From the NCBI RefSeq assembly GCF_000949475.1, contig NZ_JRHC01000004.1, forward strand, positions 1 through 64,000: DNA of 64,000 nt, in the 5' to 3' direction. Below the pieces are notes generated by a model that did no database searches, had not been told where the DNA came from, and was given only the letters and a program-made list of their open reading frames with translations. The stretch comes from Draconibacterium sediminis. GTDB lineage: Bacteria > Bacteroidota > Bacteroidia > Bacteroidales > Prolixibacteraceae. Positions 1-64,000 of the stretch are shown in pieces (positions within the stretch are counted from its first letter, which is position 1; every line of letters starts with the position of its first letter). The position numbers and the translations under genes are program-made.

Positions 1-804
1 GATTCTATCCTTGTTCTGGAACTTTTCACCGTACCAGAATTCCGCGATACCATAATAGAAACAGTTTGTGAATCCTCACTTCCATACGATTGGAACGGCA
101 TGGAAATCTTTGCCGCCGGAACCTATACTGATACTCTGACCAGTTCGGGCGGTTGTGATTCTATCCTTGTTTTGGAACTTTTCACCGTACCAGAATTCCG
201 CGATACCATATTTGAAACTGTTTGCGAATCATCTCTGCCATACAACTGGAACGGAATGGATATCGCTTCAGCCGGAACCTATACTGATAGCCTGACCAGT
301 GTAAGTGGTTGTGATTCTATTCTTGTACTTGAACTATATACTATTCCTGAATTCCGTGACACTATAATTGAAACGGTTTGTGAATCCTCGCTTCCATACG
401 ACTGGAACGGTGTGGAAATCGCTATCGCCGGAACCTACACCGATAGTCTGACCAGTGTAAGTGGCTGTGATTCGATCTTGGTTCTTGAATTATACACTGT
501 TCCTGAATTCCGTGACACTATCGTAGAAACGGTTTGTGAGACCTCTCTTCCATATTACTGGAATGGCATGGAAATTACTTCCGCCGGAACCTATACCGAT
601 AGTCTGACCAGTGCAGGCGGTTGTGATTCGATACTGGTTCTGGAACTTCTCACCGTACCAGAATTCCGTGACACCATTATAGAAACAGTTTGTGTGTCCT
701 CTCTGCCATACGATTGGAATGGCGTGGAAATCGCTTCTGCCGGAACGTATACGGATAGTTTGACCAGTGCAGGTGGTTGTGATTCGATAATTGTTCTAAT
801 TCTG
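1..804 (+). repeat. Exact-period 156-bp tandem coding repeats
   Basis: The codons for Asp-Ser-Ile recur at 1, 157, 313, 469, 625 and 781, an exact 156-bp (52-residue) period. Five full units lie in the window and the array continues upstream. Each unit carries [25 protein letters not shown] and [16 protein letters not shown], with two conserved Cys. Units differ mainly at silent or conservative sites. Confidence 0.9.
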
Positions 805-3800
805 GATATTATTGATGGAGAACTTTTTGAGATTTATGAATCAGCATGTGAAACATTCACCTGGGTTGATGGAAATGGCAATACCTATACCGAGTCGGGC
901 ACTTACGATTATATATCCGACTTGGGAGCCTGCTCAGATACTTTACGATTACACTTATTTATCAGTCCGCCAATGGATCTTGTGGCCGATTCAATACCGG
1001 TAAGCTGTTACGACTTTGCAGATGGGGCCATTGATTTAACGGTTACAGGAGGTACCGCACCTTATACATTTGTATGGAGTAACGGTGAAACTACTGAAGA
1101 TATTGGTAGTTTAGCGGCTGGCACTTATACCGTATGGGTTAGCGATTCCTTGGGATGTACGGATAGTCTCAGCATTCAGATTACGCAGCCTGATCCGATA
1201 CAAATTACACTCGATGCTGTAACAAATGTTCTTGTTATTGGTGAATCAACCGGTAGCATAGAAGTTTCGCTTGGGGGTGGAACACCGGGCTACACTTATG
1301 TCTGGACAAATGAATCAGACGATATTGTTGGTACGGACGAAGACTTGTATAACCAGCCTGCCGGTGAGTATACGTTAAGAGTAACTGATGCGAATGGTTG
1401 TGAGGAAATATTAATCGCAACAATTACTGAGCCGGTAGCAACCGAAAGGCGAATGTCACCGGTTGAAACGCCAATCTGTTACGAAGACCGTAACAATTTC
1501 CCACTTCTCGACTCGCTGAAGCAATACCTGGCCTTACATCCTGATGTTGAGGTATTCTCCGATTGGGGACTGGATACCAGCACCTTCAAGCTAGAATCTG
1601 TAATTATTGGAGGTAGTGAATATTGTTATGAAGAAATTAGAACATACAGCATCCAGGATTTTGATGGTGAAACCTTAAGTGCAACGCACCGGATAATTGT
1701 TGATGATGACGAAGAGCCAACAATCAGTTGTCCGCCGGGCTTCGCGGTGTCCGGAGGTATCGTTCCGCCACCTCTTGATTCTGTTGAATTTTTAGCTGCA
1801 GGAGGTACTTTTGATGATAATTGTGGAATTGTTAGTTTCCGCCATGTAAGCGATGTTTCTGATGGAAAAACCAATCCGGAAACGATAACAAGAACATACG
1901 AAGTAACTGATTTCTGTGGCAATACCAGGGAATGTGAGCAGGAGATAGAAGTAACCAACGATCTTGTTTTTGCAGCTGTTGGCCCGTTCTGCCAGTATTC
2001 TGTTGCACCCGAATTGCCTGATACCGCATTAAACGGAACACCGGGTTATTGGCTGCCGGACACGATAAGTACGGCTACAGCAGGCGATTTCGAATATATT
2101 TTCTATCCTGATTCAAGCTATCACGCAGCGCCTTATCGTTTAATTGTCACTGTTCTTCCCGCAATCGACTTGAGTGCTAATTTGGTTGATCAGGGCTATG
2201 ATCCAAATCCGGTTGGAAGCATCAATCTGAATATCAGCGGAGGAAGCGGACCTTATACTATTAACTGGACAGGCCCTGACGGATATTCTGCATCGTCAGA
2301 GGATATTGTCGACCTTTACGCCGGTGATTATTGGGTAGAAGTAAGCGACGAGATTGGCTGTTACGATAGTTTATCTGTAACCTTGCGAACCTTTGAGCCG
2401 GAGTTTAGCTGTCCGCCGGATACAATATTTGAATGCCCTGATGTAACACAATATCCTGCGTCAACCAACATTGCCGAATTTATTGCCATAGGCGGATACT
2501 ATAATCCGGCCAATATTGTGGCTAACATCACAAGTTTTGATAATCCGGTCTCAAGCGAGTACTGTTTAACCATTGAACGTACCTACATAATTGAAGATAT
2601 TTACGGAAGATTGGATACCTGTATTCAAACCATCGACTTCCACGATACTATCCCGCCGGTACTAAATGCTCCTGAAGGCGATACCGTGGAATGTTACTCT
2701 GCTGTTTATGCGGATTACAAAACCTACACTGATTTTATCGCATCGGGAGTACCTGTGCCTTACGATAACTGTGCTATCGATCCATCGTCGTTTACCGTTC
2801 GTGATACCCTGATTAATATTGAACCTGGTCGTTCGGAGTTAATTTACTACTACAGTATTGCCGACATGTGCGGAAACATTGGCCGCGATACCACCTATTT
2901 CCTCATTCTCGATCAGGAACCACCTGAGGTATTCTGTGCCGATATTACGGTGTACCTGGATGAAAACGGAACTTATCGTATCTCTGTGCAGGATTCGGTT
3001 GCCATGGTCGACAGTGTGTACGATAATTGTACCGCTCCTGAAAACCTGAGGGTGGTAATTGAAGTGAACGAGATCACCTGTGAGGATATAGAGTCGGGAA
3101 CACAGGCTCGTGTAATTGTTTATGATGAGGTAGGCCTTTCGGCAGAATGTGTGGCAAACATTACCGTACTTGATACCGTTCCGCCGGATGCAATCTGTCA
3201 GGATATTACGGTTTATCTGGATGAAAACGGTGAGGTAACAATTACGGCTGAACAAATCAACAATACTTCAACCGATAACTGTGAAATCGCTTCAATCGAT
3301 ATTTCCAGAGATCGTTTCGACTGTACCGATGTTGGTGTTAACCTTGTTCAGTTAATTGTTACGGATATTTATGGTAATACCGATACCTGCGAGGCAAATG
3401 TGACTGTTATCGATGAGATTCCTCCTCAAATTACTTGTGCCCCGGGAGATACCATACAGTTAAGCGAAGAAGATGGTACTTTCCTACTAACATGGGATGT
3501 TGTTACGGAATCAGCCTGGGATGAATGTGGAATTGACACGGTGTTACTGGATCAATACTTATTGGATTGCGACAACATTGGACGGACAACAATTACAGCA
3601 ACAGCTTACGATGTAAATGGTAATTCAAGCAGTTGTACTGCAGAGTTTGTTGTTATAGGTAACACGCCTCCAATCGTTGAAAACGACTCGGCTATCACTG
3701 CAATGGATGTTCCTATTGATATTCCGGTAACCAATAACGACTTCGACCTGAAGACAAATATTGATTTAGCGACGCTTGGCGTAAATAGTGATCCTGTAAA

Positions 3801-5277
3801 TGGATCTGTGGTGGTAGATAATAAAACAGGTATTGTAACTTACATTCCTGATCCGGGATTTGTTGGCGAGGATATATTCACCTATCAGATTTCCGACGAT
3901 GGTGTTCCTTGTGAACCAGAAAAAGGAACAGCCACTGTATATGTTACCGTACTTCCTGCCAACGAGCCGCCGGTGGCTGTCGACGACTACTTTGAAGTGC
4001 CATGCGGTGAGTTGTTTGGTAATGTATTGTATGGCGACGATTTTGGAAATGGAGTAGATTCTGATCCGGATGCCGGTGATAAGATTACAGTAAGCCAGAC
4101 TCTGATTACTCCACCGGATAGCGGTGTCTTTAACTGGTTGGACGGCGATGGAAACTTCGAATACATTCCGTTCGATGGATTCTTCGGAACTGATAGCTTC
4201 CAGTATGCAATCTGCGACGATGGTATTCCTACGTCGTTGTGCGACACCGCATGGGTTTTTATCACCCGTGTTCCGGATAACGACTGTGATGGAGTTGCCG
4301 ATGCTGATGATATTGATGATGATAACGACGGAATCCGCGATAATATTGAAAATGGTGGTTACTGGCCTGAAGAGCAGATGGGATTGATCGATTCCGATCA
4401 TGACGGAATACCGGATTACATGGATATCGACTCGGATAACGATGGAATACCGGACAATATTGAAGGTCAGGGCGAGCACAATTATATTCCGCCTTCAGGA
4501 ATTGATGCCAACCACGATGGCTGGGATGATGTTTACGACGTAACCATTGGTGGTGTAATTACTTTCGACGAAGAGTTGACGGATACCGATGGTGATTCGA
4601 TGCCTGATTACCTGGATATTGATTCGGACAACGACGGTGTATTTGATATGATTGAAGGTCACGATGCCGACCACAATGGTATTGCCGATGTATTAAGATG
4701 GTATACCGATGAAGACCACGATGGATTGGATGATGCCTACGATACCTATTATGGCTGGGCCGATTATGGTAACGAGATCGGAAGTAATGCGCCGCTGCAA
4801 GACTTTGATGATGACGGTACACGCGACTGGCGAGATATTAACGACGAAGATGATGATTACCTGACAGTAAATGAAGACCTGAACGGTAACGGCGATTACA
4901 GTGACGATGACCTCGATTTGGATGGTTATCCGGAATACCTGGATACCGAGCTGAATTGTGAGCTGTTTATTCCTGAAGGATTCTCGCCAAACGACGATGA
5001 TGTTCACGACTTCTTCCAGATTCTATGTATTCAGAAATATCCGAATGCCAAACTGATGATCTTCAACCGTAACGGTGTTAAACTTTGGGAGAAAGAACAC
5101 TATGGTAACCTTGATGTTTGGGGAACTTACCAGGATGCATGGTGGTGGGGAACTTCTAAACATGCACTTACCCTTGGTCGATCAGGTGGATTACCGGCCG
5201 GTAACTACATCTACGTACTGCTGCTGAACGATGGAAAAGGTACAGTTAAGAATGGTACAGTGATGTTGGCGTACTAA
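1..5277 (+). CDS. Giant repeat-rich surface adhesin with type IX secretion type B C-terminal domain (5' end outside window)
   Basis: The reading frame is open from base 1, so the gene starts upstream and only its last ~1,758 codons are seen. Domains in order: tandem 52-residue repeats (1-804), SprB-like repeats (about 985-1430 and 2170-2380, pattern [13 protein letters not shown]), HYR-like immunoglobulin folds (about 1700-3650, each with paired Cys), two cadherin/VCBS-like domains opening PPIVENDS and PPVAVDDYF (about 3660-4270), Asp-rich thrombospondin type 3 calcium repeats (about 4270-4950, DxDxDG), and a gliding-motility-type C-terminal domain (about 4955-5277, [17 protein letters not shown], ending in MLAY). 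That last domain is the type B signal for export by the type IX system in Bacteroidota. It is probably a secreted or cell-surface adhesin; the ligand is unknown. Opposite-strand frames here are shadows of the repeats. Confidence 0.9.
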
Positions 5278-5852
5278 GAAGGATTAAGGATTATGGGATG
5301 TAGTAATCAGTTTTCAGTCGCAGTTTTCAGTTCACAATTTTCAATTGAACTATTTAGAATTAGAATCGTGAGTGAGTTACTGAGTGAATGAGTAGCAATT
5401 GAATGATGAATTTCGAATGCTGATTAACGATTTTAGATTTCAGAATCTTGAGGAAAGTTAGCAGTTTTCAGTCGCAGTAAACAGTTTAGCAGTAGAACAG
5501 TATAGAAATAGTAAAGAAATCCTAATGATTCCTATGTGACTATTGTGGTTCAAGTCTTCGAGCCTTGGAATCTTTGTGTTTTAAAGTTTTTAACCACAAA
5601 GCCGCACAGAGAATGCACAAAGAATGCACAAAGTTTCATAGAGAAGTAAAACTCGAAACACGTAGCTCGGAACTCGTTACCCAAATGAATTTCGATTTCA
5701 GAAGTGGGAAGAAAGTTTTCAGTTTTCAGTCGCAGTTTACAGTTCTACAATTTGACAATAAAACAATTTAGCAATTGTAACCATAAACTACTGTGCCCTA
5801 TGTGCCTACTGTGGTTTAATTCTTAGTGTCTTTGAGTCTTGGTGTTTAAATA
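5278..5852. other. Gene-free region made of dispersed short repeats
   Basis: No credible gene lies here. It holds three exact copies of CAGTTTTCAGTCGCAG (5308-5323, 5462-5477, 5720-5735) surrounded by AT-rich variants such as ACAATTTGACA. Two diverged direct repeats of about 55 bp begin CCTATGTG at 5531 and 5797 and run into GTGGTT and CTTTGTGTTT/TTGGTGTTT. A short frame at 5565-5771 is built from this repeat material and is not believable. Confidence 0.6.
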
Positions 5853-7085
5853 TCATTTCAGCGCCGCTTCAATATCGGCAATAATATCGTCTACATTCTC
5901 AATCCCCACCGAAAGGCGCATCATGCGGTCGTTAATGCGGGCTGCAATACGTTCTTCTTCGGTAAACTCAGCGTAAATTGTTGAGTGCGGGTGAATGATC
6001 AGCGATTTATTATCATTCAGGTTAGTGGCCCTTCGAATGATTTGTAGCTTGTTCATAAATGTGTAGCAGGCAGCTTTCGATTCCAGCTCAAAACTCATAA
6101 TGGTGCCCGGAATTCCGTTAAAATATTTTTGTGCCAGCGGGTAGCGTTCATCGGTTTCCAGTCCCGGGTAACTTACCTTTTTAATCCGGGGATGTGCTTT
6201 CATAAATTCGCCCAAAGCCAGGCAATTTTGGTAACACTTTTCTACCCGAAGCTCCAGGATGTCGAGCCCCTGAATTTGAAAGCGCGCCGTCTGAGGAGCC
6301 ATGCTTCCGCCCGTATTTCGGTAAACGTTCTTTCTTACTTTAATAAGAAAGGCATTGTCCTTAAATTTTTCAGTGTATGAAGCCGTATTAGGGTTCCGGT
6401 TCCAGTCGAAATTACCGTGATCCACAATGGCACCACCAAACGAAGTGGCCCCTCCCGAGATGTATTTTGTGGTCGACATCACCTCGATATTCACACCAAA
6501 CTTCCCGCCGCTAAAAACATTGGGGGGAGTAATCGTGCTGTCGGCAACTAAAACAAGGTTGTGTTTTTTGGCCACACGCGACAGCATTTCAATATCGGCA
6601 ATATCCAGTTGTGGATTAGTTACCGTTTCAAAATAGATGGCGCGGGTATTTTTATCAATGAGTTTTTCAATTTCTTCTGCCGAACTTAAATCGCTAAAAC
6701 GTGTTTCCAACCCGAATTCAGAAAGTGTATTCTGAAGCAAAGCAAAACTGTGCCCAAACAAACGATTTCCGGAAATAATATTGTCGCCCGTTTTGGTAAG
6801 CGCCATAATGGTATTTGTAATGGCTGCCATTCCCGAACTTACCGCAATTACACCACTGCTTTGTGTTAGCGCCTTTAGTTTTAGCTCGAAATACTCCACC
6901 GTAGGACTTGCTGTTCGCGAGTATACGTGGGCAATGTACTCGCCTCTGAAATTGGCTTCGATCTGTTCGGCCGAATCAAATTCGTAAGCCACCGACTCGT
7001 ATAATGGCATTTGCAGTGCCTTGTGTGGATCGTGTTTGGCGTAAGGTACATTTAATGCTGTGGTAGTAAATCCGGTTTTCTTCAT
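5853..7085 (-). CDS. PLP-dependent O-acyl-homoserine sulfhydrylase / methionine gamma-lyase family enzyme
   Basis: This 410-residue protein belongs to the Cys/Met metabolism PLP family (fold type I). The Schiff-base lysine is K207 in the motif STTKYISGG; an Asp (VADST motif) and ETVTNP also fit the family. Members use O-acetyl- or O-succinyl-homoserine plus sulfide to make homocysteine, or cleave methionine or cystathionine. The sequence alone does not decide between MetY/MetZ and a lyase, though the length and the long N-terminal segment favour a sulfhydrylase. It is monocistronic, converges with the adhesin, and is cytoplasmic. If it is a sulfhydrylase it duplicates the homocysteine-forming step of the DUF39 system at 47020-48586. 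Confidence 0.85.
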   Translation of the reverse strand: MKKTGFTTTALNVPYAKHDPHKALQMPLYESVAYEFDSAEQIEANFRGEYIAHVYSRTASPTVEYFELKLKALTQSSGVIAVSSGMAAITNTIMALTKTGDNIISGNRLFGHSFALLQNTLSEFGLETRFSDLSSAEEIEKLIDKNTRAIYFETVTNPQLDIADIEMLSRVAKKHNLVLVADSTITPPNVFSGGKFGVNIEVMSTTKYISGGATSFGGAIVDHGNFDWNRNPNTASYTEKFKDNAFLIKVRKNVYRNTGGSMAPQTARFQIQGLDILELRVEKCYQNCLALGEFMKAHPRIKKVSYPGLETDERYPLAQKYFNGIPGTIMSFELESKAACYTFMNKLQIIRRATNLNDNKSLIIHPHSTIYAEFTEEERIAARINDRMMRLSVGIENVDDIIADIEAALK

Positions 7086-7146
7086 TTGTCGTTCTTTAAA
7101 GGCGTAAAAGTAATCTTTTGTATTCCTTTCATGCCCTGCTGCTACA

Positions 7147-7174
7147 AAATATCAGTTAAAAAATCCTGATATTT
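7147..7174. repeat. 9-bp inverted repeat upstream of the PLP enzyme gene
   Basis: AAATATCAG at 7147-7155 is mirrored by CTGATATTT at 7166-7174 around a 10-nt A/T-rich centre. It lies 62 bp or more upstream of the start codon of the minus-strand PLP gene. It could be an operator or a transcript hairpin; no regulator is identified. Confidence 0.4.
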
Positions 7175-7247
7175 GACATCCTCAAAACAATTCTACAACA
7201 TAATTGTTTTAGGGGTGTCGATGCATTATGGTACGATAATTGTTCCT

Positions 7248-7329
7248 TACCTTTGCATCTTTAAGTTATAATTAAACAGCATTTAATTAACAACTGCTAA
7301 CCATGGCGCCCCCCGCCATGGTTTTTTTT
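7248..7329 (+). ncRNA. Candidate small RNA: TACCTTTG promoter box to terminator
   Basis: TACCTTTG at 7248-7255 matches the Bacteroidota -7 element TAnnTTTG, although no convincing -33 TTTG is seen. Some 45 bp later an ideal intrinsic terminator follows (7301-7329). The implied RNA is about 65-70 nt with no reading frame of note. It matches no RNA family that I recognise, and could equally be the tail of some other transcript. Confidence 0.35.
7301..7329 (+). terminator. Intrinsic terminator
   Basis: Perfect 8-bp stem CCATGGCG (7301-7308) / CGCCATGG (7314-7321), loop CCCCC, then eight T (7322-7329). The T-run fits plus-strand transcription. No plus-strand protein gene ends just before it. Confidence 0.8.
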
Positions 7330-7715
7330 ATTTCTTTCTCTTAATGTTGTCATAAACAGTCCTTTCCTTTCATGCTCATCCTTCAACATCTTTTTAATTT
7401 CCCGGACAACGGCATTTTTTCGCAGTTAAATTATTCTAAATGTTCAATCCGTCATAACAGAGGTCTGCCTGTCAGTTAGTTAATGAGTTTTGAAATAAAA
7501 GAAGACTTTTCGAAACGCATTTTTTTTTAATAATCTGCATTTTCACGTCTGTTTCTATATCTTTAAAAAACAAATCCGGAAGAGTATTCGGATTTTGAAA
7601 GACGAAAAAGAAAGGAGCAAAACCTATGAAACGAGCAGATTAAAAAGCCCGTTTGATGTTGGAGCATTATCATGCGAGTTCCATCTTTTACCTTAAAACG
7701 AAAAATTTTAATAAG

Positions 7716-9734
7716 ATGAAGAGATACCTGCCGAAATTAGTTCAGAACGATAAATGGCTGGAGCCTTATGCCGGAGTTATTTCCGACCGGATGATTCTTG
7801 CTGATCGTAAAGAAAGAGAAGTTACCGGAGGACGGAGTCTGGCCGATTTTGCTACCGGGCATCTGTATTTTGGTTTGCACCGAACCGAATCGGGATGGGT
7901 AATTCGCGAATGGGCACCCAATGCAACGCATATTTATCTGGTTGGTACTTTTAACGATTGGCAGGAAAGTGTTGAGTACGCTTTTGCAAGTCTCGATCAT
8001 GGTGTTTGGGAATTGCATCTGGCAGCCGATCAAATGGGCCATGGCGATTTGTATGCCTTAAATGTACATTGGGCTGTAAATCATGGAAAACGAATACCTG
8101 CCTGGGCTACACGTGTTGTGCAGGATGAAAATACACACATGTTTAATGCGCAGGTTTGGGCGCCCGAAAATCCTTACGAGTGGAAGAATCCGGAGTTTCA
8201 ACGTACCGAGGAGCAACCGCTGATTTATGAAGGGCATGTAGGGATGGCAGGCGAAGAAGCGCGTGTTCATACCTACAATGAGTTTCGCGAGCAGATGTTA
8301 CCGCGCATAAAAGCCAACGGCTACAATGTTATTCAGTTAATGGCTATTCCGGAGCACCCGTATTACGGGAGTTTTGGTTATCACGTTAGTAGCTTTTTTG
8401 CGGCGTCGTCGCGTTTCGGAACGCCCGAAGAACTAAAACAGCTGATTGATGAGGCGCACGGAATGGGAATTGCCGTAATTATGGATCTGGTGCATTCGCA
8501 TGCTGTAAAAAATGAAGTTGAAGGCTTGGGGAATTACGATGGCACACGTTACCAGTTTTTTCACGAAGGTGCAAAAGGTGAGCATCCGGCCTGGGACAGC
8601 TATTGTTTTAACTACGATAAAAACGAGGTGCTGCACTTCCTTTTGTCAAACATCAGTTATTGGCTCACCGAGTATAAATTTGATGGATTCCGTTTTGACG
8701 GTGTAACCAGCATGTTGTATTTCAACCATGGCTTGGAGATTGCTTTCACCACTTACGACGACTATTTTAATGCCAATGTCGACCAGGAGGCAACTACCTA
8801 TTTTAAACTGGCGAATAAGTTGATTAAACAAATTAATCCGCAGGCGCTGTCGATTGCCGAAGATATGAGCGGAATGCCCGGATTGGCAGCATCGATAGAA
8901 GATGGCGGTTTGGGATTTGATTTCAGGATGGCGATGGGCGTACCTGACTTCTGGATAAAAATGATAAAAGAAAAGTCGGATGACGAATGGGAGGTGGGTG
9001 ATATTTTCTACCAGCTGACCTCGAAACGTATGGACGAGCAGGTGGTGAGTTATGCCGAATCGCACGACCAGGCTTTGGTGGGCGATAAAACCATCATCTT
9101 CCGGCTGATAGATAAAGAAATGTATTTCTCCATGCGAAAAGATCAGCCGAACCTGATCGTTGACCGTGGAATTGCCCTGCATAAAATGATCCGGCTGGCA
9201 ACCGCGAGTACTGCCGGCGGTGCTTACCTGAATTTTATGGGAAATGAATTCGGGCACCCCGAATGGATCGATTTCCCGCGCGAAGGAAACAACTGGTCGT
9301 ACAGTCATGCCCGCCGAATCTGGAGCATTGCCGAGGATCAGGACCTGAAGTTTCATTGGTTGTATGATTTTGATAAGGAAATGATTCAGCTGATCAACCA
9401 GAACAAAATACTTTCTATTCCTCCGGTTGATAAGGTTTTGGAAAATACGCCAGATAAAGTGCTGGCCTACCACCGCGGACTGTTTCTGTTTGTTTTCAAT
9501 TTTAATCCAACACAGTCGTTTACCGATTACGGAATTCCGTTGGGTGCCGGGAAATATCAGATTGTGTTGAATACCGATTCCGGCCGTTTTGGTGGTCACG
9601 ATCGGGTTGATGAGGAGATCAGTTACTACACCATGCCAAGCAAAGGACTGGATAGCCAGCATTACCTGAGACTTTACCTTCCGGCAAGAACGGCGCTTGT
9701 ACTGAAAAAAGTGGATATCCCGAAAGTGAAGTAA
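7716..9734 (+). CDS. glgB: 1,4-alpha-glucan branching enzyme, eukaryote-like GH13_8 type
   Basis: The protein makes alpha-1,6 branches in glycogen. From the chosen start it has 672 residues: an N-terminal CBM48 (about 30-130, WAPNATHIYLVGTFNDW) and a GH13 barrel with nucleophile D328 (DGFRFDG), acid/base E382 (IAEDMSG) and a stabilising Asp in YAESHDQALVGDKT, then a C-terminal beta domain. YAESHDQALVGDKT and NEFGHPEWIDFPR match the eukaryotic-type branching enzymes common in Bacteroidota rather than the longer E. coli-type GlgB. A frame extension to 7653 exists, but the ATG at 7716 is preferred: it sits in a leader motif shared with the XRE gene start, and the protein then starts MKRYLPKLV. 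The GSCFA gene follows directly. Confidence 0.92.
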   Translation: MKRYLPKLVQNDKWLEPYAGVISDRMILADRKEREVTGGRSLADFATGHLYFGLHRTESGWVIREWAPNATHIYLVGTFNDWQESVEYAFASLDHGVWELHLAADQMGHGDLYALNVHWAVNHGKRIPAWATRVVQDENTHMFNAQVWAPENPYEWKNPEFQRTEEQPLIYEGHVGMAGEEARVHTYNEFREQMLPRIKANGYNVIQLMAIPEHPYYGSFGYHVSSFFAASSRFGTPEELKQLIDEAHGMGIAVIMDLVHSHAVKNEVEGLGNYDGTRYQFFHEGAKGEHPAWDSYCFNYDKNEVLHFLLSNISYWLTEYKFDGFRFDGVTSMLYFNHGLEIAFTTYDDYFNANVDQEATTYFKLANKLIKQINPQALSIAEDMSGMPGLAASIEDGGLGFDFRMAMGVPDFWIKMIKEKSDDEWEVGDIFYQLTSKRMDEQVVSYAESHDQALVGDKTIIFRLIDKEMYFSMRKDQPNLIVDRGIALHKMIRLATASTAGGAYLNFMGNEFGHPEWIDFPREGNNWSYSHARRIWSIAEDQDLKFHWLYDFDKEMIQLINQNKILSIPPVDKVLENTPDKVLAYHRGLFLFVFNFNPTQSFTDYGIPLGAGKYQIVLNTDSGRFGGHDRVDEEISYYTMPSKGLDSQHYLRLYLPARTALVLKKVDIPKVK

Positions 9735-10766
9735 ATGGCCGAATCAAAATTTCAAACCATAGTAGATGTGCCGCAGTTTCCGTGGCAAACAGGTTATAAA
9801 ACGAAGAACCTGTTCATGGGATCGTGTTTTACCGAAAATGTTGGGGCGAAAATGGAAGCCCTGAAATACCCGGTTGACATCAATCCGTTTGGAATTTTAT
9901 ATAACCCGCTTTCCGTTGCCAACGGGCTGCAGCTATTGCTCGAAGAAAAGCAACTTTCGGCAATCGATCTTATAGAACACAACGGCCTTTGGCATAGCTT
10001 TAGCCATCATGGCCGTTTTTCGAATACCGAGCAAAAGATGGCCTTAGATGACATAAACACGCGTATTAAAAGCTCAGCAGCTTTTTTAAAAGAGGCCGGT
10101 TTTCTATTTCTCACTTTTGGAACAGCCTGGATTTACAGGTATAAAAAAAGCGGAGAACTGGTTTCGAACTGCCATAAAATTCCGGCACGTGAGTTTGTGC
10201 GCGAACGTTTGTCGGTACAACAAATCGTTGAAGTTTATCGGGAATTGCTGCACAAAATCTGGCAAATAAATCCTGAGCTAAAAGTGGTTTTTACGGTTAG
10301 CCCGATTCGTCATTGGAAAGACGGCGCTGTTGAAAACCAGCGAAGTAAGTCGACACTTGTATTGGCTGTCGATCAACTTATTCAGGAACTGGGTGCAGAT
10401 AAATGTGCCTATTTTCCGTCGTACGAAATTGTGATGGATGAACTGCGCGATTATCGTTTTTATGCCGAAGATATGTTGCACATTTCAGAGGTGGCCATCA
10501 AACATATATGGTCGCGTTTTGAAGCGGCACTAATCAACCCTGAAAGTATCGAAATTGCGCGGGAAGTTCAAAAAATATGCAATGCTGTAAAGCATCGTCC
10601 AATCAACAAAAAATCCCTTGAATATTCCAAATTTCTCCTTAGTTTTCTTAATAAATTGGAATTACTGGAAAAAAGATTCCCGTATCTTAATTTAAAGTTA
10701 GAAAAAGAATATTTTAATGTACAGATTGAGCAATTTGGTGGTAGTGACCAAACAATTGTAAGTTAA
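9735..10766 (+). CDS. GSCFA domain protein
   Basis: This 343-residue protein carries the GSCFA family signature (NLFMGSCFTENVG at about 25-40) and the conserved LTFGTAWIY and VSPIRHWKDGA blocks. The family is widespread in Bacteroidota and resembles SGNH/GDSL-type hydrolases; its biochemical role is not settled. No signal peptide is seen, so it is probably cytoplasmic. Its ATG abuts the branching-enzyme stop codon with no gap, implying translational coupling, and the debranching enzyme follows. The context suggests a role in glycogen metabolism or modification, perhaps an esterase acting on glucan; that is inference. Confidence 0.88.
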   Translation: MAESKFQTIVDVPQFPWQTGYKTKNLFMGSCFTENVGAKMEALKYPVDINPFGILYNPLSVANGLQLLLEEKQLSAIDLIEHNGLWHSFSHHGRFSNTEQKMALDDINTRIKSSAAFLKEAGFLFLTFGTAWIYRYKKSGELVSNCHKIPAREFVRERLSVQQIVEVYRELLHKIWQINPELKVVFTVSPIRHWKDGAVENQRSKSTLVLAVDQLIQELGADKCAYFPSYEIVMDELRDYRFYAEDMLHISEVAIKHIWSRFEAALINPESIEIAREVQKICNAVKHRPINKKSLEYSKFLLSFLNKLELLEKRFPYLNLKLEKEYFNVQIEQFGGSDQTIVS

Positions 10767-10839
10767 ATCCCTTAACTTAGTAGTGACAACTTCGTTGTGG
10801 CTGCTGAACCAATACTCAATTTACCAAAGTGTTATTAAT

Positions 10840-12786
10840 ATGCATTACCTTGAATTTGATAAGGAGCAGCTGGTAAATCTTGAATATTCGCTGTTCAAAG
10901 AAATATTACGATCAAACAGAGCCGGTTCTTATTTAAGTACTACGCTAAACGGCTGTAATACCCGAAAATACCACGGTTTGCTGGTGTGCCCTATTGAGAA
11001 TTTTGGAGGAGAAAAACACGTGTTGCTTTCGTCGCTCGATGAAACCGTAATACAAAACGAGGCCGAATTTAACCTCGGAATCCACCGCTATAAAGGTGGA
11101 ACCTACGAACCCAAAGGGCACAAATACATCCGCAATGTAGAGTTTGATGCGATACCAAAAATTACTTACCGTGTGGGTGGGGTTGTGCTAACAAAAGAAC
11201 GACTGCTGGTAGAAAAAGAGGAACAAATTCTCATAAAATATACCCTTGAGGAAGCTAAATCGCCAACAACATTGCGATTAAAACCATTCCTTGCTTTCCG
11301 GAATATTCATCAGCTGAGCAAGGCAAATATGTTTGTAAACCGCAAGTTCGGTAAGGCCAAAAACGGCATAAAAGCCTGTTTGTACGATGGCTACCCCGAT
11401 TTGTTTATGCAATGCAGCAAAGCGGTTGATTTTGTTGGGGTACCCGATTGGTATTACGATATTGAATACCTGAAAGAGCTGATCCGGGGTTACGAATATC
11501 TTGAAGATCTTTTTGTGCCGGGCTATTTTGAGTTTCCGATGAAAAAAGGTGAGTCGATCGTTTTTGCCGCGGGTTTAACAGAAGCAAATCCGGTGTCGTT
11601 AAAACAGCGCTTTACCAAAGAGCAGAACAAACGTGGAGGCAAAGAAACCTTCAACAGTGTTTTGGAGCGGGCCGCTCACCAGTTTATTATGCACGAAGGT
11701 TACACGGCCGATATTATTGCCGGTTTCCCCTGGTACAACAGCATTACCCGTCAAACTTTTATATCGCTTCCCGGATTGTGCCTGGCGTTTAACGACCCGA
11801 AACTGTGTGAGAAAATACTCGATTCTTACCTGAAATATTTTAACGATGGTTTTTTCCCCGATCAGATTAAGGATAAAAAACTGACCTACCATTCTGCCGA
11901 CACATCGTTGTGGTTTATTTGGGTTATTCAGCAGTATTTAAAGAAAAAGAACAATCCGAAGATGCTTTGGAGAACGTATGGCGAAGTGATCAAAAGAATA
12001 CTCAATGCCTATACCAGCGGGAAAAGGGATGATATAAAAATGCTGCCCAACGGATTGATTTATGCCGAAAAAGAAGATACCGCATTAACCTGGATGAATT
12101 CCAGTGTTGACGGAAAGGCTGTAATACCGCGCACCGGAAAGCCGGTTGAAGTGAATGCCTTGTGGTTTAACGCCATTTGTTTTGCCCTCGATTTAGCGGA
12201 TATGGCCGGCGACGACGAATTTATTACGCAATGGAAACATATGGTAAATAAAGTGGCGCAGTCGTTCCTGAAAACCTTCTGGAGCGATGGACACGGCTAC
12301 CTGGCCGATGTGGTAAAAGATGAGCAGCACGATTGGGCAGTTCGGCCAAATATGGTAATTGCGGTTGCCATGGATTATACACCGCTTACAAAAGAACAGC
12401 AAAAACAGGTGTTAAGTGTGGTGAAACGCAAACTGTTAACCAACAGGGGGCTGCGAACATTGTCGCCCGATCATTTGCGTTACTTTGGTAATATTAGCGG
12501 AGGCCCCAAAGAACGGGAGCTGGCGGTGCATCAGGGAGCTGTATGGCCCTGGTTGCTACAGTTTTTTGTTGAAGCCTATTTAAAGATTCACAAGCGCGGA
12601 GGATTGCCGTTTGTGAAACAGATTATGGAAAGTTTTGAAGCCGAAATGACCGAGCATTGTATCGGAAATATTCCTGAGATGTACGATGGCGACCCGCCAC
12701 ATGTTGGAAAGGGCGCCATTTCGCAGGCCTGGAATGTGGCAGGTGTTTCGTATGCGCTTGATTTGGTGCAGAACTATACAGAATAA
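10840..12786 (+). CDS. Glycogen debranching enzyme (amylo-alpha-1,6-glucosidase, GH133 type)
   Basis: This 648-residue cytoplasmic enzyme would remove alpha-1,6 branch stubs during glycogen breakdown. It has an N-terminal GDE_N domain (about 15-230, with CNTRKYHGLLV) and a C-terminal (alpha/alpha)6 glucosidase domain (about 280-645, with GFPWYNSITRQTFISLPG and a conserved HQGAVWPW). I chose the ATG at 10840 because the protein then begins MHYLEFDKEQLVNLEYS, as in homologues; an in-frame GTG at 10783 adds an unlike segment. It lies 73 bp after the GSCFA stop and just upstream of the GT4 gene, which is the usual debrancher-GT-GH57 order in Bacteroidota. Confidence 0.9.
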   Translation: MHYLEFDKEQLVNLEYSLFKEILRSNRAGSYLSTTLNGCNTRKYHGLLVCPIENFGGEKHVLLSSLDETVIQNEAEFNLGIHRYKGGTYEPKGHKYIRNVEFDAIPKITYRVGGVVLTKERLLVEKEEQILIKYTLEEAKSPTTLRLKPFLAFRNIHQLSKANMFVNRKFGKAKNGIKACLYDGYPDLFMQCSKAVDFVGVPDWYYDIEYLKELIRGYEYLEDLFVPGYFEFPMKKGESIVFAAGLTEANPVSLKQRFTKEQNKRGGKETFNSVLERAAHQFIMHEGYTADIIAGFPWYNSITRQTFISLPGLCLAFNDPKLCEKILDSYLKYFNDGFFPDQIKDKKLTYHSADTSLWFIWVIQQYLKKKNNPKMLWRTYGEVIKRILNAYTSGKRDDIKMLPNGLIYAEKEDTALTWMNSSVDGKAVIPRTGKPVEVNALWFNAICFALDLADMAGDDEFITQWKHMVNKVAQSFLKTFWSDGHGYLADVVKDEQHDWAVRPNMVIAVAMDYTPLTKEQQKQVLSVVKRKLLTNRGLRTLSPDHLRYFGNISGGPKERELAVHQGAVWPWLLQFFVEAYLKIHKRGGLPFVKQIMESFEAEMTEHCIGNIPEMYDGDPPHVGKGAISQAWNVAGVSYALDLVQNYTE

Positions 12787-12835
12787 ACCAAAAACAATTG
12801 ATTTTTGGGATGTAACCGGAAAATTAGAAGATCAG

Positions 12836-14128
12836 ATGAAGGTATTAATGTTTGGATGGGAATTTCCGCCCCATATCTCCGGTGGATTGGGGACAGCCTG
12901 TTACGGGCTTACAAAAGGTATGGCTGAGATTGAAGATATTGACGTAACTTTTGTGGTTCCAAAGGCTTTTGGCGACGAAGATCAGTCGCGAATAAAGCTG
13001 ATTGGAGCCAATAACATTCCCGTAAGCCGAACGACCTTTACTTTTGATGAGGGCGGAAAAACAATGGAATACCTCGAAGTAGATTCGCCCATTCTTCCTT
13101 ACGTTACCGAAGATGAATTCTGGACTTTAAAAAGCAAACGTTACACAGGCCAGACAAAATTTGTTGAAACCGACGAAAATTCAAAGATCGAATTCAGCGG
13201 TGGTTATGGCCCCGATCTGTTAAAAGAAATTCGCAATTATGCGCTGGTGGCTCGTTTGATTGCCGAAGATAATTCCTGCGACATTATTCATGCACACGAC
13301 TGGCTCACATATCCGGCAGGAATAGCTGCCAGCCAGTCCACAGGAAAACCATTGGTTATTCATGTGCATGCCACCGATTTCGACCGAAGCGGAGGCGATG
13401 TAAACCCGCGGGTTTATGCCATTGAGCGAGAAGGTATGGAAGCGGCCGATAAAATTATTGCGGTAAGCAATCTTACCCGGAAAATGGTGATCGAAAAGTA
13501 CGGAATTCCACCCGAAAAAGTGGTTACCGTTTATAACGCCGTTGAGTCGGTAAATAATGAAAAAGGAAGTTTGCCGCCAAAAGGCGTTAAGGATAAAGTG
13601 GTTACTTTTTTAGGAAGGATAACCATGCAAAAAGGCCCCGGCTATTTTGTTGAAGCTGCCAACCTGGTGCTCAAAAAAATGCGGAATGCACGTTTTGTTA
13701 TGGCCGGAAGCGGCGATATGATGAATGAAATGATAGCCCGGACAGCAGCATTGGGCATCGCCGATAAATTTCATTTTACCGGTTTCCTGAAGGGGAATGA
13801 TGTGAACGACCTTTTTAGCATGACCGATGTGTTTGTTATGCCCTCGGTGTCGGAGCCTTTCGGAATTGTACCGCTTGAAGCCATGCAGTTAAATGTTCCG
13901 GTAATTATATCCAACCAGTCGGGGGTGTCAGAGATTTTAAAACATGCTATAAAGATCGATTTTTGGGATACTTATGCCATGGCCGATGCTATTTATGGTG
14001 TATTGAATTATTCCTCGTTGGCCCAGCATTTTAAAAGTGCCGGAAAAACAGAGGTGGATGAATTAAAGTGGACACACTCGGCCCGCGAAGTGAGAAAAGT
14101 TTACGAAAGTACCTTGCAAGAATTTTAA
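12836..14128 (+). CDS. GT4-type glycosyltransferase, probable glycogen synthase
   Basis: This 430-residue GT-B glucosyltransferase starts MKVLMFGWEFPPHISGGLG, the classic GlgA/GT4 N-terminus that binds the sugar nucleotide. It carries IIHAHDWLTYPAG, VTFLGRITMQKGP and the C-terminal donor motif SVSEPFGIVPLEAM with the E-x7-E pattern. It would elongate alpha-1,4-glucan. The donor is unknown: no glgC is in the window, and UDP-glucose use is reported for a related genus (Prevotella). The start is set at the ATG at 12836; upstream codons from 12686 overlap the debranching gene in another frame and are not conserved-looking. It lies 50 bp downstream of the debrancher and 10 bp upstream of GH57. Confidence 0.85.
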   Translation: MKVLMFGWEFPPHISGGLGTACYGLTKGMAEIEDIDVTFVVPKAFGDEDQSRIKLIGANNIPVSRTTFTFDEGGKTMEYLEVDSPILPYVTEDEFWTLKSKRYTGQTKFVETDENSKIEFSGGYGPDLLKEIRNYALVARLIAEDNSCDIIHAHDWLTYPAGIAASQSTGKPLVIHVHATDFDRSGGDVNPRVYAIEREGMEAADKIIAVSNLTRKMVIEKYGIPPEKVVTVYNAVESVNNEKGSLPPKGVKDKVVTFLGRITMQKGPGYFVEAANLVLKKMRNARFVMAGSGDMMNEMIARTAALGIADKFHFTGFLKGNDVNDLFSMTDVFVMPSVSEPFGIVPLEAMQLNVPVIISNQSGVSEILKHAIKIDFWDTYAMADAIYGVLNYSSLAQHFKSAGKTEVDELKWTHSAREVRKVYESTLQEF

Positions 14129-14138
14129 CCCAACTGCT

Positions 14139-15467
14139 ATGAAGTCAATTTGTTTGTTTTTTCAAATACATCAACCGTTCAGGCACCGGCGTTACCGTTT
14201 TTTCGATATCGGTAACGACCACTACTATTACGACGACTATTCAAACGAAAGCATAATCAGAAATATAGCCGACAAAAGTTATTTGCCGGCCAATAAACTG
14301 TTGCTCGAACTGGCTAAAAAACTGGGTGATAAGTTTAAGGTTGCTTTTTCTATAACCGGAGTGGCACTGGAGCAGTTTGAGCTTTATGCACCCGATGTTA
14401 TCGAGTCGTTTCAGAAATTGGCAAAAACCGGTTGTGTTGAGTTTTTGGCCGAAACCTACTCGCATTCGCTGAGTTCGTTAAGAGATATAAATGCTTTTAC
14501 CGATCAGGTGAAAAAGCACGACGATCAGATCTTCAGGTTGTTTGGTCAGAAACCGCGTGTTTTCCGCAATACCGAAATGATCTACTCCGACGAAATTGGA
14601 GAGAAAGTGGCCAAGCTGGGTTATTCGGCCATGTTAACTGAAGGAGCCAAACACGTGCTGGGATGGAAAAGCCCTGACTTTCTGTATGTAAACGCCATAA
14701 ATCCGCGGCTAAAAGTATTAATGCGTAACTATAAACTGAGCGACGACATTGGATTTCGCTTTTCAGACAAAAACTGGGATAAGCACCCGCTAACAGCAGA
14801 AAAATATGTGGGCTGGCTTGAAAAGGTTGGAGAAAAAGAAGAGGTAATTAACTTGTTTATGGGCTACGATTCGTTTGGAACCCGGCAGCCAAAAGAAGCC
14901 GGAATATTCGATTTCTTAAAAGCGTTGGCTGAGCAGGTGGTAAAAAGCGATAAGCTAAAATTTTCAACCCCTTCCGAAGCGGTTGATGAACTTCAGCCGA
15001 TTTCGGTTGTTAGTGTTCCACATCCAATTTCCTGGTCCGACGAAGAGCGCGATCTTAGTGCTTGGCTCGGGAATGAAATGCAAAAAGAGGCCTTTGAAAA
15101 ATTGTATGCCATGAAAGGACAAATGGCCCGGTGTACCGACGCTGTTCTTCAGAAGGATTGGAATTACCTGCAGGCGAGCGATCATTTCTTTTACATGTCG
15201 ACCAAGTATTTTGCCGATGGTAATCCGCATAAATCCTACAGCCATTTTGATTCGCCTTACGAGGCCTTTATCAATTATATGAATGTGCTGAGCGATTTTA
15301 AAATCCGGTTAAACGCACACGTTCCCGAAAGTGAAGTGGAGAATGAAATCGCTTCGCTTCATCGTTTGTTGGAAGAAAAAGAAGAAAAGATAAAAAAGAT
15401 GGAAGCCGATTTGCGCCGTTTGCAAAAAACGAAAAAGCAAAAAACGACTTTGCGAAAAAAGAAATAG
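14139..15467 (+). CDS. GH57 family alpha-glucanase (alpha-amylase-like)
   Basis: This 442-residue cytoplasmic protein begins MKSICLFFQIHQPFRHRRY; the HQP motif at residues 10-12 is the first conserved region of GH57. FLAETYSHSLSSL (E105 within it) and FRNTEMIYSDEIGEKVAKLGY match the following blocks. After the catalytic domain the last ~45 residues form a charged coiled coil ending in a Lys-rich tail (LRKKK). It is coupled to the glucosyltransferase with a 10-bp gap. It is a likely glucan hydrolase or transferase; GH57 covers amylases, branching enzymes and 4-alpha-glucanotransferases, so the exact reaction is uncertain. Confidence 0.85.
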   Translation: MKSICLFFQIHQPFRHRRYRFFDIGNDHYYYDDYSNESIIRNIADKSYLPANKLLLELAKKLGDKFKVAFSITGVALEQFELYAPDVIESFQKLAKTGCVEFLAETYSHSLSSLRDINAFTDQVKKHDDQIFRLFGQKPRVFRNTEMIYSDEIGEKVAKLGYSAMLTEGAKHVLGWKSPDFLYVNAINPRLKVLMRNYKLSDDIGFRFSDKNWDKHPLTAEKYVGWLEKVGEKEEVINLFMGYDSFGTRQPKEAGIFDFLKALAEQVVKSDKLKFSTPSEAVDELQPISVVSVPHPISWSDEERDLSAWLGNEMQKEAFEKLYAMKGQMARCTDAVLQKDWNYLQASDHFFYMSTKYFADGNPHKSYSHFDSPYEAFINYMNVLSDFKIRLNAHVPESEVENEIASLHRLLEEKEEKIKKMEADLRRLQKTKKQKTTLRKKK

Positions 15468-15537
15468 AAGATTTGTCGCTAACATTAAATTCACTTAACG
15501 ATAATTGTAGAACAAACAATTTGTTGAAATGATAATC

Positions 15538-15571
15538 TAATTTTGCAGCTCGTTCTAAGTGAGTTAGAACG
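15538..15571 (+). promoter_or_regulatory. Promoter -7 box and 5' hairpin ahead of the phosphorylase gene
   Basis: TAATTTTG at 15538-15545 matches TAnnTTTG. Just downstream, near the expected transcription start, CGTTCTAA (15551-15558) and TTAGAACG (15564-15571) form a perfect 8-bp stem with a 5-nt loop. The hairpin could stabilise the mRNA 5' end or be an operator. The -33 region is weak. Confidence 0.5.
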
Positions 15572-15620
15572 ATTGACTTACCCGCTGGGTATAGTTTGTA
15601 ATTAATAAAATGAGAAGAAA

Positions 15621-18191
15621 ATGGAGGAGAAAAAATTTATAAAAAACCCGGTTGTGGGAGAGCCGGTATGGAAACGGATTATTGTAGAATCTAACGTTCC
15701 GGAAAGTCTTTCACCATTGCGCGACCTTTCAAAAAACCTTTGGTGGGTTTGGAATTCAGAAGCACGCGAATTATTTCAGCAGATAGATGCGGAAATTTGG
15801 GAAGAATGTGCCCATAACCCGATTGTATTGCTCGATCAGGTGAGCTATAATCGTTTTAAAGAGCTGGAACGCGACGAAATGTTCGTAGCGCGAATGCACG
15901 AAGTGAATGCAAAATTCAATCAATATCTTGATGAGCGTAAAGAGCTGGCAGGCCCCGGAATCTCGTATTTCAGTATGGAGTACGGTTTGCACGACAGCTT
16001 GAAAATATTCTCGGGAGGTTTGGGTATTTTGGCCGGCGACTACCTGAAAGAAGCCAGCGATATGAAAGTAAAACTGGTTGCCGTAGGTTTGTTGTATCGC
16101 TACGGATATTTTAAACAAACCCTGAATTTACATGGCGAGCAAATGGCTGTTTACGATGCACAGCAATTCTCGAAGATACCGGTTCAGCCGGCATTGGATA
16201 AAAATGGTGAATGGGTGCGCGTTGAAGTGCAATATCCGGGAAGAACATTGATCGGACGTGTTTGGCAAACCAATATTGGCTCGGTAAAATTGTATTTGCT
16301 TGATGCCGACCATCATGAAAATAACGATGCCGACCGTTTTGTAACCCATCATTTATACGGTGGCGACAACGAAAACCGCCTGAAACAGGAGATGTTACTT
16401 GGTTTGGGTGGTATTCAGGCATTAAAAAAGCTGGGCGTAGAATCAGATATTTATCACTGTAACGAAGGGCACGCAGCGTTTATCGGTATACAGCGTATTG
16501 CCAATCTGATGGCAGAACAGAAACTTAGCTACGCCGAGGCTAAAGAGGTTGTAAATGCATCAACAGTGTTTACAACGCACACGCCGGTTCCGGCAGGGCA
16601 CGATTCTTTTCATGTGGATATGTTCCGTCATTACATGAATTTCTTTGTCGAAAAGTTGGGATTGACCTGGGAAGATTTCGAGATGTTGGGTAAAGCCAGG
16701 GCTGAGGAAGATCATTTCAATATGAGTTACCTGGCCAGCAACTTGTCGCAGGGAATTAACGGCGTTAGTATGCTGCACGGTGACGTAAGTAAGGCGGTGC
16801 TAAAACATTTGTACCAGGGTTACCTGGAGGAGGAACTGGAGATTGGTTATGTAACCAACGGTGTTCACTACCCAACCTGGGCAGCACAGGAATGGAAAGA
16901 CATTCATAAAAAATATTTTGGCGAAGAATTTCCGACCAATCAATTGGATTTTGATGTGTGGAAGAATATTTACAACGTTCCGGATTACGAGATTTGGGAG
17001 CTGCGTAAAAAATTGCGTCAAAAACTGATTAACTACATCAAAGAGCGTTTCTCAGATAACTGGGTTAAACGTTCGGAGAATCCGAAGTTGATCAGCGAGA
17101 TTCTCGGAAAATTGAATCCGAATACCTTAACAATTGGTTTTGCACGCAGGTTTGCCACCTACAAACGTGCGCACTTGTTGTTCCGCAATCTCGACCGCTT
17201 GGCGAAAATTGTAAATAATCCTGAGCGTCCGGTACAGTTTATCTTTGCAGGTAAAGCTCACCCGGCTGATAAAGCAGGACAGGATCTGATTAAAAATATT
17301 GTTGAAGTATCGAAACGTCCTGAGTTTCGTGGTAAAATTCTTTTCGTTCAGAACTACGACATGAACCTGGCAAAAATGCTGTTGCAGGGTGTTGATGTTT
17401 GGATGAACACGCCAACCCGTCCGTTGGAAGCTTCGGGAACAAGCGGCGAAAAAGGAGTTATGAACGGTACGCTGCACTTCTCAGTTCTTGATGGATGGTG
17501 GGTTGAAGGTTACCGGAAAGATGCCGGATGGGCACTGCCGGCCGAGCGCGCTTACGATGTACAGGATTTCCAGGATGAGTTGGATGCCGAAACCATTTAC
17601 AATATTCTGGAAGAAGAAGTTGTGCCTGCTTATTATGGCCGCAACCAATACGATATTCCTGAAAAATGGGTGGGATATGTGAAAAATACCATTGCAAATG
17701 TTTCGCCAAACTTTACCACATCGCGAATGATGCGCGACTACCAGGACCGTTACTACAATCCGCAGTACGAACGTTCTCAACGTGTGAATGCCGATGGTTT
17801 TAACCTGGCGAAAGAAATTGCTGCCTGGAAAGCCAAAGTAGCTGCAAAATGGGATGGAGTTGAGGTGAAAAACATCGAAATCATTGACGGTATTGCGCAC
17901 ACCATGGTGATGGGTGATAAGTACCCGGTAAAAGTATCGGTTGATTTAAATGGACTGAAACCGGAGGAAGTTGGTGTGGAATTATTAATTGCTGAAAATA
18001 AAGACGGACAGGAAAGAATTGTTGATACAGTTGAATTTATTCCTGAAAAAAGCGAAGGCACATCTTGCTGTTACAAGCATACTATTTTGCCCGACCACCC
18101 CGGGTCGTTCTCCTACAGTTTCAGGGTGTATGCAAAACATCCGGAATTGCCGCACCGCCAGGATTTCCGATTCATTAAATGGATCAGCTAA
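15621..18191 (+). CDS. glgP: Alpha-glucan (glycogen) phosphorylase, GT35
   Basis: This 856-residue enzyme would release glucose-1-phosphate from glycogen. It belongs to the short-type alpha-glucan family phosphorylases, with an N-terminal DUF3417-like segment (PLRDLSKNLWWVWNSEAREL, about 30-50) and the catalytic domain (ISYFSMEYGLHDSLKIFSGGLG at about 112-133, and EGHAAFIGIQRI). The PLP lysine is K611 in GTSGEKGVMNG, where many relatives have GMKAA. It closes the glycogen cluster but has its own promoter-like sequence and is followed by a strong terminator. The ATG at 15621 is used; a 10-codon frame from 15610 overlaps it out of frame. Confidence 0.92.
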   Translation: MEEKKFIKNPVVGEPVWKRIIVESNVPESLSPLRDLSKNLWWVWNSEARELFQQIDAEIWEECAHNPIVLLDQVSYNRFKELERDEMFVARMHEVNAKFNQYLDERKELAGPGISYFSMEYGLHDSLKIFSGGLGILAGDYLKEASDMKVKLVAVGLLYRYGYFKQTLNLHGEQMAVYDAQQFSKIPVQPALDKNGEWVRVEVQYPGRTLIGRVWQTNIGSVKLYLLDADHHENNDADRFVTHHLYGGDNENRLKQEMLLGLGGIQALKKLGVESDIYHCNEGHAAFIGIQRIANLMAEQKLSYAEAKEVVNASTVFTTHTPVPAGHDSFHVDMFRHYMNFFVEKLGLTWEDFEMLGKARAEEDHFNMSYLASNLSQGINGVSMLHGDVSKAVLKHLYQGYLEEELEIGYVTNGVHYPTWAAQEWKDIHKKYFGEEFPTNQLDFDVWKNIYNVPDYEIWELRKKLRQKLINYIKERFSDNWVKRSENPKLISEILGKLNPNTLTIGFARRFATYKRAHLLFRNLDRLAKIVNNPERPVQFIFAGKAHPADKAGQDLIKNIVEVSKRPEFRGKILFVQNYDMNLAKMLLQGVDVWMNTPTRPLEASGTSGEKGVMNGTLHFSVLDGWWVEGYRKDAGWALPAERAYDVQDFQDELDAETIYNILEEEVVPAYYGRNQYDIPEKWVGYVKNTIANVSPNFTTSRMMRDYQDRYYNPQYERSQRVNADGFNLAKEIAAWKAKVAAKWDGVEVKNIEIIDGIAHTMVMGDKYPVKVSVDLNGLKPEEVGVELLIAENKDGQERIVDTVEFIPEKSEGTSCCYKHTILPDHPGSFSYSFRVYAKHPELPHRQDFRFIKWIS

Positions 18192-18244
18192 TCCCGCAGT
18201 GGAACATTGATGTATTTGCAAAAGCAAAAATGAAATAAACAGAA

Positions 18245-18270
18245 AGGTGTTCAAACGAGCACCTTTTTTT
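18245..18270 (+). terminator. Intrinsic terminator after phosphorylase
   Basis: AGGTGTTC (18245-18252), loop AAAC, GAGCACCT (18257-18264), then a run of seven T. One G-T wobble. It ends the glycogen cluster transcript. Confidence 0.88.
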
Positions 18271-18676
18271 ATTGAAGTGAAGTTAAGCTGTTGTGCAACA
18301 TTAGTTTCAAAATGACATTGAACGCAAAATAGTAATTGACGTCATTTTTACATTTCATTCAAACTGTTATTTTTACGTCGTAATCAAATGTCGGGAGAAA
18401 CAAGTCCTGGTAACCAGGGTGAATATCAAAGCTGAAGAACACCAGGCATTTGGTACAAGAGAAAATGAAAATTTAACAGATGAAACGAGCATATAAAATA
18501 ATTACTTCCAAAAGAATAACTAAAAATGTGCGAGTTCCATACGATGCCCTAATAAATAAACAATTTTAATCGTATGAAACGAGTGTGAATTTTTATTCTT
18601 CAAATTCACAAACAGGAAGAATTAAAATTCATAGGGTGTTACATCGAATACAAATGAAACGAACAATTTTAATGAG
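18271..18676 (+). promoter_or_regulatory. Long leader of the XRE/acyl-CoA synthetase operon with motifs shared with the branching-enzyme leader
   Basis: About 400 bp without a standard gene. TATTTTTA at 18368-18375 is a promoter-like box, and CCTGG-TAA-CCAGG (18406-18418) forms a small hairpin. Blocks ATGAAACGAGCA (18480-18491), TGCGAGTTCCAT (18529-18540) and AATTTTAAT.AGATGAA (ending at the XRE start) also occur in the same order at 7626-7637, 7673-7684 and 7703-7720. Short frames starting Met-Lys-Arg begin at 18480 (29 codons), 18574 (4 codons) and 18654 (8 codons); the last ends by ATGA overlap with the XRE start. Confidence 0.55.
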
Positions 18677-19252
18677 ATGAAAAACCGGAAAAAGATTGGT
18701 AATAAAATCAAAGAGTTTCGTGAGTTCAGGCAACTTTCGCGCGCTGATTTGGCAATACAGGCTAATTTGGATGAAGCCCAATTGCAGCTGATTGAAGACG
18801 AGGGAAATGTTCCTTCGTTAGGTGTGCTAATTAAAATATCGCGCGCCATGGGTGTGCGTATCGGAACCTTCCTCGACGATCAGGAAACCATTGGTCCGGC
18901 ACTCGTAAATGCTGGCAAAGCTAAAGAAACGCTTAGCTTTTCTACCAAAGACGAAAGTACTCGCGAGCACCTTAACTTTTTCTCGTTGGCACAGGCAAAA
19001 TCCGGAAGACATATGGAGCCGTTTTTGGTTGAAATTGAACCTGCGGAAGAGTCGGATTATAAACTGTCGTCGCACGAAGGCGAAGAGTTTATATATGTGC
19101 TCGAAGGAAGTATTGAGATCAATTACGGAAAAGAAGTTTACCTCTTACAGAAAGGCGATACCATCTATATCGATTCGGTTGTTGCCCACAATATTCACGC
19201 AGCCGGCGAACAGGCTGCAAAAATTCTTGCGGTAGTTTATACTCCCGTGTAA
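18677..19252 (+). CDS. XRE-family transcriptional regulator with C-terminal cupin domain
   Basis: This 191-residue protein has an N-terminal XRE helix-turn-helix (about residues 8-62, IKEFRQLSRADLAIQANLDEAQLQLIEDE with some preceding basics) and a cupin_2 sensor domain (about 105-187, with HEGEEFIYVLEGSIEINYG and VAHNIHA). Such proteins usually repress or activate the neighbouring metabolic gene in response to a small ligand. It lies 15 bp upstream of an acyl-CoA synthetase, so autoregulation of this pair, with an acid or acyl-CoA as ligand, is likely (inference). The ATG at 18677 lies in a leader motif shared with the branching-enzyme gene. Confidence 0.88.
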   Translation: MKNRKKIGNKIKEFREFRQLSRADLAIQANLDEAQLQLIEDEGNVPSLGVLIKISRAMGVRIGTFLDDQETIGPALVNAGKAKETLSFSTKDESTREHLNFFSLAQAKSGRHMEPFLVEIEPAEESDYKLSSHEGEEFIYVLEGSIEINYGKEVYLLQKGDTIYIDSVVAHNIHAAGEQAAKILAVVYTPV

Positions 19253-19267
19253 TTAAAAAACATTTTC

Positions 19268-20920
19268 ATGCAGTTACTTGATTATACCTTAGGAAATATA
19301 CTTGAAAAATGGGCCTTTGAAACGCCAGATAAAGATTTTATTGTTTACCCCGATCGTAACCTGCGATTTTCGTATAAGCAGTTTAACGAACGGGTAGACC
19401 GCCTGGCAAAAGGATTGCTTTTTATCGGTATAAAACCGGGAGATAAAGTAGGTGTGTGGGCAAAAAATGTTCCCGACTGGACCACTCTGATGTTTGCCAC
19501 TGCAAAAATTGGGGCGGTTCTGGTAACGGTTAATACCAATTACAAGCTGGCGGAGCTGGAATACATCCTGAAAAATGCCGATATAAACTCGCTGTTTATT
19601 GTTGATGGATACCGCGACAGCGATTATGTGAAGATGGTGTTTGAATTGGTGCCTGAGCTAAAAACACAACCACGCGGAAAACTGAAATCAGAAAAATTCC
19701 CGCAGCTTAAAAATGTAGGATTTATCGGTCAGCAAAAACATCGCGGAATGTACAGTACCGACGAGTTAATGTTGCTGGGAAGCCACATTGATGATCTGGA
19801 GCTGGAAAGCGTTAAAATAACGCTCAATTGCCACGATGTGGTAAATATGCAATTCACCTCGGGAACAACAGGTTTCCCGAAAGGTGTAATGCTTTCGCAT
19901 CACAATATTCTGAACAACGGTTTTGCAACCGGCGAGTGTATGAAATACACCGAAGACGACCGTTTGTTGGTTTGTGTTCCACTTTTCCACTGTTTTGGTT
20001 GCGTGTTGGCTGTGTGTTCTATCGTAACGCACGGAGCAACAATGGTTTTTACCGAGGATTTTGATCCTTTAATGGTGCTGGCTTCTGTACAAAAGGAAAA
20101 ATGTACAGCGCTTTACGGAGTGCCAACCATGTTTATTGCCGAGTTGAATCACCCGATGTTCGATATGTTCGATCTGTCGTCGTTACGCACAGGAATTATG
20201 GCCGGAGCACTTTGCCCCATTGAAACCATGCGCCAGGTGATGGATAAAATGAACATGAAAGACATAATTATTGTGTACGGTTTAACCGAAAGTTCGCCGG
20301 GAATGACGGCTACGCGCACACATAATTCGGTTGAAGTTCGGGCTACCACGGTTGGTTTTGAATTCCCTAATGTTGAAGTGAAAATCGTGGATCCGGAAAC
20401 CGGCGAAGAATGTAGGCCGGGCGAACAGGGCGAAATCTGTTGCCGTGGTTACAATGTGATGAAAGGCTACTACAACAACCCTGAGGAAACAGCAAAGGTT
20501 ATCGATAAAGAAGGATGGTTGCACTCGGGCGATCTGGCTGTAAAAACCGAAGATGGATTTTATAAAATTACTGGCCGCATAAAAGATATGATCGTGCGTG
20601 GAGGCGAAAATATCTACCCGCGCGAAATTGAAAATTACCTGTATCGTTTGCCGCAAATCGAAGCCGTTGAAGTTGCAGGTGTTCCAAGCAAAAAATATGG
20701 CGAAGCAGTTGGTGCTTTTATTAAACTGAAAAAAGGAGAAAAACTCAGCGAAGAAGAGATTGTAGATTTCTGCCGCGGAAATATTGCCCGGTTTAAAATT
20801 CCGAAATACATCTTTTTTGTTGATGAATTCCCAATGACCGCCAGTGGAAAGATCCAGAAATACAAGCTGAGCGAAATGTCTGTGGAACTGTGTAAGGATC
20901 AGGGTATAGAGATCATCTAG
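19268..20920 (+). CDS. AMP-binding acyl-CoA synthetase (medium/long-chain fatty acid-CoA ligase type)
   Basis: This 550-residue adenylate-forming enzyme carries the P-loop [16 protein letters not shown] (about 197-212), [11 protein letters not shown], the hinge [21 protein letters not shown] split over about 418-440, and the catalytic lysine region [12 protein letters not shown] near the C-terminus. It activates a carboxylic acid with ATP and joins it to CoA; by similarity the substrate is a fatty or short/medium-chain acid, which cannot be fixed from sequence. It is co-transcribed with the XRE-cupin regulator (15-bp gap). This pairing recurs in anaerobes. Confidence 0.88.
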
Positions 20921-21263
20921 TGTAAGAAAAGATTGATTTTACCTATTGAGAATATATATTCTATAGATATAATTGAATGCTTTTTTTATTTTTTTTAAGA
21001 AGTTACAATCTGCAAGGTAAAATCATAAAACACTATCATTTTTTATTCTCCCATCATTTTCAATTAGGGTTTCGTTTATTTTATCCAAATTCACTTAAAA
21101 GCAGTAAATCGGCGGTATTCTGTCGCTGATGAATATTGATTTTTGTCATGTTTTCGGCCTGTAAAAAGCGCAATTTTCGCGGCTGTTCAGAGAAGCAGTT
21201 TTTTTATGAGTATTTAATTACCACTGCGAAGGGTAATTGATTAGACAGCACAGAGTTTTTTGA

Positions 21264-21293
21264 AGCCATTTGCATAACGCAAGTGGCTTTTTT
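21264..21293 (+). terminator. Intrinsic terminator upstream of pyrH
   Basis: AGCCATTTGC (21264-21273), loop ATAAC, GCAAGTGGCT (21279-21288) with one G-T wobble, then a T-run to 21293. It ends either read-through from the acyl-CoA synthetase gene, 340 bp away, or a separate small RNA. Confidence 0.8.
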
Positions 21294-21426
21294 ATTCATG
21301 AAACTCAAATTTCAAAAACGTAGCGCACTAGAATGTGATTGTTGAACGGCTCACTCTTGCTAAGCACATAAGGATGTTTGATTCAATTAACTATAAAACC
21401 ATTTCCTGTTTTAATTAAGGTTATGC

Positions 21427-21434
21427 TATATTTG
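21427..21434 (+). promoter_or_regulatory. pyrH promoter -7 box
   Basis: TATATTTG matches TAnnTTTG exactly and sits 25 bp before the pyrH ATG. A TTTC at 21402-21405 with 21-bp spacing is a weak -33 partner. Confidence 0.6.
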
Positions 21435-21458
21435 TGCATCTAAAAAACGCAAATAATC

Positions 21459-22169
21459 ATGGCAAAATACAAACGCATTCTACTAAAACTCAGCGGCGAA
21501 TCGCTGATGGGTGATCAACAATACGGAATAGACCAGCAACGACTTGGCGATTATGCCGAGGAAATTGCAGCAATTGTAAAATCGGGTGTGCAGGTTGGCA
21601 TTGTAATTGGCGGCGGTAATATTTTTCGCGGACTAAGCGGAGCAGCCAAAGGTTTCGATCGTGTAAAAGGCGACCAGATGGGGATGCTGGCAACTGTAAT
21701 AAACAGTCTCGCTTTAAACTCAGCACTGGTTGGTCAGGGAATTAAATCGAAAGTACTAACCGCAATCCGAATGGAGCCTGTTGGCGAGTATTACTCGAAA
21801 GACAAAGCTGTTGAGGCTTTGGAAAATGGCGAAGTCGTAATTATATCAGGAGGAACAGGGAATCCGTACTTTACCACCGATACGGCAAGTGCCCTGCGTG
21901 GAATCGAAATTGAAGCCGAAGTTATGCTGAAGGGAACCCGCGTTGACGGTATTTATACGGCCGATCCGGAAAAGGATAAAACCGCAACCAAGTTCGATAA
22001 AATCAGTTTCGACGAAATTTATAATCGTAACCTGCGAATAATGGATCTTACCGCTACAACTTTGTGTAAGGAGAACAATTTGCCGATTTATGTTTTTAAT
22101 ATGGATCAAAAGGGTAATTTACAGAAAGTTATGGGTGGTGAGGATCTCGGAACTTTGGTGTATTGCTAA
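21459..22169 (+). CDS. pyrH: UMP kinase
   Basis: This 236-residue bacterial UMP kinase phosphorylates UMP to UDP for pyrimidine nucleotide supply. It is an amino-acid-kinase-fold protein with the N-terminal nucleotide loop KLSGESLMGD, VIGGGNIFRG, GDQMGMLATVINSLAL, and GGTGNPYFTTDTASALRGIEIEAE split by the usual catalytic loops. Length and order are typical. It is followed by frr 107 bp later, the standard bacterial pairing, though each gene here has its own TAnnTTTG box. Confidence 0.97.
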   Translation: MAKYKRILLKLSGESLMGDQQYGIDQQRLGDYAEEIAAIVKSGVQVGIVIGGGNIFRGLSGAAKGFDRVKGDQMGMLATVINSLALNSALVGQGIKSKVLTAIRMEPVGEYYSKDKAVEALENGEVVIISGGTGNPYFTTDTASALRGIEIEAEVMLKGTRVDGIYTADPEKDKTATKFDKISFDEIYNRNLRIMDLTATTLCKENNLPIYVFNMDQKGNLQKVMGGEDLGTLVYC

Positions 22170-22231
22170 GCCTTATTTATTTGAAACAGGAATAAATTGG
22201 GTAAAAAATTTTTGGGAATTTATATTTTTTC

Positions 22232-22239
22232 TATATTTG
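22232..22239 (+). promoter_or_regulatory. frr promoter -7 box
   Basis: TATATTTG, an exact TAnnTTTG match 37 bp before the frr ATG, with TTTG at 22211-22214 upstream (17-bp spacing). Confidence 0.6.
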
Positions 22240-22276
22240 CTGACAGTCCACAGTTGGATAGACAGTGTTATTACCG

Positions 22277-22840
22277 ATGCAAGAAGAAGTAGAGTTTATT
22301 TTAGATCATTGTAAAGAGAAAATGGCAGCTGCCATTGAACACCTTGAGAAGGAATTGGTACACATCCGTGCAGGTAAAGCAAGTCCAGCTATGTTAGATG
22401 GAGTTCATGTGGAATATTATGGTAGTCAAACGCCACTAAATCAGGTTTCTAACGTAAGTACACCTGATGCACGAACAATTGCTGTTCAGCCCTGGGAAAA
22501 GAATTTGATCCCACAAATTGAAAAAGCAATTCTTAATGCAAATTTGGGATTAAACCCGGATAACAACGGCGAGATTATCAGGATTAATATTCCGGTACTG
22601 ACTGAAGAAAGACGAAGAGGTTTGGTAAAACAAGCCCATCAGGAAGGTGAAAACGCAAAAGTAAGCGTTCGTGGAGCACGAAAAGATTCGAACGATAGCC
22701 TTAAGAAACTTCTAAAAGAAGGATTGTCGGAGGATATCGAGAAAGACGCGGAAGCGGAAGTGCAACGACTGACTGATGAATTTGGTAAGAAGATCGACGC
22801 CTTGGTGGAAGCCAAGGAAGAAGATATAATGACTATTTAA
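22277..22840 (+). CDS. frr: Ribosome recycling factor
   Basis: This 187-residue protein works with EF-G to split post-termination ribosomes. It shows the family helices and core LVHIRAGKASPAMLDGVHVEYYG in segments, plus RINIPVLTEERRRGLVK and KVSVRGARKDSND. The start is placed at the ATG at 22277, giving MQEEVEFILDH; an in-frame GTG at 22265 would add only four residues and lies closer to the promoter. It is followed by a clear terminator. Confidence 0.97.
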   Translation: MQEEVEFILDHCKEKMAAAIEHLEKELVHIRAGKASPAMLDGVHVEYYGSQTPLNQVSNVSTPDARTIAVQPWEKNLIPQIEKAILNANLGLNPDNNGEIIRINIPVLTEERRRGLVKQAHQEGENAKVSVRGARKDSNDSLKKLLKEGLSEDIEKDAEAEVQRLTDEFGKKIDALVEAKEEDIMTI

Positions 22841-22894
22841 TTGTTTCTAGTTTTCTGTTTTCTGAACATTGTTTAATTGTTTTCATGGCTTTGA

Positions 22895-22922
22895 GGCAGC
22901 TTGTAGAAGCTGCCTTTTTTTT
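22895..22922 (+). terminator. Intrinsic terminator after frr
   Basis: GGCAGCTT (22895-22902), loop GTAG, AAGCTGCC (22907-22914), then eight T. Perfect 8-bp stem. Confidence 0.9.
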
Positions 22923-22932
22923 GTCCAAAATT

Positions 22933-23568
22933 TTACTTCTTTCTGAAGTAATAACTTTTTCGCTCCTCTTTACAGTCAAAGGTAAATACTTCTGTTTCTT
23001 CCGAATAGAACACGGACAGTAAGCCAATATCGCCCGCGCAGAACAAACTGTGGATACACATGATGAGAGTAAACACATAAACCAGCGGATGGTTAAAAAA
23101 GATAATAACTCCGGCAAAAGTGATTAGTTTTACTACAACCAATGGAGCAAGCGCAACAAAGGTAAACTGCCTGCGGTTAAAAACATGGCGGTCGGCTTCG
23201 GCGTAAAACATAAACTTTTTAAAAAAGGCTCCGTACCGCACACTTTTAGCACCGGTAAGTTTTATGGCAATACCATGCAACAGCTCGTGAATGATGACCA
23301 GCACGGTTGCACAAAAAACAACAGTCCCTACACTGTGCCAAAGTGGTTCGCTGGTGCCTTTAAAACTTAAAATCACAGCGCGGGTAATAATGAATAAACC
23401 CAGCAGTATCATAACGGCCTGATAGACCATAAATCCTTTAACCAACCAACCACCTTTTTCCAGTTGCGAAAACACAAACGACTTAATCTCATCGTGTTTC
23501 GGTTCCGCCAGAAGTTCGTAATCGTCTCCGTTTTTTAATTCTTCTATCGATGGATTATTCCTTTTCAT
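22933..23568 (-). CDS. DUF3267 membrane protein, putative zinc metalloprotease
   Basis: This 211-residue integral membrane protein has a gluzincin-like motif H94-E-L-L-H98 inside its second hydrophobic stretch and about four predicted membrane segments (around 43-65, 78-100, 125-150 and 155-180). It fits DUF3267, a family related in topology to site-2-type or M50-like peptidases. Substrate and role are unknown. The last gene of a two-gene unit, its first 14 bp overlap the end of the flippase gene, so the two are probably translated together. Confidence 0.8.
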   Translation of the reverse strand: MKRNNPSIEELKNGDDYELLAEPKHDEIKSFVFSQLEKGGWLVKGFMVYQAVMILLGLFIITRAVILSFKGTSEPLWHSVGTVVFCATVLVIIHELLHGIAIKLTGAKSVRYGAFFKKFMFYAEADRHVFNRRQFTFVALAPLVVVKLITFAGVIIFFNHPLVYVFTLIMCIHSLFCAGDIGLLSVFYSEETEVFTFDCKEERKSYYFRKK

Positions 23569-25003
23569 AACGAATGATCTGATACAGATCTTTTAAGTTA
23601 AAAAGCCTGAACAATACAGCCAGAATTACCGAGCCAGCCAACATGGCAAGATAGCCGTAAAACCATTGGCCGGTTTGTTTCGAAATCAGCCCTGTAACAA
23701 CCACTGCCCCGATAAACATAACCAACCGGATGATGTAAGAAAGCCGAGGTTTTATTTTAAATATGAAAAGGGCAAGGCCGAGTTGGGTAAAACCGGTAAA
23801 CAACTGGGTAGCTACACTTGCATAGGCCGATCCGTAGGCCATAAATCGCGGAATGAGTACCAGGTTAAGCACAATGTTCAACAACATTCCGCAAAAAGCC
23901 ATAATGTTAAGTTGTTTCATGCTGCCGTTGGCGGTTAGTAAAGTGCCAAAAATATAGGTGCCGGCAATGCCTATAAATCCGGTCATCAGAATTCCCAAAA
24001 TGCCTGCTGAATGCCCGGTGCTTGAGGTGTATAGCGCGCCCATTATCTCGTTATCGTAAAATATACTCGAAACAGCAATAATTATTGCCGGCACGATTAA
24101 AAGCGTAAAGGAAAGTTTCACCATCTGCCCGATATGTTCCTTTTGTTTGATCATTTTTGCAAAAATCGGCAACAGTAAGCCCGCGAACAGTAACCCAAAC
24201 ATTGATACGGCATCCAGCAACCGAAATGACTGTGCATAAATACCGGCCTGCTCTTTTCCAATCGGATTTGGGAGCAGACGTTCCAGCAAAACAGAATCAA
24301 TACGGTTGTAAAACGACATCAGCAAAATAAGGAGTGCATAAGGATATGATTTCCGAAGAAATACACGAAAGAAGGAAAGGTCGAATCGCATTTTTATGCG
24401 CCCCGATTTGGTCAGCACAACAACAAAAGTAGTTATCGCGGTTAGCACGTAGGCAATGGTTTGCACGTAAACGTACCATTCGATTGAAAAACGGATACTT
24501 GTCCACGATGTAAAAAGTAAAATGCTACAAAGAATGAGCATAATACTCCGGTCTAAAACCGATATTAAACTGTCAGTCCGGAACAGGTGTAAAGCGCTGA
24601 GATTGGACCTTAAATAAAGTGTGAAAGAGATCAGAAACTGGTTGAAGATTAAAAAGAAAAGCAGGTGAAACTGAATGTTGTTGTACCCGATAATGGCCGC
24701 AATTCCTAAACTGAAAATAGCATAAACAACGGCCAAAAGAATCTTCAACCCTATGATGTTGGAAAGGTGTTTTGGTAACAAAAAGTTATGCTGTGCAATG
24801 TTGCGGTTGTTGTAGTTGGTAATCCCAACATCGAGCAAAATATTAAGCAACATCGAGAAGTTGAACAGCGCGAAATACAGTCCAAAAGTCTCGTCGCCAA
24901 CCGAGTTTTGCACCGTCCTGTCGATACCAAAAATCCACATTGGTTTTATCAGCAGATTCAGGAAAAGTAATAATATCAGGTTGGTTACAAATTTGCGTTT
25001 CAA
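23555..25003 (-). CDS. Polysaccharide flippase (MATE-like, Wzx/MviN superfamily)
   Basis: This 482-residue protein has roughly 12-14 hydrophobic helices and begins with the typical KRKFVTNLILLLFLNLLIKP and FGIDRTVQNSVG of Bacteroidota polysaccharide biosynthesis flippases. It is expected to move lipid-linked sugars across the inner membrane. The start is a TTG (25001-25003); no better ATG lies upstream and the N-terminus matches the family. It is divergent from a GT4 glycosyltransferase (25101) and overlaps the DUF3267 gene, suggesting a small envelope-glycan group. Confidence 0.88.
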   Translation of the reverse strand: MKRKFVTNLILLLFLNLLIKPMWIFGIDRTVQNSVGDETFGLYFALFNFSMLLNILLDVGITNYNNRNIAQHNFLLPKHLSNIIGLKILLAVVYAIFSLGIAAIIGYNNIQFHLLFFLIFNQFLISFTLYLRSNLSALHLFRTDSLISVLDRSIMLILCSILLFTSWTSIRFSIEWYVYVQTIAYVLTAITTFVVVLTKSGRIKMRFDLSFFRVFLRKSYPYALLILLMSFYNRIDSVLLERLLPNPIGKEQAGIYAQSFRLLDAVSMFGLLFAGLLLPIFAKMIKQKEHIGQMVKLSFTLLIVPAIIIAVSSIFYDNEIMGALYTSSTGHSAGILGILMTGFIGIAGTYIFGTLLTANGSMKQLNIMAFCGMLLNIVLNLVLIPRFMAYGSAYASVATQLFTGFTQLGLALFIFKIKPRLSYIIRLVMFIGAVVVTGLISKQTGQWFYGYLAMLAGSVILAVLFRLFNLKDLYQIIRYEKE

Positions 25004-25100
25004 AACACCGTGTTTCTTGAATTGTATCTAGAATTTGAATACTTAAAAGTAACAAATATTTGAACAGACTTTGTACATTTACGAAAAATCGACAGCACTT

Positions 25101-26225
25101 ATGGTTATTGCCGTAAATACTCGTTTATTAATAAAGGGGAAGCTTGAGGGAATAGGCTGGTTTACTTATGAAACGCTAAAACGGATGACGATCAATCATC
25201 CTGAGCATGAGTTTATTTTTATATTCGACAGGCCATACAGCAAGGATTATATTTTTGCCGAAAATGTTACTCCGGTAGTTATTGGGCCGCCAACACGCCA
25301 TGCGTTTTTGTGGTACCTTTGGTTTGAATTCCGAATCCCGGCAATCCTGAAAAAATACAAAGCAGATCTTTTTCTGTCGCCCGATGGTTATCTTTCGCAA
25401 CGCACCAAAGTGCCGCAGTTGGGTGTAATTCACGACATAAACTTTGTGCATCGTCCCGATGATCTTCCCTGGCTGAAAGCAAAATACTACAATTATTATT
25501 TCCCAAAATTTGCCCGACTGGCAAAACGGATTGCCACGGTGTCGTTTTATTCGAAAGAAGATATTACGCGTTCGTTTAAAGTGGATTACGACAAAATTGA
25601 TGTGGTTTACGACGGTATTAACCAGATTTTTGAGCCCCTATCTGATGACGAGAAAATGGAGGTGCGTTCCATGTTTACAAATGGTGCAGAATATTTTCTG
25701 TTTGTTGGCGCTTTACATCCGCGGAAAAATGTTTGTGGTTTACTAAAGGCTTTTGATGCGTTTAAAAGTGTGGTTAACAATACAACAAAACTGGTAATTG
25801 TTGGGGGCGAAATGCATAAAACAGGCGATATTTTTGAGACCTACGAAAATATGCGTCATAAAGATGATGTAGTGTTTACGGGGCGTGTAACAACGGCCGA
25901 TTTGCACGATATTTTCGGGGCAGCAATGGCACTTACTTTTGTGCCGTTTTTCGAAGGTTTTGGTATTCCGGTGGTGGAGGCCATGAGTGCCGGTATTCCG
26001 GTGATCTGCTCCAATACAACGTCTATTCCTGAAGTTGGCGGCAATGCAGTACTTTATGCCGATCCGTTAAAAATCGATCAGATTACTGATGCCATGATTA
26101 AGTTGCACGAAGACCCGGATTTGCGCGCCGAGCTGGTAGAGAAAGGGTTTCAGCAGAAAAAGAAGTTTAGCTGGGACGAAACAGCGCGTTTGCTGTGGAT
26201 GAGCGTTGAAAAGAGTTTGCAGTAA
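25101..26225 (+). CDS. Glycosyltransferase family 4 protein
   Basis: This 374-residue GT-B glycosyltransferase has the N-terminal VIAVNTRLLIKGKLEGIGWF, LGVIHDINFVHRPDD, a Rossmann motif FLFVGALHPRKNV and the donor-site FVPFFEGFGIPVVEAMSAG (E-x7-E). These are retaining GT4 features (mannosyl- or glucosyltransferase-like). No signal or membrane segment is seen, so it acts on the cytoplasmic face. The ATG at 25101 is chosen over an in-frame TTG at 25071. It is divergent from the flippase, and a role in exopolysaccharide or O-antigen synthesis is inference. Confidence 0.85.
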   Translation: MVIAVNTRLLIKGKLEGIGWFTYETLKRMTINHPEHEFIFIFDRPYSKDYIFAENVTPVVIGPPTRHAFLWYLWFEFRIPAILKKYKADLFLSPDGYLSQRTKVPQLGVIHDINFVHRPDDLPWLKAKYYNYYFPKFARLAKRIATVSFYSKEDITRSFKVDYDKIDVVYDGINQIFEPLSDDEKMEVRSMFTNGAEYFLFVGALHPRKNVCGLLKAFDAFKSVVNNTTKLVIVGGEMHKTGDIFETYENMRHKDDVVFTGRVTTADLHDIFGAAMALTFVPFFEGFGIPVVEAMSAGIPVICSNTTSIPEVGGNAVLYADPLKIDQITDAMIKLHEDPDLRAELVEKGFQQKKKFSWDETARLLWMSVEKSLQ

Positions 26226-26285
26226 CAGTTTTCAGTCGCAGTGAGCAGTTTAACAATTTGACAGTTTAGCAATTTAACAATTTGC
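26226..26285 (+). repeat. Dispersed intergenic repeat, fourth copy
   Basis: CAGTTTTCAGTCGCAG at 26226-26241 is identical to the three copies at 5308, 5462 and 5720. Downstream it continues with ACAATTTGACA and variants as at 5720-5778, so the repeated unit is about 50-60 bp. It begins directly at the GT4 stop codon. Confidence 0.75.
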
Positions 26286-26293
26286 CCGTTTTC

Positions 26294-26905
26294 ATGGAGA
26301 AACAAAAACTACTTCCTTTTTACAACAAGAATACAATTGAAGCCGGTTGCGACGAAGCCGGTAGAGGCTGCCTGGCCGGACCGGTATTTGCCGCTGCGGT
26401 AATTCTGCCGGCCGACTTTGAAAATGGACTGTTAAACGATTCAAAAAAACTAAGCGAAAAACAACGTTACCACTTACGTCCGCTGATTGAAGAACAGGCG
26501 CTGGCCTGGGCAGTGGTTGCGGTCGACAACAAGGAAATTGATGAGGTAAATATTCTGAATGCCTCTTTTCTGGCCATGAACAGGGCGGTTGAAAAACTTG
26601 AAACCGTTCCAGAACATTTGTTAATAGACGGTAACCGATTCCGTACAAAAAGCAAAATCCCATATACCTGCATGATAAAGGGCGACGGACGGTTTTATTC
26701 CATTGCCGCAGCATCAATCCTGGCCAAAACGTACCGCGACGATTACATGGCCGAAATCCACAAGGAGTTTCCATATTACGACTGGGATAAAAACAAAGGA
26801 TACCCAACAAAAAAACACCGCGCCGCTATAAAGCAATTCGGACCAACAAAATACCACCGCATGACGTTTCGCCTGTTGGATGAACAACTTTCGCTTGATT
26901 TATAG
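26294..26905 (+). CDS. rnhB: Ribonuclease HII
   Basis: This 203-residue cytoplasmic enzyme cleaves the RNA strand of RNA-DNA hybrids and starts ribonucleotide excision. The conserved [15 protein letters not shown] (Asp and Glu of the metal site), [18 protein letters not shown] and the C-terminal [21 protein letters not shown] are all present. The start is set at the ATG at 26294 ([11 protein letters not shown]); an in-frame TTG at 26282 adds four residues derived from the repeat upstream. Confidence 0.96.
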
Positions 26906-26936
26906 TCGATTGCAATACTTTTGCTTTGTCTAAGAA

Positions 26937-26969
26937 AGTGATAGTATGACTTTAAGTCATGCTATCACT
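26937..26969. repeat. 15-bp stem palindrome after rnhB
   Basis: AGTGATAGTATGACT (26937-26951), loop TTA, AGTCATGCTATCACT (26955-26969): 15 pairs with one G-T wobble. There is no T-run, so it is not a standard terminator. A diverged copy of its outer parts (GTGATAGTATGA ... TCACTGA.TTTA) lies at 31287-31323. Confidence 0.7.
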
Positions 26970-27047
26970 GAGTTTAGAAAAATATTTTACCCCTCAGGCA
27001 ACGTTTTTGGTTTACCTTGCATTTTAAAGTTGAAAGCAAACAAATAA

Positions 27048-27587
27048 GTGCAACTCGAAAAACTAATTCATAAAGTAAAAAAGGGAGACCGGCGGGCTCA
27101 GAAGCTGCTGTTCGATAAATATGTCGACCACTTGTATGCCGTTGCCCGGCGATATGCCGTTAATGATGAATTGGCAGAAGACGCACTTTTTCAGGCTTTT
27201 ATGAAGATCTATACCAAGTTGCCTGATTTTGAATACATCAACGAGCCGGCATTGCTGGGGTGGTTAACACGTATTGTAATTAACCAAACGCTGATGGACA
27301 GGCGAAAAGAACTGAGTACACTTTACAAAGTGGAAACGCTGGATGAAGAACGTCATGAAAGCAGTTGGATTGAAGAGATGGACGACGGAGCGCTGATTGA
27401 CCTGGTAAATGAATTGCCGGATGGATACCGAACCGTGTTTTTAATGAATGTTGTTGATGGTTATGCACACAAAGAAATTGCCGAATTGCTGGGAATTTCG
27501 GAAAGCACATCACGGTCGCAATTTTTTAAAGCACGCCAATTTTTACAAAAGAAACTTGCACAGGATTATGGACAAGCTGGAACATAG
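27048..27587 (+). CDS. ECF-type RNA polymerase sigma-70 factor
   Basis: This 179-residue sigma factor has region 2 at about residues 20-90 (KLLFDKYVDHLYAVARRY, DALFQAFMKIYTKLPDF) and region 4 at about 118-175 (LPDGYRTVFLMNVVDGYAHK, EIAELLGISESTSRSQFF). It begins with GTG at 27048; no in-frame ATG exists before conserved region 2. It overlaps the next gene by 20 bp, and that gene encodes a membrane-anchored protein with the layout of an anti-sigma factor. Signal and regulon are unknown. Confidence 0.92.
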   Translation: MQLEKLIHKVKKGDRRAQKLLFDKYVDHLYAVARRYAVNDELAEDALFQAFMKIYTKLPDFEYINEPALLGWLTRIVINQTLMDRRKELSTLYKVETLDEERHESSWIEEMDDGALIDLVNELPDGYRTVFLMNVVDGYAHKEIAELLGISESTSRSQFFKARQFLQKKLAQDYGQAGT

Positions 27588-28248
27588 AATAAAAAAGGCA
27601 TTCGAATCGAACGATAAAAAAACATCGTTCGCCGGGAAGGAGCAAATGTGGAGCCGCCTTGATTCGGAATTGAGCGGACGAAAAGGAGTGGCCGCATTCT
27701 GGAGAATCGCTGCAGTTTTTCTGGGTTTATTGCTCACGTTGGGCGTTATGGCGTCACTAAACAGCCGGGTCAAACAACGTGCTGAAATGGAAAATGTAAA
27801 GCACGAAATCACACGATTGCAATTATTGGTCGACTCGTTACAAACCTTGCCTACACAAGTAAGAACCGAAGTGCAAGTGGTTGAAAAGGAAAAAGTGGTT
27901 TATCGCGACAGGGTGGTGGAAAACAATGTTCAAGATGAAACTATTAAGTGGCAGCAGAATTATCAGCAGGCCATGGATTCAATGCAAACAATTCAAAACC
28001 TAAATGCTGCTTTGAAAGCCGAGATAGGGACGTTAAATAAAGAACTAATTGCTTTAAAAAACCAGGCAGAATCGGAAAGCCCGGAGCCTTCTCAGTCAAC
28101 AAATCCTTTTGAGCTAAAAAGCGAGCGCGTAGAACTGGGGCCTCAACAAAAACCATCGCTTAAATCGCCGGAGATGGAAATGAAAGTATTTCAGAAAAAC
28201 TTTATCGAGAACAGAAATAACCTGAACAGTACAATTTTCAAAAAGTAA
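27568..28248 (+). CDS. Putative anti-sigma factor: single-pass membrane protein with periplasmic coiled coil
   Basis: This 226-residue protein has a cytoplasmic N-terminus of ~42 residues (MDKLEHRIKKAFESND, with MWSRLDSEL), one membrane helix at about 43-63 (FWRIAAVFLGLLLTLGVMAS) and a periplasmic segment dominated by a coiled coil (about 70-175). The ATG at 27568 overlaps the sigma gene by 20 bp, indicating coupled translation; longer upstream codons run in the shadow of the sigma gene. Layout and coupling suggest it binds and restrains the sigma factor; no known anti-sigma domain is recognised by eye. Confidence 0.75.
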   Translation: MDKLEHRIKKAFESNDKKTSFAGKEQMWSRLDSELSGRKGVAAFWRIAAVFLGLLLTLGVMASLNSRVKQRAEMENVKHEITRLQLLVDSLQTLPTQVRTEVQVVEKEKVVYRDRVVENNVQDETIKWQQNYQQAMDSMQTIQNLNAALKAEIGTLNKELIALKNQAESESPEPSQSTNPFELKSERVELGPQQKPSLKSPEMEMKVFQKNFIENRNNLNSTIFKK

Positions 28249-28271
28249 ACAACAATTACAATTAAAGAACC

Positions 28272-29297
28272 ATGAAAACAATTATCTCAATTTTTCTTTT
28301 TCTAAGCCTTGCACTTTCAACATCAGCCATGGATGGCTATTTTAAAGCCGATACGGTAAGATACAAGTTCGATAAAATGCTGATTGAGGTGGCCAGCACC
28401 AATGCCCTGAATAAAACACCACACAAAATGAGTATGCAGGGCAGGGTAGAACAGATTCAGAAAGTACTTGCAGAAATGACTGTTGTACCGCCGGCCGATG
28501 ATGAAATGATCACGATATCATTTCGCGATCAGGGCGAAGATATGTGGGTGTGGAATTTCAAAGAGATTGAGTTGTCGCGCAGCAAAAGGAACACCAAAAG
28601 CCTGGTTGTTTTCGATGATGGAAGCACTTTTGAAAAGGATTTCGGACGTTACTGCATTTACTTTTCGTACCGCGCCATGGAAATGAAAATCTTTGTCGAC
28701 GATCTGGATGATCTTGACTTTTTCCTCTCCGATGAATTTGAAAAGAAGGGGCAGCAAAGCGAGGATTTCCTGAAAATGGAATTTGGCGAGAAATACAAGA
28801 AAGGGATTATTGCCTGGCTGGACTTACGTGGCGACGAAGTGAAAGCTAATTATCAGAACAACAATAAAAATCTTGATATGCTTATCATTTCAGGAGGAAT
28901 CGGTTCGGGCTGGATCAAAAACACCTTTGTTTCTGATATTAATTTCAGGCTGGGAGTGTCGTTTAGTAAAAAAGGAGTATTCAAAAATTTGTACGCTGTT
29001 GATTACAACATGATGTATGATTTTTCGGAATCGAACGAAAACAAGTTTTTTGAACTCAACCACTTTCTTTCATTGGCCTGGGAACACAATTTCTCGGATG
29101 TTACAGGGCAGGACAAATGGTACGGTTTTTCGGTGGGTTACCTGGTGAAACGGAATAACGACTTTTTTATGGACAACACTTTTAGAGTGTCGGTCAATAA
29201 AAAGATCAACAATACATTTATGATTAAACCTGAACTTTATTTTAACGACTTCTTTAAAAATGTATATCCGGGAATCCGTTTGTCGGTGGCATTTTAA
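28272..29297 (+). CDS. Hypothetical exported protein, probable outer-membrane beta-barrel
   Basis: This 341-residue protein has a signal peptide (MKTIISIFLFLSLALSTSA, cleavage near residue 19). Its N-terminal half is soluble and charged; the C-terminal half (from about residue 195) alternates polar and hydrophobic residues as barrel strands do and ends in LSVAF with a terminal Phe, as outer-membrane proteins commonly do. I recognise no family. It lies 23 bp after the putative anti-sigma gene, so it may be the regulated output or the signal sensor of this sigma module (inference). Confidence 0.65.
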   Translation: MKTIISIFLFLSLALSTSAMDGYFKADTVRYKFDKMLIEVASTNALNKTPHKMSMQGRVEQIQKVLAEMTVVPPADDEMITISFRDQGEDMWVWNFKEIELSRSKRNTKSLVVFDDGSTFEKDFGRYCIYFSYRAMEMKIFVDDLDDLDFFLSDEFEKKGQQSEDFLKMEFGEKYKKGIIAWLDLRGDEVKANYQNNNKNLDMLIISGGIGSGWIKNTFVSDINFRLGVSFSKKGVFKNLYAVDYNMMYDFSESNENKFFELNHFLSLAWEHNFSDVTGQDKWYGFSVGYLVKRNNDFFMDNTFRVSVNKKINNTFMIKPELYFNDFFKNVYPGIRLSVAF

Positions 29298-29314
29298 AAA
29301 ATAAAGGAATGTAC

Positions 29315-31207
29315 TTAGTTCGTTTGTTTGAAATGAATAGCTAAGCCTGAATTCGCGCCAATATCAAAACTCAAGATGGAATCATAACGCATTTTCTGAT
29401 GATCGATTCTAACTTTTGTTGCAACTTCAGCATCCGGATCATGCGAGTAAATTAAGGTTTCATAATTTTTGCCTGGCTCAAGAAATGATAAGTCCAGTTG
29501 GACGGTGTGCGGAACATTCCCTGTGAGTGAACCCAAATACCAGTCGTTACCGGATTTGCGTGCCAGCGTGGCATATGCTCCGATTTCACCTTCCAGTACT
29601 CTTGTTTCGTCCCAAACAGTGGGCATATTTTTAAAGAATTCCAGTTCCGGGGTAATCTCAATATAATCCTTGGCTCCGGGAACGCCGCCAATCACTTCAG
29701 ATGAATTGGGTGGCCGGTCATACCAGAACAGAAATTGCCAGGGGCTGTACATCATTACTGCTTTTGCCAGCTGCGAAACATGGCCGCCCATTTTTTCAGT
29801 AACACGTGGAGCAAAGTAACAGATGGTGTTGTCGGCAGCACCGGCAAGCATGCGGGTAAAAAGTGTGGTTAAAGTATGCTGATTGTCCGGGCTTTCTTCG
29901 TCGCCGCGGATACCTTCCTGGGTCATAAGATTGGGGTAAGTGCGTGAAAACCCGGTGGGACGGTATTCATCGTGAATGTCCACCATAAGTTGGTTATCCG
30001 CTGCTTTTTTTACGGCCTCGTGTAACCAAGTGGTCCATTCCTGAGAACCCACTTGAACAAAACCATATTTTACGCCTTTCACGCCCCACGATTTGTACAG
30101 CGGCAGTATTTCGTCAAGTTGTTTTTCCAGCGCCCGGCGGTTTACATAAAGAATAATTCCTATTCCTTTGGAATTGGCATAATTGATGATCTTATGCAAC
30201 TCCAATGGGCCGGGAGAGCGTTTTGGATCAACGGTAATGGTGCTGGCATCCGAGCTGTCGTCGTATTCAAAACCGTACCAGCCGGCATCAAATTCAACGT
30301 ATTGCAGCCCGTTCTCTGCAGCAAAATCCACACAGGCCATTCCGCCTTGGGTGGTGAGCGTAACTTCGCGAATTACTTTCCCCGGTTTAATCCACGAAAA
30401 ATCTTCAATAGCACACGGATCATTCAGGTTTTGCAGAAAGTAGTTGTGCTCCAGCAATTCTCCGGGAGAATCACCGGTCATAATAGTTCGCCAGGGAGTG
30501 GTGTAGGGCAATTTCACTGTTGGGTTATCGTGTAAGGTGGCGACCAGTGAATTGGCTCGCTCGCCAGCCTGTAGTTTCATGCGCGAGAAATCGACAAGTT
30601 TTGCCTCGCCAAGTGCTACAAATTTTTCATCGGCTTCCACCACCAGCGGACGTTCAGCCGGACTGGTGATCTCGCTGATGGGAACCTTCCGGTATTCCGA
30701 TTGTGCCCGGTCGGAAACCCAGCCATTGTAATTTTTACTAAAACAGAATTCGGTGAGTTCTTGCTGAATTGTTACCGACTCTGTATTTACTTGTGAGAGT
30801 AATGTATATTGAAATGCAATACCTTCGTTATATGCGCGAACCGTGAGCTCCATTTCACGTTTCGGTTCAACGGTTTCTTTCAGGTGAATAATGGCCTGAT
30901 GGTATGTGTCCGGAATTTCTGCACGCTCACCGTAAACCGGTTTCCAGCTTTGGTTGACATGCAATTCAGAAGAGGAAACAATTTTCATGTTCCGGCCTAA
31001 TGTAGGTGCATTTTCAAATGCAAAGCCCAGCTTTGATTTTTGGATTAACGGAGTTCCCTCCGATTCAACTGAATAGACAACAAAAGCTGTGTCGTTGGCA
31101 GTGATGCTTATTTTTAGCTTTCCGTCGGGACTTTGAAGAACGACAGAGTTAGAGTGATTACAGGCAAAAAGTACAAGCGAAAGAAAAATGAGACTTAGGT
31201 TTTTCAT
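29315..31207 (-). CDS. GH97 family glycoside hydrolase, lipoprotein
   Basis: This 630-residue protein begins with a lipoprotein signal (lipobox LFAC, Cys16) and has the GH97 layout: N-terminal beta-sandwich (about 20-270), a catalytic barrel (about 280-540), then a beta domain. Key segments are VEFDAGWYG, GVKGVKYGFVQVGSQEW, MVDIHDEYRPTGFSRTYPN and EGIRGDEE. At about residue 381 a Gly (KYG) stands where retaining members have the Asp nucleophile (KVD), as in inverting SusB-like alpha-glucosidases, so an inverting alpha-glucoside hydrolase is likely. It is not beside a SusC/SusD pair and converges with the barrel-protein gene. Confidence 0.88.
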   Translation of the reverse strand: MKNLSLIFLSLVLFACNHSNSVVLQSPDGKLKISITANDTAFVVYSVESEGTPLIQKSKLGFAFENAPTLGRNMKIVSSSELHVNQSWKPVYGERAEIPDTYHQAIIHLKETVEPKREMELTVRAYNEGIAFQYTLLSQVNTESVTIQQELTEFCFSKNYNGWVSDRAQSEYRKVPISEITSPAERPLVVEADEKFVALGEAKLVDFSRMKLQAGERANSLVATLHDNPTVKLPYTTPWRTIMTGDSPGELLEHNYFLQNLNDPCAIEDFSWIKPGKVIREVTLTTQGGMACVDFAAENGLQYVEFDAGWYGFEYDDSSDASTITVDPKRSPGPLELHKIINYANSKGIGIILYVNRRALEKQLDEILPLYKSWGVKGVKYGFVQVGSQEWTTWLHEAVKKAADNQLMVDIHDEYRPTGFSRTYPNLMTQEGIRGDEESPDNQHTLTTLFTRMLAGAADNTICYFAPRVTEKMGGHVSQLAKAVMMYSPWQFLFWYDRPPNSSEVIGGVPGAKDYIEITPELEFFKNMPTVWDETRVLEGEIGAYATLARKSGNDWYLGSLTGNVPHTVQLDLSFLEPGKNYETLIYSHDPDAEVATKVRIDHQKMRYDSILSFDIGANSGLAIHFKQTN

Positions 31208-31286
31208 GGTTTAGTTCCGTTAATTACCCAAATATCACAATTGTTGGCGAGAAAGTAAGGGAGTCTTCAATAAAAAAGTTCAAAAC

Positions 31287-31323
31287 GTGATAGTATGAAT
31301 GCTTGTTATGCTTTCACTGATTT
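31287..31323. repeat. Second, diverged copy of the rnhB-side palindrome
   Basis: GTGATAGTATGA at 31287-31298 and ATGCTTTCACTGATTTA at 31308-31323 repeat the outer parts of the palindrome at 26937-26975. The stem is imperfect. It spans the psd stop codon (31314-31316), and on the minus strand is followed by a T-rich stretch, so it may serve as the psd terminator. Confidence 0.5.
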
Positions 31324-32282
31324 ATAGCAGAAGCAATTTTTTCGCCAACCTTAACGGTGGTTTCCATGCCTTTTTTCATATTCTCGATCAGGTCGGCATC
31401 AAACGTGATCGTTCCTTTTTCGAACAGCAAAACCAGTGTTGATCCGCCAAAAGCAAAGTAACCTTTCTCATCTCCTTTATTCACCTTGCTATTTGCCTCG
31501 TAAGTTTGAATAATACTTCCCACCATGGTCGCGCCCACGTCTACGATCATAATATCACCAAAGTCTTCGGTTGAAAGTGTACAGTGTTCGCGTTTATTTT
31601 CACAGAAAATTTTCAGACTTCCGCGCAAGGCCAGTGGCGAAACCGAATAATAGTGGCCATTAATTTTATGCGATTCAGAAGCCTTGCCCGATGCCGGGAA
31701 ATGATAACGGTGATAATCGGCCGGAGCCAAACGAACAATTGCCATTGCTCCTGCTTCGTATTTTTTTGACAGGCTTTCATCGCCAAGGAAAGTTGGCAGG
31801 TTGAATTCAGAACCTTTAATAAAAAACGACGGGATATCGTTCATCGCTTGAAAGGCCAGAATTTTACCATCTGCCGGAGAAACAACACCTTCTTCCAGAG
31901 GGCGGGCTCCCGGTTTTAGCTTGCGATAGAAAAAGTCATTAAAGCTTTTGAAATGCTGAATATTACTGATTTCGCATTCGTTTAAATTAATGCGGTGCTC
32001 GTTAACAAATTTCGGGATACGTTTAGCCGAAAGCCTGGAATTCATATACCAGCCGCCCATTGCCGAAACAATTTTGCGTTTAAACAACAAATTCAGGGCA
32101 GCTTTCCCGCTTCCCGATGCGTACAACCATTTCAGCATTCTTTCGCCGGGAACATTTTCGGTTTTAACTTCCCCGCTTGCTCTTTCTATATATTTTATGG
32201 TTTCCATTTTGTTATCCGGCTCCACTTCTTTTTGGCAAGAAATAAAAGTAAAAAGAAGCAGGACCAAACTTAGACGTTTCAT
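31314..32282 (-). CDS. psd: Phosphatidylserine decarboxylase with apparent lipoprotein signal
   Basis: This 322-residue proenzyme would make phosphatidylethanolamine from phosphatidylserine. Family features: FNDFFYRKLKPGARP, VVSPADGKI, RLAPADYHRYHFP, and the self-cleavage motif G-G-S281-T, where Ser becomes the pyruvoyl group. The odd part is the N-terminus: MKRLSLVLLLFTFISCQKE looks like a complete lipoprotein signal with Cys16. An internal ATG at 32207 would instead give METIKYIERASGE, a normal cytosolic-type psd start (297 residues). The longer start lies 6 bp after the rnhA stop, which supports its use. Both readings are possible; the signal is too regular to ignore. Confidence 0.88.
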   Translation of the reverse strand: MKRLSLVLLLFTFISCQKEVEPDNKMETIKYIERASGEVKTENVPGERMLKWLYASGSGKAALNLLFKRKIVSAMGGWYMNSRLSAKRIPKFVNEHRINLNECEISNIQHFKSFNDFFYRKLKPGARPLEEGVVSPADGKILAFQAMNDIPSFFIKGSEFNLPTFLGDESLSKKYEAGAMAIVRLAPADYHRYHFPASGKASESHKINGHYYSVSPLALRGSLKIFCENKREHCTLSTEDFGDIMIVDVGATMVGSIIQTYEANSKVNKGDEKGYFAFGGSTLVLLFEKGTITFDADLIENMKKGMETTVKVGEKIASAINQ

Positions 32283-32288
32283 TTCAAA

Positions 32289-32750
32289 TTATTCCGGTTT
32301 ATAACCTTCGTCAACTAAAAGATTCGGCTTCATCGATGCTTCAACGGCCAGTTCATCACAACGCTCGTTAAGCGGGTTGTTGGCGTGGCCTTTCACCCAA
32401 ACAAACTTAACAATGTGCTTTTTATAAATCTCGAGAAAACGCATCCAAAGGTCGGGATTTTTTTTGCCTTTAAAACGTTTCTTCACCCAATTAAACACCC
32501 ATCCTTTTTCAACCGCATCGGCAACATATTTCGAGTCGGTGTAAACGGTAACATCGCAGCCTTCAATCTTCAGCGATTCCAATGCTACAATTACCGCCAG
32601 CAACTCCATCCGGTTATTGGTGGTTAGTTTATAGCCTTCCGAAAGTTCTTTGCGGTGAGGACCGGAAAGCATCACAATTCCGTAGCCTCCGTTTCCCGGA
32701 TTTCCGCGCGCTGCACCATCGGTATATATCGTAATTTTTGGACGAGCCAT
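32289..32750 (-). CDS. rnhA: Ribonuclease HI
   Basis: This 153-residue enzyme degrades RNA in RNA-DNA hybrids. It starts MARPKITIYTDGAARGNPGNGGYG with the first catalytic Asp at residue 10, and has NRMELLAV with the catalytic Glu, YTDSKYV with the next Asp, and FVWVKGHANNPLNERCDELA. Length is typical. It lies 6 bp upstream of psd on the same strand. A TATTTTG box on the minus strand near 32773-32779, with TTTG 20 bp further upstream, may be its promoter. Confidence 0.96.
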   Translation of the reverse strand: MARPKITIYTDGAARGNPGNGGYGIVMLSGPHRKELSEGYKLTTNNRMELLAVIVALESLKIEGCDVTVYTDSKYVADAVEKGWVFNWVKKRFKGKKNPDLWMRFLEIYKKHIVKFVWVKGHANNPLNERCDELAVEASMKPNLLVDEGYKPE

Positions 32751-32856
32751 TTGTTGATTTGTATTTTGATTACAAAATAGGGAGTATTCTTTTTAATAAA
32801 CAAACTTTGTTTTTGTTTGTCTCATTGCTCAATACTCATAATCTCATATCTGATAA

Positions 32857-32888
32857 ACAAAAAACCCCGCCAAAATTGACGAGGTTTT
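32857..32888 (-). terminator. Intrinsic terminator after the S46 peptidase gene
   Basis: On the minus strand AAAACCTCGTC pairs with GGCGGGGTTTT (plus positions 32878-32888 and 32861-32871), with wobbles, followed by T residues. It lies 22 bp past the peptidase stop. Confidence 0.7.
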
Positions 32889-32909
32889 CGTTGAATATCT
32901 TGAATTCGC

Positions 32910-35066
32910 TTAGCGAATAATTGTCATTTCATCGATCAGGTTTTGTGCTCCGGCATAAATATCAACTACCCAAAGTACAAAACGAATGTCAACGTTAATA
33001 CAACGTTGCAGGTTTTCTTCAAAATCAAGGTCGCCACTCATTGCTTCCCAGTTTCCGTCGAAAGCAATACCGATCAGCTCGCCTTTTCCGTTAATAACAG
33101 GACTTCCCGAGTTTCCGCCGGTGATGTCGTTATCGGTGATAAAACAAGTACGAAGTTTACCATCTTCGTCAGCATACTGACCAAAGTTTTCATCCAACAA
33201 CAGTTCTTTCATTCGTTTTGGAACGTCGAACTCGTAATCGCCCGGAATTTCTTTTTCCAGGTAACCATCGGTTGTTGTGTAGTATTTGTACGTTACGCCA
33301 TCGCGTGGATCGTATGGCATTACAGTTCCGTAAGTTAAACGCATGGTTGAGTTGGCATCCGGGTAGAATTTCTTGTCAGGCTGCATTTCCATCAAGCCGG
33401 CAACAAACAACCTTCTTCCTTTTAGCAACTTCTCGTCACCTTCTCTTAAACTCATCGATGTGGCACGGTACATATCAAAAATATCAACAGCTGCCTGGAA
33501 AACCATGTCTTTCTGCAGTGTTTTTAACGAAGGATTTTCGAGGAAAGCAGTTAACTCTTCCTGGTTGTCGAAAATCGATTTTTTAAACATTTTTTCGGTG
33601 TACTTCGCGTAATCGCCCTTGTATTTGTTCTGAATTTCAGAGTAGAAAGACGGGTAATAGCTTGACGAAACATTTTCAGCATAGATCTTCATCAGTGCAG
33701 CAACAATTTTTTCATCGGTAGCAGCATCGTAATCTTTATAGAAAGCATCCAGTGATTCTTCCAGTCTGCCGGCAAAGGCTTCAATTTTGTCTTTGTTCTC
33801 TTCCGGTTTCTCCAACAGGTCGGCCAATTGGCTGGCGCGGTAGGCAAACATAAAAATCTCTGGTCCGCGCAACAAGGCCTCGGCAGCAAACTCCATTGCT
33901 TTTTCAGCCTCTACATTTTCGTACGATCCTTCAATTAACGGAAGAGCTTCTCCGTATTTTGCTTTTCTGTCGGCATTGGCATTTACCCAATTGGTAAATT
34001 TATTTTCCAATTCCTGTTTTTGTGCAATAATGCCCAGTTTTGTCAATGCTTCGTTTTGGCCAATTGCATTTTTGTAGTAGTTGGCGCTGCGTGCGTGTTT
34101 CGATGCATACTGGATTTTTGCTTTTTGGCTGGTAGCCATATAGTCGGCAATTATGTCCAGTTTTTTCTCGCGAACCAAAATACGGGCAGTGTTTGTTACT
34201 TTCATGGTGTAGTCAATTCCCCACGATGTTTTGTAACGGTTGGTGCTTCCCGGGTAACCAAATACCATGGCAAAGTCGCCTTCGTCAACACCTTTAAGCG
34301 AAATTGGCAGGTGGTGTTTTGGCTGGTAAGGCACATTGTCTTCCGAGTATTCTGCAGGAGTTCCGTCAGGAGCGCAATACACGCGGAACATCGAAAAATC
34401 GTTGGTATGGCGTGGCCACATCCAGTTGTCGGTGTCGCCACCAAATTTACCCAATGCTTGCGGAGGTGCTCCTACCAAACGAACATCTTTAAATGTTTCG
34501 GTAACAAACAGGAAGTATTGGTTGGCTTTAAAAAAGTCTCTGATGTAAACCTCGTAGTGCGAATCGCCTTTTGCTTCTTTTTCCAGCTGACGAACTACCT
34601 GGTCGATTTTGTTGTTTCTTTCGCTTTCACTCATTTCGTCGGTAATGTCGGCCAAAACCTTAGCCGTTACATCTTCAACCGAAATAAGGAAAGTAACTGT
34701 TTTGCCCGGGTTCGGAAGTTCTTCTTCTTTCGAACGGGCCCAAAAACCATCCTGCAGGTAATCGTGTTCAACACTCGAATGTTGCTGAATTTCGCCAAAA
34801 CCGCAGTGGTGGTTGGTTAAAAGCAGACCGTCTTTTGAAATTACTTCAGCAGTACACGATCCACGATCAAGTGCAACAATCGCATCTTTAAGGCTCGATT
34901 GATTGATGCTGTATATATCTTCAGCACTCAATTCGCAGCCCATATCTTGCATGGTTTTAATGTTCAGTTTGTGAATAAGTGAAGGAAGCCACATTCCTTC
35001 TTTTGCAACTGCCGAGCCAATCATTAAGATCGATAAAAGCAGTATCAGATTAAATTTTCTCATCAT
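32910..35066 (-). CDS. S46 family dipeptidyl-peptidase (DPP7-like)
   Basis: This 718-residue exported serine peptidase removes dipeptides from oligopeptides in the periplasm. It has a signal peptide (MRKFNLILLLSILMIGSAVA), catalytic His in LLLTNHHCGFG, Asp in MWPRHTNDFSMFR and nucleophile S653 in GGNSGSP. The residue 18 after the nucleophile is Gly (FDGN); DPP11-type enzymes specific for Asp/Glu have Arg at the matching site, so a DPP7-like preference for hydrophobic P1 residues is expected. ATG ATG at 35066/35063 is chosen: a TTG at 35114 lies upstream of the promoter box at 35098-35105. Such peptidases are typical of peptide-fermenting Bacteroidota. Confidence 0.93.
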   Translation of the reverse strand: MMRKFNLILLLSILMIGSAVAKEGMWLPSLIHKLNIKTMQDMGCELSAEDIYSINQSSLKDAIVALDRGSCTAEVISKDGLLLTNHHCGFGEIQQHSSVEHDYLQDGFWARSKEEELPNPGKTVTFLISVEDVTAKVLADITDEMSESERNNKIDQVVRQLEKEAKGDSHYEVYIRDFFKANQYFLFVTETFKDVRLVGAPPQALGKFGGDTDNWMWPRHTNDFSMFRVYCAPDGTPAEYSEDNVPYQPKHHLPISLKGVDEGDFAMVFGYPGSTNRYKTSWGIDYTMKVTNTARILVREKKLDIIADYMATSQKAKIQYASKHARSANYYKNAIGQNEALTKLGIIAQKQELENKFTNWVNANADRKAKYGEALPLIEGSYENVEAEKAMEFAAEALLRGPEIFMFAYRASQLADLLEKPEENKDKIEAFAGRLEESLDAFYKDYDAATDEKIVAALMKIYAENVSSSYYPSFYSEIQNKYKGDYAKYTEKMFKKSIFDNQEELTAFLENPSLKTLQKDMVFQAAVDIFDMYRATSMSLREGDEKLLKGRRLFVAGLMEMQPDKKFYPDANSTMRLTYGTVMPYDPRDGVTYKYYTTTDGYLEKEIPGDYEFDVPKRMKELLLDENFGQYADEDGKLRTCFITDNDITGGNSGSPVINGKGELIGIAFDGNWEAMSGDLDFEENLQRCINVDIRFVLWVVDIYAGAQNLIDEMTIIR

Positions 35067-35097
35067 GTTATTAATTGTTCTTTTCAAAAAATTTGTG

Positions 35098-35105
35098 CAA
35101 ATATA
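35098..35105 (-). promoter_or_regulatory. Promoter -7 box of the S46 peptidase gene
   Basis: Minus strand TATATTTG (plus CAAATATA), an exact TAnnTTTG match 32 bp before the ATG at 35066. It excludes the longer TTG start at 35114. Confidence 0.6.
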
Positions 35106-35292
35106 GTTTTTCAAAATACTTGTTAACGTGATTTAAATCTCTTTAACAGAAAGACCACACAGATTAATGCAATTCAGTAATCCGAAGCAGTAGTTTTAAC
35201 TTTCCTGTAAATTTTGGTCCGGTTTTGACATTTGTATTTGAAATGCTGTTTGAATTACATGAATTGCACTATATTGAAATTAAAAACTTGTT

Positions 35293-36297
35293 ATGAGCCG
35301 ATTTGCCAGAATTATTATGTGGGTTTTGTTGTGGGGAGCGTTGTTTGTTGCCGTTGCGTATTTTTTACCCAAAACAGTAGTAGTTGAGCGGAGTGCCGAT
35401 ATTCAGGCCCCTGCAAAAACCGTGTATGCACAACTAATTGATTTGCACCAGTGGGATAATTGGTCGCCATGGAAACGAATGGGCGAAAATATGAGTGTAG
35501 AATACATAAACCACGGAGTAGGTGTTGGTGGAGGTTATATTCTGAGAAATGAAAACAAAGAAGGCAGTGGTGCAACCATTGAAATTATTGAGGCGATCCC
35601 CTTAAGCAAAGTAACCGTTTCGCTCGATTTTATGGAGCGGGGAGAAGCTTTAAGCAGTTTTTCGTTAGTAGATAAAAACGAAGGAACCACAATAAACTGG
35701 ACATTAACTTATGATGTTGGTAATAACCCTTTTGCGCGTTGGATCGGGCTGCTGATGAATAAAAGTATGGCAACCGATTTTGACAATGGACTGGTTAAAT
35801 TAAAAGCACTTTGCCAGGTGATTGAGAAGGAGAACGAACAAGTAATCCTGCTTGACGAAGTACCGGAAATGAAATATGCCGGCATTCGTGCAACCGTACC
35901 TTTTATTGAAGTTAGCCGCGATATGAGTGAGATGTACAGCGAAATAAGCAGGTTTCTGGCGCAAAAGGAAATTGAAATGGCCGGAATGCCTTTTGCCCTG
36001 TACCACCTGATGGATGAAGAAAATATTGACCTTGAATGTGGCATCCCGATTGACGCCGACGTTGAAGGAAACAAGCTTGTGAAAGTGGCTGTTTTCCCCG
36101 CAACAACCTGTGCCTGCCTCGATTTTTATGGCGATTACAGCAATTTGCAGGAAGGACATGAAGCGGTGCAAAAGTGGTTAGAAGCACACGGTTTTAACCT
36201 GGCCAGTGCACCCCTGGAAATATACCTTACAGATCCGCAGCAGGAACCCGATCCGGCAAAATGGATCACCCGAATTTGCTATCCTGTTGAACAATAG
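35293..36297 (+). CDS. Membrane-anchored SRPBCC plus GyrI-like effector-binding protein
   Basis: This 334-residue protein has an N-terminal membrane helix (about 7-27), an SRPBCC/START-like ligand-binding domain (about 30-170, with VVERSADIQAPAKTVYAQL and WDNWSPWK) and a GyrI-like effector-binding domain (about 183-330). The combination is known in Bacteroidota, but the ligand and function are not. There is no DNA-binding domain, so it is probably not a regulator by itself. It stands alone between the divergent S46 gene and the M23 gene, which has its own promoter box. Confidence 0.8.
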   Translation: MSRFARIIMWVLLWGALFVAVAYFLPKTVVVERSADIQAPAKTVYAQLIDLHQWDNWSPWKRMGENMSVEYINHGVGVGGGYILRNENKEGSGATIEIIEAIPLSKVTVSLDFMERGEALSSFSLVDKNEGTTINWTLTYDVGNNPFARWIGLLMNKSMATDFDNGLVKLKALCQVIEKENEQVILLDEVPEMKYAGIRATVPFIEVSRDMSEMYSEISRFLAQKEIEMAGMPFALYHLMDEENIDLECGIPIDADVEGNKLVKVAVFPATTCACLDFYGDYSNLQEGHEAVQKWLEAHGFNLASAPLEIYLTDPQQEPDPAKWITRICYPVEQ

Positions 36298-36374
36298 ACA
36301 CAACCTAATTTCTTTTAGTTCTAAATCAATTGGTTAAAAATACCTAAACGGCAGGGCTATGTCTCAATTCTTAC

Positions 36375-36382
36375 TAAATTTG
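36375..36382 (+). promoter_or_regulatory. Promoter -7 box for the M23-dxr-rseP group
   Basis: TAAATTTG, an exact TAnnTTTG match 23 bp before the GTG start of the M23 gene. No clear -33 TTTG is seen. Confidence 0.5.
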
Positions 36383-36405
36383 TAGCCTTAAAAATTTTTT
36401 GGGGA

Positions 36406-37254
36406 GTGGAAGAGAAGAAGTTTTTTGATAAACTAAAAAATCAATACCGGTTAATTATTTACAACGATACCACGTTTCAGTCGGTGTGGAGCATGAAGCT
36501 TTCGCGGCTGAAAGTGTTTACAGTAACCAGTTTAACATCGGCAGTTTTGGTAATACTCGTAATTTTGCTGATTGCAACTACCGGCTTACGCGAATATATT
36601 CCGGGTTACCCAAAAGCTGAGTACCGGCAAATGTTGGTGCGTAATGCTTTGGTTGTTGATTCACTGGAACAGGAATTGGCAAAACGCGATCAGTTTTTTA
36701 AGGGTATTCAGGCCATAATGTCGGGCGAAGTACCGGAGGATGATCAAATGACCGCAGCCGATATTGAGACAGACGAGGTAGAATTTAAGCAGTACAATCA
36801 CGATTCTGTTTTTCAGGATAAATTGCTGGCCGAACAGTTGAGTCTATCCATTCGAAACAATAATACCGATGTTACACAACTCAGCCAGGTACACTTTTTT
36901 GTGCCGGTAAAAGGTGTTGTATCGCAACATTTTAAAAATACACCCGATCATTTTGGTGTTGATTTGGTGAGTGAGCCCAATGCCCGTATTTCGTCGGTGT
37001 TAGACGGAACGGTGATCTTTGCCGGCTGGACACTCGAAACGGGTTATGTAGCCTACATTCAGCACGAAGCCAATTTGGTTTCGGTGTATAAACACAATGC
37101 CGAATTATTGAAGAAAACCGGACAGACAGTCAAAGCCGGGGAAGCCGTTGCCATTATCGGAAATACAGGAGAATTATCAAGTGGGCCGCACCTGCATTTT
37201 GAGTTGTGGCACGATGGAACCGCACTTGATCCGGAACAGTACATTGACTTTTAA
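36406..37254 (+). CDS. M23 family metallopeptidase (LytM-type), membrane anchored
   Basis: This 282-residue protein has one membrane helix (about 37-60, TSAVLVILVILLIATTGL), a short coiled coil and a C-terminal M23 domain (about 165-282) with the zinc ligands in DHFGVDLV (H-x3-D) and GPHLHFEL (HxH). It should cut or bind peptidoglycan crosslinks in the periplasm and take part in envelope growth or division. It begins with GTG at 36406, shortly after a promoter box. The dxr ATG follows one base after its stop codon. Confidence 0.92.
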   Translation: MEEKKFFDKLKNQYRLIIYNDTTFQSVWSMKLSRLKVFTVTSLTSAVLVILVILLIATTGLREYIPGYPKAEYRQMLVRNALVVDSLEQELAKRDQFFKGIQAIMSGEVPEDDQMTAADIETDEVEFKQYNHDSVFQDKLLAEQLSLSIRNNNTDVTQLSQVHFFVPVKGVVSQHFKNTPDHFGVDLVSEPNARISSVLDGTVIFAGWTLETGYVAYIQHEANLVSVYKHNAELLKKTGQTVKAGEAVAIIGNTGELSSGPHLHFELWHDGTALDPEQYIDF

Positions 37255-37255
37255 G

Positions 37256-38416
37256 ATGAAGAAGAAAATAGCAATTCTTGGATCTACCGGATCCATAGGA
37301 ACCCAGGCGCTTGAGGTGATCGAGCAAAATCCTGAATTGTTTGAAGTTGAGGTTTTAACAGCGAATAACAGCGTGGAGCTGCTCATTCAGCAGGCAAAAA
37401 AATTTCAGCCCAATGTGGTGGTTATTGCCAACAAGGACAACTACAGGCTGGTTTCTGATGCTCTTGAGGATGAAGATATAAAAGTTTATGCCGGAGAAGA
37501 AGCACTAAACCAGGTGGCGGAAATGGATACCATTGATATGGTACTAACGGCCATGGTGGGTTATTCGGGATTGCTTCCAACCTATAATGCCGTTAAGGCC
37601 GGGAAACCAATAGCGCTGGCAAATAAAGAAACGCTGGTTGTTGCCGGCGAGATCATAACAAAAGCTGCCCGCGAAAAACAGGTTGACCTGCTGCCGGTTG
37701 ATTCCGAGCATTCAGCCATCTTCCAGTGTTTGGTTGGCGAGTTTATGAATCCGATTGAGAAAATTTACCTCACTTGTTCCGGGGGGCCGTTTCGTGGTAA
37801 AACACTCGCTGAATTACAACATGTTACGGTTGATGATGCCCTGGCACACCCCAACTGGGATATGGGCGCAAAAATCACTATCGATTCGGCCACGCTGATG
37901 AACAAAGGTTTCGAGGTAATTGAGGCACACTGGCTTTTTGGTTTGCCGGCTTCAAAAATCGATGTTATTGTTCATCCCGAGTCTATCATTCATTCCATCG
38001 TTCAGTTTGAAGATGGTTCGATGAAAGCACAAATGGGACTGCCAGACATGAAGTTACCCATACAATATTCCATGGGATTTCCGAACCGGATTAAAAATAA
38101 CTTCCCGCGGTTCAACTTTTTAGATTACCCCACTTTACATTTTGAGCAGCCAAATACAGAAATTTTTCGTAACCTTGCACTCGCTTTTGCGGCAATGGAA
38201 AAAGGCGGAAATATGCCCTGTATTTTGAATGCTGCAAACGAAATAGTTGTTGAGGCATTTTTGAAACGGAAAATCAGCTTTTTACAAATGCCAGAAATAA
38301 TAGAACAAGCCATGAACAAGGTTGATTTTGTTAATCAGCCAACACTCAATGATTTAATTGAGACCAACAACGAAACAAGAACAGTGGCACAGTTGTTAAC
38401 AGAAAACAAAATTTAG
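37256..38416 (+). CDS. dxr: 1-deoxy-D-xylulose-5-phosphate reductoisomerase
   Basis: This 386-residue NADPH-dependent enzyme performs the second step of the MEP isoprenoid pathway, making 2-C-methyl-D-erythritol 4-phosphate. It begins KKIAILGSTGSIGTQALEVI (nucleotide fold) and has ALANKETLVVAGEI, LPVDSEHSAIFQCL (catalytic Glu and metal ligands), and LTCSGGPFRG. Start at the ATG at 37256; frame extension upstream overlaps the M23 gene and is not real. It sits in a tight run M23-dxr-rseP-tatA (gaps 1, 10 and 46 bp). Confidence 0.97.
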   Translation: MKKKIAILGSTGSIGTQALEVIEQNPELFEVEVLTANNSVELLIQQAKKFQPNVVVIANKDNYRLVSDALEDEDIKVYAGEEALNQVAEMDTIDMVLTAMVGYSGLLPTYNAVKAGKPIALANKETLVVAGEIITKAAREKQVDLLPVDSEHSAIFQCLVGEFMNPIEKIYLTCSGGPFRGKTLAELQHVTVDDALAHPNWDMGAKITIDSATLMNKGFEVIEAHWLFGLPASKIDVIVHPESIIHSIVQFEDGSMKAQMGLPDMKLPIQYSMGFPNRIKNNFPRFNFLDYPTLHFEQPNTEIFRNLALAFAAMEKGGNMPCILNAANEIVVEAFLKRKISFLQMPEIIEQAMNKVDFVNQPTLNDLIETNNETRTVAQLLTENKI

Positions 38417-38426
38417 AAGGAATTTA

Positions 38427-39767
38427 ATGGAGTCGATATTAATTAAAACAGCACAATTACTCTTAAGTCTGTCAATATTAGTGGTTTTGCACGAGGCCGG
38501 CCACTTTATGTTTGCCCGTTTATTTAAAACCCGGGTAGAAAAATTTTACCTCTTTTTTAATCCGTGGTTCTCGCTTTTTAAAATAAAGAAAGGCGAAACC
38601 GAATACGGAATTGGGTGGTTACCCCTTGGTGGTTATGTGAAAATTTCGGGGATGATCGATGAGTCGATGGACAAAGAAGCGATGAAACTACCACCACAAC
38701 CCTATGAATTTAGGGCAAAACCGGCCTGGCAGCGTTTGCTGATTATGGTGGGTGGTGTGTTAATGAATTTCCTGTTTGCAATCGTAATCTACATTGGTGT
38801 ACTTTATGCATGGGGTCAACAATACCTGCCAACCGAGAATGTAAAATACGGCATTGTTGTTAACGAAACCGGCGAGCAGATTGGTTTTAGAACCGGCGAT
38901 AAAATTCTTACCGTTGACAATGAATACATCGAGCAATTCAGCAAAATTGTACCAACCATTGTTTTAGATGGAGCAAAAACCGTTCAGGTAGAGCGCAACG
39001 GACAGAAAGTAGATGTGGAGATCACAGGAGAGGATCTGGCGCTATTGCTAAAGAGTAAAGGTATTTGGGAAGAGCGTTTTCCTTACGATATCCAAATCGG
39101 ACGTTTGGCAAAAGATTTACCCGCACAACAGGCCGGTCTCCAGATTGGCGATATTTTGGGAAATGTTGATGGACGATCGTTTGAGTATTACGATCAGTTT
39201 ACTAATTACCTGGAATCAAAGAAAGGAGAGGAAATTGCCATTGATATTATCCGCGATGGTCAGGAAATGACTAAAACGCTGACAGTGAACGAAGACGGGA
39301 AAATGGGCTTTAATGCTGCCTTTAATAATCCTGAAGATATGTTCGAGTTCAAAACCATAAAATATGGTTTTCTTGAATCAATTCCTGCAGGTATCGATCG
39401 TGGTGTTCAAACTACCGGTAATTATTTGAAGCAGTTTAAGTTGTTTTTCAAAAAAGAAACAAAAGCATACGAGTCGCTGGGTGGATTTGCAACCATCGGT
39501 AACATCTTTTCATCTTCCTGGGACTGGGCACATTTCTGGGATATGACCGCGTTTATTTCTATTATTTTGGCCATTATGAACCTCTTGCCAATTCCTGCAT
39601 TGGATGGTGGACACGTAATGTTCTTGTTTGGCGAAATGATTACCGGACGAAAACCCGGAGAAAAATTCCTTGAGTATGCACAAATTGCCGGAATGGTATT
39701 ACTTTTGGCTTTGGTACTTTATGCTAATGCCAACGATATAATTAAAATGATTAACGGTACATTTTAA
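38427..39767 (+). CDS. rseP: RIP metalloprotease (site-2 protease) RseP
   Basis: This 446-residue membrane protease cuts anti-sigma factors and signal peptides within the membrane. The zinc site H22-E-A-G-H26 is in the first membrane helix and the third ligand lies in NLLPIPALDGGH near the C-terminus. Two PDZ domains lie between (about 120-200 and 210-290). It follows dxr by 10 bp, the common bacterial order. It could process the putative anti-sigma factor at 27568-28248, though nothing in the sequence proves this. Confidence 0.95.
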   Translation: MESILIKTAQLLLSLSILVVLHEAGHFMFARLFKTRVEKFYLFFNPWFSLFKIKKGETEYGIGWLPLGGYVKISGMIDESMDKEAMKLPPQPYEFRAKPAWQRLLIMVGGVLMNFLFAIVIYIGVLYAWGQQYLPTENVKYGIVVNETGEQIGFRTGDKILTVDNEYIEQFSKIVPTIVLDGAKTVQVERNGQKVDVEITGEDLALLLKSKGIWEERFPYDIQIGRLAKDLPAQQAGLQIGDILGNVDGRSFEYYDQFTNYLESKKGEEIAIDIIRDGQEMTKTLTVNEDGKMGFNAAFNNPEDMFEFKTIKYGFLESIPAGIDRGVQTTGNYLKQFKLFFKKETKAYESLGGFATIGNIFSSSWDWAHFWDMTAFISIILAIMNLLPIPALDGGHVMFLFGEMITGRKPGEKFLEYAQIAGMVLLLALVLYANANDIIKMINGTF

Positions 39768-39813
39768 TGAAAAAAAACTATTTTTGTTGTTGAACCAATT
39801 AACTTATTAGTAT

Positions 39814-40014
39814 ATGAATTTATTTGTAGTTGCAGGATTTATCGGACCTCAGGAAATAATAATCATCTTAATTATTGTTTTACTTCTGTTTGGTGGTCGT
39901 AAAATTCCGGAGTTGATGAAAGGGCTGGGAAAAGGAATGAAGGAATTTAAACAAGCCACAAAAGAGGACGATGCTGAGGATACAAAACCGGAAAGCGAAA
40001 AAATCGACAAGTAA
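39814..40014 (+). CDS. tatA: Twin-arginine translocase subunit TatA/TatE
   Basis: This 66-residue protein has one N-terminal membrane helix (about 10-28), the characteristic [21 protein letters not shown] amphipathic helix (quoted in two halves [11 protein letters not shown] and [10 protein letters not shown]) and an acidic, charged tail. It forms the pore of the Tat system for folded proteins. No tatC is in the window. It is 46 bp after rseP and is followed by a terminator. Confidence 0.93.
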
Positions 40015-40034
40015 TTAATATCGAAATAGATATT

Positions 40035-40070
40035 AAAATCCCGTTCTGTGATACAGATACGGGATTTTTT
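40035..40070 (+). terminator. Intrinsic terminator after tatA
   Basis: AAAATCCCGT (40035-40044) pairs with ACGGGATTTT (40059-40068); 14-nt loop; T-run to 40070. Confidence 0.8.
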
Positions 40071-40166
40071 GTATTTCATCCGATAGACTTTTCTTACACC
40101 ATGTTGTGGCCTAACAGTCTGGTAAGGTTTTTGTTATTTATGTTAGAAATCCAAAAAACTGATTAT

Positions 40167-41210
40167 ATGAAACGTATTAGCCACCTTGTTTTTCTGGTAC
40201 TCGTTGCCGCAATTTTTGCGGGCTGCGATTCCGATTCAACTGTTATGTACAAAAATATTACCGGGAAAGCCGGTGAAATGGTTGTAGTAATGTCAAAAGA
40301 TTCATGGAATGGTAATCCCGGAGAAGTTCTTCGCGAAACACTGGCTCAACCACATGCAGGATTGCCTCAGGAAGAGCCACTTTTCGATTTGATTAACGTT
40401 CCGCACGAAGCTTTTAAAGATATTTTCAGATCAACTCGAAACGTTGTACAAACTACTATTTCTACAAATGTTGATGAGAGTGGAATAAAATTCACAGACG
40501 ATGTGTGGGCTTATCCGCAGGCAACCATACAAATTCGTGCAAAAAATGCCGACGAGTTTGAAAAGATCTTCAACGAAAACAAGGACAGAATTCTATCCTA
40601 TTTTGTGCAGGCCGAGAAAGAGCGCATAACAATGAATTATAACGACACCTACGAGCGCGCTGTATTTAATACCTTGAATAGCGAGTTTGCTGTTACCATG
40701 AAAGTACCACCGGGCTTCCGTATCATGGAAAAGAAAAAGGATTTTTTGTGGGTACAATTCGATTCGCCTGAAATTACACAGGGAATTGTGATTTATTCGT
40801 ATCCTTACGTTTCCGACAGTGCTTTTACGGTTGATTACCAGTTGCCAATTCGCGACAGCTTACTAAAAAGATACGTTCCGGGCCCAACCGACGGGAGCTA
40901 TATGTCGACGGAAAAACGCATCGACCAGATCAATAATGTAATTAAGCACAATGGAAATTATGCATCCGAAATGCGCGGTTTATGGCGTGTTGAGAATGAT
41001 TTTATGGGTGGTCCTTACGTGGCTCTCTCGGAGTTAGACGCATCGAATCAACGTGTATTAAACGCTTTTGGTTTTGTATACGCCCCGGGTAAAGATAAAC
41101 GCAACCTGTTACGCCAGGTGGAAGCAATGATCTATTCGTTAAAATTAAATAACCAGGCTGATAATGATAAACTAAATCAGCAGGATATTGAAATTCAGGT
41201 GGAAGGATAA
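40167..41210 (+). CDS. DUF4837 family lipoprotein
   Basis: This 347-residue protein has a lipoprotein signal (MKRISHLVFLVLVAAIFAGC, Cys20), followed by a DUF4837 domain over most of its length (NITGKAGEMVVVMSKDSW, and RSTRNVVQT). The family is found in Bacteroidota and its function is unknown. The start is the ATG at 40167, where the signal peptide begins; the frame could extend to 40101, but those codons precede the signal. It is monocistronic, bracketed by terminators, and probably sits in the periplasm or outer membrane. Confidence 0.88.
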   Translation: MKRISHLVFLVLVAAIFAGCDSDSTVMYKNITGKAGEMVVVMSKDSWNGNPGEVLRETLAQPHAGLPQEEPLFDLINVPHEAFKDIFRSTRNVVQTTISTNVDESGIKFTDDVWAYPQATIQIRAKNADEFEKIFNENKDRILSYFVQAEKERITMNYNDTYERAVFNTLNSEFAVTMKVPPGFRIMEKKKDFLWVQFDSPEITQGIVIYSYPYVSDSAFTVDYQLPIRDSLLKRYVPGPTDGSYMSTEKRIDQINNVIKHNGNYASEMRGLWRVENDFMGGPYVALSELDASNQRVLNAFGFVYAPGKDKRNLLRQVEAMIYSLKLNNQADNDKLNQQDIEIQVEG

Positions 41211-41360
41211 GTGGAAATTCAGAATAAAAATTATAATTATTCAGGGAATTAATAGCTATCATCCCCTTCTTTTCCCTTCAAAGGGGAATTCTTACTTAAC
41301 CACTGACGAAGGAAGCCGGAGGACGTTTTAGAAAGACTGTAATTGAGCAATACTTTTTAA

Positions 41361-41400
41361 AAAAGCAGGCTGGAAAAATCAATTTCCAGCCTGCTTTTTT
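41361..41400. terminator. Bidirectional terminator between DUF4837 gene and metF
   Basis: AAAAGCAGGCTGGAAA (41361-41376) and TTTCCAGCCTGCTTTT (41383-41398) are perfect 16-bp inverse complements around a 6-nt loop, with T-runs on both strands. It ends the plus-strand DUF4837 and minus-strand metF transcripts. Confidence 0.9.
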
Positions 41401-41424
41401 TATATGATTTTATATGCGTTTTGC

Positions 41425-42378
41425 TTAGAAAGCAGCTTTTACAATTTCACTAACATTATCAGAAATACCATAGGTATAAATGTGTAACGATGGTACATTA
41501 TGCGCAACCAAATCCTTCGATTGGAAAATGGCCCACTCTGTTCCTACACGGCGTGCGTCATCGTTGTTTTTGCACTTTGTCAACTCTTTTGACAACTCCT
41601 GAGGCAAGTCGATGCTAAAGATTTTTGGAAGCACCGTCAACTGATTTTTCAGGTTGATAGGCTTAATACCCGGAATAATCGGAACAGTAATTCCCATTGC
41701 ACGGCATCTGTCCACAAAATCGTAATAAACCTGGTTGTCGAAAAACATTTGGGTTACAATGTAATCGGCTCCTTCGTCTACCTTTTGTTTCAGGTAAGCC
41801 ATGTCTTGCTCCATGTTTGGCGCTTCAAAATGCTTCTCCGGATAACCGGCAACACCAATACAAAAATCAAGTGGTTTATTGTTTTTCAGGTCCGCATCCA
41901 GGTACTTCCCTTCTCCCAGATCTTTAATTTGTTTAACCAATTCGTTGGCATTTGAGTGGCCATTCTCGGTGGGTTGAAACACATGCTGGTTCTTAAGTCC
42001 GTCGCCGCGTAGTGCCAAAACGTTATTAATTCCCAAAAAGTTAAGATCGATAAGTACATGCTCAGTTTCGCTTTTGGTGAAACCGCCACATAAAATATGC
42101 GGAACTACGGGAATGCCGTATTTGTGCTGAATATCGGCAGCAATAGCAACTGTTCCCGGGCGTTTGCGTACTGTTTGTTTCACAATGCTTCCATCGGCGA
42201 GTTCTTTAAATTCAATCTCGTCGCGGTGGGTAGTAATGTTAATGTATTTCGGATCGAACTCGGTTAAGCTTTCAATCGTTTTATGCAGGCGCGAAACATC
42301 GTTGCCCTTTAATGGCGGCAACAGTTCAAAAGAAAAAACGGTTTTCTTTGCCTGATTTATGGTGTCTATAACTTTCAT
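41425..42378 (-). CDS. metF: Methylenetetrahydrofolate reductase
   Basis: This 317-residue FAD enzyme reduces 5,10-methylene-THF to 5-methyl-THF, the methyl donor for MetH. Family features are the N-terminal FSFELLPPLKGND (catalytic Glu), FDPKYINITTHRDE, PHILCGGFTKSE, LALRGDG and DYIVTQMFFDN. It lies 111 bp downstream of metH on the same strand with its own promoter-like box, so it may be transcribed both with the methionine operon and alone. A bidirectional terminator follows. Cytoplasmic. Confidence 0.96.
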   Translation of the reverse strand: MKVIDTINQAKKTVFSFELLPPLKGNDVSRLHKTIESLTEFDPKYINITTHRDEIEFKELADGSIVKQTVRKRPGTVAIAADIQHKYGIPVVPHILCGGFTKSETEHVLIDLNFLGINNVLALRGDGLKNQHVFQPTENGHSNANELVKQIKDLGEGKYLDADLKNNKPLDFCIGVAGYPEKHFEAPNMEQDMAYLKQKVDEGADYIVTQMFFDNQVYYDFVDRCRAMGITVPIIPGIKPINLKNQLTVLPKIFSIDLPQELSKELTKCKNNDDARRVGTEWAIFQSKDLVAHNVPSLHIYTYGISDNVSEIVKAAF

Positions 42379-42403
42379 GCGATTTTAGTCTGTTTTGCTG
42401 ATG

Positions 42404-42411
42404 CAAATTTA
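42404..42411 (-). promoter_or_regulatory. Promoter -7 box upstream of metF
   Basis: Minus strand TAAATTTG (plus CAAATTTA), an exact TAnnTTTG match 25 bp before the metF ATG. No good -33 partner at the usual distance. Confidence 0.45.
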
Positions 42412-42489
42412 ACAATTTCGTACCTGATCGTCTGAATAAACTTCAAATTGAAAAATAAATGACAGTTTTTTAAAATGAATCGGACGCTG

Positions 42490-45400
42490 TTATTTATAAT
42501 TCAGGTTTGTTGGCAAGAACTTCTCAACAAATTCTACCGATACATTTTTACGTTTTGCATAATCCTCAACCTGGTCTTTTCCCACTTTTTCGAGACTGAA
42601 ATAGCGCGATTCAGGATGCACGAAGTACTGTCCAGAAACCGATGCATTCGGATACATTGCAAAATGCTCGGTAAGCGAAATGCCAATCTTCTCAGCATCT
42701 AACAGTTGAAACAGATTCTCTTTTTCAGCGTGTTCCGGACAAGCCGGGTAACCCAAAGCCGGACGAATTCCCTGGTATTTTATTTTCAGGATTTCGTCGA
42801 GCGACAGTTTTTCGTCAGGTGCATAACCCCAGTAATTCTTGCGAATTTCGAGGTGAAGCAGTTCTGCAAAAGCTTCACTCAGGCGGTCGGCCAGGGCTTC
42901 TACCATGATGGCTTTATAATCGTTGTGCTCTTCGCGGAATTGTTTGGTCCATTTCTCGATACCAATACCTGCTGTAGTGGCAAAACCCCCGCAATAATCC
43001 ACTTTCCCCGATTCTTTTGACGCAACAAAATCGGCCAAACAGAAGTTCGCTACGCCTTCTTTTTTCTTCTCCTGCTGACGAAGATGATAGAAACGTCCGA
43101 TCTCTTTCTCGCACGTTTCATCTTCGTATAGAACGACGTCGTCGCCATCCGATTGTGCCGGCCAGATTCCAAAAGCAGCATTTGCCTGAAGCATCTTTTT
43201 CTCTATAATTTCATCCAGGAATTCATTTCCTTCTTTGAAAAGTTTCTTAGCCTCTTCGCCCTGTTTTTCATCGGCCAGAATTTGCGGGTAATGTCCCTTT
43301 AATCCCCAGGTGATAAAAAAGAATGTCCAATCGATGTAATTCCGCAGTTCTTCCAGCGGGAAATCGATCAAGTGTTTTACCCCGGTAAAATTCGGTTTGT
43401 AAATTGGAGTATTGTTCCAATCGATCGGGAATTTATTCTCGCGTGCTTTTTCAAGGCTTAAGTATTCTTTTGTTTTTCGTTTTCCCTGGAATTCGCGAAT
43501 CTGAGCGTACTCAGAATCCAGATTCTGATGGAATTTTTCGTTCTTGGAAATCAGGTGGGAAACCACATTAACGGCCAGTGATGCATCTTTTACGTGAACA
43601 ACCGGTGCCGAATATTCAGGTGCAATTTTAACGGCCGTATGAATTTTTGACGTGGTTGCACCGCCGATCATCACCGGGATATTCATTTTGCGGCGTTCCA
43701 TTTCTTTGGCAATCTCCACCATAATTTCCAGCGATGGAGTGATTAATCCGCTCAGCCCGATTACATCCACTTCGTTTTTAATGGCTTCCTCAAGGATTTT
43801 CTCGGTTGGAACCATAACGCCCAAATCGATGATTTCGTAGTTATTACAGGCCAGTACCACACCAACTATATTTTTACCAATGTCGTGAACATCGCCTTTT
43901 ACGGTGGCCATCAGCACCTTTTTCTGCGACGTGCTGTTTTTGAATTTCGCTTTATCCGCTTCAATAAACGGCAGCAAATAAGCCACAGCTTTTTTCATCA
44001 CCCTTGCGGATTTGATCACCTGTGGCAGGAACATCTTTCCTGAGCCAAATAACTCACCAACGATGTTCATTCCATCCATTAACGGACCTTCGATAATGTC
44101 CAATGCAGGCGAATATTTCTGAACGGCTTCGGCCATATCTTCGTCAACAAATTCGGGCAATCCTTTTACCAGCGAGTGAGCAATTCGTTTCTCAAGCGGC
44201 AGTTCACGCCATTCGTCTTTTCTTTCTTCTTTTTTCGAAGTCGACTTCAGGCTTTCGGCAAATTCAAGCAATCTTTCCGTTGCATCATCCGGCCTGCGAT
44301 TTAATACGAGGTCTTCAATCCTTTCCAGAAAATCTTTTGGAATTTCATCGTAAATCTGCAACATTCCCGGGTTTACAATTCCCATGTCGAGACCGGCCTT
44401 TATCGCGTGAAACAGGAACACCGAGTGCATGGCTTCGCGCACCACATTGTTTCCGCGGAAAGCAAACGAAACATTACTTACACCGGCACTTACTTTTGCC
44501 AGCGGCAGATTTTCTTTTATCCATTTCACCGATTCGATGAATGAAACGGCGTAATTGTTATGCTCTTCAATTCCGGTACCGATTGTCAGCACGTTCGGAT
44601 CGAAAATTATATCCTGGGCAGGCAGTCCAACTTTTTCGGTAAGAATTTTATAAGCACGGCTGCATATTTCTTTGCGGCGTTCAGTGTTGTCGGCCTGGCC
44701 TTTTTCGTCGAATGCCATAACGATAACAGCAGCACCGTAACGTTTAATTTTTTGTGCCTGCTCGATAAAAACTTCTTCGCCCTCTTTTAAGCTGATGGAG
44801 TTTACAATGGCTTTCCCCTGCAAACATTTTAACCCTGCTTCAATCACATGCCACTTCGACGAGTCGATCATGATCGGTAACCTGGCAATATCGGGTTCTG
44901 CCATAATCAGGTTTAGGAAAGTAGTCATTTCCTTTTCAGCGTCCAACATGGCATCGTCCATGTTTACGTCGATAACCTGGGCGCCATTTTCAACCTGGTG
45001 ACGCGCAATGGTAAGCGCTTCCTCGTATTTTTCTTCACTGATCAGTCGCGCAAATTTACGCGATCCGGCAACGTTACAACGTTCTCCAATATTCAGGAAG
45101 TTGGTGTTTTCGGTGATGGTTACCGGCTCCAGTCCACTCAGCTTTGTGTAAGTGGTAGCTTCGGCACGATTGTGCGGATTTGCTTTGGCAGCCATATCGG
45201 CAAATGCCTTAATGTGAGCAGGCGTTGTACCGCAGCAACCACCAATAATATTTACATAGTTATTATCGAGATACTGTTTGATGTGGCCGGCCATAATTTC
45301 CGGAGTTTCGTCGTACTCGCCAAACTGGTTTGGTAATCCTGCGTTTGGGTGTGCACTAATATGAAATGGTGCTTTCCCGGCCAGTTCTTTAATGTACGGC

Positions 45401-46161
45401 TGAAGATCGGTAGCTCCCAACGAGCAGTTCAATCCGATACTTAACAAATCGACGTGCGAAACCGAGTTCAGGAAAGCCTCCAGTGTTTGACCGGAAAGTG
45501 TACGGCCACTGGCATCGGTAATGGTTCCCGAAACCATTAGAGGAATATTTATACCTCTTTCGTCAAGAACTTCTTCAATGGCAAAAATGGCTGCTTTGCT
45601 GTTCAGTGTATCAAAAATTGTTTCGATCAGTAAGAGGTCAGCGCCGCCATCGAGCAACGCTTCCACCTGTTCGCGATACGCTTGTTTCAACTCGTCGAAT
45701 GAGATGGCGCGGTATCCGGGATCATTTACATCGGGCGAAAGTGATAGTGTTTTGTTTGTAGGACCTACTGATCCTGCAACGTAACGTGGTTTATCCGGAT
45801 TGGCCTTGGTGAATTTATCGGTCAGTTCTTTGGCAATCTCAGCCGAAGCCTTATTCATTTTATAGACATACTCTTCAGTATAGTAATCGGCCTGCGAAAT
45901 GCTGGTTGCATTAAATGTGTTGGTGCAGATTATATCGGCACCTGCTTCCAGATAAGCCTCATGGATTTCCGAAATAACATCAGGGCGAGTCAGCGACAGC
46001 ATGTCGTTGTTCCCTTTCATATCACTGGGGTGATCTATCAACAATTCGCCCCTGTAATCGGCCTCGTCCAATTTATATTCCTGAATCAGAGATCCCATTG
46101 CTCCATCCAATACCAATACTCTCTTTTTGAGTTCTTCCCGTATGTCTCTTTTTGTTGTCAT
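42490..46161 (-). CDS. metH: Cobalamin-dependent methionine synthase
   Basis: This 1,223-residue enzyme transfers the methyl group of 5-methyl-THF to homocysteine. All four modules are present: homocysteine domain (about 1-330, zinc Cys in IGLNCSLG and [10 protein letters not shown]), pterin domain (about 345-620, [15 protein letters not shown]), cobalamin domain (about 650-900, [11 protein letters not shown] with the His axial ligand) and the SAM-dependent activation domain (about 910-1223, [12 protein letters not shown]). It thus needs B12 and SAM. It is the fourth gene of a minus-strand run DUF39, NIL-ferredoxin, UPF0280, metH, metF; the 69-bp gap upstream holds a piece of a dispersed repeat but no terminator. 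Confidence 0.97.
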
Positions 46162-46186
46162 CTATCCTAACTCTTAACACAAAAAC

Positions 46187-46230
46187 CCTAAGTATAAAAG
46201 AATTCTTAGTGCCTTTGTGGCTTTGTGTTT
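46187..46230. repeat. Fragment of dispersed CTTTGTG-type repeat
   Basis: The stretch with TTCTTAGTGCCTTTGTGG and CTTTGTGTTT at about 46200-46231 resembles the two direct repeats at 5531-5586 and 5797-5850 (TTCTTAGTGTCTTTGAG). It fills the gap between UPF0280 and metH. Confidence 0.4.
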
Positions 46231-46983
46231 CTACTTCAATATTCGAATTTCGTTGTCTCCTTTAATTCCGATCTTGTCTTCGCAAATAATGAGCAACGAT
46301 TGTATCTCGTTAAAATTTTCTGCCTGTTTAATCACTTTCTCAACGTGGTCAGGTGTTTTAACCTTATTTCCCAGGGCCGTTGCCAGCGCATCTGCCATTA
46401 GAATATCTTCACAAACCACCACAACGGCATCCGCTTTTCCATAACTTAGCGAGGGACCAACTGTTCCAGCCGAAGTACAAATACCAAAGGTACTACTCCC
46501 TGCTGGAATTACCAGCCCGATACGCTCGGATAGAATGGATTCGCCTGCAAAAACAGATAAAATCAATTCATCCTGTAAAAGCAAAAAGATGTCGCCGCCG
46601 TTTTCAACTAACAGTTCCTTCACCGAAAAGTTTTTACAAATTTCTTCTCCAATTTCGCGGGCAAACAAACCTGCCACTGCCGACATCGGGCCAATTCCCG
46701 CTTTTTCGGCAGCCAGCGCCATTTCTTTTGCTTCTTCAGGAGCAAAGTCTGACGGCTGAAAAGGTTTCAGGCTTTTCCTGAAAAACGGTTCTTTTTCGAT
46801 ATAGTCATCGAAAGTTTGACGCAGCGATTTCGCTTTTTCCAAAGCCACTTCCTGCATCTGGTCTTGGTAAGAGGCCGGATCGACACCGATCCAAAGATCG
46901 GTTTCCAGGTGTTTTACTTCAAAACCTGTAAAACGTTCGGTGTTAAACTGGCTGCGGTATGTACGTTCTTCAAAAATATTCAT
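46231..46983 (-). CDS. UPF0280 family protein (ApbE-like), linked to homocysteine synthesis
   Basis: This 250-residue protein belongs to UPF0280 (COG2122), related to the ApbE fold, with GIGPMSAVAGLFAREIGE, LLVENGGDIFL and GTVGPSLSYGKADAVVVV. In Methanosarcina this family, with DUF39 and NIL-ferredoxin proteins, has been linked genetically to homocysteine formation from aspartate semialdehyde; its exact reaction is unknown. Here it sits directly after those two genes and before metH, 36 bp past the NIL-ferredoxin stop, repeating that association in a bacterium. No signal peptide; cytoplasmic. Confidence 0.88.
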   Translation of the reverse strand: MNIFEERTYRSQFNTERFTGFEVKHLETDLWIGVDPASYQDQMQEVALEKAKSLRQTFDDYIEKEPFFRKSLKPFQPSDFAPEEAKEMALAAEKAGIGPMSAVAGLFAREIGEEICKNFSVKELLVENGGDIFLLLQDELILSVFAGESILSERIGLVIPAGSSTFGICTSAGTVGPSLSYGKADAVVVVCEDILMADALATALGNKVKTPDHVEKVIKQAENFNEIQSLLIICEDKIGIKGDNEIRILK

Positions 46984-47019
46984 CGTTTAAAAATCGTGAT
47001 TTTGCGAAAATGCATCTTT

Positions 47020-47430
47020 CTATCTAAAATCAATTTCGAACAAGTTTAGCGGGCAAGCCGGAATACAAAGTTCGCAAACTACACATTTGCTTTTGTCGAA
47101 TTCCAGTTCCCACGACTGCTTGTCCATGTTCAATGCACCGGCAAAACATACGGCGGTACAGTTTCCGCAGTCGATACATTTTTCTTCTTTCCAGCGAATA
47201 CGTTTGTCGAGCGATTCGCAGGTGATTTTATGGCTTTTAATGTACTCAACGCCTTTTTCAATGTTTTCTTTTTTGCCTTGCAACTCAAGCAACAGACTGC
47301 CGCGTTTCCCGGGGTATACCTCTGCTTTCAATATATTTATCCGGATATCGTATTCCTTCACCAGGTGGTAAGTAAACGCTTTGTCGCCGCTTTGCGGAGG
47401 GAAATTCAGTATGTATCTTTTTTTAATCAT
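47020..47430 (-). CDS. NIL domain 4Fe-4S ferredoxin, iron-sulfur partner of the DUF39 sulfurtransferase
   Basis: This 136-residue protein has an N-terminal NIL domain (about 3-75, substrate or thioamino-acid binding fold) and two ferredoxin motifs, CIDCGNCTAVC and CVVCELCIPACP, predicted to hold two 4Fe-4S clusters. In methanogens the equivalent subunit supplies electrons to DUF39 to release persulfide sulfur as homocysteine thiol. The ATG at 47430 overlaps the DUF39 stop by 8 bp, so the two are translationally coupled; a TTG at 47436 would add two residues. Oxygen-sensitive clusters fit an anaerobic life style. Confidence 0.92.
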   Translation of the reverse strand: MIKKRYILNFPPQSGDKAFTYHLVKEYDIRINILKAEVYPGKRGSLLLELQGKKENIEKGVEYIKSHKITCESLDKRIRWKEEKCIDCGNCTAVCFAGALNMDKQSWELEFDKSKCVVCELCIPACPLNLFEIDFR

Positions 47431-48586
47431 TGTCAACCTCCGTTTCTTTTAATCCGTTTAACGATGTATTTGACGCGAACATGTGTACGGGTTTGCTTAC
47501 TTCGAACTCTCCGTTTTGTAACCATTTCTTCAGTTCATCAGCAATTTTGCGCGCTTTTTTTAAGCTGGCAACCGGCGCGGTTCTTATCTTTTTACCTTTC
47601 ACTTTTATGGTTCCCGACTGCAATTCCTCGTAGGTAACCTGCCCAAGTTTGGGCGTTCCAACCGTGCCGTAATCAAGTACCGAAGTTTCAATCTGGCTGT
47701 TGTTAATCGATACGCGTTTGGCAATATCAACATTCAACACCGGGATAGGAATTCCAATTCCCACAAACATGCTAACACCGTATTTTTCGTATGATGCAGC
47801 CTGAATATACTCGGGCGACATTTCTTTCAGGTTGCCCATTACTGCAATGGTAGCGCCATTGGTAACCGGAACTCCCAGCTCGTTTTTCGGTTTTGTGGTG
47901 TGAAATTGTGTTCCCGGCCAAACCACAAATCCTTGTGTACCTCCTAAAAATATGCGTGTTCCCAGCCCTATGGTCTTAAACTCCGGATCGTTCAGCAGGG
48001 GGCTCAATTCACCTGAAGTGGAGTAGGTGGCATTGCGCAAATTCGGAAGCAAACTGCCCATGTAGGTATATTTTATGGTGGAAGTGGTATTTACCGCCAC
48101 ATTGTAGTTCTGATAAGCATTCCGCGGATTGAACAACGTAAATTCATTGATCGTGTTAATGTTGATTTTGGTTTTTATATGCTTTCGCGGATAACAATCG
48201 GTGCCTTTTGCCCAGGCCTCCAAAACCACATCTTTTCCTTCCAGCAGATCCTGAATAACGTGTGCACCCCCGTACTCCGGATTGTCAGGGTTACAGGCAG
48301 TGGCGCCAATGTATGAATCAACCGCAGCCAGACCTTCGTAGCATGGAACGCCATTCAGTCGGATTTTTTCCATTCGGATTGGCGGATTCGCGTGACCGAA
48401 ATTTATAATTGCCCCCGATGAACACATGGCGCCAAAGGTTGCAGTGGTTACTACATCAACTTTCTCAACTATTTCCTCCGGCGTTAACTCTTTCGCCATT
48501 TGTGCAACTTCTTCGGCGGTTAAAACAACTGCTTTTCCGGCCTTCAGTTTTTGGTTAATTTCTTCGTAAGTTTTTGTTGTCGACAT
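47423..48586 (-). CDS. DUF39 homocysteine biosynthesis protein (L-aspartate semialdehyde sulfurtransferase type)
   Basis: This 387-residue protein belongs to DUF39 (COG1900). Characterised archaeal members form homocysteine from aspartate semialdehyde with sulfide or persulfide, using two essential cysteines. The matching residues here are Cys55 (FGAMCSSGA) and Cys131 (KGTDCYPRK), very close to the reported positions 54 and 131. No CBS pair is seen at the C-terminus, as in the shorter bacterial forms. It is the first gene of the operon, coupled to the NIL-ferredoxin gene, and lies behind a SAM riboswitch, so it should be switched off when SAM is plentiful. Substrate assignment rests on family knowledge. 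Confidence 0.92.
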   Translation of the reverse strand: MSTTKTYEEINQKLKAGKAVVLTAEEVAQMAKELTPEEIVEKVDVVTTATFGAMCSSGAIINFGHANPPIRMEKIRLNGVPCYEGLAAVDSYIGATACNPDNPEYGGAHVIQDLLEGKDVVLEAWAKGTDCYPRKHIKTKININTINEFTLFNPRNAYQNYNVAVNTTSTIKYTYMGSLLPNLRNATYSTSGELSPLLNDPEFKTIGLGTRIFLGGTQGFVVWPGTQFHTTKPKNELGVPVTNGATIAVMGNLKEMSPEYIQAASYEKYGVSMFVGIGIPIPVLNVDIAKRVSINNSQIETSVLDYGTVGTPKLGQVTYEELQSGTIKVKGKKIRTAPVASLKKARKIADELKKWLQNGEFEVSKPVHMFASNTSLNGLKETEVDND

Positions 48587-48702
48587 ATTTTAAAAAGTCG
48601 GAAGTTGGAAGCCAGGATACCGAAGCATGAATCTTTGAAACCGGCAACTGTTTTCATTTAAAAGTTTGTATTGATATTCTTTACGCTGCTAATTTTATGC
48701 GG

Positions 48703-48780
48703 TTAAAACCGCTGACGCATACACATATTTGCCCCGTGCAGATAGCTTGTAAAAAATAATTTGTAGTGCAGTTTCTTCAT
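48703..48780 (-). CDS. Short leader ORF with Met-Cys-Met, between SAM riboswitch and DUF39 gene
   Basis: An ATG at 48780 opens a 25-codon frame, beginning MKKLHYKLFF and ending GANMCMRQRF, then TAA at 48703-48705. It starts just 3' of the riboswitch and ends 117 bp before the DUF39 ATG. Met-Cys-Met codons (48726-48718) lie directly before a palindrome, GCGGTTTTAACCGC (48712-48699), that covers the stop codon. This is the layout of an attenuation leader peptide sensing sulfur amino acids, but no U-run follows the hairpin. It may also be a chance frame. Confidence 0.45.
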   Translation of the reverse strand: MKKLHYKLFFTSYLHGANMCMRQRF

Positions 48781-48794
48781 CGATTGTGTTTTAA

Positions 48795-48902
48795 TTATAA
48801 TTCCGTTTCCGGCCAGGTATTGGCACCTTTTTGTCCGCCGGTTGCCGAACATGGTTGCCAGAGTTTCACAGAGCCCGATCTCTCCACTCTTCTGTATAAG
48901 CA
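48795..48902 (-). promoter_or_regulatory. SAM-I (S-box) riboswitch
   Basis: Reading the minus strand from 48900: CTTATACAGAAGAGTGGAG, then GATCGGGCTC, GTGAAACTCTGGCAACC, GGCAACC again, and AAGGTGCCAATACC. These are the core conserved blocks of the SAM-I family in order (CTTAT-AGAG-TGGAG, GAAAC-GGCAACC, AAGGTGCCAA). P1 can close between CTTATA (48900-48895) and TATAA (48799-48795), and P4 is CCG-GAAA-CGG. It is 22 nt after the promoter start region and ~208 nt before the DUF39 gene, and should repress the methionine operon when SAM is bound. Confidence 0.92.
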
Positions 48903-48931
48903 AACACCCTTTGAAAGAATATTTGATGCCG

Positions 48932-48961
48932 CAAAGATAGTTGATTTTGTGATTTAACAAA
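48932..48961 (-). promoter_or_regulatory. Promoter of the SAM-riboswitch methionine operon
   Basis: Minus strand TTTG (plus CAAA 48958-48961), 18 bp, then TATCTTTG (plus CAAAGATA 48932-48939): both Bacteroidota elements present. The transcript would start near 48925, just ahead of the riboswitch. Confidence 0.75.
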
Positions 48962-49026
48962 TAAAGCAGAACTTGCAGTTTATGAATTAAAGATATTTTG
49001 AACCATTTATTTAAGAAATGTGAGCT

Positions 49027-49587
49027 ATGACAAATAAAATCTTACCAATTCTGCTGCTATTTTTTTGCTTCGCCTGTTCTCCGAAACTGGATATGGAAAC
49101 CTATAAAAAGTATCAAAACAGCGGACAAGAAATTACTGCCAATGTACAAGCGGTGCTTTTGACGAATGTGGGGAAAGCCATTCAAACCGGCGGGCCGGAA
49201 TACGCAGTTGAATTCTGTAACCTTGAAGCAAGCTCAATTGTAGATAGTTTAAACCGTGTATTTGATTGTGATATTTCGAGAGTTTCGGCCAAAAACCGTA
49301 ATCCACAAAATGCGCTTAATACTGAGCAGGAAAAACAAATGTGGGAACTTTTTGCCAACGAACAACTGGCCGACACGGTATTGCAAAATGGCAGTGATTT
49401 GGTTTATTACAAGCCGATAAGAACAGAGATGCCGGCCTGTTTAAAATGTCATGGAAACCCTGATACAGATATCAATGAAGCAACCAAAACAAAGCTGAAT
49501 GAATTGTACCCAAATGATTTGGCAACGGGTTATACCTTGAACGAGTTCCGCGGTCTTTGGAAAGTAAAGTTTAAAAGGGATTTGTAA
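49027..49587 (+). CDS. DUF3365 haem-binding lipoprotein
   Basis: This 186-residue protein has a lipoprotein signal (lipobox CFAC, Cys17) and a DUF3365 (Tll0287-like) domain with a single c-type haem motif CLKCH near residue 139. Other blocks: VEFCNLEASSIVDSL and KNRNPQNALNTEQ. The family is proposed to sense redox state or small molecules, alone or fused to histidine kinases; here it stands alone, attached to a membrane on the periplasmic side. It diverges from the methionine operon and converges with the GH3 gene, with no clear functional link to either. Confidence 0.87.
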   Translation: MTNKILPILLLFFCFACSPKLDMETYKKYQNSGQEITANVQAVLLTNVGKAIQTGGPEYAVEFCNLEASSIVDSLNRVFDCDISRVSAKNRNPQNALNTEQEKQMWELFANEQLADTVLQNGSDLVYYKPIRTEMPACLKCHGNPDTDINEATKTKLNELYPNDLATGYTLNEFRGLWKVKFKRDL

Positions 49588-49594
49588 ACTATCG

Positions 49595-49631
49595 GAAAAG
49601 AAAACAGGCATTTCGCAAATGGAAATGCCTG
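49595..49631 (-). terminator. Intrinsic terminator after the GH3 gene
   Basis: CAGGCATTTC (49605-49614) and GAAATGCCTG (49622-49631) form a perfect 10-bp stem with a 7-nt loop. On the minus strand it is followed by TTTTCTTTTCC, so it ends the beta-glucan locus transcript; on the plus strand there is no T-run. Confidence 0.8.
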
Positions 49632-49685
49632 CTAGCAGTGTTAGTTAGCAAAGGATGGCTTTCACCCTTTGTTGTTAATAGTTAG

Positions 49686-51929
49686 TTACTCCTTTAACTT
49701 AAATGCTCCCTTTAACCCTTCGTCAGAATTCGGTCCGATCCAAACTTCAAAATCACCTGGTTCGATTACAAAATCATCGCCGTTAAAAAATTGCAAATCT
49801 TCAGCTTTAAGCTCGAAGCTTACGTTTTTAACGTCGCCCGGTTTTAAGTTAATCTTTTCAAAACCTTTTAGTTCTTTAATGGGGCGGGTAATACTGCCCA
49901 CCTTGTCGTGCACATACAGCTGTACAATCTCTTCCGTTTCGAAGTTGCCAATGTTTTTAATATCGGCCGAAATGGTAATTGATCCGTCTGTTGTCATTTC
50001 GTTCGACGACAGCTTAAGATTTTCGTATTTAAACTCGGTGTAACTCAAACCATATCCAAAGGGCAGGAGAGGTGTAATACCGTAATCGATGTGCATGGAT
50101 TTAAATCCAAGCGAAAGTTGTTTCGAATTTCTCGGAATATCATCGATGTAAGTAACATCATCTTCGGTAGCCGGGCGACCGGTGTTTTTGCGGTAGTAAT
50201 AAAACGGAATTTGACCGGCACCTTTTACAAAAGTTACAGGTAATTTCCCTGAAGGTGAATAGTCGCCAAAGATCAGGTCGGCCACTGCAGGCCCGGCCAT
50301 TGTTCCCGGATGCCAGGCATAAAGTACGGCGTCAGCCATTTCCATTTCGGCCCCAATTCCCAGCGGTCTTCCGGCCATTACCACCAAAATAAGCGGTTTG
50401 CCTGTTTTTCTCAATTCGGTAATCAGTTCCGATTGAACTCCCGGAAGATCAATAATACCACGTGCATTTGCTTCGCCCGAAAGGATAGACTCTTCGCCGG
50501 CAAAGAATAAAATGGCATCAGAACGTTTAGCGGCAGCAATAGCTTCGGCAAATCCTTTTGTCGATTTATCGCGGCTGTATTCCAACCCGGAAACATAGTT
50601 CATCTTTGAGCCAAGGATCTCGCCAAAAGCTTGTTTTGGTGTTGTTGAGTCTTCGCCTTGCCCGTCGAAAATCCAGGTTCCCAGCTGATCGCGTGCGGCA
50701 TCGGCAAGTGGACCAATTACAGCCAGCGAATGTATATTTTTTGATATTGGTAAGGTGTTATTGTCGTTTTTCAGCAAAACCATACTTTTTCGTGCTGCTT
50801 CGCGCGATACCGCCAAATGGCTAGGTGCTAAAATGGTATCGGTTGATACGTGATTGTCGTAAGGTTTGTCAAACAATCCCAGCTTAAACTTTACACGCAA
50901 AATATTGCCCACATAAGTGTCGATCATATCTTCTGTAATCGCGCCCTCTTCAATCAATGTCTTTAAATTATCAGTGTAACAGGTTGTTGCCATTTCCATA
51001 TCAACACCGGCTTTGGCGGCAATTTCGGCGGCTTGTTTTTTATCGGCAGCAAAACCATGGTTAATCATTTCTTCAATCGATCCCCAGTCGCTAACCACCA
51101 TTCCTTTGTAGTTCCACTCGTTGCGCAAAATTTGTTTTAGCGTGAATTCATTTCCGGAAGTAGGCACTCCGTTTAAGTCGTTAAATGCCGACATAAAAGT
51201 TAATGCTCCCGCATCAACTGCCGCTTTAAACGGACGAAGGTGAACGTTTCTAAGCAGCATTTCAGGAATATAAGTGGTATTGTAATCGCGGCCGGCTTCG
51301 GACATTCCGTAACCAACAAAGTGTTTGGCACAGGCAGCCACTGCAGTAGGATCGCCCAGGTCGCCCTGAAATCCTTTTACCATGGCAGCTGCAAACTCTG
51401 ATGTTAGCAGCGGGTCTTCTCCACAACTTTCTGCAATTCGTCCCCAGCGCGGATCCCAGGTAACATCCATCATCGGTGCAAATGTCCAGTTAATTCCCAT
51501 CGATGAGGCTTCGATTGCCGAAATACGCATAGCTTTTTCAGCCAGTTCAGGCTCCCACGAGGAGGCCATTCCCAGCGGAATAGGGAAAATCGTGCGATAG
51601 CCGTGAATTACATCGCGCCCAAAAAGCAAAGGAATTCCGTGTTTACTTTCTTCCAAAGCTATACGTTGATACTCTGCAACCCGATCGGCTCCTGTCGTAT
51701 TTAGAAACGATCCAACTTTGCCATCTCTGATGGCTTGTTTTGTGGCTTCTTCATCGCCAAAAAAACCGTCGTTAACCTGTTGCATCTGGCCTATCTTTTC
51801 ATCCAGCGTCATCTCGCTCAGCAGACTGTTAATTTTTTGTTCTACCGGATCAGGGTTCTCGGTGAATGTTGCTGTACAACCTGTTACCAGCCAGGTTCCA
51901 ATAATTAATATTAAAGCTCTAATCTTCAT
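49686..51929 (-). CDS. bglX: GH3 family beta-glucosidase, lipoprotein
   Basis: This 747-residue BglX-like enzyme has a lipoprotein signal (lipobox VTGC, Cys18), the GH3 N-terminal barrel (about 30-370, MTLDEKIGQMQQV, nucleophile Asp in GMVVSDWGS), the C-terminal alpha/beta sandwich (about 400-600) and a fibronectin III-like domain (about 650-735). It should release glucose from short beta-glucan oligomers in the periplasm. As the last gene of the locus, 17 bp after GH16, it would finish degradation started outside by GH16. A terminator follows. Confidence 0.94.
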   Translation of the reverse strand: MKIRALILIIGTWLVTGCTATFTENPDPVEQKINSLLSEMTLDEKIGQMQQVNDGFFGDEEATKQAIRDGKVGSFLNTTGADRVAEYQRIALEESKHGIPLLFGRDVIHGYRTIFPIPLGMASSWEPELAEKAMRISAIEASSMGINWTFAPMMDVTWDPRWGRIAESCGEDPLLTSEFAAAMVKGFQGDLGDPTAVAACAKHFVGYGMSEAGRDYNTTYIPEMLLRNVHLRPFKAAVDAGALTFMSAFNDLNGVPTSGNEFTLKQILRNEWNYKGMVVSDWGSIEEMINHGFAADKKQAAEIAAKAGVDMEMATTCYTDNLKTLIEEGAITEDMIDTYVGNILRVKFKLGLFDKPYDNHVSTDTILAPSHLAVSREAARKSMVLLKNDNNTLPISKNIHSLAVIGPLADAARDQLGTWIFDGQGEDSTTPKQAFGEILGSKMNYVSGLEYSRDKSTKGFAEAIAAAKRSDAILFFAGEESILSGEANARGIIDLPGVQSELITELRKTGKPLILVVMAGRPLGIGAEMEMADAVLYAWHPGTMAGPAVADLIFGDYSPSGKLPVTFVKGAGQIPFYYYRKNTGRPATEDDVTYIDDIPRNSKQLSLGFKSMHIDYGITPLLPFGYGLSYTEFKYENLKLSSNEMTTDGSITISADIKNIGNFETEEIVQLYVHDKVGSITRPIKELKGFEKINLKPGDVKNVSFELKAEDLQFFNGDDFVIEPGDFEVWIGPNSDEGLKGAFKLKE

Positions 51930-51946
51930 TATAGTTAGTATTTGTT

Positions 51947-53278
51947 CTACATTTCCTGATATACACGAACGTAATCCACTTCCATCGATTGAGGGAAAAT
52001 GGCATTATCAATTCCCTGGGCTCCTCCCCAGTTACCACCAACTGCCACATTCAGGATAAAAAAATGTGGTTTGTTGAACGGCCAGTTGTCGTTGTTTTTG
52101 CTTGAGGGCGCATAACGGTGTGTAATATTTTCGGGAGAATCGGTATAAAATACCAGTTCTTTTTCGGTCCAGAACAGGCCGTAAACATGAAATTCTTCTT
52201 CAGCAGTTTCAAAAGTTTTGCTACTGCCGTCGCCGTTTCCGCCATATCCCGCCGAAGTGTGCACGGTTGCATGAACCTTGTTGGGTTGGTAACCCACGTA
52301 TTCCATAATATCGATCTCGCCACAGGCAGGCCACCCTGCCGTACCAATGTTGGCGCCCAGCATCCAGATTGCCGGCCAGATTCCTGTTCCCGACGGCAGT
52401 TTAGCACGGATTTCCATTCGGCCGTAGGTAAATTCTTTTTTACCACTGGTGATCATACGTGACGAAGTATACGATCCGGCAACTTTAGCTTCGTTTAGTT
52501 TTTTTGCCGTTATGGTAAGAATGCCATCCTTAACCACAGCATTGTCTCCGGCGGTATAATTTTGCAGCTCGTTGTTTCCCCAGCCACCCGAGCCGGTTTC
52601 AAAGGTCCAGTTGTCGGTATTTACAGCGTTGCCATCAAAATTATCTTCCCAAACCAGCTCCAGTTTCGAGAAGTATTCTGAATCGTTTGCGGCAATGGTG
52701 ATAATCTCAGATGAAGAAAAAGTATCTCCGTTTTTGGTAATAATTAACTCAATAGTGTACGTTCCTGCATAGGGAAAATAGGCCACGGCATTCGTTTCGT
52801 TTTCAATGGTTTTATCTCTGAATTTCCATTGAAAAGAGTCGAAATCGCCAACCGAAGTGTTTTTCAGATTGATATTGTTCGGATTGGTTGCATCTGCTTC
52901 GGCGGTAAAACTAATAGCAAAATCGGTGCTGGTAATATTTATTGATTTTGAGGCTGCCTTTTGCTCGCTATCAAGACCAATTACCAGAAGGTTTACATTG
53001 TAATCTCCGGCTTCAGGATAATAAACATCGTACGACTGAGATTTTGTCGTTGTTGATTCCGTGCGGCCATTACCAAAATTCCAGTTCATTCTCAGGTAGT
53101 CTCCTTCCGATTCGTTGGTAAACCGAACGTTGTTGTCATCAATAAATGAATACGAAAAATCGGCAGTGAAACCTGCTTCTGTTCCTTCTTCGCTACACCC
53201 CTCTAAAGGAGCAATAAGAATAAGAAGTGCCAGTAAATAGGGCCAGTTTCGTTTTTGTTTGTTAAATGTTTTACGCAT
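51947..53278 (-). CDS. GH16 endo-beta-1,3-glucanase (laminarinase-like) with PKD-like domains, lipoprotein
   Basis: This 443-residue lipoprotein (lipobox LEGC) has two PKD-like beta domains (about 35-115 and 120-205) and a C-terminal GH16 domain (about 210-440). The catalytic motif is E321-I-D-I-M-E326 in ACGEIDIMEYVG, the ExDxxE (beta-bulge) form found in laminarinases and lichenases; WGNNELQNYT and GTGIWPAIWMLG also fit laminarinases. It is expected on the cell surface, cutting beta-1,3-glucan. The ATG at 53278 is used because the signal peptide begins there (MRKTFNKQKR); the frame continues upstream to 53332. A hairpin separates it from the gene before. Confidence 0.92.
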   Translation of the reverse strand: MRKTFNKQKRNWPYLLALLILIAPLEGCSEEGTEAGFTADFSYSFIDDNNVRFTNESEGDYLRMNWNFGNGRTESTTTKSQSYDVYYPEAGDYNVNLLVIGLDSEQKAASKSINITSTDFAISFTAEADATNPNNINLKNTSVGDFDSFQWKFRDKTIENETNAVAYFPYAGTYTIELIITKNGDTFSSSEIITIAANDSEYFSKLELVWEDNFDGNAVNTDNWTFETGSGGWGNNELQNYTAGDNAVVKDGILTITAKKLNEAKVAGSYTSSRMITSGKKEFTYGRMEIRAKLPSGTGIWPAIWMLGANIGTAGWPACGEIDIMEYVGYQPNKVHATVHTSAGYGGNGDGSSKTFETAEEEFHVYGLFWTEKELVFYTDSPENITHRYAPSSKNNDNWPFNKPHFFILNVAVGGNWGGAQGIDNAIFPQSMEVDYVRVYQEM

Positions 53279-53388
53279 AAGGATTTTGAAAATTTGACGT
53301 GACGAATGCACGATGTTCTTGATTAAAGGCACATAGAATTATCATATAAGCCGAAAAGTTACGACTGTGCAATTGTTGAAAGCTGATA

Positions 53389-53417
53389 AAAATGGGGAGA
53401 GAAACTCTCCCCATTTT
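53389..53417 (-). terminator. Hairpin/terminator between the surface lipoprotein and GH16 genes
   Basis: AAAATGGGGAGAG (53389-53401), loop AAA, CTCTCCCCATTTT (53405-53417): perfect 13-bp stem. On the minus strand it ends in TTTTTATC, so it can terminate or stabilise the upstream susC-susD transcript and lower GH16-GH3 expression. Confidence 0.75.
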
Positions 53418-53477
53418 CTAACTAAACTATCAAACTGAATTGGCTCAATAGCCAATATTTTGAATTACTGTTTGCTA

Positions 53478-54272
53478 TTATTCTGCAGGAACAAATACCC
53501 AAGTCCAGCCGGTTGCCCAGGCTGCATCTGGTACATGAAGTACCATCTTATCTTCGGTTAGTTCTACTATGTTAAATACACCGGCATTGCCACCGCCTTC
53601 CATCGAACCCAAAATATTTACTCCTCCGTCAATCGTTAATGTTTGATTGGCTACATCCAATACAAAACTACCAGTTGCAGGGTCAGCATCAGGGCCACTG
53701 TAATAGGTAAAATTGGCAGCTCCATCCAAGTCAAAACTCATTCTACCGGCAGCATCGGCAGGAGGGCAGCAATCACCGGCTGCGTTCCACCAAACTCCCC
53801 ATGGGTTACCCGGATCAGACATAAACCACCAAAATCTTCCGTCGGGTGTAGGTCCTCCGTCAAATACCCAGGTTTTACCTTCTGAAGTGCTTTCGCTTAC
53901 CAAATCATACCAGTCCTGATCGAGTGGTGTGTCTAAAACATCAACTGTTACATCAATTGTTTTCTCGAAAAACTCAGCTCCTAAAGTTCCAATGAAAGTA
54001 AAAGTTGAAGTTCCCGGAATAGGATAAACAATTTCAACTTTATTGGTTAGCGCTACACCTAAGTTGTAATCCCAGTAACCGGTAACGCCCGGTGTGTTCA
54101 TACTTAACTCGATCGTATTTCCATTCGCTGAGTTTTGAGTAGCAACTAACTCAACGCCTTCAACAGTTGTACTGTTTTCAAGGAATTGTTCGTCAACAAT
54201 GGCATCGCACGACACAATTAACAGTGCCAGCAATGCAACAAAAATACCTTGTATTATATTATTTCTTTTCAT
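53478..54272 (-). CDS. Putative surface glycan-binding lipoprotein of the beta-glucan locus
   Basis: This 264-residue protein has a lipoprotein signal (lipobox IVSC, Cys22), then a PKD/Ig-like beta domain (about 30-125) and a C-terminal domain rich in Trp, Tyr and Gly (KTWVFDGGPTPDGRFWWFM, WGVWWNAAGDCCPP). It matches no family I can name with certainty, but its place directly after susD is that of SusE/SusF-type or SGBP proteins, which hold polysaccharide at the cell surface. Aromatic clusters are consistent with sugar stacking. Function is inferred from context. Confidence 0.7.
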   Translation of the reverse strand: MKRNNIIQGIFVALLALLIVSCDAIVDEQFLENSTTVEGVELVATQNSANGNTIELSMNTPGVTGYWDYNLGVALTNKVEIVYPIPGTSTFTFIGTLGAEFFEKTIDVTVDVLDTPLDQDWYDLVSESTSEGKTWVFDGGPTPDGRFWWFMSDPGNPWGVWWNAAGDCCPPADAAGRMSFDLDGAANFTYYSGPDADPATGSFVLDVANQTLTIDGGVNILGSMEGGGNAGVFNIVELTEDKMVLHVPDAAWATGWTWVFVPAE

Positions 54273-54299
54273 ATCTCTTGCTATTAAAATTAAAGCCTG

Positions 54300-56021
54300 T
54301 TACCATCCAGGGTTTTGTTCATAAACTCCATTTGCTAACCTCATTTCCGTTTCCGGAATTGGAACCAATCCTTTGGTTTCCGGTCTGTAGTTAACTGAGT
54401 AAGTCGCGTCACTACCTGAATTTCGAACATTTATTGTTTCATTAAATGCAGTATTTACGTCTCCCCAGCGCACCAGGTCGAACCAGCGTAAAGCTTCAAA
54501 AGCCAGTTCGTGCATTCTTTCTTCTTTTAGTGCATCTAAAGAATAAGCAATCGGATCCAATCCTGCTCTGGCCCTTACGGCGTTCATCCCATCGGCAGTA
54601 CCTGTAATTTCAGAGTGCATGAGTAGTACATCGGCAAAACGCATGAAAATAAAGTCTTGTGCGTGCATCAACTGCATATCAGTATTTCCCCAGTTGTACA
54701 ACTGAACGAACATACCCACATTTGCCTGATCATCAGTATCCCAATATTGAATGGCAGTATATTTTTTGTTAAAAAATCCTGTTTCATGATCACCTTTATC
54801 TCCCACATAGTCGCCGGTTCCCTGGTCGGCCTGGCCAACCTGAAGGATTGAACCTAATTTTCTTGGATCATTATCATCCCATTGGTTAAATAATCTGGGA
54901 TTTACAGTACACCATCCCCAGCCTTGACCAAAAGGCACCAAAGAGTTATCTCTAAGACCTGTAAACAAGGCGAGTCTGTTGGTATAAATATTTCCGTTTG
55001 ACCATCCCCAGTCTCCAAAAGAGAACCTTTGTACGAACATGGATTCATTATTTCCACGACCAAAAGTAGGTGTGTGGCCATCCTGGCCTACCCACGAAAG
55101 TTCGTTTTCATGTGCCCATGGTAATACGGTTGTATCATTAGCAGCAATGTTTACGTACGAGTAAGGCCAAAGATTTCTGAAATCATCAACCAGCCCGTAA
55201 CCGCTATTATCGATACAATCTTCTAAATAACCAGCAACAGCTGAGGCAGAAACAGATCCTCCTTCAACCAAAGGAAGTTCGCTTGTGGCTTGCCCCTCAA
55301 TATTGGTCATATAACCAGTGTAAAACAAATATACTCTTGCCATGTAGGCTTGTGCTACCCATTTGTTTGCATGTCCGTAATCAGATTCCGGGATATTTTG
55401 AAAGGCAACCGATGGCATGGTTTCGATAGCGAGCTTAAGATCTGATGCAATTTGCGCAAAAGTCTCTGTATAAGTGGATCTGGCAATATCTCTGGGTGCA
55501 TCGAATGTAACGATTAAAGGTACACCACCAAAAAATTTCGCCAATCTGAAATAGTAGAACGCACGCATAAACAGTGCTTCTCCAATTGCCTGATCTTTGT
55601 AATTCTGAGCTTCTTCGGGACTGCTGAAATATGTCGAGAAGTCAGCTTCTGCGGTTTTTTCAATAATTGCAGTTGCTCTGGAAATACCATTGTAGCATTG
55701 TACCCACATATCTCTGTAAGTATCTTCTGCAGGGTCTTCAAAATTATCAACCCATTTTGCAGATTTATCATCAGCACCACCGCCGCCAAGCATTAAATCA
55801 GACATCAAACATGCAGCCACCGATTCGTTACTGTGAACATTAGGTGTATAGATTGCATTATAGACCCCTGCCATTGCCTCCTTTATATCCTGAGGAGTGC
55901 TGTAAAAGGTTTCTAAACTTTTTCCGTAAAGATTATCGGTATCCAGATAATCCTGACTACAACTCGTTGCAAGAACAAGGCCTGCAATGAATGTTATATA
56001 TAATAGTTTTTTCATCATCAT
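54300..56021 (-). CDS. susD: SusD/RagB family outer-membrane glycan-binding lipoprotein
   Basis: This 573-residue lipoprotein (lipobox ATSC) has the SusD fold: N-terminal SusD-like region with LYGKSLETFYSTPQDIKEAMAG, TPR-like helices including IGEALFMRAFYYFRLAKFFGGVPL, and a C-terminal RagB segment with LKEERMHELAFEALRWFDLVRWG. It caps the SusC channel and passes oligosaccharides to it. The start is one of three tandem ATG codons (56021-56013); a TTG lies just before. It is 12 bp downstream of susC. Substrate, by neighbours GH16 and GH3, is probably a beta-1,3-glucan. Confidence 0.95.
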   Translation of the reverse strand: MMMKKLLYITFIAGLVLATSCSQDYLDTDNLYGKSLETFYSTPQDIKEAMAGVYNAIYTPNVHSNESVAACLMSDLMLGGGGADDKSAKWVDNFEDPAEDTYRDMWVQCYNGISRATAIIEKTAEADFSTYFSSPEEAQNYKDQAIGEALFMRAFYYFRLAKFFGGVPLIVTFDAPRDIARSTYTETFAQIASDLKLAIETMPSVAFQNIPESDYGHANKWVAQAYMARVYLFYTGYMTNIEGQATSELPLVEGGSVSASAVAGYLEDCIDNSGYGLVDDFRNLWPYSYVNIAANDTTVLPWAHENELSWVGQDGHTPTFGRGNNESMFVQRFSFGDWGWSNGNIYTNRLALFTGLRDNSLVPFGQGWGWCTVNPRLFNQWDDNDPRKLGSILQVGQADQGTGDYVGDKGDHETGFFNKKYTAIQYWDTDDQANVGMFVQLYNWGNTDMQLMHAQDFIFMRFADVLLMHSEITGTADGMNAVRARAGLDPIAYSLDALKEERMHELAFEALRWFDLVRWGDVNTAFNETINVRNSGSDATYSVNYRPETKGLVPIPETEMRLANGVYEQNPGW

Positions 56022-56033
56022 CAATTTTTAGAA

Positions 56034-59000
56034 TTAAAAGGCAACACTTAATCCAAACATCACTGTTCTTGGTAATGGATATAATCCGAGGTCAATTCCG
56101 GATGCCCAGCCGGCATCATGACCGAAACGAACTTCAGGATCCATTCCATCATAGCTTGTGAAAGTGTGCAGGTTGTTTACTGCAGCGTATACTTTTAGCG
56201 TTGAAACAGCATCAAAACTTGAAAGTAATTTGCTAAAATCATATCCAAATGTCAGGTTGTTGATTCTTAAATAGTCTGCATCGTGCATATAAATGTCAGA
56301 AACGTATTGCTGATTTCGGTTCGAAACAGAAGATAATCGTGGCATTTTGTTAGAAGTACCTTCGCCGTGCCAACGTTCAAAAACAGATGAGGTGTAGTTT
56401 TGAGTTGGACTATCAGCAAATGAACGGTATGATTGCATTACCTGCATTCCGAATTTTCCGGCTAAAGTGGTATTTACGTAAAATCCTTTGTACGCAAGGT
56501 TTAACTGCAATCCCATTTCAAAATCAGGATTAGGATTTCCCAGATAGCCTTTATCGTTCTCGTCGATTATACCGTCCATGTTTTTATCTACAAAGCGAAC
56601 ATCACCCGGACGCTGGTCGTTGAAATAAGGTGTTCCGTCTGGTCCTACATAAGCATCAACTTCATCCTGGTTCTGCAGGATACCAGCTGTTTCGTATCCA
56701 TAGAAATAACCAATTGGGTATCCTACTTCTACTCTTGAAACCTCGGCTGTACCTTGCGATAATACGTGAGAAGGTCCGTGAATAATACCATCGGTATTGG
56801 CAATTCGTGTTACTTCGTTTTTATTACGTGCTCCGCTTAAAACAACACTGTATTTGAAATCACTGATATTGTCGCTCCAGTTTAATACCATTTCAAAACC
56901 TTTATTTTCAATATCTCCTCCGTTAATAAAAGGAGCACCGGCGCCAGAAGTACCCAAAATAGGTGCAACAACCAACCAGTCTTTTGTGGTTTTCTTGTAC
57001 CAGTCTAACGCAATACCAAGTCTTGAATCCAATAATCTGGCATCAAGCCCGATATTCAACTGCTCCGAAGTCTCCCAGGTTACATCCGGGTTTGGAACTT
57101 TCGATGGATATGCTGTTGTTCCCGATACCGGTTTTGTATCTCCAAAGAAATAGCCAGGGAAAGCATAGGTTATTTGTGAAGAGTATATAAAGTTATCGAT
57201 TGACTGGTTACCGTTCTGTCCCCAGCTTACGCGCACTTTAGCGAAATCAAGAACGGAAGAAGTACTTTCCATAAAGTCTTCGCTGGTCAGTACCCATCCT
57301 GCAGATACTGATGGGAAATATCCCCAACGGTTTCCTTTGGCAAAGTTAGAAGAACCATCAGCACGCATTGTTACCGATAGCAGGTACTTCTCTTTATAAT
57401 TGTATTGAGCTCTTGCCATGTACGACATTAAACCGCCACCGCCGGCAGCCCAGTCAGCTCCCCAGGTATTGATGTCGCTAATTGAAGCCGGACTTTCGGT
57501 ATTATTAATGTAGGCATAGCGAGGATCTCCAGGGAATAATAAATTATTTCGTGAGCCTCCTACTTCCATATTTATGTCGTTTTGAAGTAGCTCGTATCCA
57601 ACTAAACCTGTTATGTCATGGTCTCCAATCTTGCGATCATACGAAAGTGTGGTTGTCCATGTCCAGTTACTTCCCAGGTATTGGTTTTGAGAAGCTCCGT
57701 CAGTGGCATCGGTATAGAGTGTTCCTAATCGGTAAGTAGGATTCATCGATCTGCCCCAGCCAAACCATGCATCTAGTCCGTAAGAAGATCTTAATTTTAA
57801 GTCTTTAATAGGTTCAACTATTGCATAAACGTTTCCAACAACCCGATTTCCTTTGCCATAGTTGTAGTTAGTAGCATAGTACATAGAGGCAATTGGGTTG
57901 GTTGCCTGGTTTACGTCATCCATGGTTGGTGTAAAACCAAATTCGTTGATGTTATTGTCAATAGCTGGTTGCCAGTAAGCAGGCATTAACGGGTGCTGAA
58001 CCAGTGCATTGTGCAAGTCATTCCAGTATATGTTACCGGTTCTGGCACTTCTGTTTTCAGTATTGGTATAGGTGATATTTTCACCAACAGTAATAATATT
58101 GTGATTCTTATTCTTTTTCAATACCATTTCTGTATTTAACCTCGCTGTTAATCTTTTGTATCCGGCATCTGTAATTTCACTTCCGATAATACTTTTTTGA
58201 TCGAAATACGAAACCCCTGCAGAGTAGGTAATATCTTTGCTTCCTCCGGTAATGTTTAAAGCATGACTTTGCATTGGAACATTGCTGCTGGTAATTTCAT
58301 CTATCCAATTGGTGCCTTCCCAGCCGTTTTGAAGTGCTCCCCACACATCATTACCTAACTGGTCAGCTAATGCGTCGCCATAGTTGCTTCTAAGCCAGTT
58401 GTTTCCGGTAATTTCTTTTTGCCAATCCATTGGCGCTTTATTATCGTTAACCCGGCCTTCGTCCATGATGTACATATACTCCTGGGCAGTTAACGGATCC
58501 AGGTTCTTGTATATATTCTGAATTCCATAATAAGCGTCGTAAGTAATTTTTGCTGGTCGGTCTTCGCTACCTTTTACAGTGGTTACCAACACAACTCCGT
58601 TTGCAGCTCTCGAACCGTAGATGGCTGCGGATGCCGCATCTTTCAATACATCAATCGACGCAATGTCAGAAGGACTCAAGTAGTCAATGTCGCCAACTGC
58701 AACACCGTCAACAATATATAAAGGATTTGAATTACCTATGGTTCCCAAACCACGAATTGTTACTCGGGTTCCTGCGCCTGGCGCACCATTGTTTCGTGTA
58801 ATACTAATACCGGCAGCAACTCCTTGTAAAGCTTCCATAGCTGAACCAGTATTCAGCTCGGCAATATCTTCACCCTTAACATTCAAGTTTGCACCAGTGG
58901 TTAAAGCTTTCTTCTGTACACCGTAACCAACAACCACTACTTCATCAACGCTAAACAAATCGGGGTCGAGTTGTACGTTGATTTCAGTTCTTCCCTCAAC

Positions 59001-59264
59001 TTCGATAACTTGTGGTTTCATTCCGATATAAGAATACACAAGTATCGCATTTGATGGAACTGTTAATGTATAGTTTCCATCAAAATCCGTAACTGTTCCG
59101 TTTGTGGTTCCTTCTACTGTAATAGTCACCCCCGGTAAGGGCTGATTATCATCAGAAGAGGTTACAACACCTTTAAGAACAACTTCCTGGGCAAATGCCC
59201 CCAAGACGAAAAATGTACCCACAAATAACAGGAGCATTTTTCTCATTACTAGTTTTTCTTTCAT
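56034..59264 (-). CDS. susC: SusC/RagA family TonB-dependent transporter
   Basis: This 1,076-residue outer-membrane transporter has a signal peptide, an N-terminal carboxypeptidase-regulatory-like domain (about 28-105, VVLKGVVTSSDDNQPLPGV), a plug (about 115-240, VDEVVVVGYGVQKK and the RGLGTIGNSNPLYIVDG box) and a ~22-strand barrel that ends in MFGLSVAF with terminal Phe. It imports oligosaccharides with TonB energy. The ATG at 59264 (MKEKLVMRKMLLLFVG) is the start; upstream codons lie over a dyad. First gene of the locus; a LuxR-type membrane regulator is encoded just upstream on the same strand. Confidence 0.96.
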   Translation of the reverse strand: MKEKLVMRKMLLLFVGTFFVLGAFAQEVVLKGVVTSSDDNQPLPGVTITVEGTTNGTVTDFDGNYTLTVPSNAILVYSYIGMKPQVIEVEGRTEINVQLDPDLFSVDEVVVVGYGVQKKALTTGANLNVKGEDIAELNTGSAMEALQGVAAGISITRNNGAPGAGTRVTIRGLGTIGNSNPLYIVDGVAVGDIDYLSPSDIASIDVLKDAASAAIYGSRAANGVVLVTTVKGSEDRPAKITYDAYYGIQNIYKNLDPLTAQEYMYIMDEGRVNDNKAPMDWQKEITGNNWLRSNYGDALADQLGNDVWGALQNGWEGTNWIDEITSSNVPMQSHALNITGGSKDITYSAGVSYFDQKSIIGSEITDAGYKRLTARLNTEMVLKKNKNHNIITVGENITYTNTENRSARTGNIYWNDLHNALVQHPLMPAYWQPAIDNNINEFGFTPTMDDVNQATNPIASMYYATNYNYGKGNRVVGNVYAIVEPIKDLKLRSSYGLDAWFGWGRSMNPTYRLGTLYTDATDGASQNQYLGSNWTWTTTLSYDRKIGDHDITGLVGYELLQNDINMEVGGSRNNLLFPGDPRYAYINNTESPASISDINTWGADWAAGGGGLMSYMARAQYNYKEKYLLSVTMRADGSSNFAKGNRWGYFPSVSAGWVLTSEDFMESTSSVLDFAKVRVSWGQNGNQSIDNFIYSSQITYAFPGYFFGDTKPVSGTTAYPSKVPNPDVTWETSEQLNIGLDARLLDSRLGIALDWYKKTTKDWLVVAPILGTSGAGAPFINGGDIENKGFEMVLNWSDNISDFKYSVVLSGARNKNEVTRIANTDGIIHGPSHVLSQGTAEVSRVEVGYPIGYFYGYETAGILQNQDEVDAYVGPDGTPYFNDQRPGDVRFVDKNMDGIIDENDKGYLGNPNPDFEMGLQLNLAYKGFYVNTTLAGKFGMQVMQSYRSFADSPTQNYTSSVFERWHGEGTSNKMPRLSSVSNRNQQYVSDIYMHDADYLRINNLTFGYDFSKLLSSFDAVSTLKVYAAVNNLHTFTSYDGMDPEVRFGHDAGWASGIDLGLYPLPRTVMFGLSVAF

Positions 59265-59661
59265 AGATCTAATTTTGATAATAGTTTTAATAGTACATAC
59301 TGAAATGCCACACATTAAATGTGTAATTTCAATACTTCGTTCTTCTTATTCATTTGAAATAAAATGCTGGAGGTTTTGATAAGACCAAGCTTTAGTTTCA
59401 TAGAAATTGTGATTAGTTAAATAATTATTGACTGTCTCCTAAAATGATAAAATTCAAATTTTGGATAAGACAAATATTCATTTATGAAACTTATGCTCCC
59501 AATAAAATAGCATCACAATAATTTCTCACATGTAATTTAGGATTACATCAAAAACACATCATGGGAAATGTAAAAAACAGTAAATGAGGCAAAAAGGATT
59601 TTGAATATAGGAGGTGAGGTACCTCAGGTTAAATTGTGTTATACAGCATTTTGCTTGTTGC
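59265..59661. other. Regulatory region upstream of susC
   Basis: This 397-bp gap lies between the regulator stop and the susC start. It holds a long dyad at 59302-59330 and a smaller one at 59531-59547 (TGTAAT-TTAGG-ATTACA). The rest is AT-rich. No exact TAnnTTTG is visible on the minus strand (the nearest is CAAATATT on the plus strand at about 59471), so the promoter may need an activator. Confidence 0.5.
59302..59330. promoter_or_regulatory. Composite dyad 38 bp upstream of susC
   Basis: GAAAT (59302-59306) and ACACATT (59310-59316) are mirrored by AATGTGT (59318-59324) and ATTTC (59326-59330) about a single central A. The two nested arms total 12 matched pairs. It may be a binding site for the LuxR-type regulator or a 5' leader hairpin. 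Confidence 0.5.
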
Positions 59662-62532
59662 TTATAGATTTATAAGAAATGTAGATAGGTTAACATCGCG
59701 CGATAAATCAAGTTTTTTACGAAGGCGATAACGGCTGATTTCTACCCCACGATCAGAAATATTTAGCAAAGTGGCAATCTCTTTGGTCGACATATTCATT
59801 CGGATATACGCACACAGTCGCAAATCTTTTGGCGACAAGTGAGGAAATTTGTCTTTTAGGCGCTCAAAGAAATCAGCATGTACTTCTTCAAAATAACTCT
59901 CGAATATTTGATTCTGATTTTGGTTGTCGATTTCCTTGTCAATACGTTTCTTTAGAATCGCCATTTTTGTTTTAACAGCCCCGTCAGAAGTTTCATTGGA
60001 AACCCGTTTAAGTTCCTCGTTAATTTTCATCAGGAACTTATTTTTATTTACAATACTAAGCGTTTGGTTGGCCAATTCTTTATCCAGCGAAAGTTTTTGT
60101 GCTTCAAGCTTTTCGTTTTTTAATCGTATAATCTCTTTTTCGGCCAGTACAGCTTGTTTCTCAAATTCCTTTTCTTTTTCCCGTAATTTTTGTTCGTGTT
60201 TTTTGCGTTCCTTTTGTTTCGATTTTTCGAAGCGTTTATTAATAAACCAGGCAATTATTACAACTATTACAAACACAATTAATATGTAAATGTAAGTAGC
60301 GGTTTTTGAGCGGTGCCATGGGGGAGTGATCACAAATGAAAAAGTAGCTTCATCGCTTTCAACGTTAAAACTGTTTCGGGCTTTTACCCTAAACACATAA
60401 TCGTTTTCGGGCAGGTTGGTTAAATCGCGGTAGTTATCGTTCGACCACACCGACCATGAGTCGGAGTAGTTATCGATAAAATAGCTAAACTCCAGTTGCT
60501 CGGGATTTTGATAAAAAGGAGCTGAAAAATTGAAACGAAAGGCGTTTTTTTGAAAAGGAAACTCAGTGGGGTCGAGTTGGTTTACGGGGTACACAACGGT
60601 ATCAAGATTGGGAACATCAACTTGTGTAATAAAACATTTAAACGCCTGGTTATACGAAGTCACAATTCGCGAAGAATAATGTGCAAAACCATTTTCGGTG
60701 GCAAAAAATACATTGTTCAAATCGAACACATATAAAAACTCCCATTCGCGCACCAGTTTGTTACGTAATTGCTGGAATGGAGTTGTAATTCTTGTGTAGC
60801 TGGTATCATCGTTTTTATGCAGTACTCCCACCTCGGTTTCGGCAATGTACCAATAGTTTCCCCGAAAGTCTTTTTCAATGTATTTCAAGCGGTTATATGG
60901 GGCGAAAATTTCGTTTAACGATTTATTTTTTTCAAAACGGTCGGCCGCGGCATTGTAGCTATATACTCCATCAACTGTTGAGATGCACCACGTATTATCG
61001 AACTTCAACAGTATATTCATCAGATCGATAGGAAGCCCGTCTTTTGCGCCATAAAGTTTTACATTGGTTGCCGAATCGCTTTGGGCATTTAAGGTAACGC
61101 GGAAAACCCCTTTAGCTCCGTGACTAACCCAAATATTTCCTTCCTCATCTTCCGATAGAAAACGGCTCGATTCGCTAAACCCCTTTATTTTTGTTTTTAA
61201 ATCCCATTGCCCCTTGTCGAATTGAAACAGGGATATGCCGGTGAAACTACCACCAATAGCGTAGTTGGTATCATTTTTTAGTTGAATAAAAGTCCATAAC
61301 CCGGGATCATCGCTGATTTGCCGCACTTCTCGTCCGTTTACTGCAAATGTACCCAGGTTGTGTCCGCAAAGTAATTGTCCGTTTATAACTTTTAAACTCC
61401 AAACCTGTCCTTCCGTACCGGGAATTATTTTGAAAACCTCGCTATTGTCTTGTCCAATAGTAGAAAACTTTTTGGTAAAAAGCCCCTGGTTGGTGCCAAG
61501 GTATAGCAGGTTGTCGTGTATGACTGCACAGTAGCCTGTTCCAATATTTTCAGAACGTGAGGTATAACTGATTGGCGAATTTAGCTCGATGTAGTCGATT
61601 CCATTATCGAGCCCAAGCCATAAATTTCCCGACCGATCGTTGCAAAGGCTTAAAATCGTATTGTTTTGTAAGCCGTTATTCAGGTTTAAATGCTGAATGA
61701 TCTCGCCTTCGGAATTTGCAATGATGAGCCCGTTTAATATGGTGCCAATAGCCAGGTTATTTCCATCGAGCTTGATGCCGCAATACAAAACATCGTTTTC
61801 GGTTTGTGTATTGGCCGGAACATCCCATTTGTTTAGTTTGCCATTTTTGTATTCGAACCAACCCGACTGGGCCGTTCCAATGAGCAAATGATTTTCGAAA
61901 AAGCTGACCATCGATTGAATTTCATGATCTTTCAGCTCATCGGCCCATGGTACTTTATTTACAAATCCGTTAATGTACTCGAATAAACCAACTCCGGGTT
62001 CGTGAAAAAAGAGCCGGTTATTGATATAAAACGAATAGTAAAATGCTTTTTGTGGCCTAATTATATCAATTTTATCATCCCTGTAAATAAAAATATATCT
62101 ATATGATTGAAATACAATCCCATACTGTGTGTTGTATATTTTCCAGATCACATCTGTTTCCGGAATATCTTCAGGCAGCTTATCGGTCAAACTCTTAAAT
62201 ACCGGGCCTTCCGGTGAATTAGGATCAAAAATTCCAAAGTCCTCATCTAATCCGATATAAATAACTCCATCATCATCAATACACACCGATCGAACATTTG
62301 AGGTGAAGGAGTCATTATACAAATCCCAGTTCAAACCATCGAAACGAAGCAGGCCAAGGTTGTTGGCAAAATACATAAATCCATTCGGGTCTTGCGCAAC
62401 ACCCCAGTTTTGTGTGCCGGCCCGGTAATCCGCTTTGGGGTAATTCAGAATATTGGGTACACCGAATCTTTTCACCTGCGAAAAAACAAGTGAAGGGAAA
62501 ACGAGAAGCAGTATGAGTAAACTCTTTTTCAA
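59662..62532 (-). CDS. Transmembrane one-component regulator: beta-propeller, Y_Y_Y domain, LuxR-type HTH
   Basis: This 956-residue protein has a signal peptide (KKSLLILLLVFPSLVFSQ), a two-component-regulator-type beta-propeller (about 25-640, e.g. DRSGNLWLGLDNGIDYIEL), a Y_Y_Y domain (about 650-735, NLPENDYVFRVKARNS), one membrane helix (about 745-767), a long coiled coil and a LuxR-type HTH at the C-terminus (LSPKDLRLCAYIRMNMSTKE, IATLLNISDRGVEISRYRLR). It lacks kinase and receiver domains, so periplasmic sugar sensing would reach DNA through one polypeptide. It should control the adjacent susC operon. The signal peptide suggests a TTG start at 62532; another TTG lies at 62595. Confidence 0.87.
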   Translation of the reverse strand: MKKSLLILLLVFPSLVFSQVKRFGVPNILNYPKADYRAGTQNWGVAQDPNGFMYFANNLGLLRFDGLNWDLYNDSFTSNVRSVCIDDDGVIYIGLDEDFGIFDPNSPEGPVFKSLTDKLPEDIPETDVIWKIYNTQYGIVFQSYRYIFIYRDDKIDIIRPQKAFYYSFYINNRLFFHEPGVGLFEYINGFVNKVPWADELKDHEIQSMVSFFENHLLIGTAQSGWFEYKNGKLNKWDVPANTQTENDVLYCGIKLDGNNLAIGTILNGLIIANSEGEIIQHLNLNNGLQNNTILSLCNDRSGNLWLGLDNGIDYIELNSPISYTSRSENIGTGYCAVIHDNLLYLGTNQGLFTKKFSTIGQDNSEVFKIIPGTEGQVWSLKVINGQLLCGHNLGTFAVNGREVRQISDDPGLWTFIQLKNDTNYAIGGSFTGISLFQFDKGQWDLKTKIKGFSESSRFLSEDEEGNIWVSHGAKGVFRVTLNAQSDSATNVKLYGAKDGLPIDLMNILLKFDNTWCISTVDGVYSYNAAADRFEKNKSLNEIFAPYNRLKYIEKDFRGNYWYIAETEVGVLHKNDDTSYTRITTPFQQLRNKLVREWEFLYVFDLNNVFFATENGFAHYSSRIVTSYNQAFKCFITQVDVPNLDTVVYPVNQLDPTEFPFQKNAFRFNFSAPFYQNPEQLEFSYFIDNYSDSWSVWSNDNYRDLTNLPENDYVFRVKARNSFNVESDEATFSFVITPPWHRSKTATYIYILIVFVIVVIIAWFINKRFEKSKQKERKKHEQKLREKEKEFEKQAVLAEKEIIRLKNEKLEAQKLSLDKELANQTLSIVNKNKFLMKINEELKRVSNETSDGAVKTKMAILKKRIDKEIDNQNQNQIFESYFEEVHADFFERLKDKFPHLSPKDLRLCAYIRMNMSTKEIATLLNISDRGVEISRYRLRKKLDLSRDVNLSTFLINL

Positions 62533-62714
62533 ATCGCAGGGCTGTTGGTGGATATTATCTAATAACACGTTTCTAAAATACAATATTAATATCAAGTGGT
62601 GAAATTTGGCTAAAAATCTAATCTTTGTGCTCCGGTTTGAATTTTGTAACCCAAAAAGATATTGAGATTTTAGGTTAAAAAGTGAACGAAAAGAAATGTG
62701 GGTTGTATTATTAA

Positions 62715-63002
62715 ATGGATGTGAAAGATAAGGAAATGGATAAATATAAAAATCTGCGCTACCGGCTGATGGAATCTGAAAAATGGCCGTTGAAATACAT
62801 GTTTAAGTTTATTATTCCGAATGAAGAAGGGAAAGTTGATCAGGTAAAAGCTTTGCTGCCAACTGAAGGTGAAGTAAGCTTTAAACATACTGATAATCTG
62901 AAACACGTATCGGTTACCTGTGTGGCGCTAATGGAATCGGCCGACCAAATTATTGTGATAACCGAGAAAGTGGATAAGATTGAGGGAGTGATTGTGCTTT
63001 AA
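62715..63002 (+). CDS. DUF493 (YbeD-like) family protein
   Basis: This 95-residue protein has the DUF493 layout: WPLKYMFKFIIP, a middle helix and a final beta strand (ITEKVDKIEGVIVL). The family adopts an ACT-like ferredoxin fold; E. coli YbeD is of uncertain function. There are two in-frame ATG choices (62715 and 62736); the conserved part begins after both. It is separated from the divergent regulator by 182 bp that include an imperfect inverted repeat (AACCCAAAA at 62648, TTTTAGGTT at 62669). Confidence 0.82.
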   Translation: MDVKDKEMDKYKNLRYRLMESEKWPLKYMFKFIIPNEEGKVDQVKALLPTEGEVSFKHTDNLKHVSVTCVALMESADQIIVITEKVDKIEGVIVL

Positions 63003-63114
63003 TTTCCATTTGAAATTATTTAAGAATTACGAGTTCTCCAAGAATTGGAACGATGTAGAAAATGAAATGAAAAATGTTTATTTTGTGCATGTTTAGAAAA
63101 CGGAATAACCATTT

Positions 63115-64000
63115 ATGAAATTTTTCAGATTGTTCATCTGCCTTGTATTTTTATATCCCGGTGCGGTTCTGGGGCAATCGCCCCTTGATTCACTTTTGAA
63201 CCGTTTGGATGCAGCAATCGAAAATCATAAGGTTTATCAACAGCAGAAGGAAGATCGGATTCAGGCGCTGAAGAATCAATTGCGTACGGTTTCGCCCAAT
63301 ACCATTGAGGAGTACCGGCTGAATGCGAAATTGTATGATGAATACCGACCATACATTTGCGATTCGGCGATACACTACAAAAACCGGAATATAGATGTTG
63401 CCAAACACCTGGATAATACCGCTCTGTTATACGAAAGCGAGCTTAATCTGGCTTATCTGATGGCTTCTACCGGGATGTATCTTGAGGCTGTTGACTTAAT
63501 TTCTTCCATTGAAAAAGAAAAAGTTCCTGATAATTTACTGAGTGAATATTACGATACGTACCGGCATGTTTACTCTGAATTAGCTTTTTATACGCAAAAC
63601 AAAAAGGGCGCGGAACGATACTGGCAGATATCAAATCGTTATACAGATTCGTTGTATAATGTACTTTCTTCAACAAATGATTTGTATTATGCTTTAAAAG
63701 AGGAAAGACTGCGTAACGCCGGAAAGATAGAGGAAGCGCTTAGCGTAAATGATACTATATTGGCCAACAGTTCGATGGGTACCCGCGAGTTTGCAATAGC
63801 CAGTTATAACCGTTCGTTAACTTACCGAAGAATAAAAGACACCGATAGGTTAAAGTATTACCTGGCTCAGTCGGCTTTGTCCGATATATTGTCTGCAACA
63901 AAAGACCATGCCTCGTTGTGGATGCTGGCAGAAATACTGTTTCAGGAAAACGATATGGAACGTGCTTACAACTACATTCGTTTTTCGTGGAGCGAAACGG
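63115..64000 (+). CDS. DUF6377-type exported regulator-like protein (3' end outside window)
   Basis: An ATG at 63115 opens a frame that runs to the window edge without a stop (295 codons). It starts with a signal peptide (MKFFRLFICLVFLYPGAVLG) followed by DSLLNRLDAAIENHKVYQQQ, a coiled region, and TPR-like helices (LNAKLYDEYRPYICDSAIHY, EAVDLISSIEKEKVPDNLL). This is the N-terminal layout of DUF6377 proteins in Bacteroidota, which continue with a membrane helix, coiled coil and HTH. It would be a second transmembrane regulator near the beta-glucan locus. The assignment is by pattern; the C-terminus is not visible. Confidence 0.75.
   Translation, partial: MKFFRLFICLVFLYPGAVLGQSPLDSLLNRLDAAIENHKVYQQQKEDRIQALKNQLRTVSPNTIEEYRLNAKLYDEYRPYICDSAIHYKNRNIDVAKHLDNTALLYESELNLAYLMASTGMYLEAVDLISSIEKEKVPDNLLSEYYDTYRHVYSELAFYTQNKKGAERYWQISNRYTDSLYNVLSSTNDLYYALKEERLRNAGKIEEALSVNDTILANSSMGTREFAIASYNRSLTYRRIKDTDRLKYYLAQSALSDILSATKDHASLWMLAEILFQENDMERAYNYIRFSWSET

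Follow-up and report, generated by a model that had tools for sequence, protein, structure and literature searches.

The window, a stretch of 64,000 nucleotides from Draconibacterium sediminis (contig NZ_JRHC01000004.1, positions 1 to 64,000), contains five genes behind a SAM-I riboswitch, in the order DUF39, NIL-ferredoxin, COG2122/UPF0280, metH and metF, all on the minus strand and followed by a strong terminator. The features, in the order of reading, are:

48932..48961, minus strand: promoter-like match of Bacteroidota type, TTTG-N18-TANNTTTG, found by pattern, 29 nt upstream of the aptamer
48792..48902, minus strand: SAM-I riboswitch aptamer, Rfam RF00162, E 5.2e-12
48703..48780, minus strand: Met/Cys leader ORF of 25 aa, MKKLHYKLFFTSYLHGANMCMRQRF, between the aptamer and DUF39, starting 11 nt past the aptamer
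47423..48586, minus strand: DUF39/HcyBio (COG1900a-like), 387 aa, PF01837 at 493.8 bits (cut-off 26.2)
47020..47430, minus strand: NIL domain and two 4Fe-4S stretches, 136 aa, PF09383 and Fer4 families
46231..46983, minus strand: COG2122/UPF0280 (PRK04334-like), NCBIfam PRK04334.1-3 and 2o34_A matches
42490..46161, minus strand: metH, B12-dependent methionine synthase, 1223 aa, NF007024 at 2010.7 bits and TIGR02082 at 1754.2 bits, both above cut-off
41425..42378, minus strand: metF, methylenetetrahydrofolate reductase, TIGR00676 at 311 bits, above cut-off
41359..41400, no strand assigned: symmetric intrinsic terminator of 18 pairs, behind metF

A sequence-only reading of this DNA had named the same five genes on one strand, and profile matches bear this out, with UPF0280 under its cut-off (242.4 bits to PRK04334.1-3, E 4.5e-72, below the equivalog cut-off of 271). 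The UPF0280 protein (46983-46231) matches no Pfam family and matches the solved structure 2o34_A with E 2.6e-30. The DUF39 protein is not of the coenzyme M synthase type (methanogenesis marker 16), as it scores 136.6 bits with TIGR03287, far below the cut-off of 363.95. The genes had also been called tightly spaced, which is true only in part: the NIL-ferredoxin ATG at 47430 gives an 8-nt overlap with the DUF39 stop, but the gaps that follow NIL, COG2122 and metH are 36, 69 and 111 nt long. This five-gene order is found behind SAM-I in four of the 10 DUF39 genomes in our sample of the order (Bacteroidales), own genome included.

The aptamer had been placed at 48795-48902, and a covariance search returned RF00162 at 48902-48792 with 62.1 bits. 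The match spans the full model (1-108) above the gathering score of 44.4, as in SAM-I (S-box) elements generally, and the RNA is predicted to bind SAM. It was the only SAM-I match in a scan of its own genome that scored 150 of the 487 candidates. The promoter proposed upstream fares less well: the match stands 29 nt before the aptamer, and the pattern, which we take to be the Bacteroidota-type consensus, occurs three times in the window where chance alone would give 2.96, which leaves its placement as the one notable thing about it. Taken together, the gene and SAM-I matches support the view, already put forward in the sequence-only reading, that this is a SAM-controlled operon for homocysteine and methionine, belonging to the DUF39 (L-aspartate semialdehyde sulfurtransferase) type and including metH and metF.

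DUF39 among the routes to homocysteine

The operon has the same three families, both cysteine positions and the NIL domain of the DUF39/NIL-ferredoxin/COG2122 pathway known from Desulfovibrio vulgaris and Methanosarcina acetivorans (L-ASST). In D. vulgaris, transposon fitness data published in 2018 showed that homocysteine formation requires each of DUF39, NIL/ferredoxin and COG2122 (PMC5764234, the part available), and the locus therefore does not provide the strong new bacterial evidence for UPF0280 that had been claimed for it. Our own literature searches gave no match for UPF0280 with homocysteine and nothing useful for SAM riboswitch with DUF39, where the only match was a Bacillus methanolicus transcriptome. 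Since the DUF39 pathway and SAM-I are both known, the operon as first described adds a clear bacterial example and no new step.

Cys55 and Cys131, which had been called essential, are both invariant in the 10 aligned DUF39 proteins of the order; they are equated by position with Cys54 and Cys131 of M. acetivorans, as this alignment of 10 has no archaeal row. In the available part of the M. acetivorans report, the C54A protein is non-functional and C131A retains diminished activity, so that only one of the two is essential there (PMC12068725). The same source links a C-terminal CBS domain of the M. acetivorans protein to SAM. The Draconibacterium locus differs from the system described there in that no CBS domain was found in its DUF39 (387 aa), a SAM-I aptamer is present, and metH and metF belong to the operon. 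A Pfam CBS domain is present in L111 and L122, the two that were scanned of four long archaeal DUF39 rows. We considered CBS domain and SAM-I as alternatives across the family and dropped the idea: among the DUF39 loci (the best 80 of 577 relatives, with SAM-I scored by our own model R1 of 8 sites, not by Rfam), long proteins are just the four archaeal rows plus perhaps L082 (446 aa), so that the contrast is confounded with phylogeny.

The DUF39 route had been taken to stand in for homoserine acylation. The search for metA that had been suggested as a check was positive, which contradicts this: the Draconibacterium genome carries adjacent genes for aspartokinase, metY and metA, with metA scoring 472 bits to PF04204 and 499.3 bits to NCBIfam MetA_acetyl (cut-off 460.5), and metY (O-acetylhomoserine sulfhydrylase) scoring 680.1 bits to TIGR01326, above cut-off. 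MetX gave no full-length match in this genome (best 19.9 bits over 46 of 351 positions), a weak test because its cut-off of 500 was reached in none of 14 control genomes.

The DUF39 operon may be a laterally spread second route, used perhaps only under sulfide-rich anoxic conditions with acetylhomoserine serving otherwise, and may be dispensable for methionine. We regard this as nearly an even matter. DUF39 is rare (present in 10 of the 247 genomes sampled from the order, and in one of 395, the own genome, in a phylum-wide sample), a Bacteroidota row, L024, falls on the DUF39 tree within Bacillota with starred support, and four of the order's 10 DUF39 genomes keep metA. On the other hand, metH and metF lie inside the window's operon, and the remaining six of the 10 genomes gave no match to metA, so that DUF39 is probably the main route in those. 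A second route of this kind would be compatible with control of the operon by two sensors, as discussed below.

A short reading frame behind the aptamer

The more unusual part of the regulation is the leader ORF at 48780-48703, which the sequence-only reading did not mention. It ends in ...HGANMCMRQRF, with two Met and one Cys among its last 12 codons, and its stop codon lies 116 nt before the DUF39 start. Its relatives have the same placement and a Met/Cys-rich tail, though among close ones L045 has an eroded tail and L047 lacks a leader, DUF39 itself beginning there 12 nt past the aptamer. The exact HGxNMCM tail was rejected as a phylum-wide motif, being found in one of 395 genomes, its own. 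What recurs in the predicted leaders is Met or Cys codons, with no fixed word.

We then counted such ORFs (of at least 7 codons) at 98 SAM-I sites of the order, that is, 101 found less G198, G677 and G666, with Markov shuffles (n=200) as controls; stricter filters were applied in the SAM-I scans of more than 40 genomes, and family labels are those of the tool. Main-gene classes at these sites were assigned from short motifs, with 7 of 98 unclassified. For L234, GGTGC does not occur within the stated span.

The first ATG ORF begins 9-17 nt past the aptamer at 71 of the 98 sites (shuffles: mean 10.75, maximum 23). A short ORF at this place has at least two Met+Cys in its last 12 codons at 49 sites (mean 1.27, maximum 5), and at least two Met at 42 (mean 0.27, maximum 2). 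The 49 sites are spread over 45 of 86 genomes and 27 of 47 families, and the other 49 of the 98 have no such ORF. Across 67 short ORFs, ATG accounts for 124 of 788 in-frame codons, whereas the two remaining frames have 5 and 7 among 721 codons each, and from head to tail Met is enriched 16.9-fold, Cys 2.5-fold and Arg 2.2-fold. Fourteen leader pairs, which are not independent, look only mildly coding-like, with 67, 57 and 92 differences at the three codon positions and 42 synonymous versus 109 non-synonymous codon changes. Outside the order, a Met/Cys tail of this kind was seen at one of 20 sites scored and at none of the 30 highest-scoring sites of the phylum scan; a Met-rich short ORF was likewise found in none of nine Bacillota DUF39 loci with SAM-I.

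The Met/Cys leader directly behind SAM-I, recurring across the order, is new here; older leader-peptide surveys may cover Bacteroidetes.

On a plain SAM-I account, expression of the DUF39 operon would depend on the aptamer only, and the leader ORF would be a by-product. The strong aptamer match would agree with it, and so would the eroded tail of L045 and those relatives in which the gene follows the aptamer directly, such as L047 and seven metH sites where metH itself begins 11-20 nt past the aptamer. We nevertheless find it unlikely: the position and the in-frame Met/Cys tails are far above shuffles and other frames in 27 of 47 families, and a similar Met/Cys leader stands before the aspartokinase gene, with no SAM-I nearby, in all three genomes of the window's family that were examined, own included.

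The leader might instead encode a functional small protein, for instance a metal-binding Met/Cys peptide that is produced at low SAM, and involve no stalling sensor. Met/Cys-rich ends could bind metal, and an aptamer followed by a conserved small protein has a precedent in the glutamine riboswitch/downstream-peptide motif. This account seems quite improbable to us, as the N-terminal parts of the leaders look different from one family to the next, Met or Cys codons nevertheless recur near the stop, and poly-Cys replaces Met in the tails of G648 and G164, as codon sensing predicts. Poly-Cys tails with mixed TGT/TGC codons were seen at three sites in two genomes.

How the leader might work

Short ORFs upstream of biosynthetic genes, with end-product codons near the stop, are a feature of amino-acid leader-peptide attenuators such as the trp, his and poly-Cys leaders. 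The Bacteroidales leaders resemble these and differ in lying directly behind an aptamer and in having no general terminator or start-sequestering pair. An intrinsic attenuator behind the leader was rejected, as a terminator-like hairpin was found in only 4 of 44 leader-to-gene gaps and none in the window's leader-to-DUF39 gap; the scarcity of such hairpins, like the Met/Cys leader 9-17 nt past the aptamer at 49 of the 98 sites, sets this arrangement apart from the usual SAM-I. The window's 346-nt leader RNA folds no better than shuffles (z -0.57). Sequestration of the start codon by the leader tail was also rejected, as own tail/start pairs showed no excess over mismatched ones: across 41 sites their mean rank was 0.51 (p 0.70), the window stood at 0.54, and three of the 41 ranked below 0.05. 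Single sites, L162, L251 and L239, do fold as tail-sequestered starts.

It is conceivable that the tail is an RNA element, with AUGCGC/GCGCAU-type stems at the stop codon that are incidentally read as Met-Arg. Several tails end in ATGCGC and can pair with GCGC just past the stop, Arg is enriched in the tails, and the tail taken together with the gap has, on average, a better fold than its shuffles (mean z -1.63, with 16 of 42 below -2). Yet the Arg codons vary (CGC, CGT, CGA, CGG), Arg-free tails occur (CCCCCCC, MGMH, ASMCM), Met is nearly always in frame and own pairs have no general complementarity, all of which makes an RNA element a poor candidate.

We favour, as the rather more probable explanation, control of the operon by two sensors in its leader, the SAM-I aptamer and then the Met/Cys leader ORF. 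That these elements exist, how far apart they lie and that they recur in the order can be read directly in the sequences; the mechanism below is our proposal. Besides the leader counts and the aspartokinase leaders, we count in its favour the short distance from aptamer to gene at the seven metH sites (11-20 nt) and at the DUF39 locus L047 (12 nt). With abundant SAM, P1 would be closed, and the helix would stand so close to the leader start codon as to hinder a ribosome that works without Shine-Dalgarno pairing; the leader would therefore stay untranslated and the operon low. We give this block on leader translation moderate credence. In Prevotella, according to the available portion of one study, structure close upstream of a start strongly cuts translation, a hairpin 14 nt upstream being the least efficient construct and one about 20 nt upstream not inhibitory (PMC3155529). 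When SAM is scarce, the leader would be translated, and a shortage of charged Met- or Cys-tRNA would stall ribosomes at its tail, with the effect that DUF39 and the downstream genes would be expressed more strongly; whether stalling raises or lowers expression is, in our estimate, evenly balanced. For the coupling of stalling to DUF39 across the gap, Rho-dependent termination would be a first guess.

A further parallel is metE/ppe2 of Mycobacterium tuberculosis, where expression downstream depends jointly on a B12 riboswitch and on a uORF that is translated; the ppe2 leader is described as riboswitch-controlled and translated, and termination-reinitiation is named (PMC11260477). The two systems share the pairing of a riboswitch with a uORF and differ in ligand and phylum, and end-product codons in the tail are not mentioned in the available text of that report.

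Extended to the order, the proposal would make the leader a two-input switch in which the aptamer governs leader translation, and metY, aspartokinase, DUF39 and some metH genes would open only if SAM and charged Met-/Cys-tRNA are both low. The aptamer would act through the proximity of its helix to the start codon, in bacteria without Shine-Dalgarno initiation. The modules would be separable, with the leader alone before aspartokinase and the aptamer alone before metH, and for DUF39 the aptamer would be the RNA-level counterpart of the SAM-linked CBS domain in archaeal DUF39. As a whole this wider reading is tentative, and we hold it a little less firmly than control of the operon by two sensors.

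If it holds, the recurring leader would help to explain riboswitch action in a phylum without Shine-Dalgarno initiation, and a leader behind SAM-I would offer a natural way of gating a single end product by two signals. The two homocysteine routes, one under SAM and leader and the other under leader alone, would be a good place to ask when each is used.

The operon and its pathway

The operon described in the sequence-only reading was confirmed: a promoter-like match, SAM-I, DUF39, NIL-ferredoxin, UPF0280, metH and metF are all present on one strand, the aptamer and the genes as judged by Rfam, Pfam, NCBIfam and a structure match. The elements flanking the genes are:

48902-48792, minus strand: SAM-I aptamer (Rfam 62.1 bits; gathering score 44.4)
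48780-48703, minus strand: leader ORF, MKKLHYKLFFTSYLHGANMCMRQRF*
41359-41400: symmetric terminator of 18 pairs behind metF

The covariance-model check for SAM-I, run with Rfam, thus gave a match over the gathering score, the single one across the window. HcyBio/DUF39, NIL with two 4Fe-4S stretches, metH and metF are supported by Pfam and NCBIfam. Pfam assigns no family to the window's COG2122 (UPF0280) protein, which matches NCBIfam PRK04334.1-3 (E 4.5e-72, under that model's cut-off) and the solved structure 2o34_A (E 2.6e-30). The DUF39 stop and NIL start codon overlap (8 nt), and the promoter-like match, of a pattern no commoner in the window than in shuffles, lies 29 nt upstream of the aptamer. 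The window's DUF39 shares 99% identity at the protein level with that of Draconibacterium mangrovi and 95% with that of D. orientale, which makes the genome most probably a Draconibacterium (Prolixibacteraceae, Bacteroidota). COG2122 and metH are separated by 69 nt in the window, whereas a D. mangrovi locus (L043, 10453-10827) has a DUF559 ORF (PF04480, 118.3 bits) between them.

The pathway interpretation is partly supported. The operon had been taken as strong bacterial evidence that UPF0280 belongs to this pathway; that link was already in print, from transposon fitness data in Desulfovibrio vulgaris (PMC5764234, PLoS Genet 2018), so that the main novelty claim is already known, and the operon agrees with the pathway as presented there and contributes no new pathway gene. 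A check for homoserine acyltransferase, which this route would bypass, found metA in the same genome (assembly of 5,992,231 bases in 19 contigs; completeness 100, contamination 3.38) at C16:239317-240210 (NCBIfam MetA_acetyl, 499.3 bits, over cut-off), with O-acetylhomoserine sulfhydrylase (TIGR01326, 680.1 bits, over cut-off) and aspartokinase as neighbours; MetX had no convincing match in this genome. Judged by gene content, the genome therefore has predicted genes for two routes to homocysteine. A second Cys/Met-metabolism PLP enzyme, O-acetylhomoserine-sulfhydrylase-like, lies in the window far from the operon (5853-7085, minus strand; 382.2 bits, under the family cut-off of 495.1).

DUF39 is rare and patchy, occurring in 10 of the 247 genomes sampled from the order, four with a metA match and six with none, and in 1 of 395 genomes of a phylum-wide sample, namely this one. 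The tree built from 89 DUF39 proteins places one Bacteroidota row (L024) among Bacillota with starred support and leaves two more (L079, L027) unresolved next to Spirochaetota and other groups, while the rest form two starred groups; this placement suggests transfer, recent or old. In a Mesoaciditogaceae MAG (L082, 2141-3481) the DUF39 frame, 446 aa, reads on into the NIL region, by fusion or frameshift.

Six of the 10 order genomes with DUF39 have SAM-I directly upstream of it. With R1, our own model built from 8 sites, the aptamer was found at 21 (12 Bacteroidota, 9 Bacillota) of 80 public loci, the best 80 of 577 relatives, or at 20 of the 77 with at least 400 nt of upstream sequence, and its distribution requires 13 changes on the DUF39 tree. 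A Clostridia MAG (L087) has tandem aptamers before DUF39 (2899-3003 and 3165-3267). The CBS domain of M. acetivorans DUF39 is reported to be linked to SAM control (PMC12068725). Long DUF39 forms make up 4 of the 80 rows, all archaeal, with CBS confirmed in both rows scanned, and Pfam finds none in the window's protein. Replacement of CBS by the riboswitch as SAM control is an attractive idea, but the contrast is confounded with phylogeny.

A short ORF behind the aptamer

In the leaders of close relatives, as in the window, we noticed a short ORF closely 3' of the aptamer, with a tail rich in Met and Cys:

G176, a genome of the same family: MKKQLYKLFLINYMHGSNMCMCWRY*
Odoribacter laneus: ...SMYMRCMR*
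Two Butyricimonas MAGs: ...MRMRCMR*
L079: ...MPLMPMCMR*

Scoring covered 98 of the 101 SAM-I sites listed for the order, three being left out. At 71 of the 98, the distance from the aptamer to the first ATG ORF is 9-17 nt (shuffles: mean 10.75, maximum 23). At 49, a short ORF there has at least two Met+Cys in its last 12 codons (shuffles: mean 1.27, maximum 5), and these 49 come from 27 of 47 families, or 45 of 86 genomes. For the 67 short ORFs that start between +7 and +18, ATG makes up 124 of 788 in-frame codons over the final 36 nt, versus 5/721 and 7/721 out of frame. Enrichment of the tail over the rest of the ORF is 16.9-fold for Met, 2.5-fold for Cys and 2.2-fold for Arg. Poly-Cys tails (CCCCCCC, CCCFCCC) with mixed TGT/TGC codons occur at three sites of two genomes, L205 and L225 (G648) and L227 (G164); L225 and L227 precede metY. 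Differences among related leaders are distributed over codon positions as 67, 57 and 92 (14 non-independent pairs); this signal is mildly coding-like, and the leader is therefore argued from its position, its frame and the content of its tail.

Met/Cys leaders by main gene (any start up to +45; classes from short motifs)
metY: 25/33
aspartokinase/homoserine dehydrogenase: 9/13
DUF39: 6/7
metH: 9/32
cystathionine-synthase-like: 1/6
unclassified: 4/7

Outside the order such leaders are rare (1/20 sites in one scored set, 0/30 in another).

Aptamer and leader ORF are, judging by their distribution, separable. The order has 7 metH sites where metH itself begins 11-20 nt past the aptamer, and in a Draconibacterium MAG (L047, 415-533) DUF39 begins 12 nt past it, with no leader ORF. 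Conversely, the window's genome has a Met-rich leader without a SAM-I match at the aspartokinase beside metY-metA:

C16:243290-243382 (L267 791-883), minus strand: aspartokinase leader, MNIDQRNTTSSFAAIRCGAMFMSSMFMSMR, ending ...GAMFMSSMFMSMR*

SAM-I is likewise absent at the aspartokinase leaders (Pfam AA_kinase and ACT domains) of both other family genomes examined, G176 (...FFSMRMR*) and G072 (...LSSMRMR*). In genome G113 a DUF39 leader ends ...MDMRMRHRR* with no SAM-I match; of 16 public DUF39 loci from Bacteroidota that lack SAM-I, one has a Met-rich short ORF upstream, no excess over shuffles (mean 1.5).

Precedents and possible working

SAM-I has been noted in Bacteroidetes (PMC2258182). 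Transcriptome studies report leader-peptide-like sORFs in long 5' UTRs of B. thetaiotaomicron (PMC7366714) and clues to leader-peptide attenuation upstream of amino-acid operons in Flavobacterium psychrophilum (PMC9723704), and Bacteroidetes are one of the groups for which PMC4833913 counts leader genes close to structural genes. According to PMC2965389, leader-peptide systems were, to its authors' knowledge, shown in Proteobacteria and Actinobacteria only; the paper makes no mention of Bacteroid-. Titles and abstract openings in the open literature, which this search covered, yielded no Met/Cys leader behind SAM-I in Bacteroidota; an earlier report in subscription journals may exist.

Bacteroidetes are described as being without Shine-Dalgarno sequences, and translation in Prevotella as very sensitive to structure near the start codon: the least efficient construct had its hairpin 14 nt upstream, and no inhibition came from one about 20 nt upstream (PMC3155529). 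In the window the leader starts 11 nt past the end of the aptamer model, in which P1 is the outermost helix; over the 49 sites the median is 12. Given this sensitivity and short spacing, SAM binding would be expected to hinder initiation at whichever ORF stands behind the aptamer.

Two classical ways for ribosome stalling in the leader to reach the structural gene were tested, and neither is general: terminator-like hairpins occur in 4 of 44 leader-to-gene gaps, and pairing of leader tail with gene start shows no excess for own pairs (41 sites). Tail plus gap shows modestly more stable folding than its shuffles do (mean z -1.63; z below -2 in 16 of 42), so some structure is present; the gap has a median length of 116 nt and mean C of 0.19 and G of 0.16. 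The Met/Cys codons at the leader end would probably stall ribosomes when Met or Cys is scarce and, as a first guess, Rho-dependent termination in the gap could link this stalling to the structural gene. The part worth following is this pairing of SAM-I with a leader peptide.
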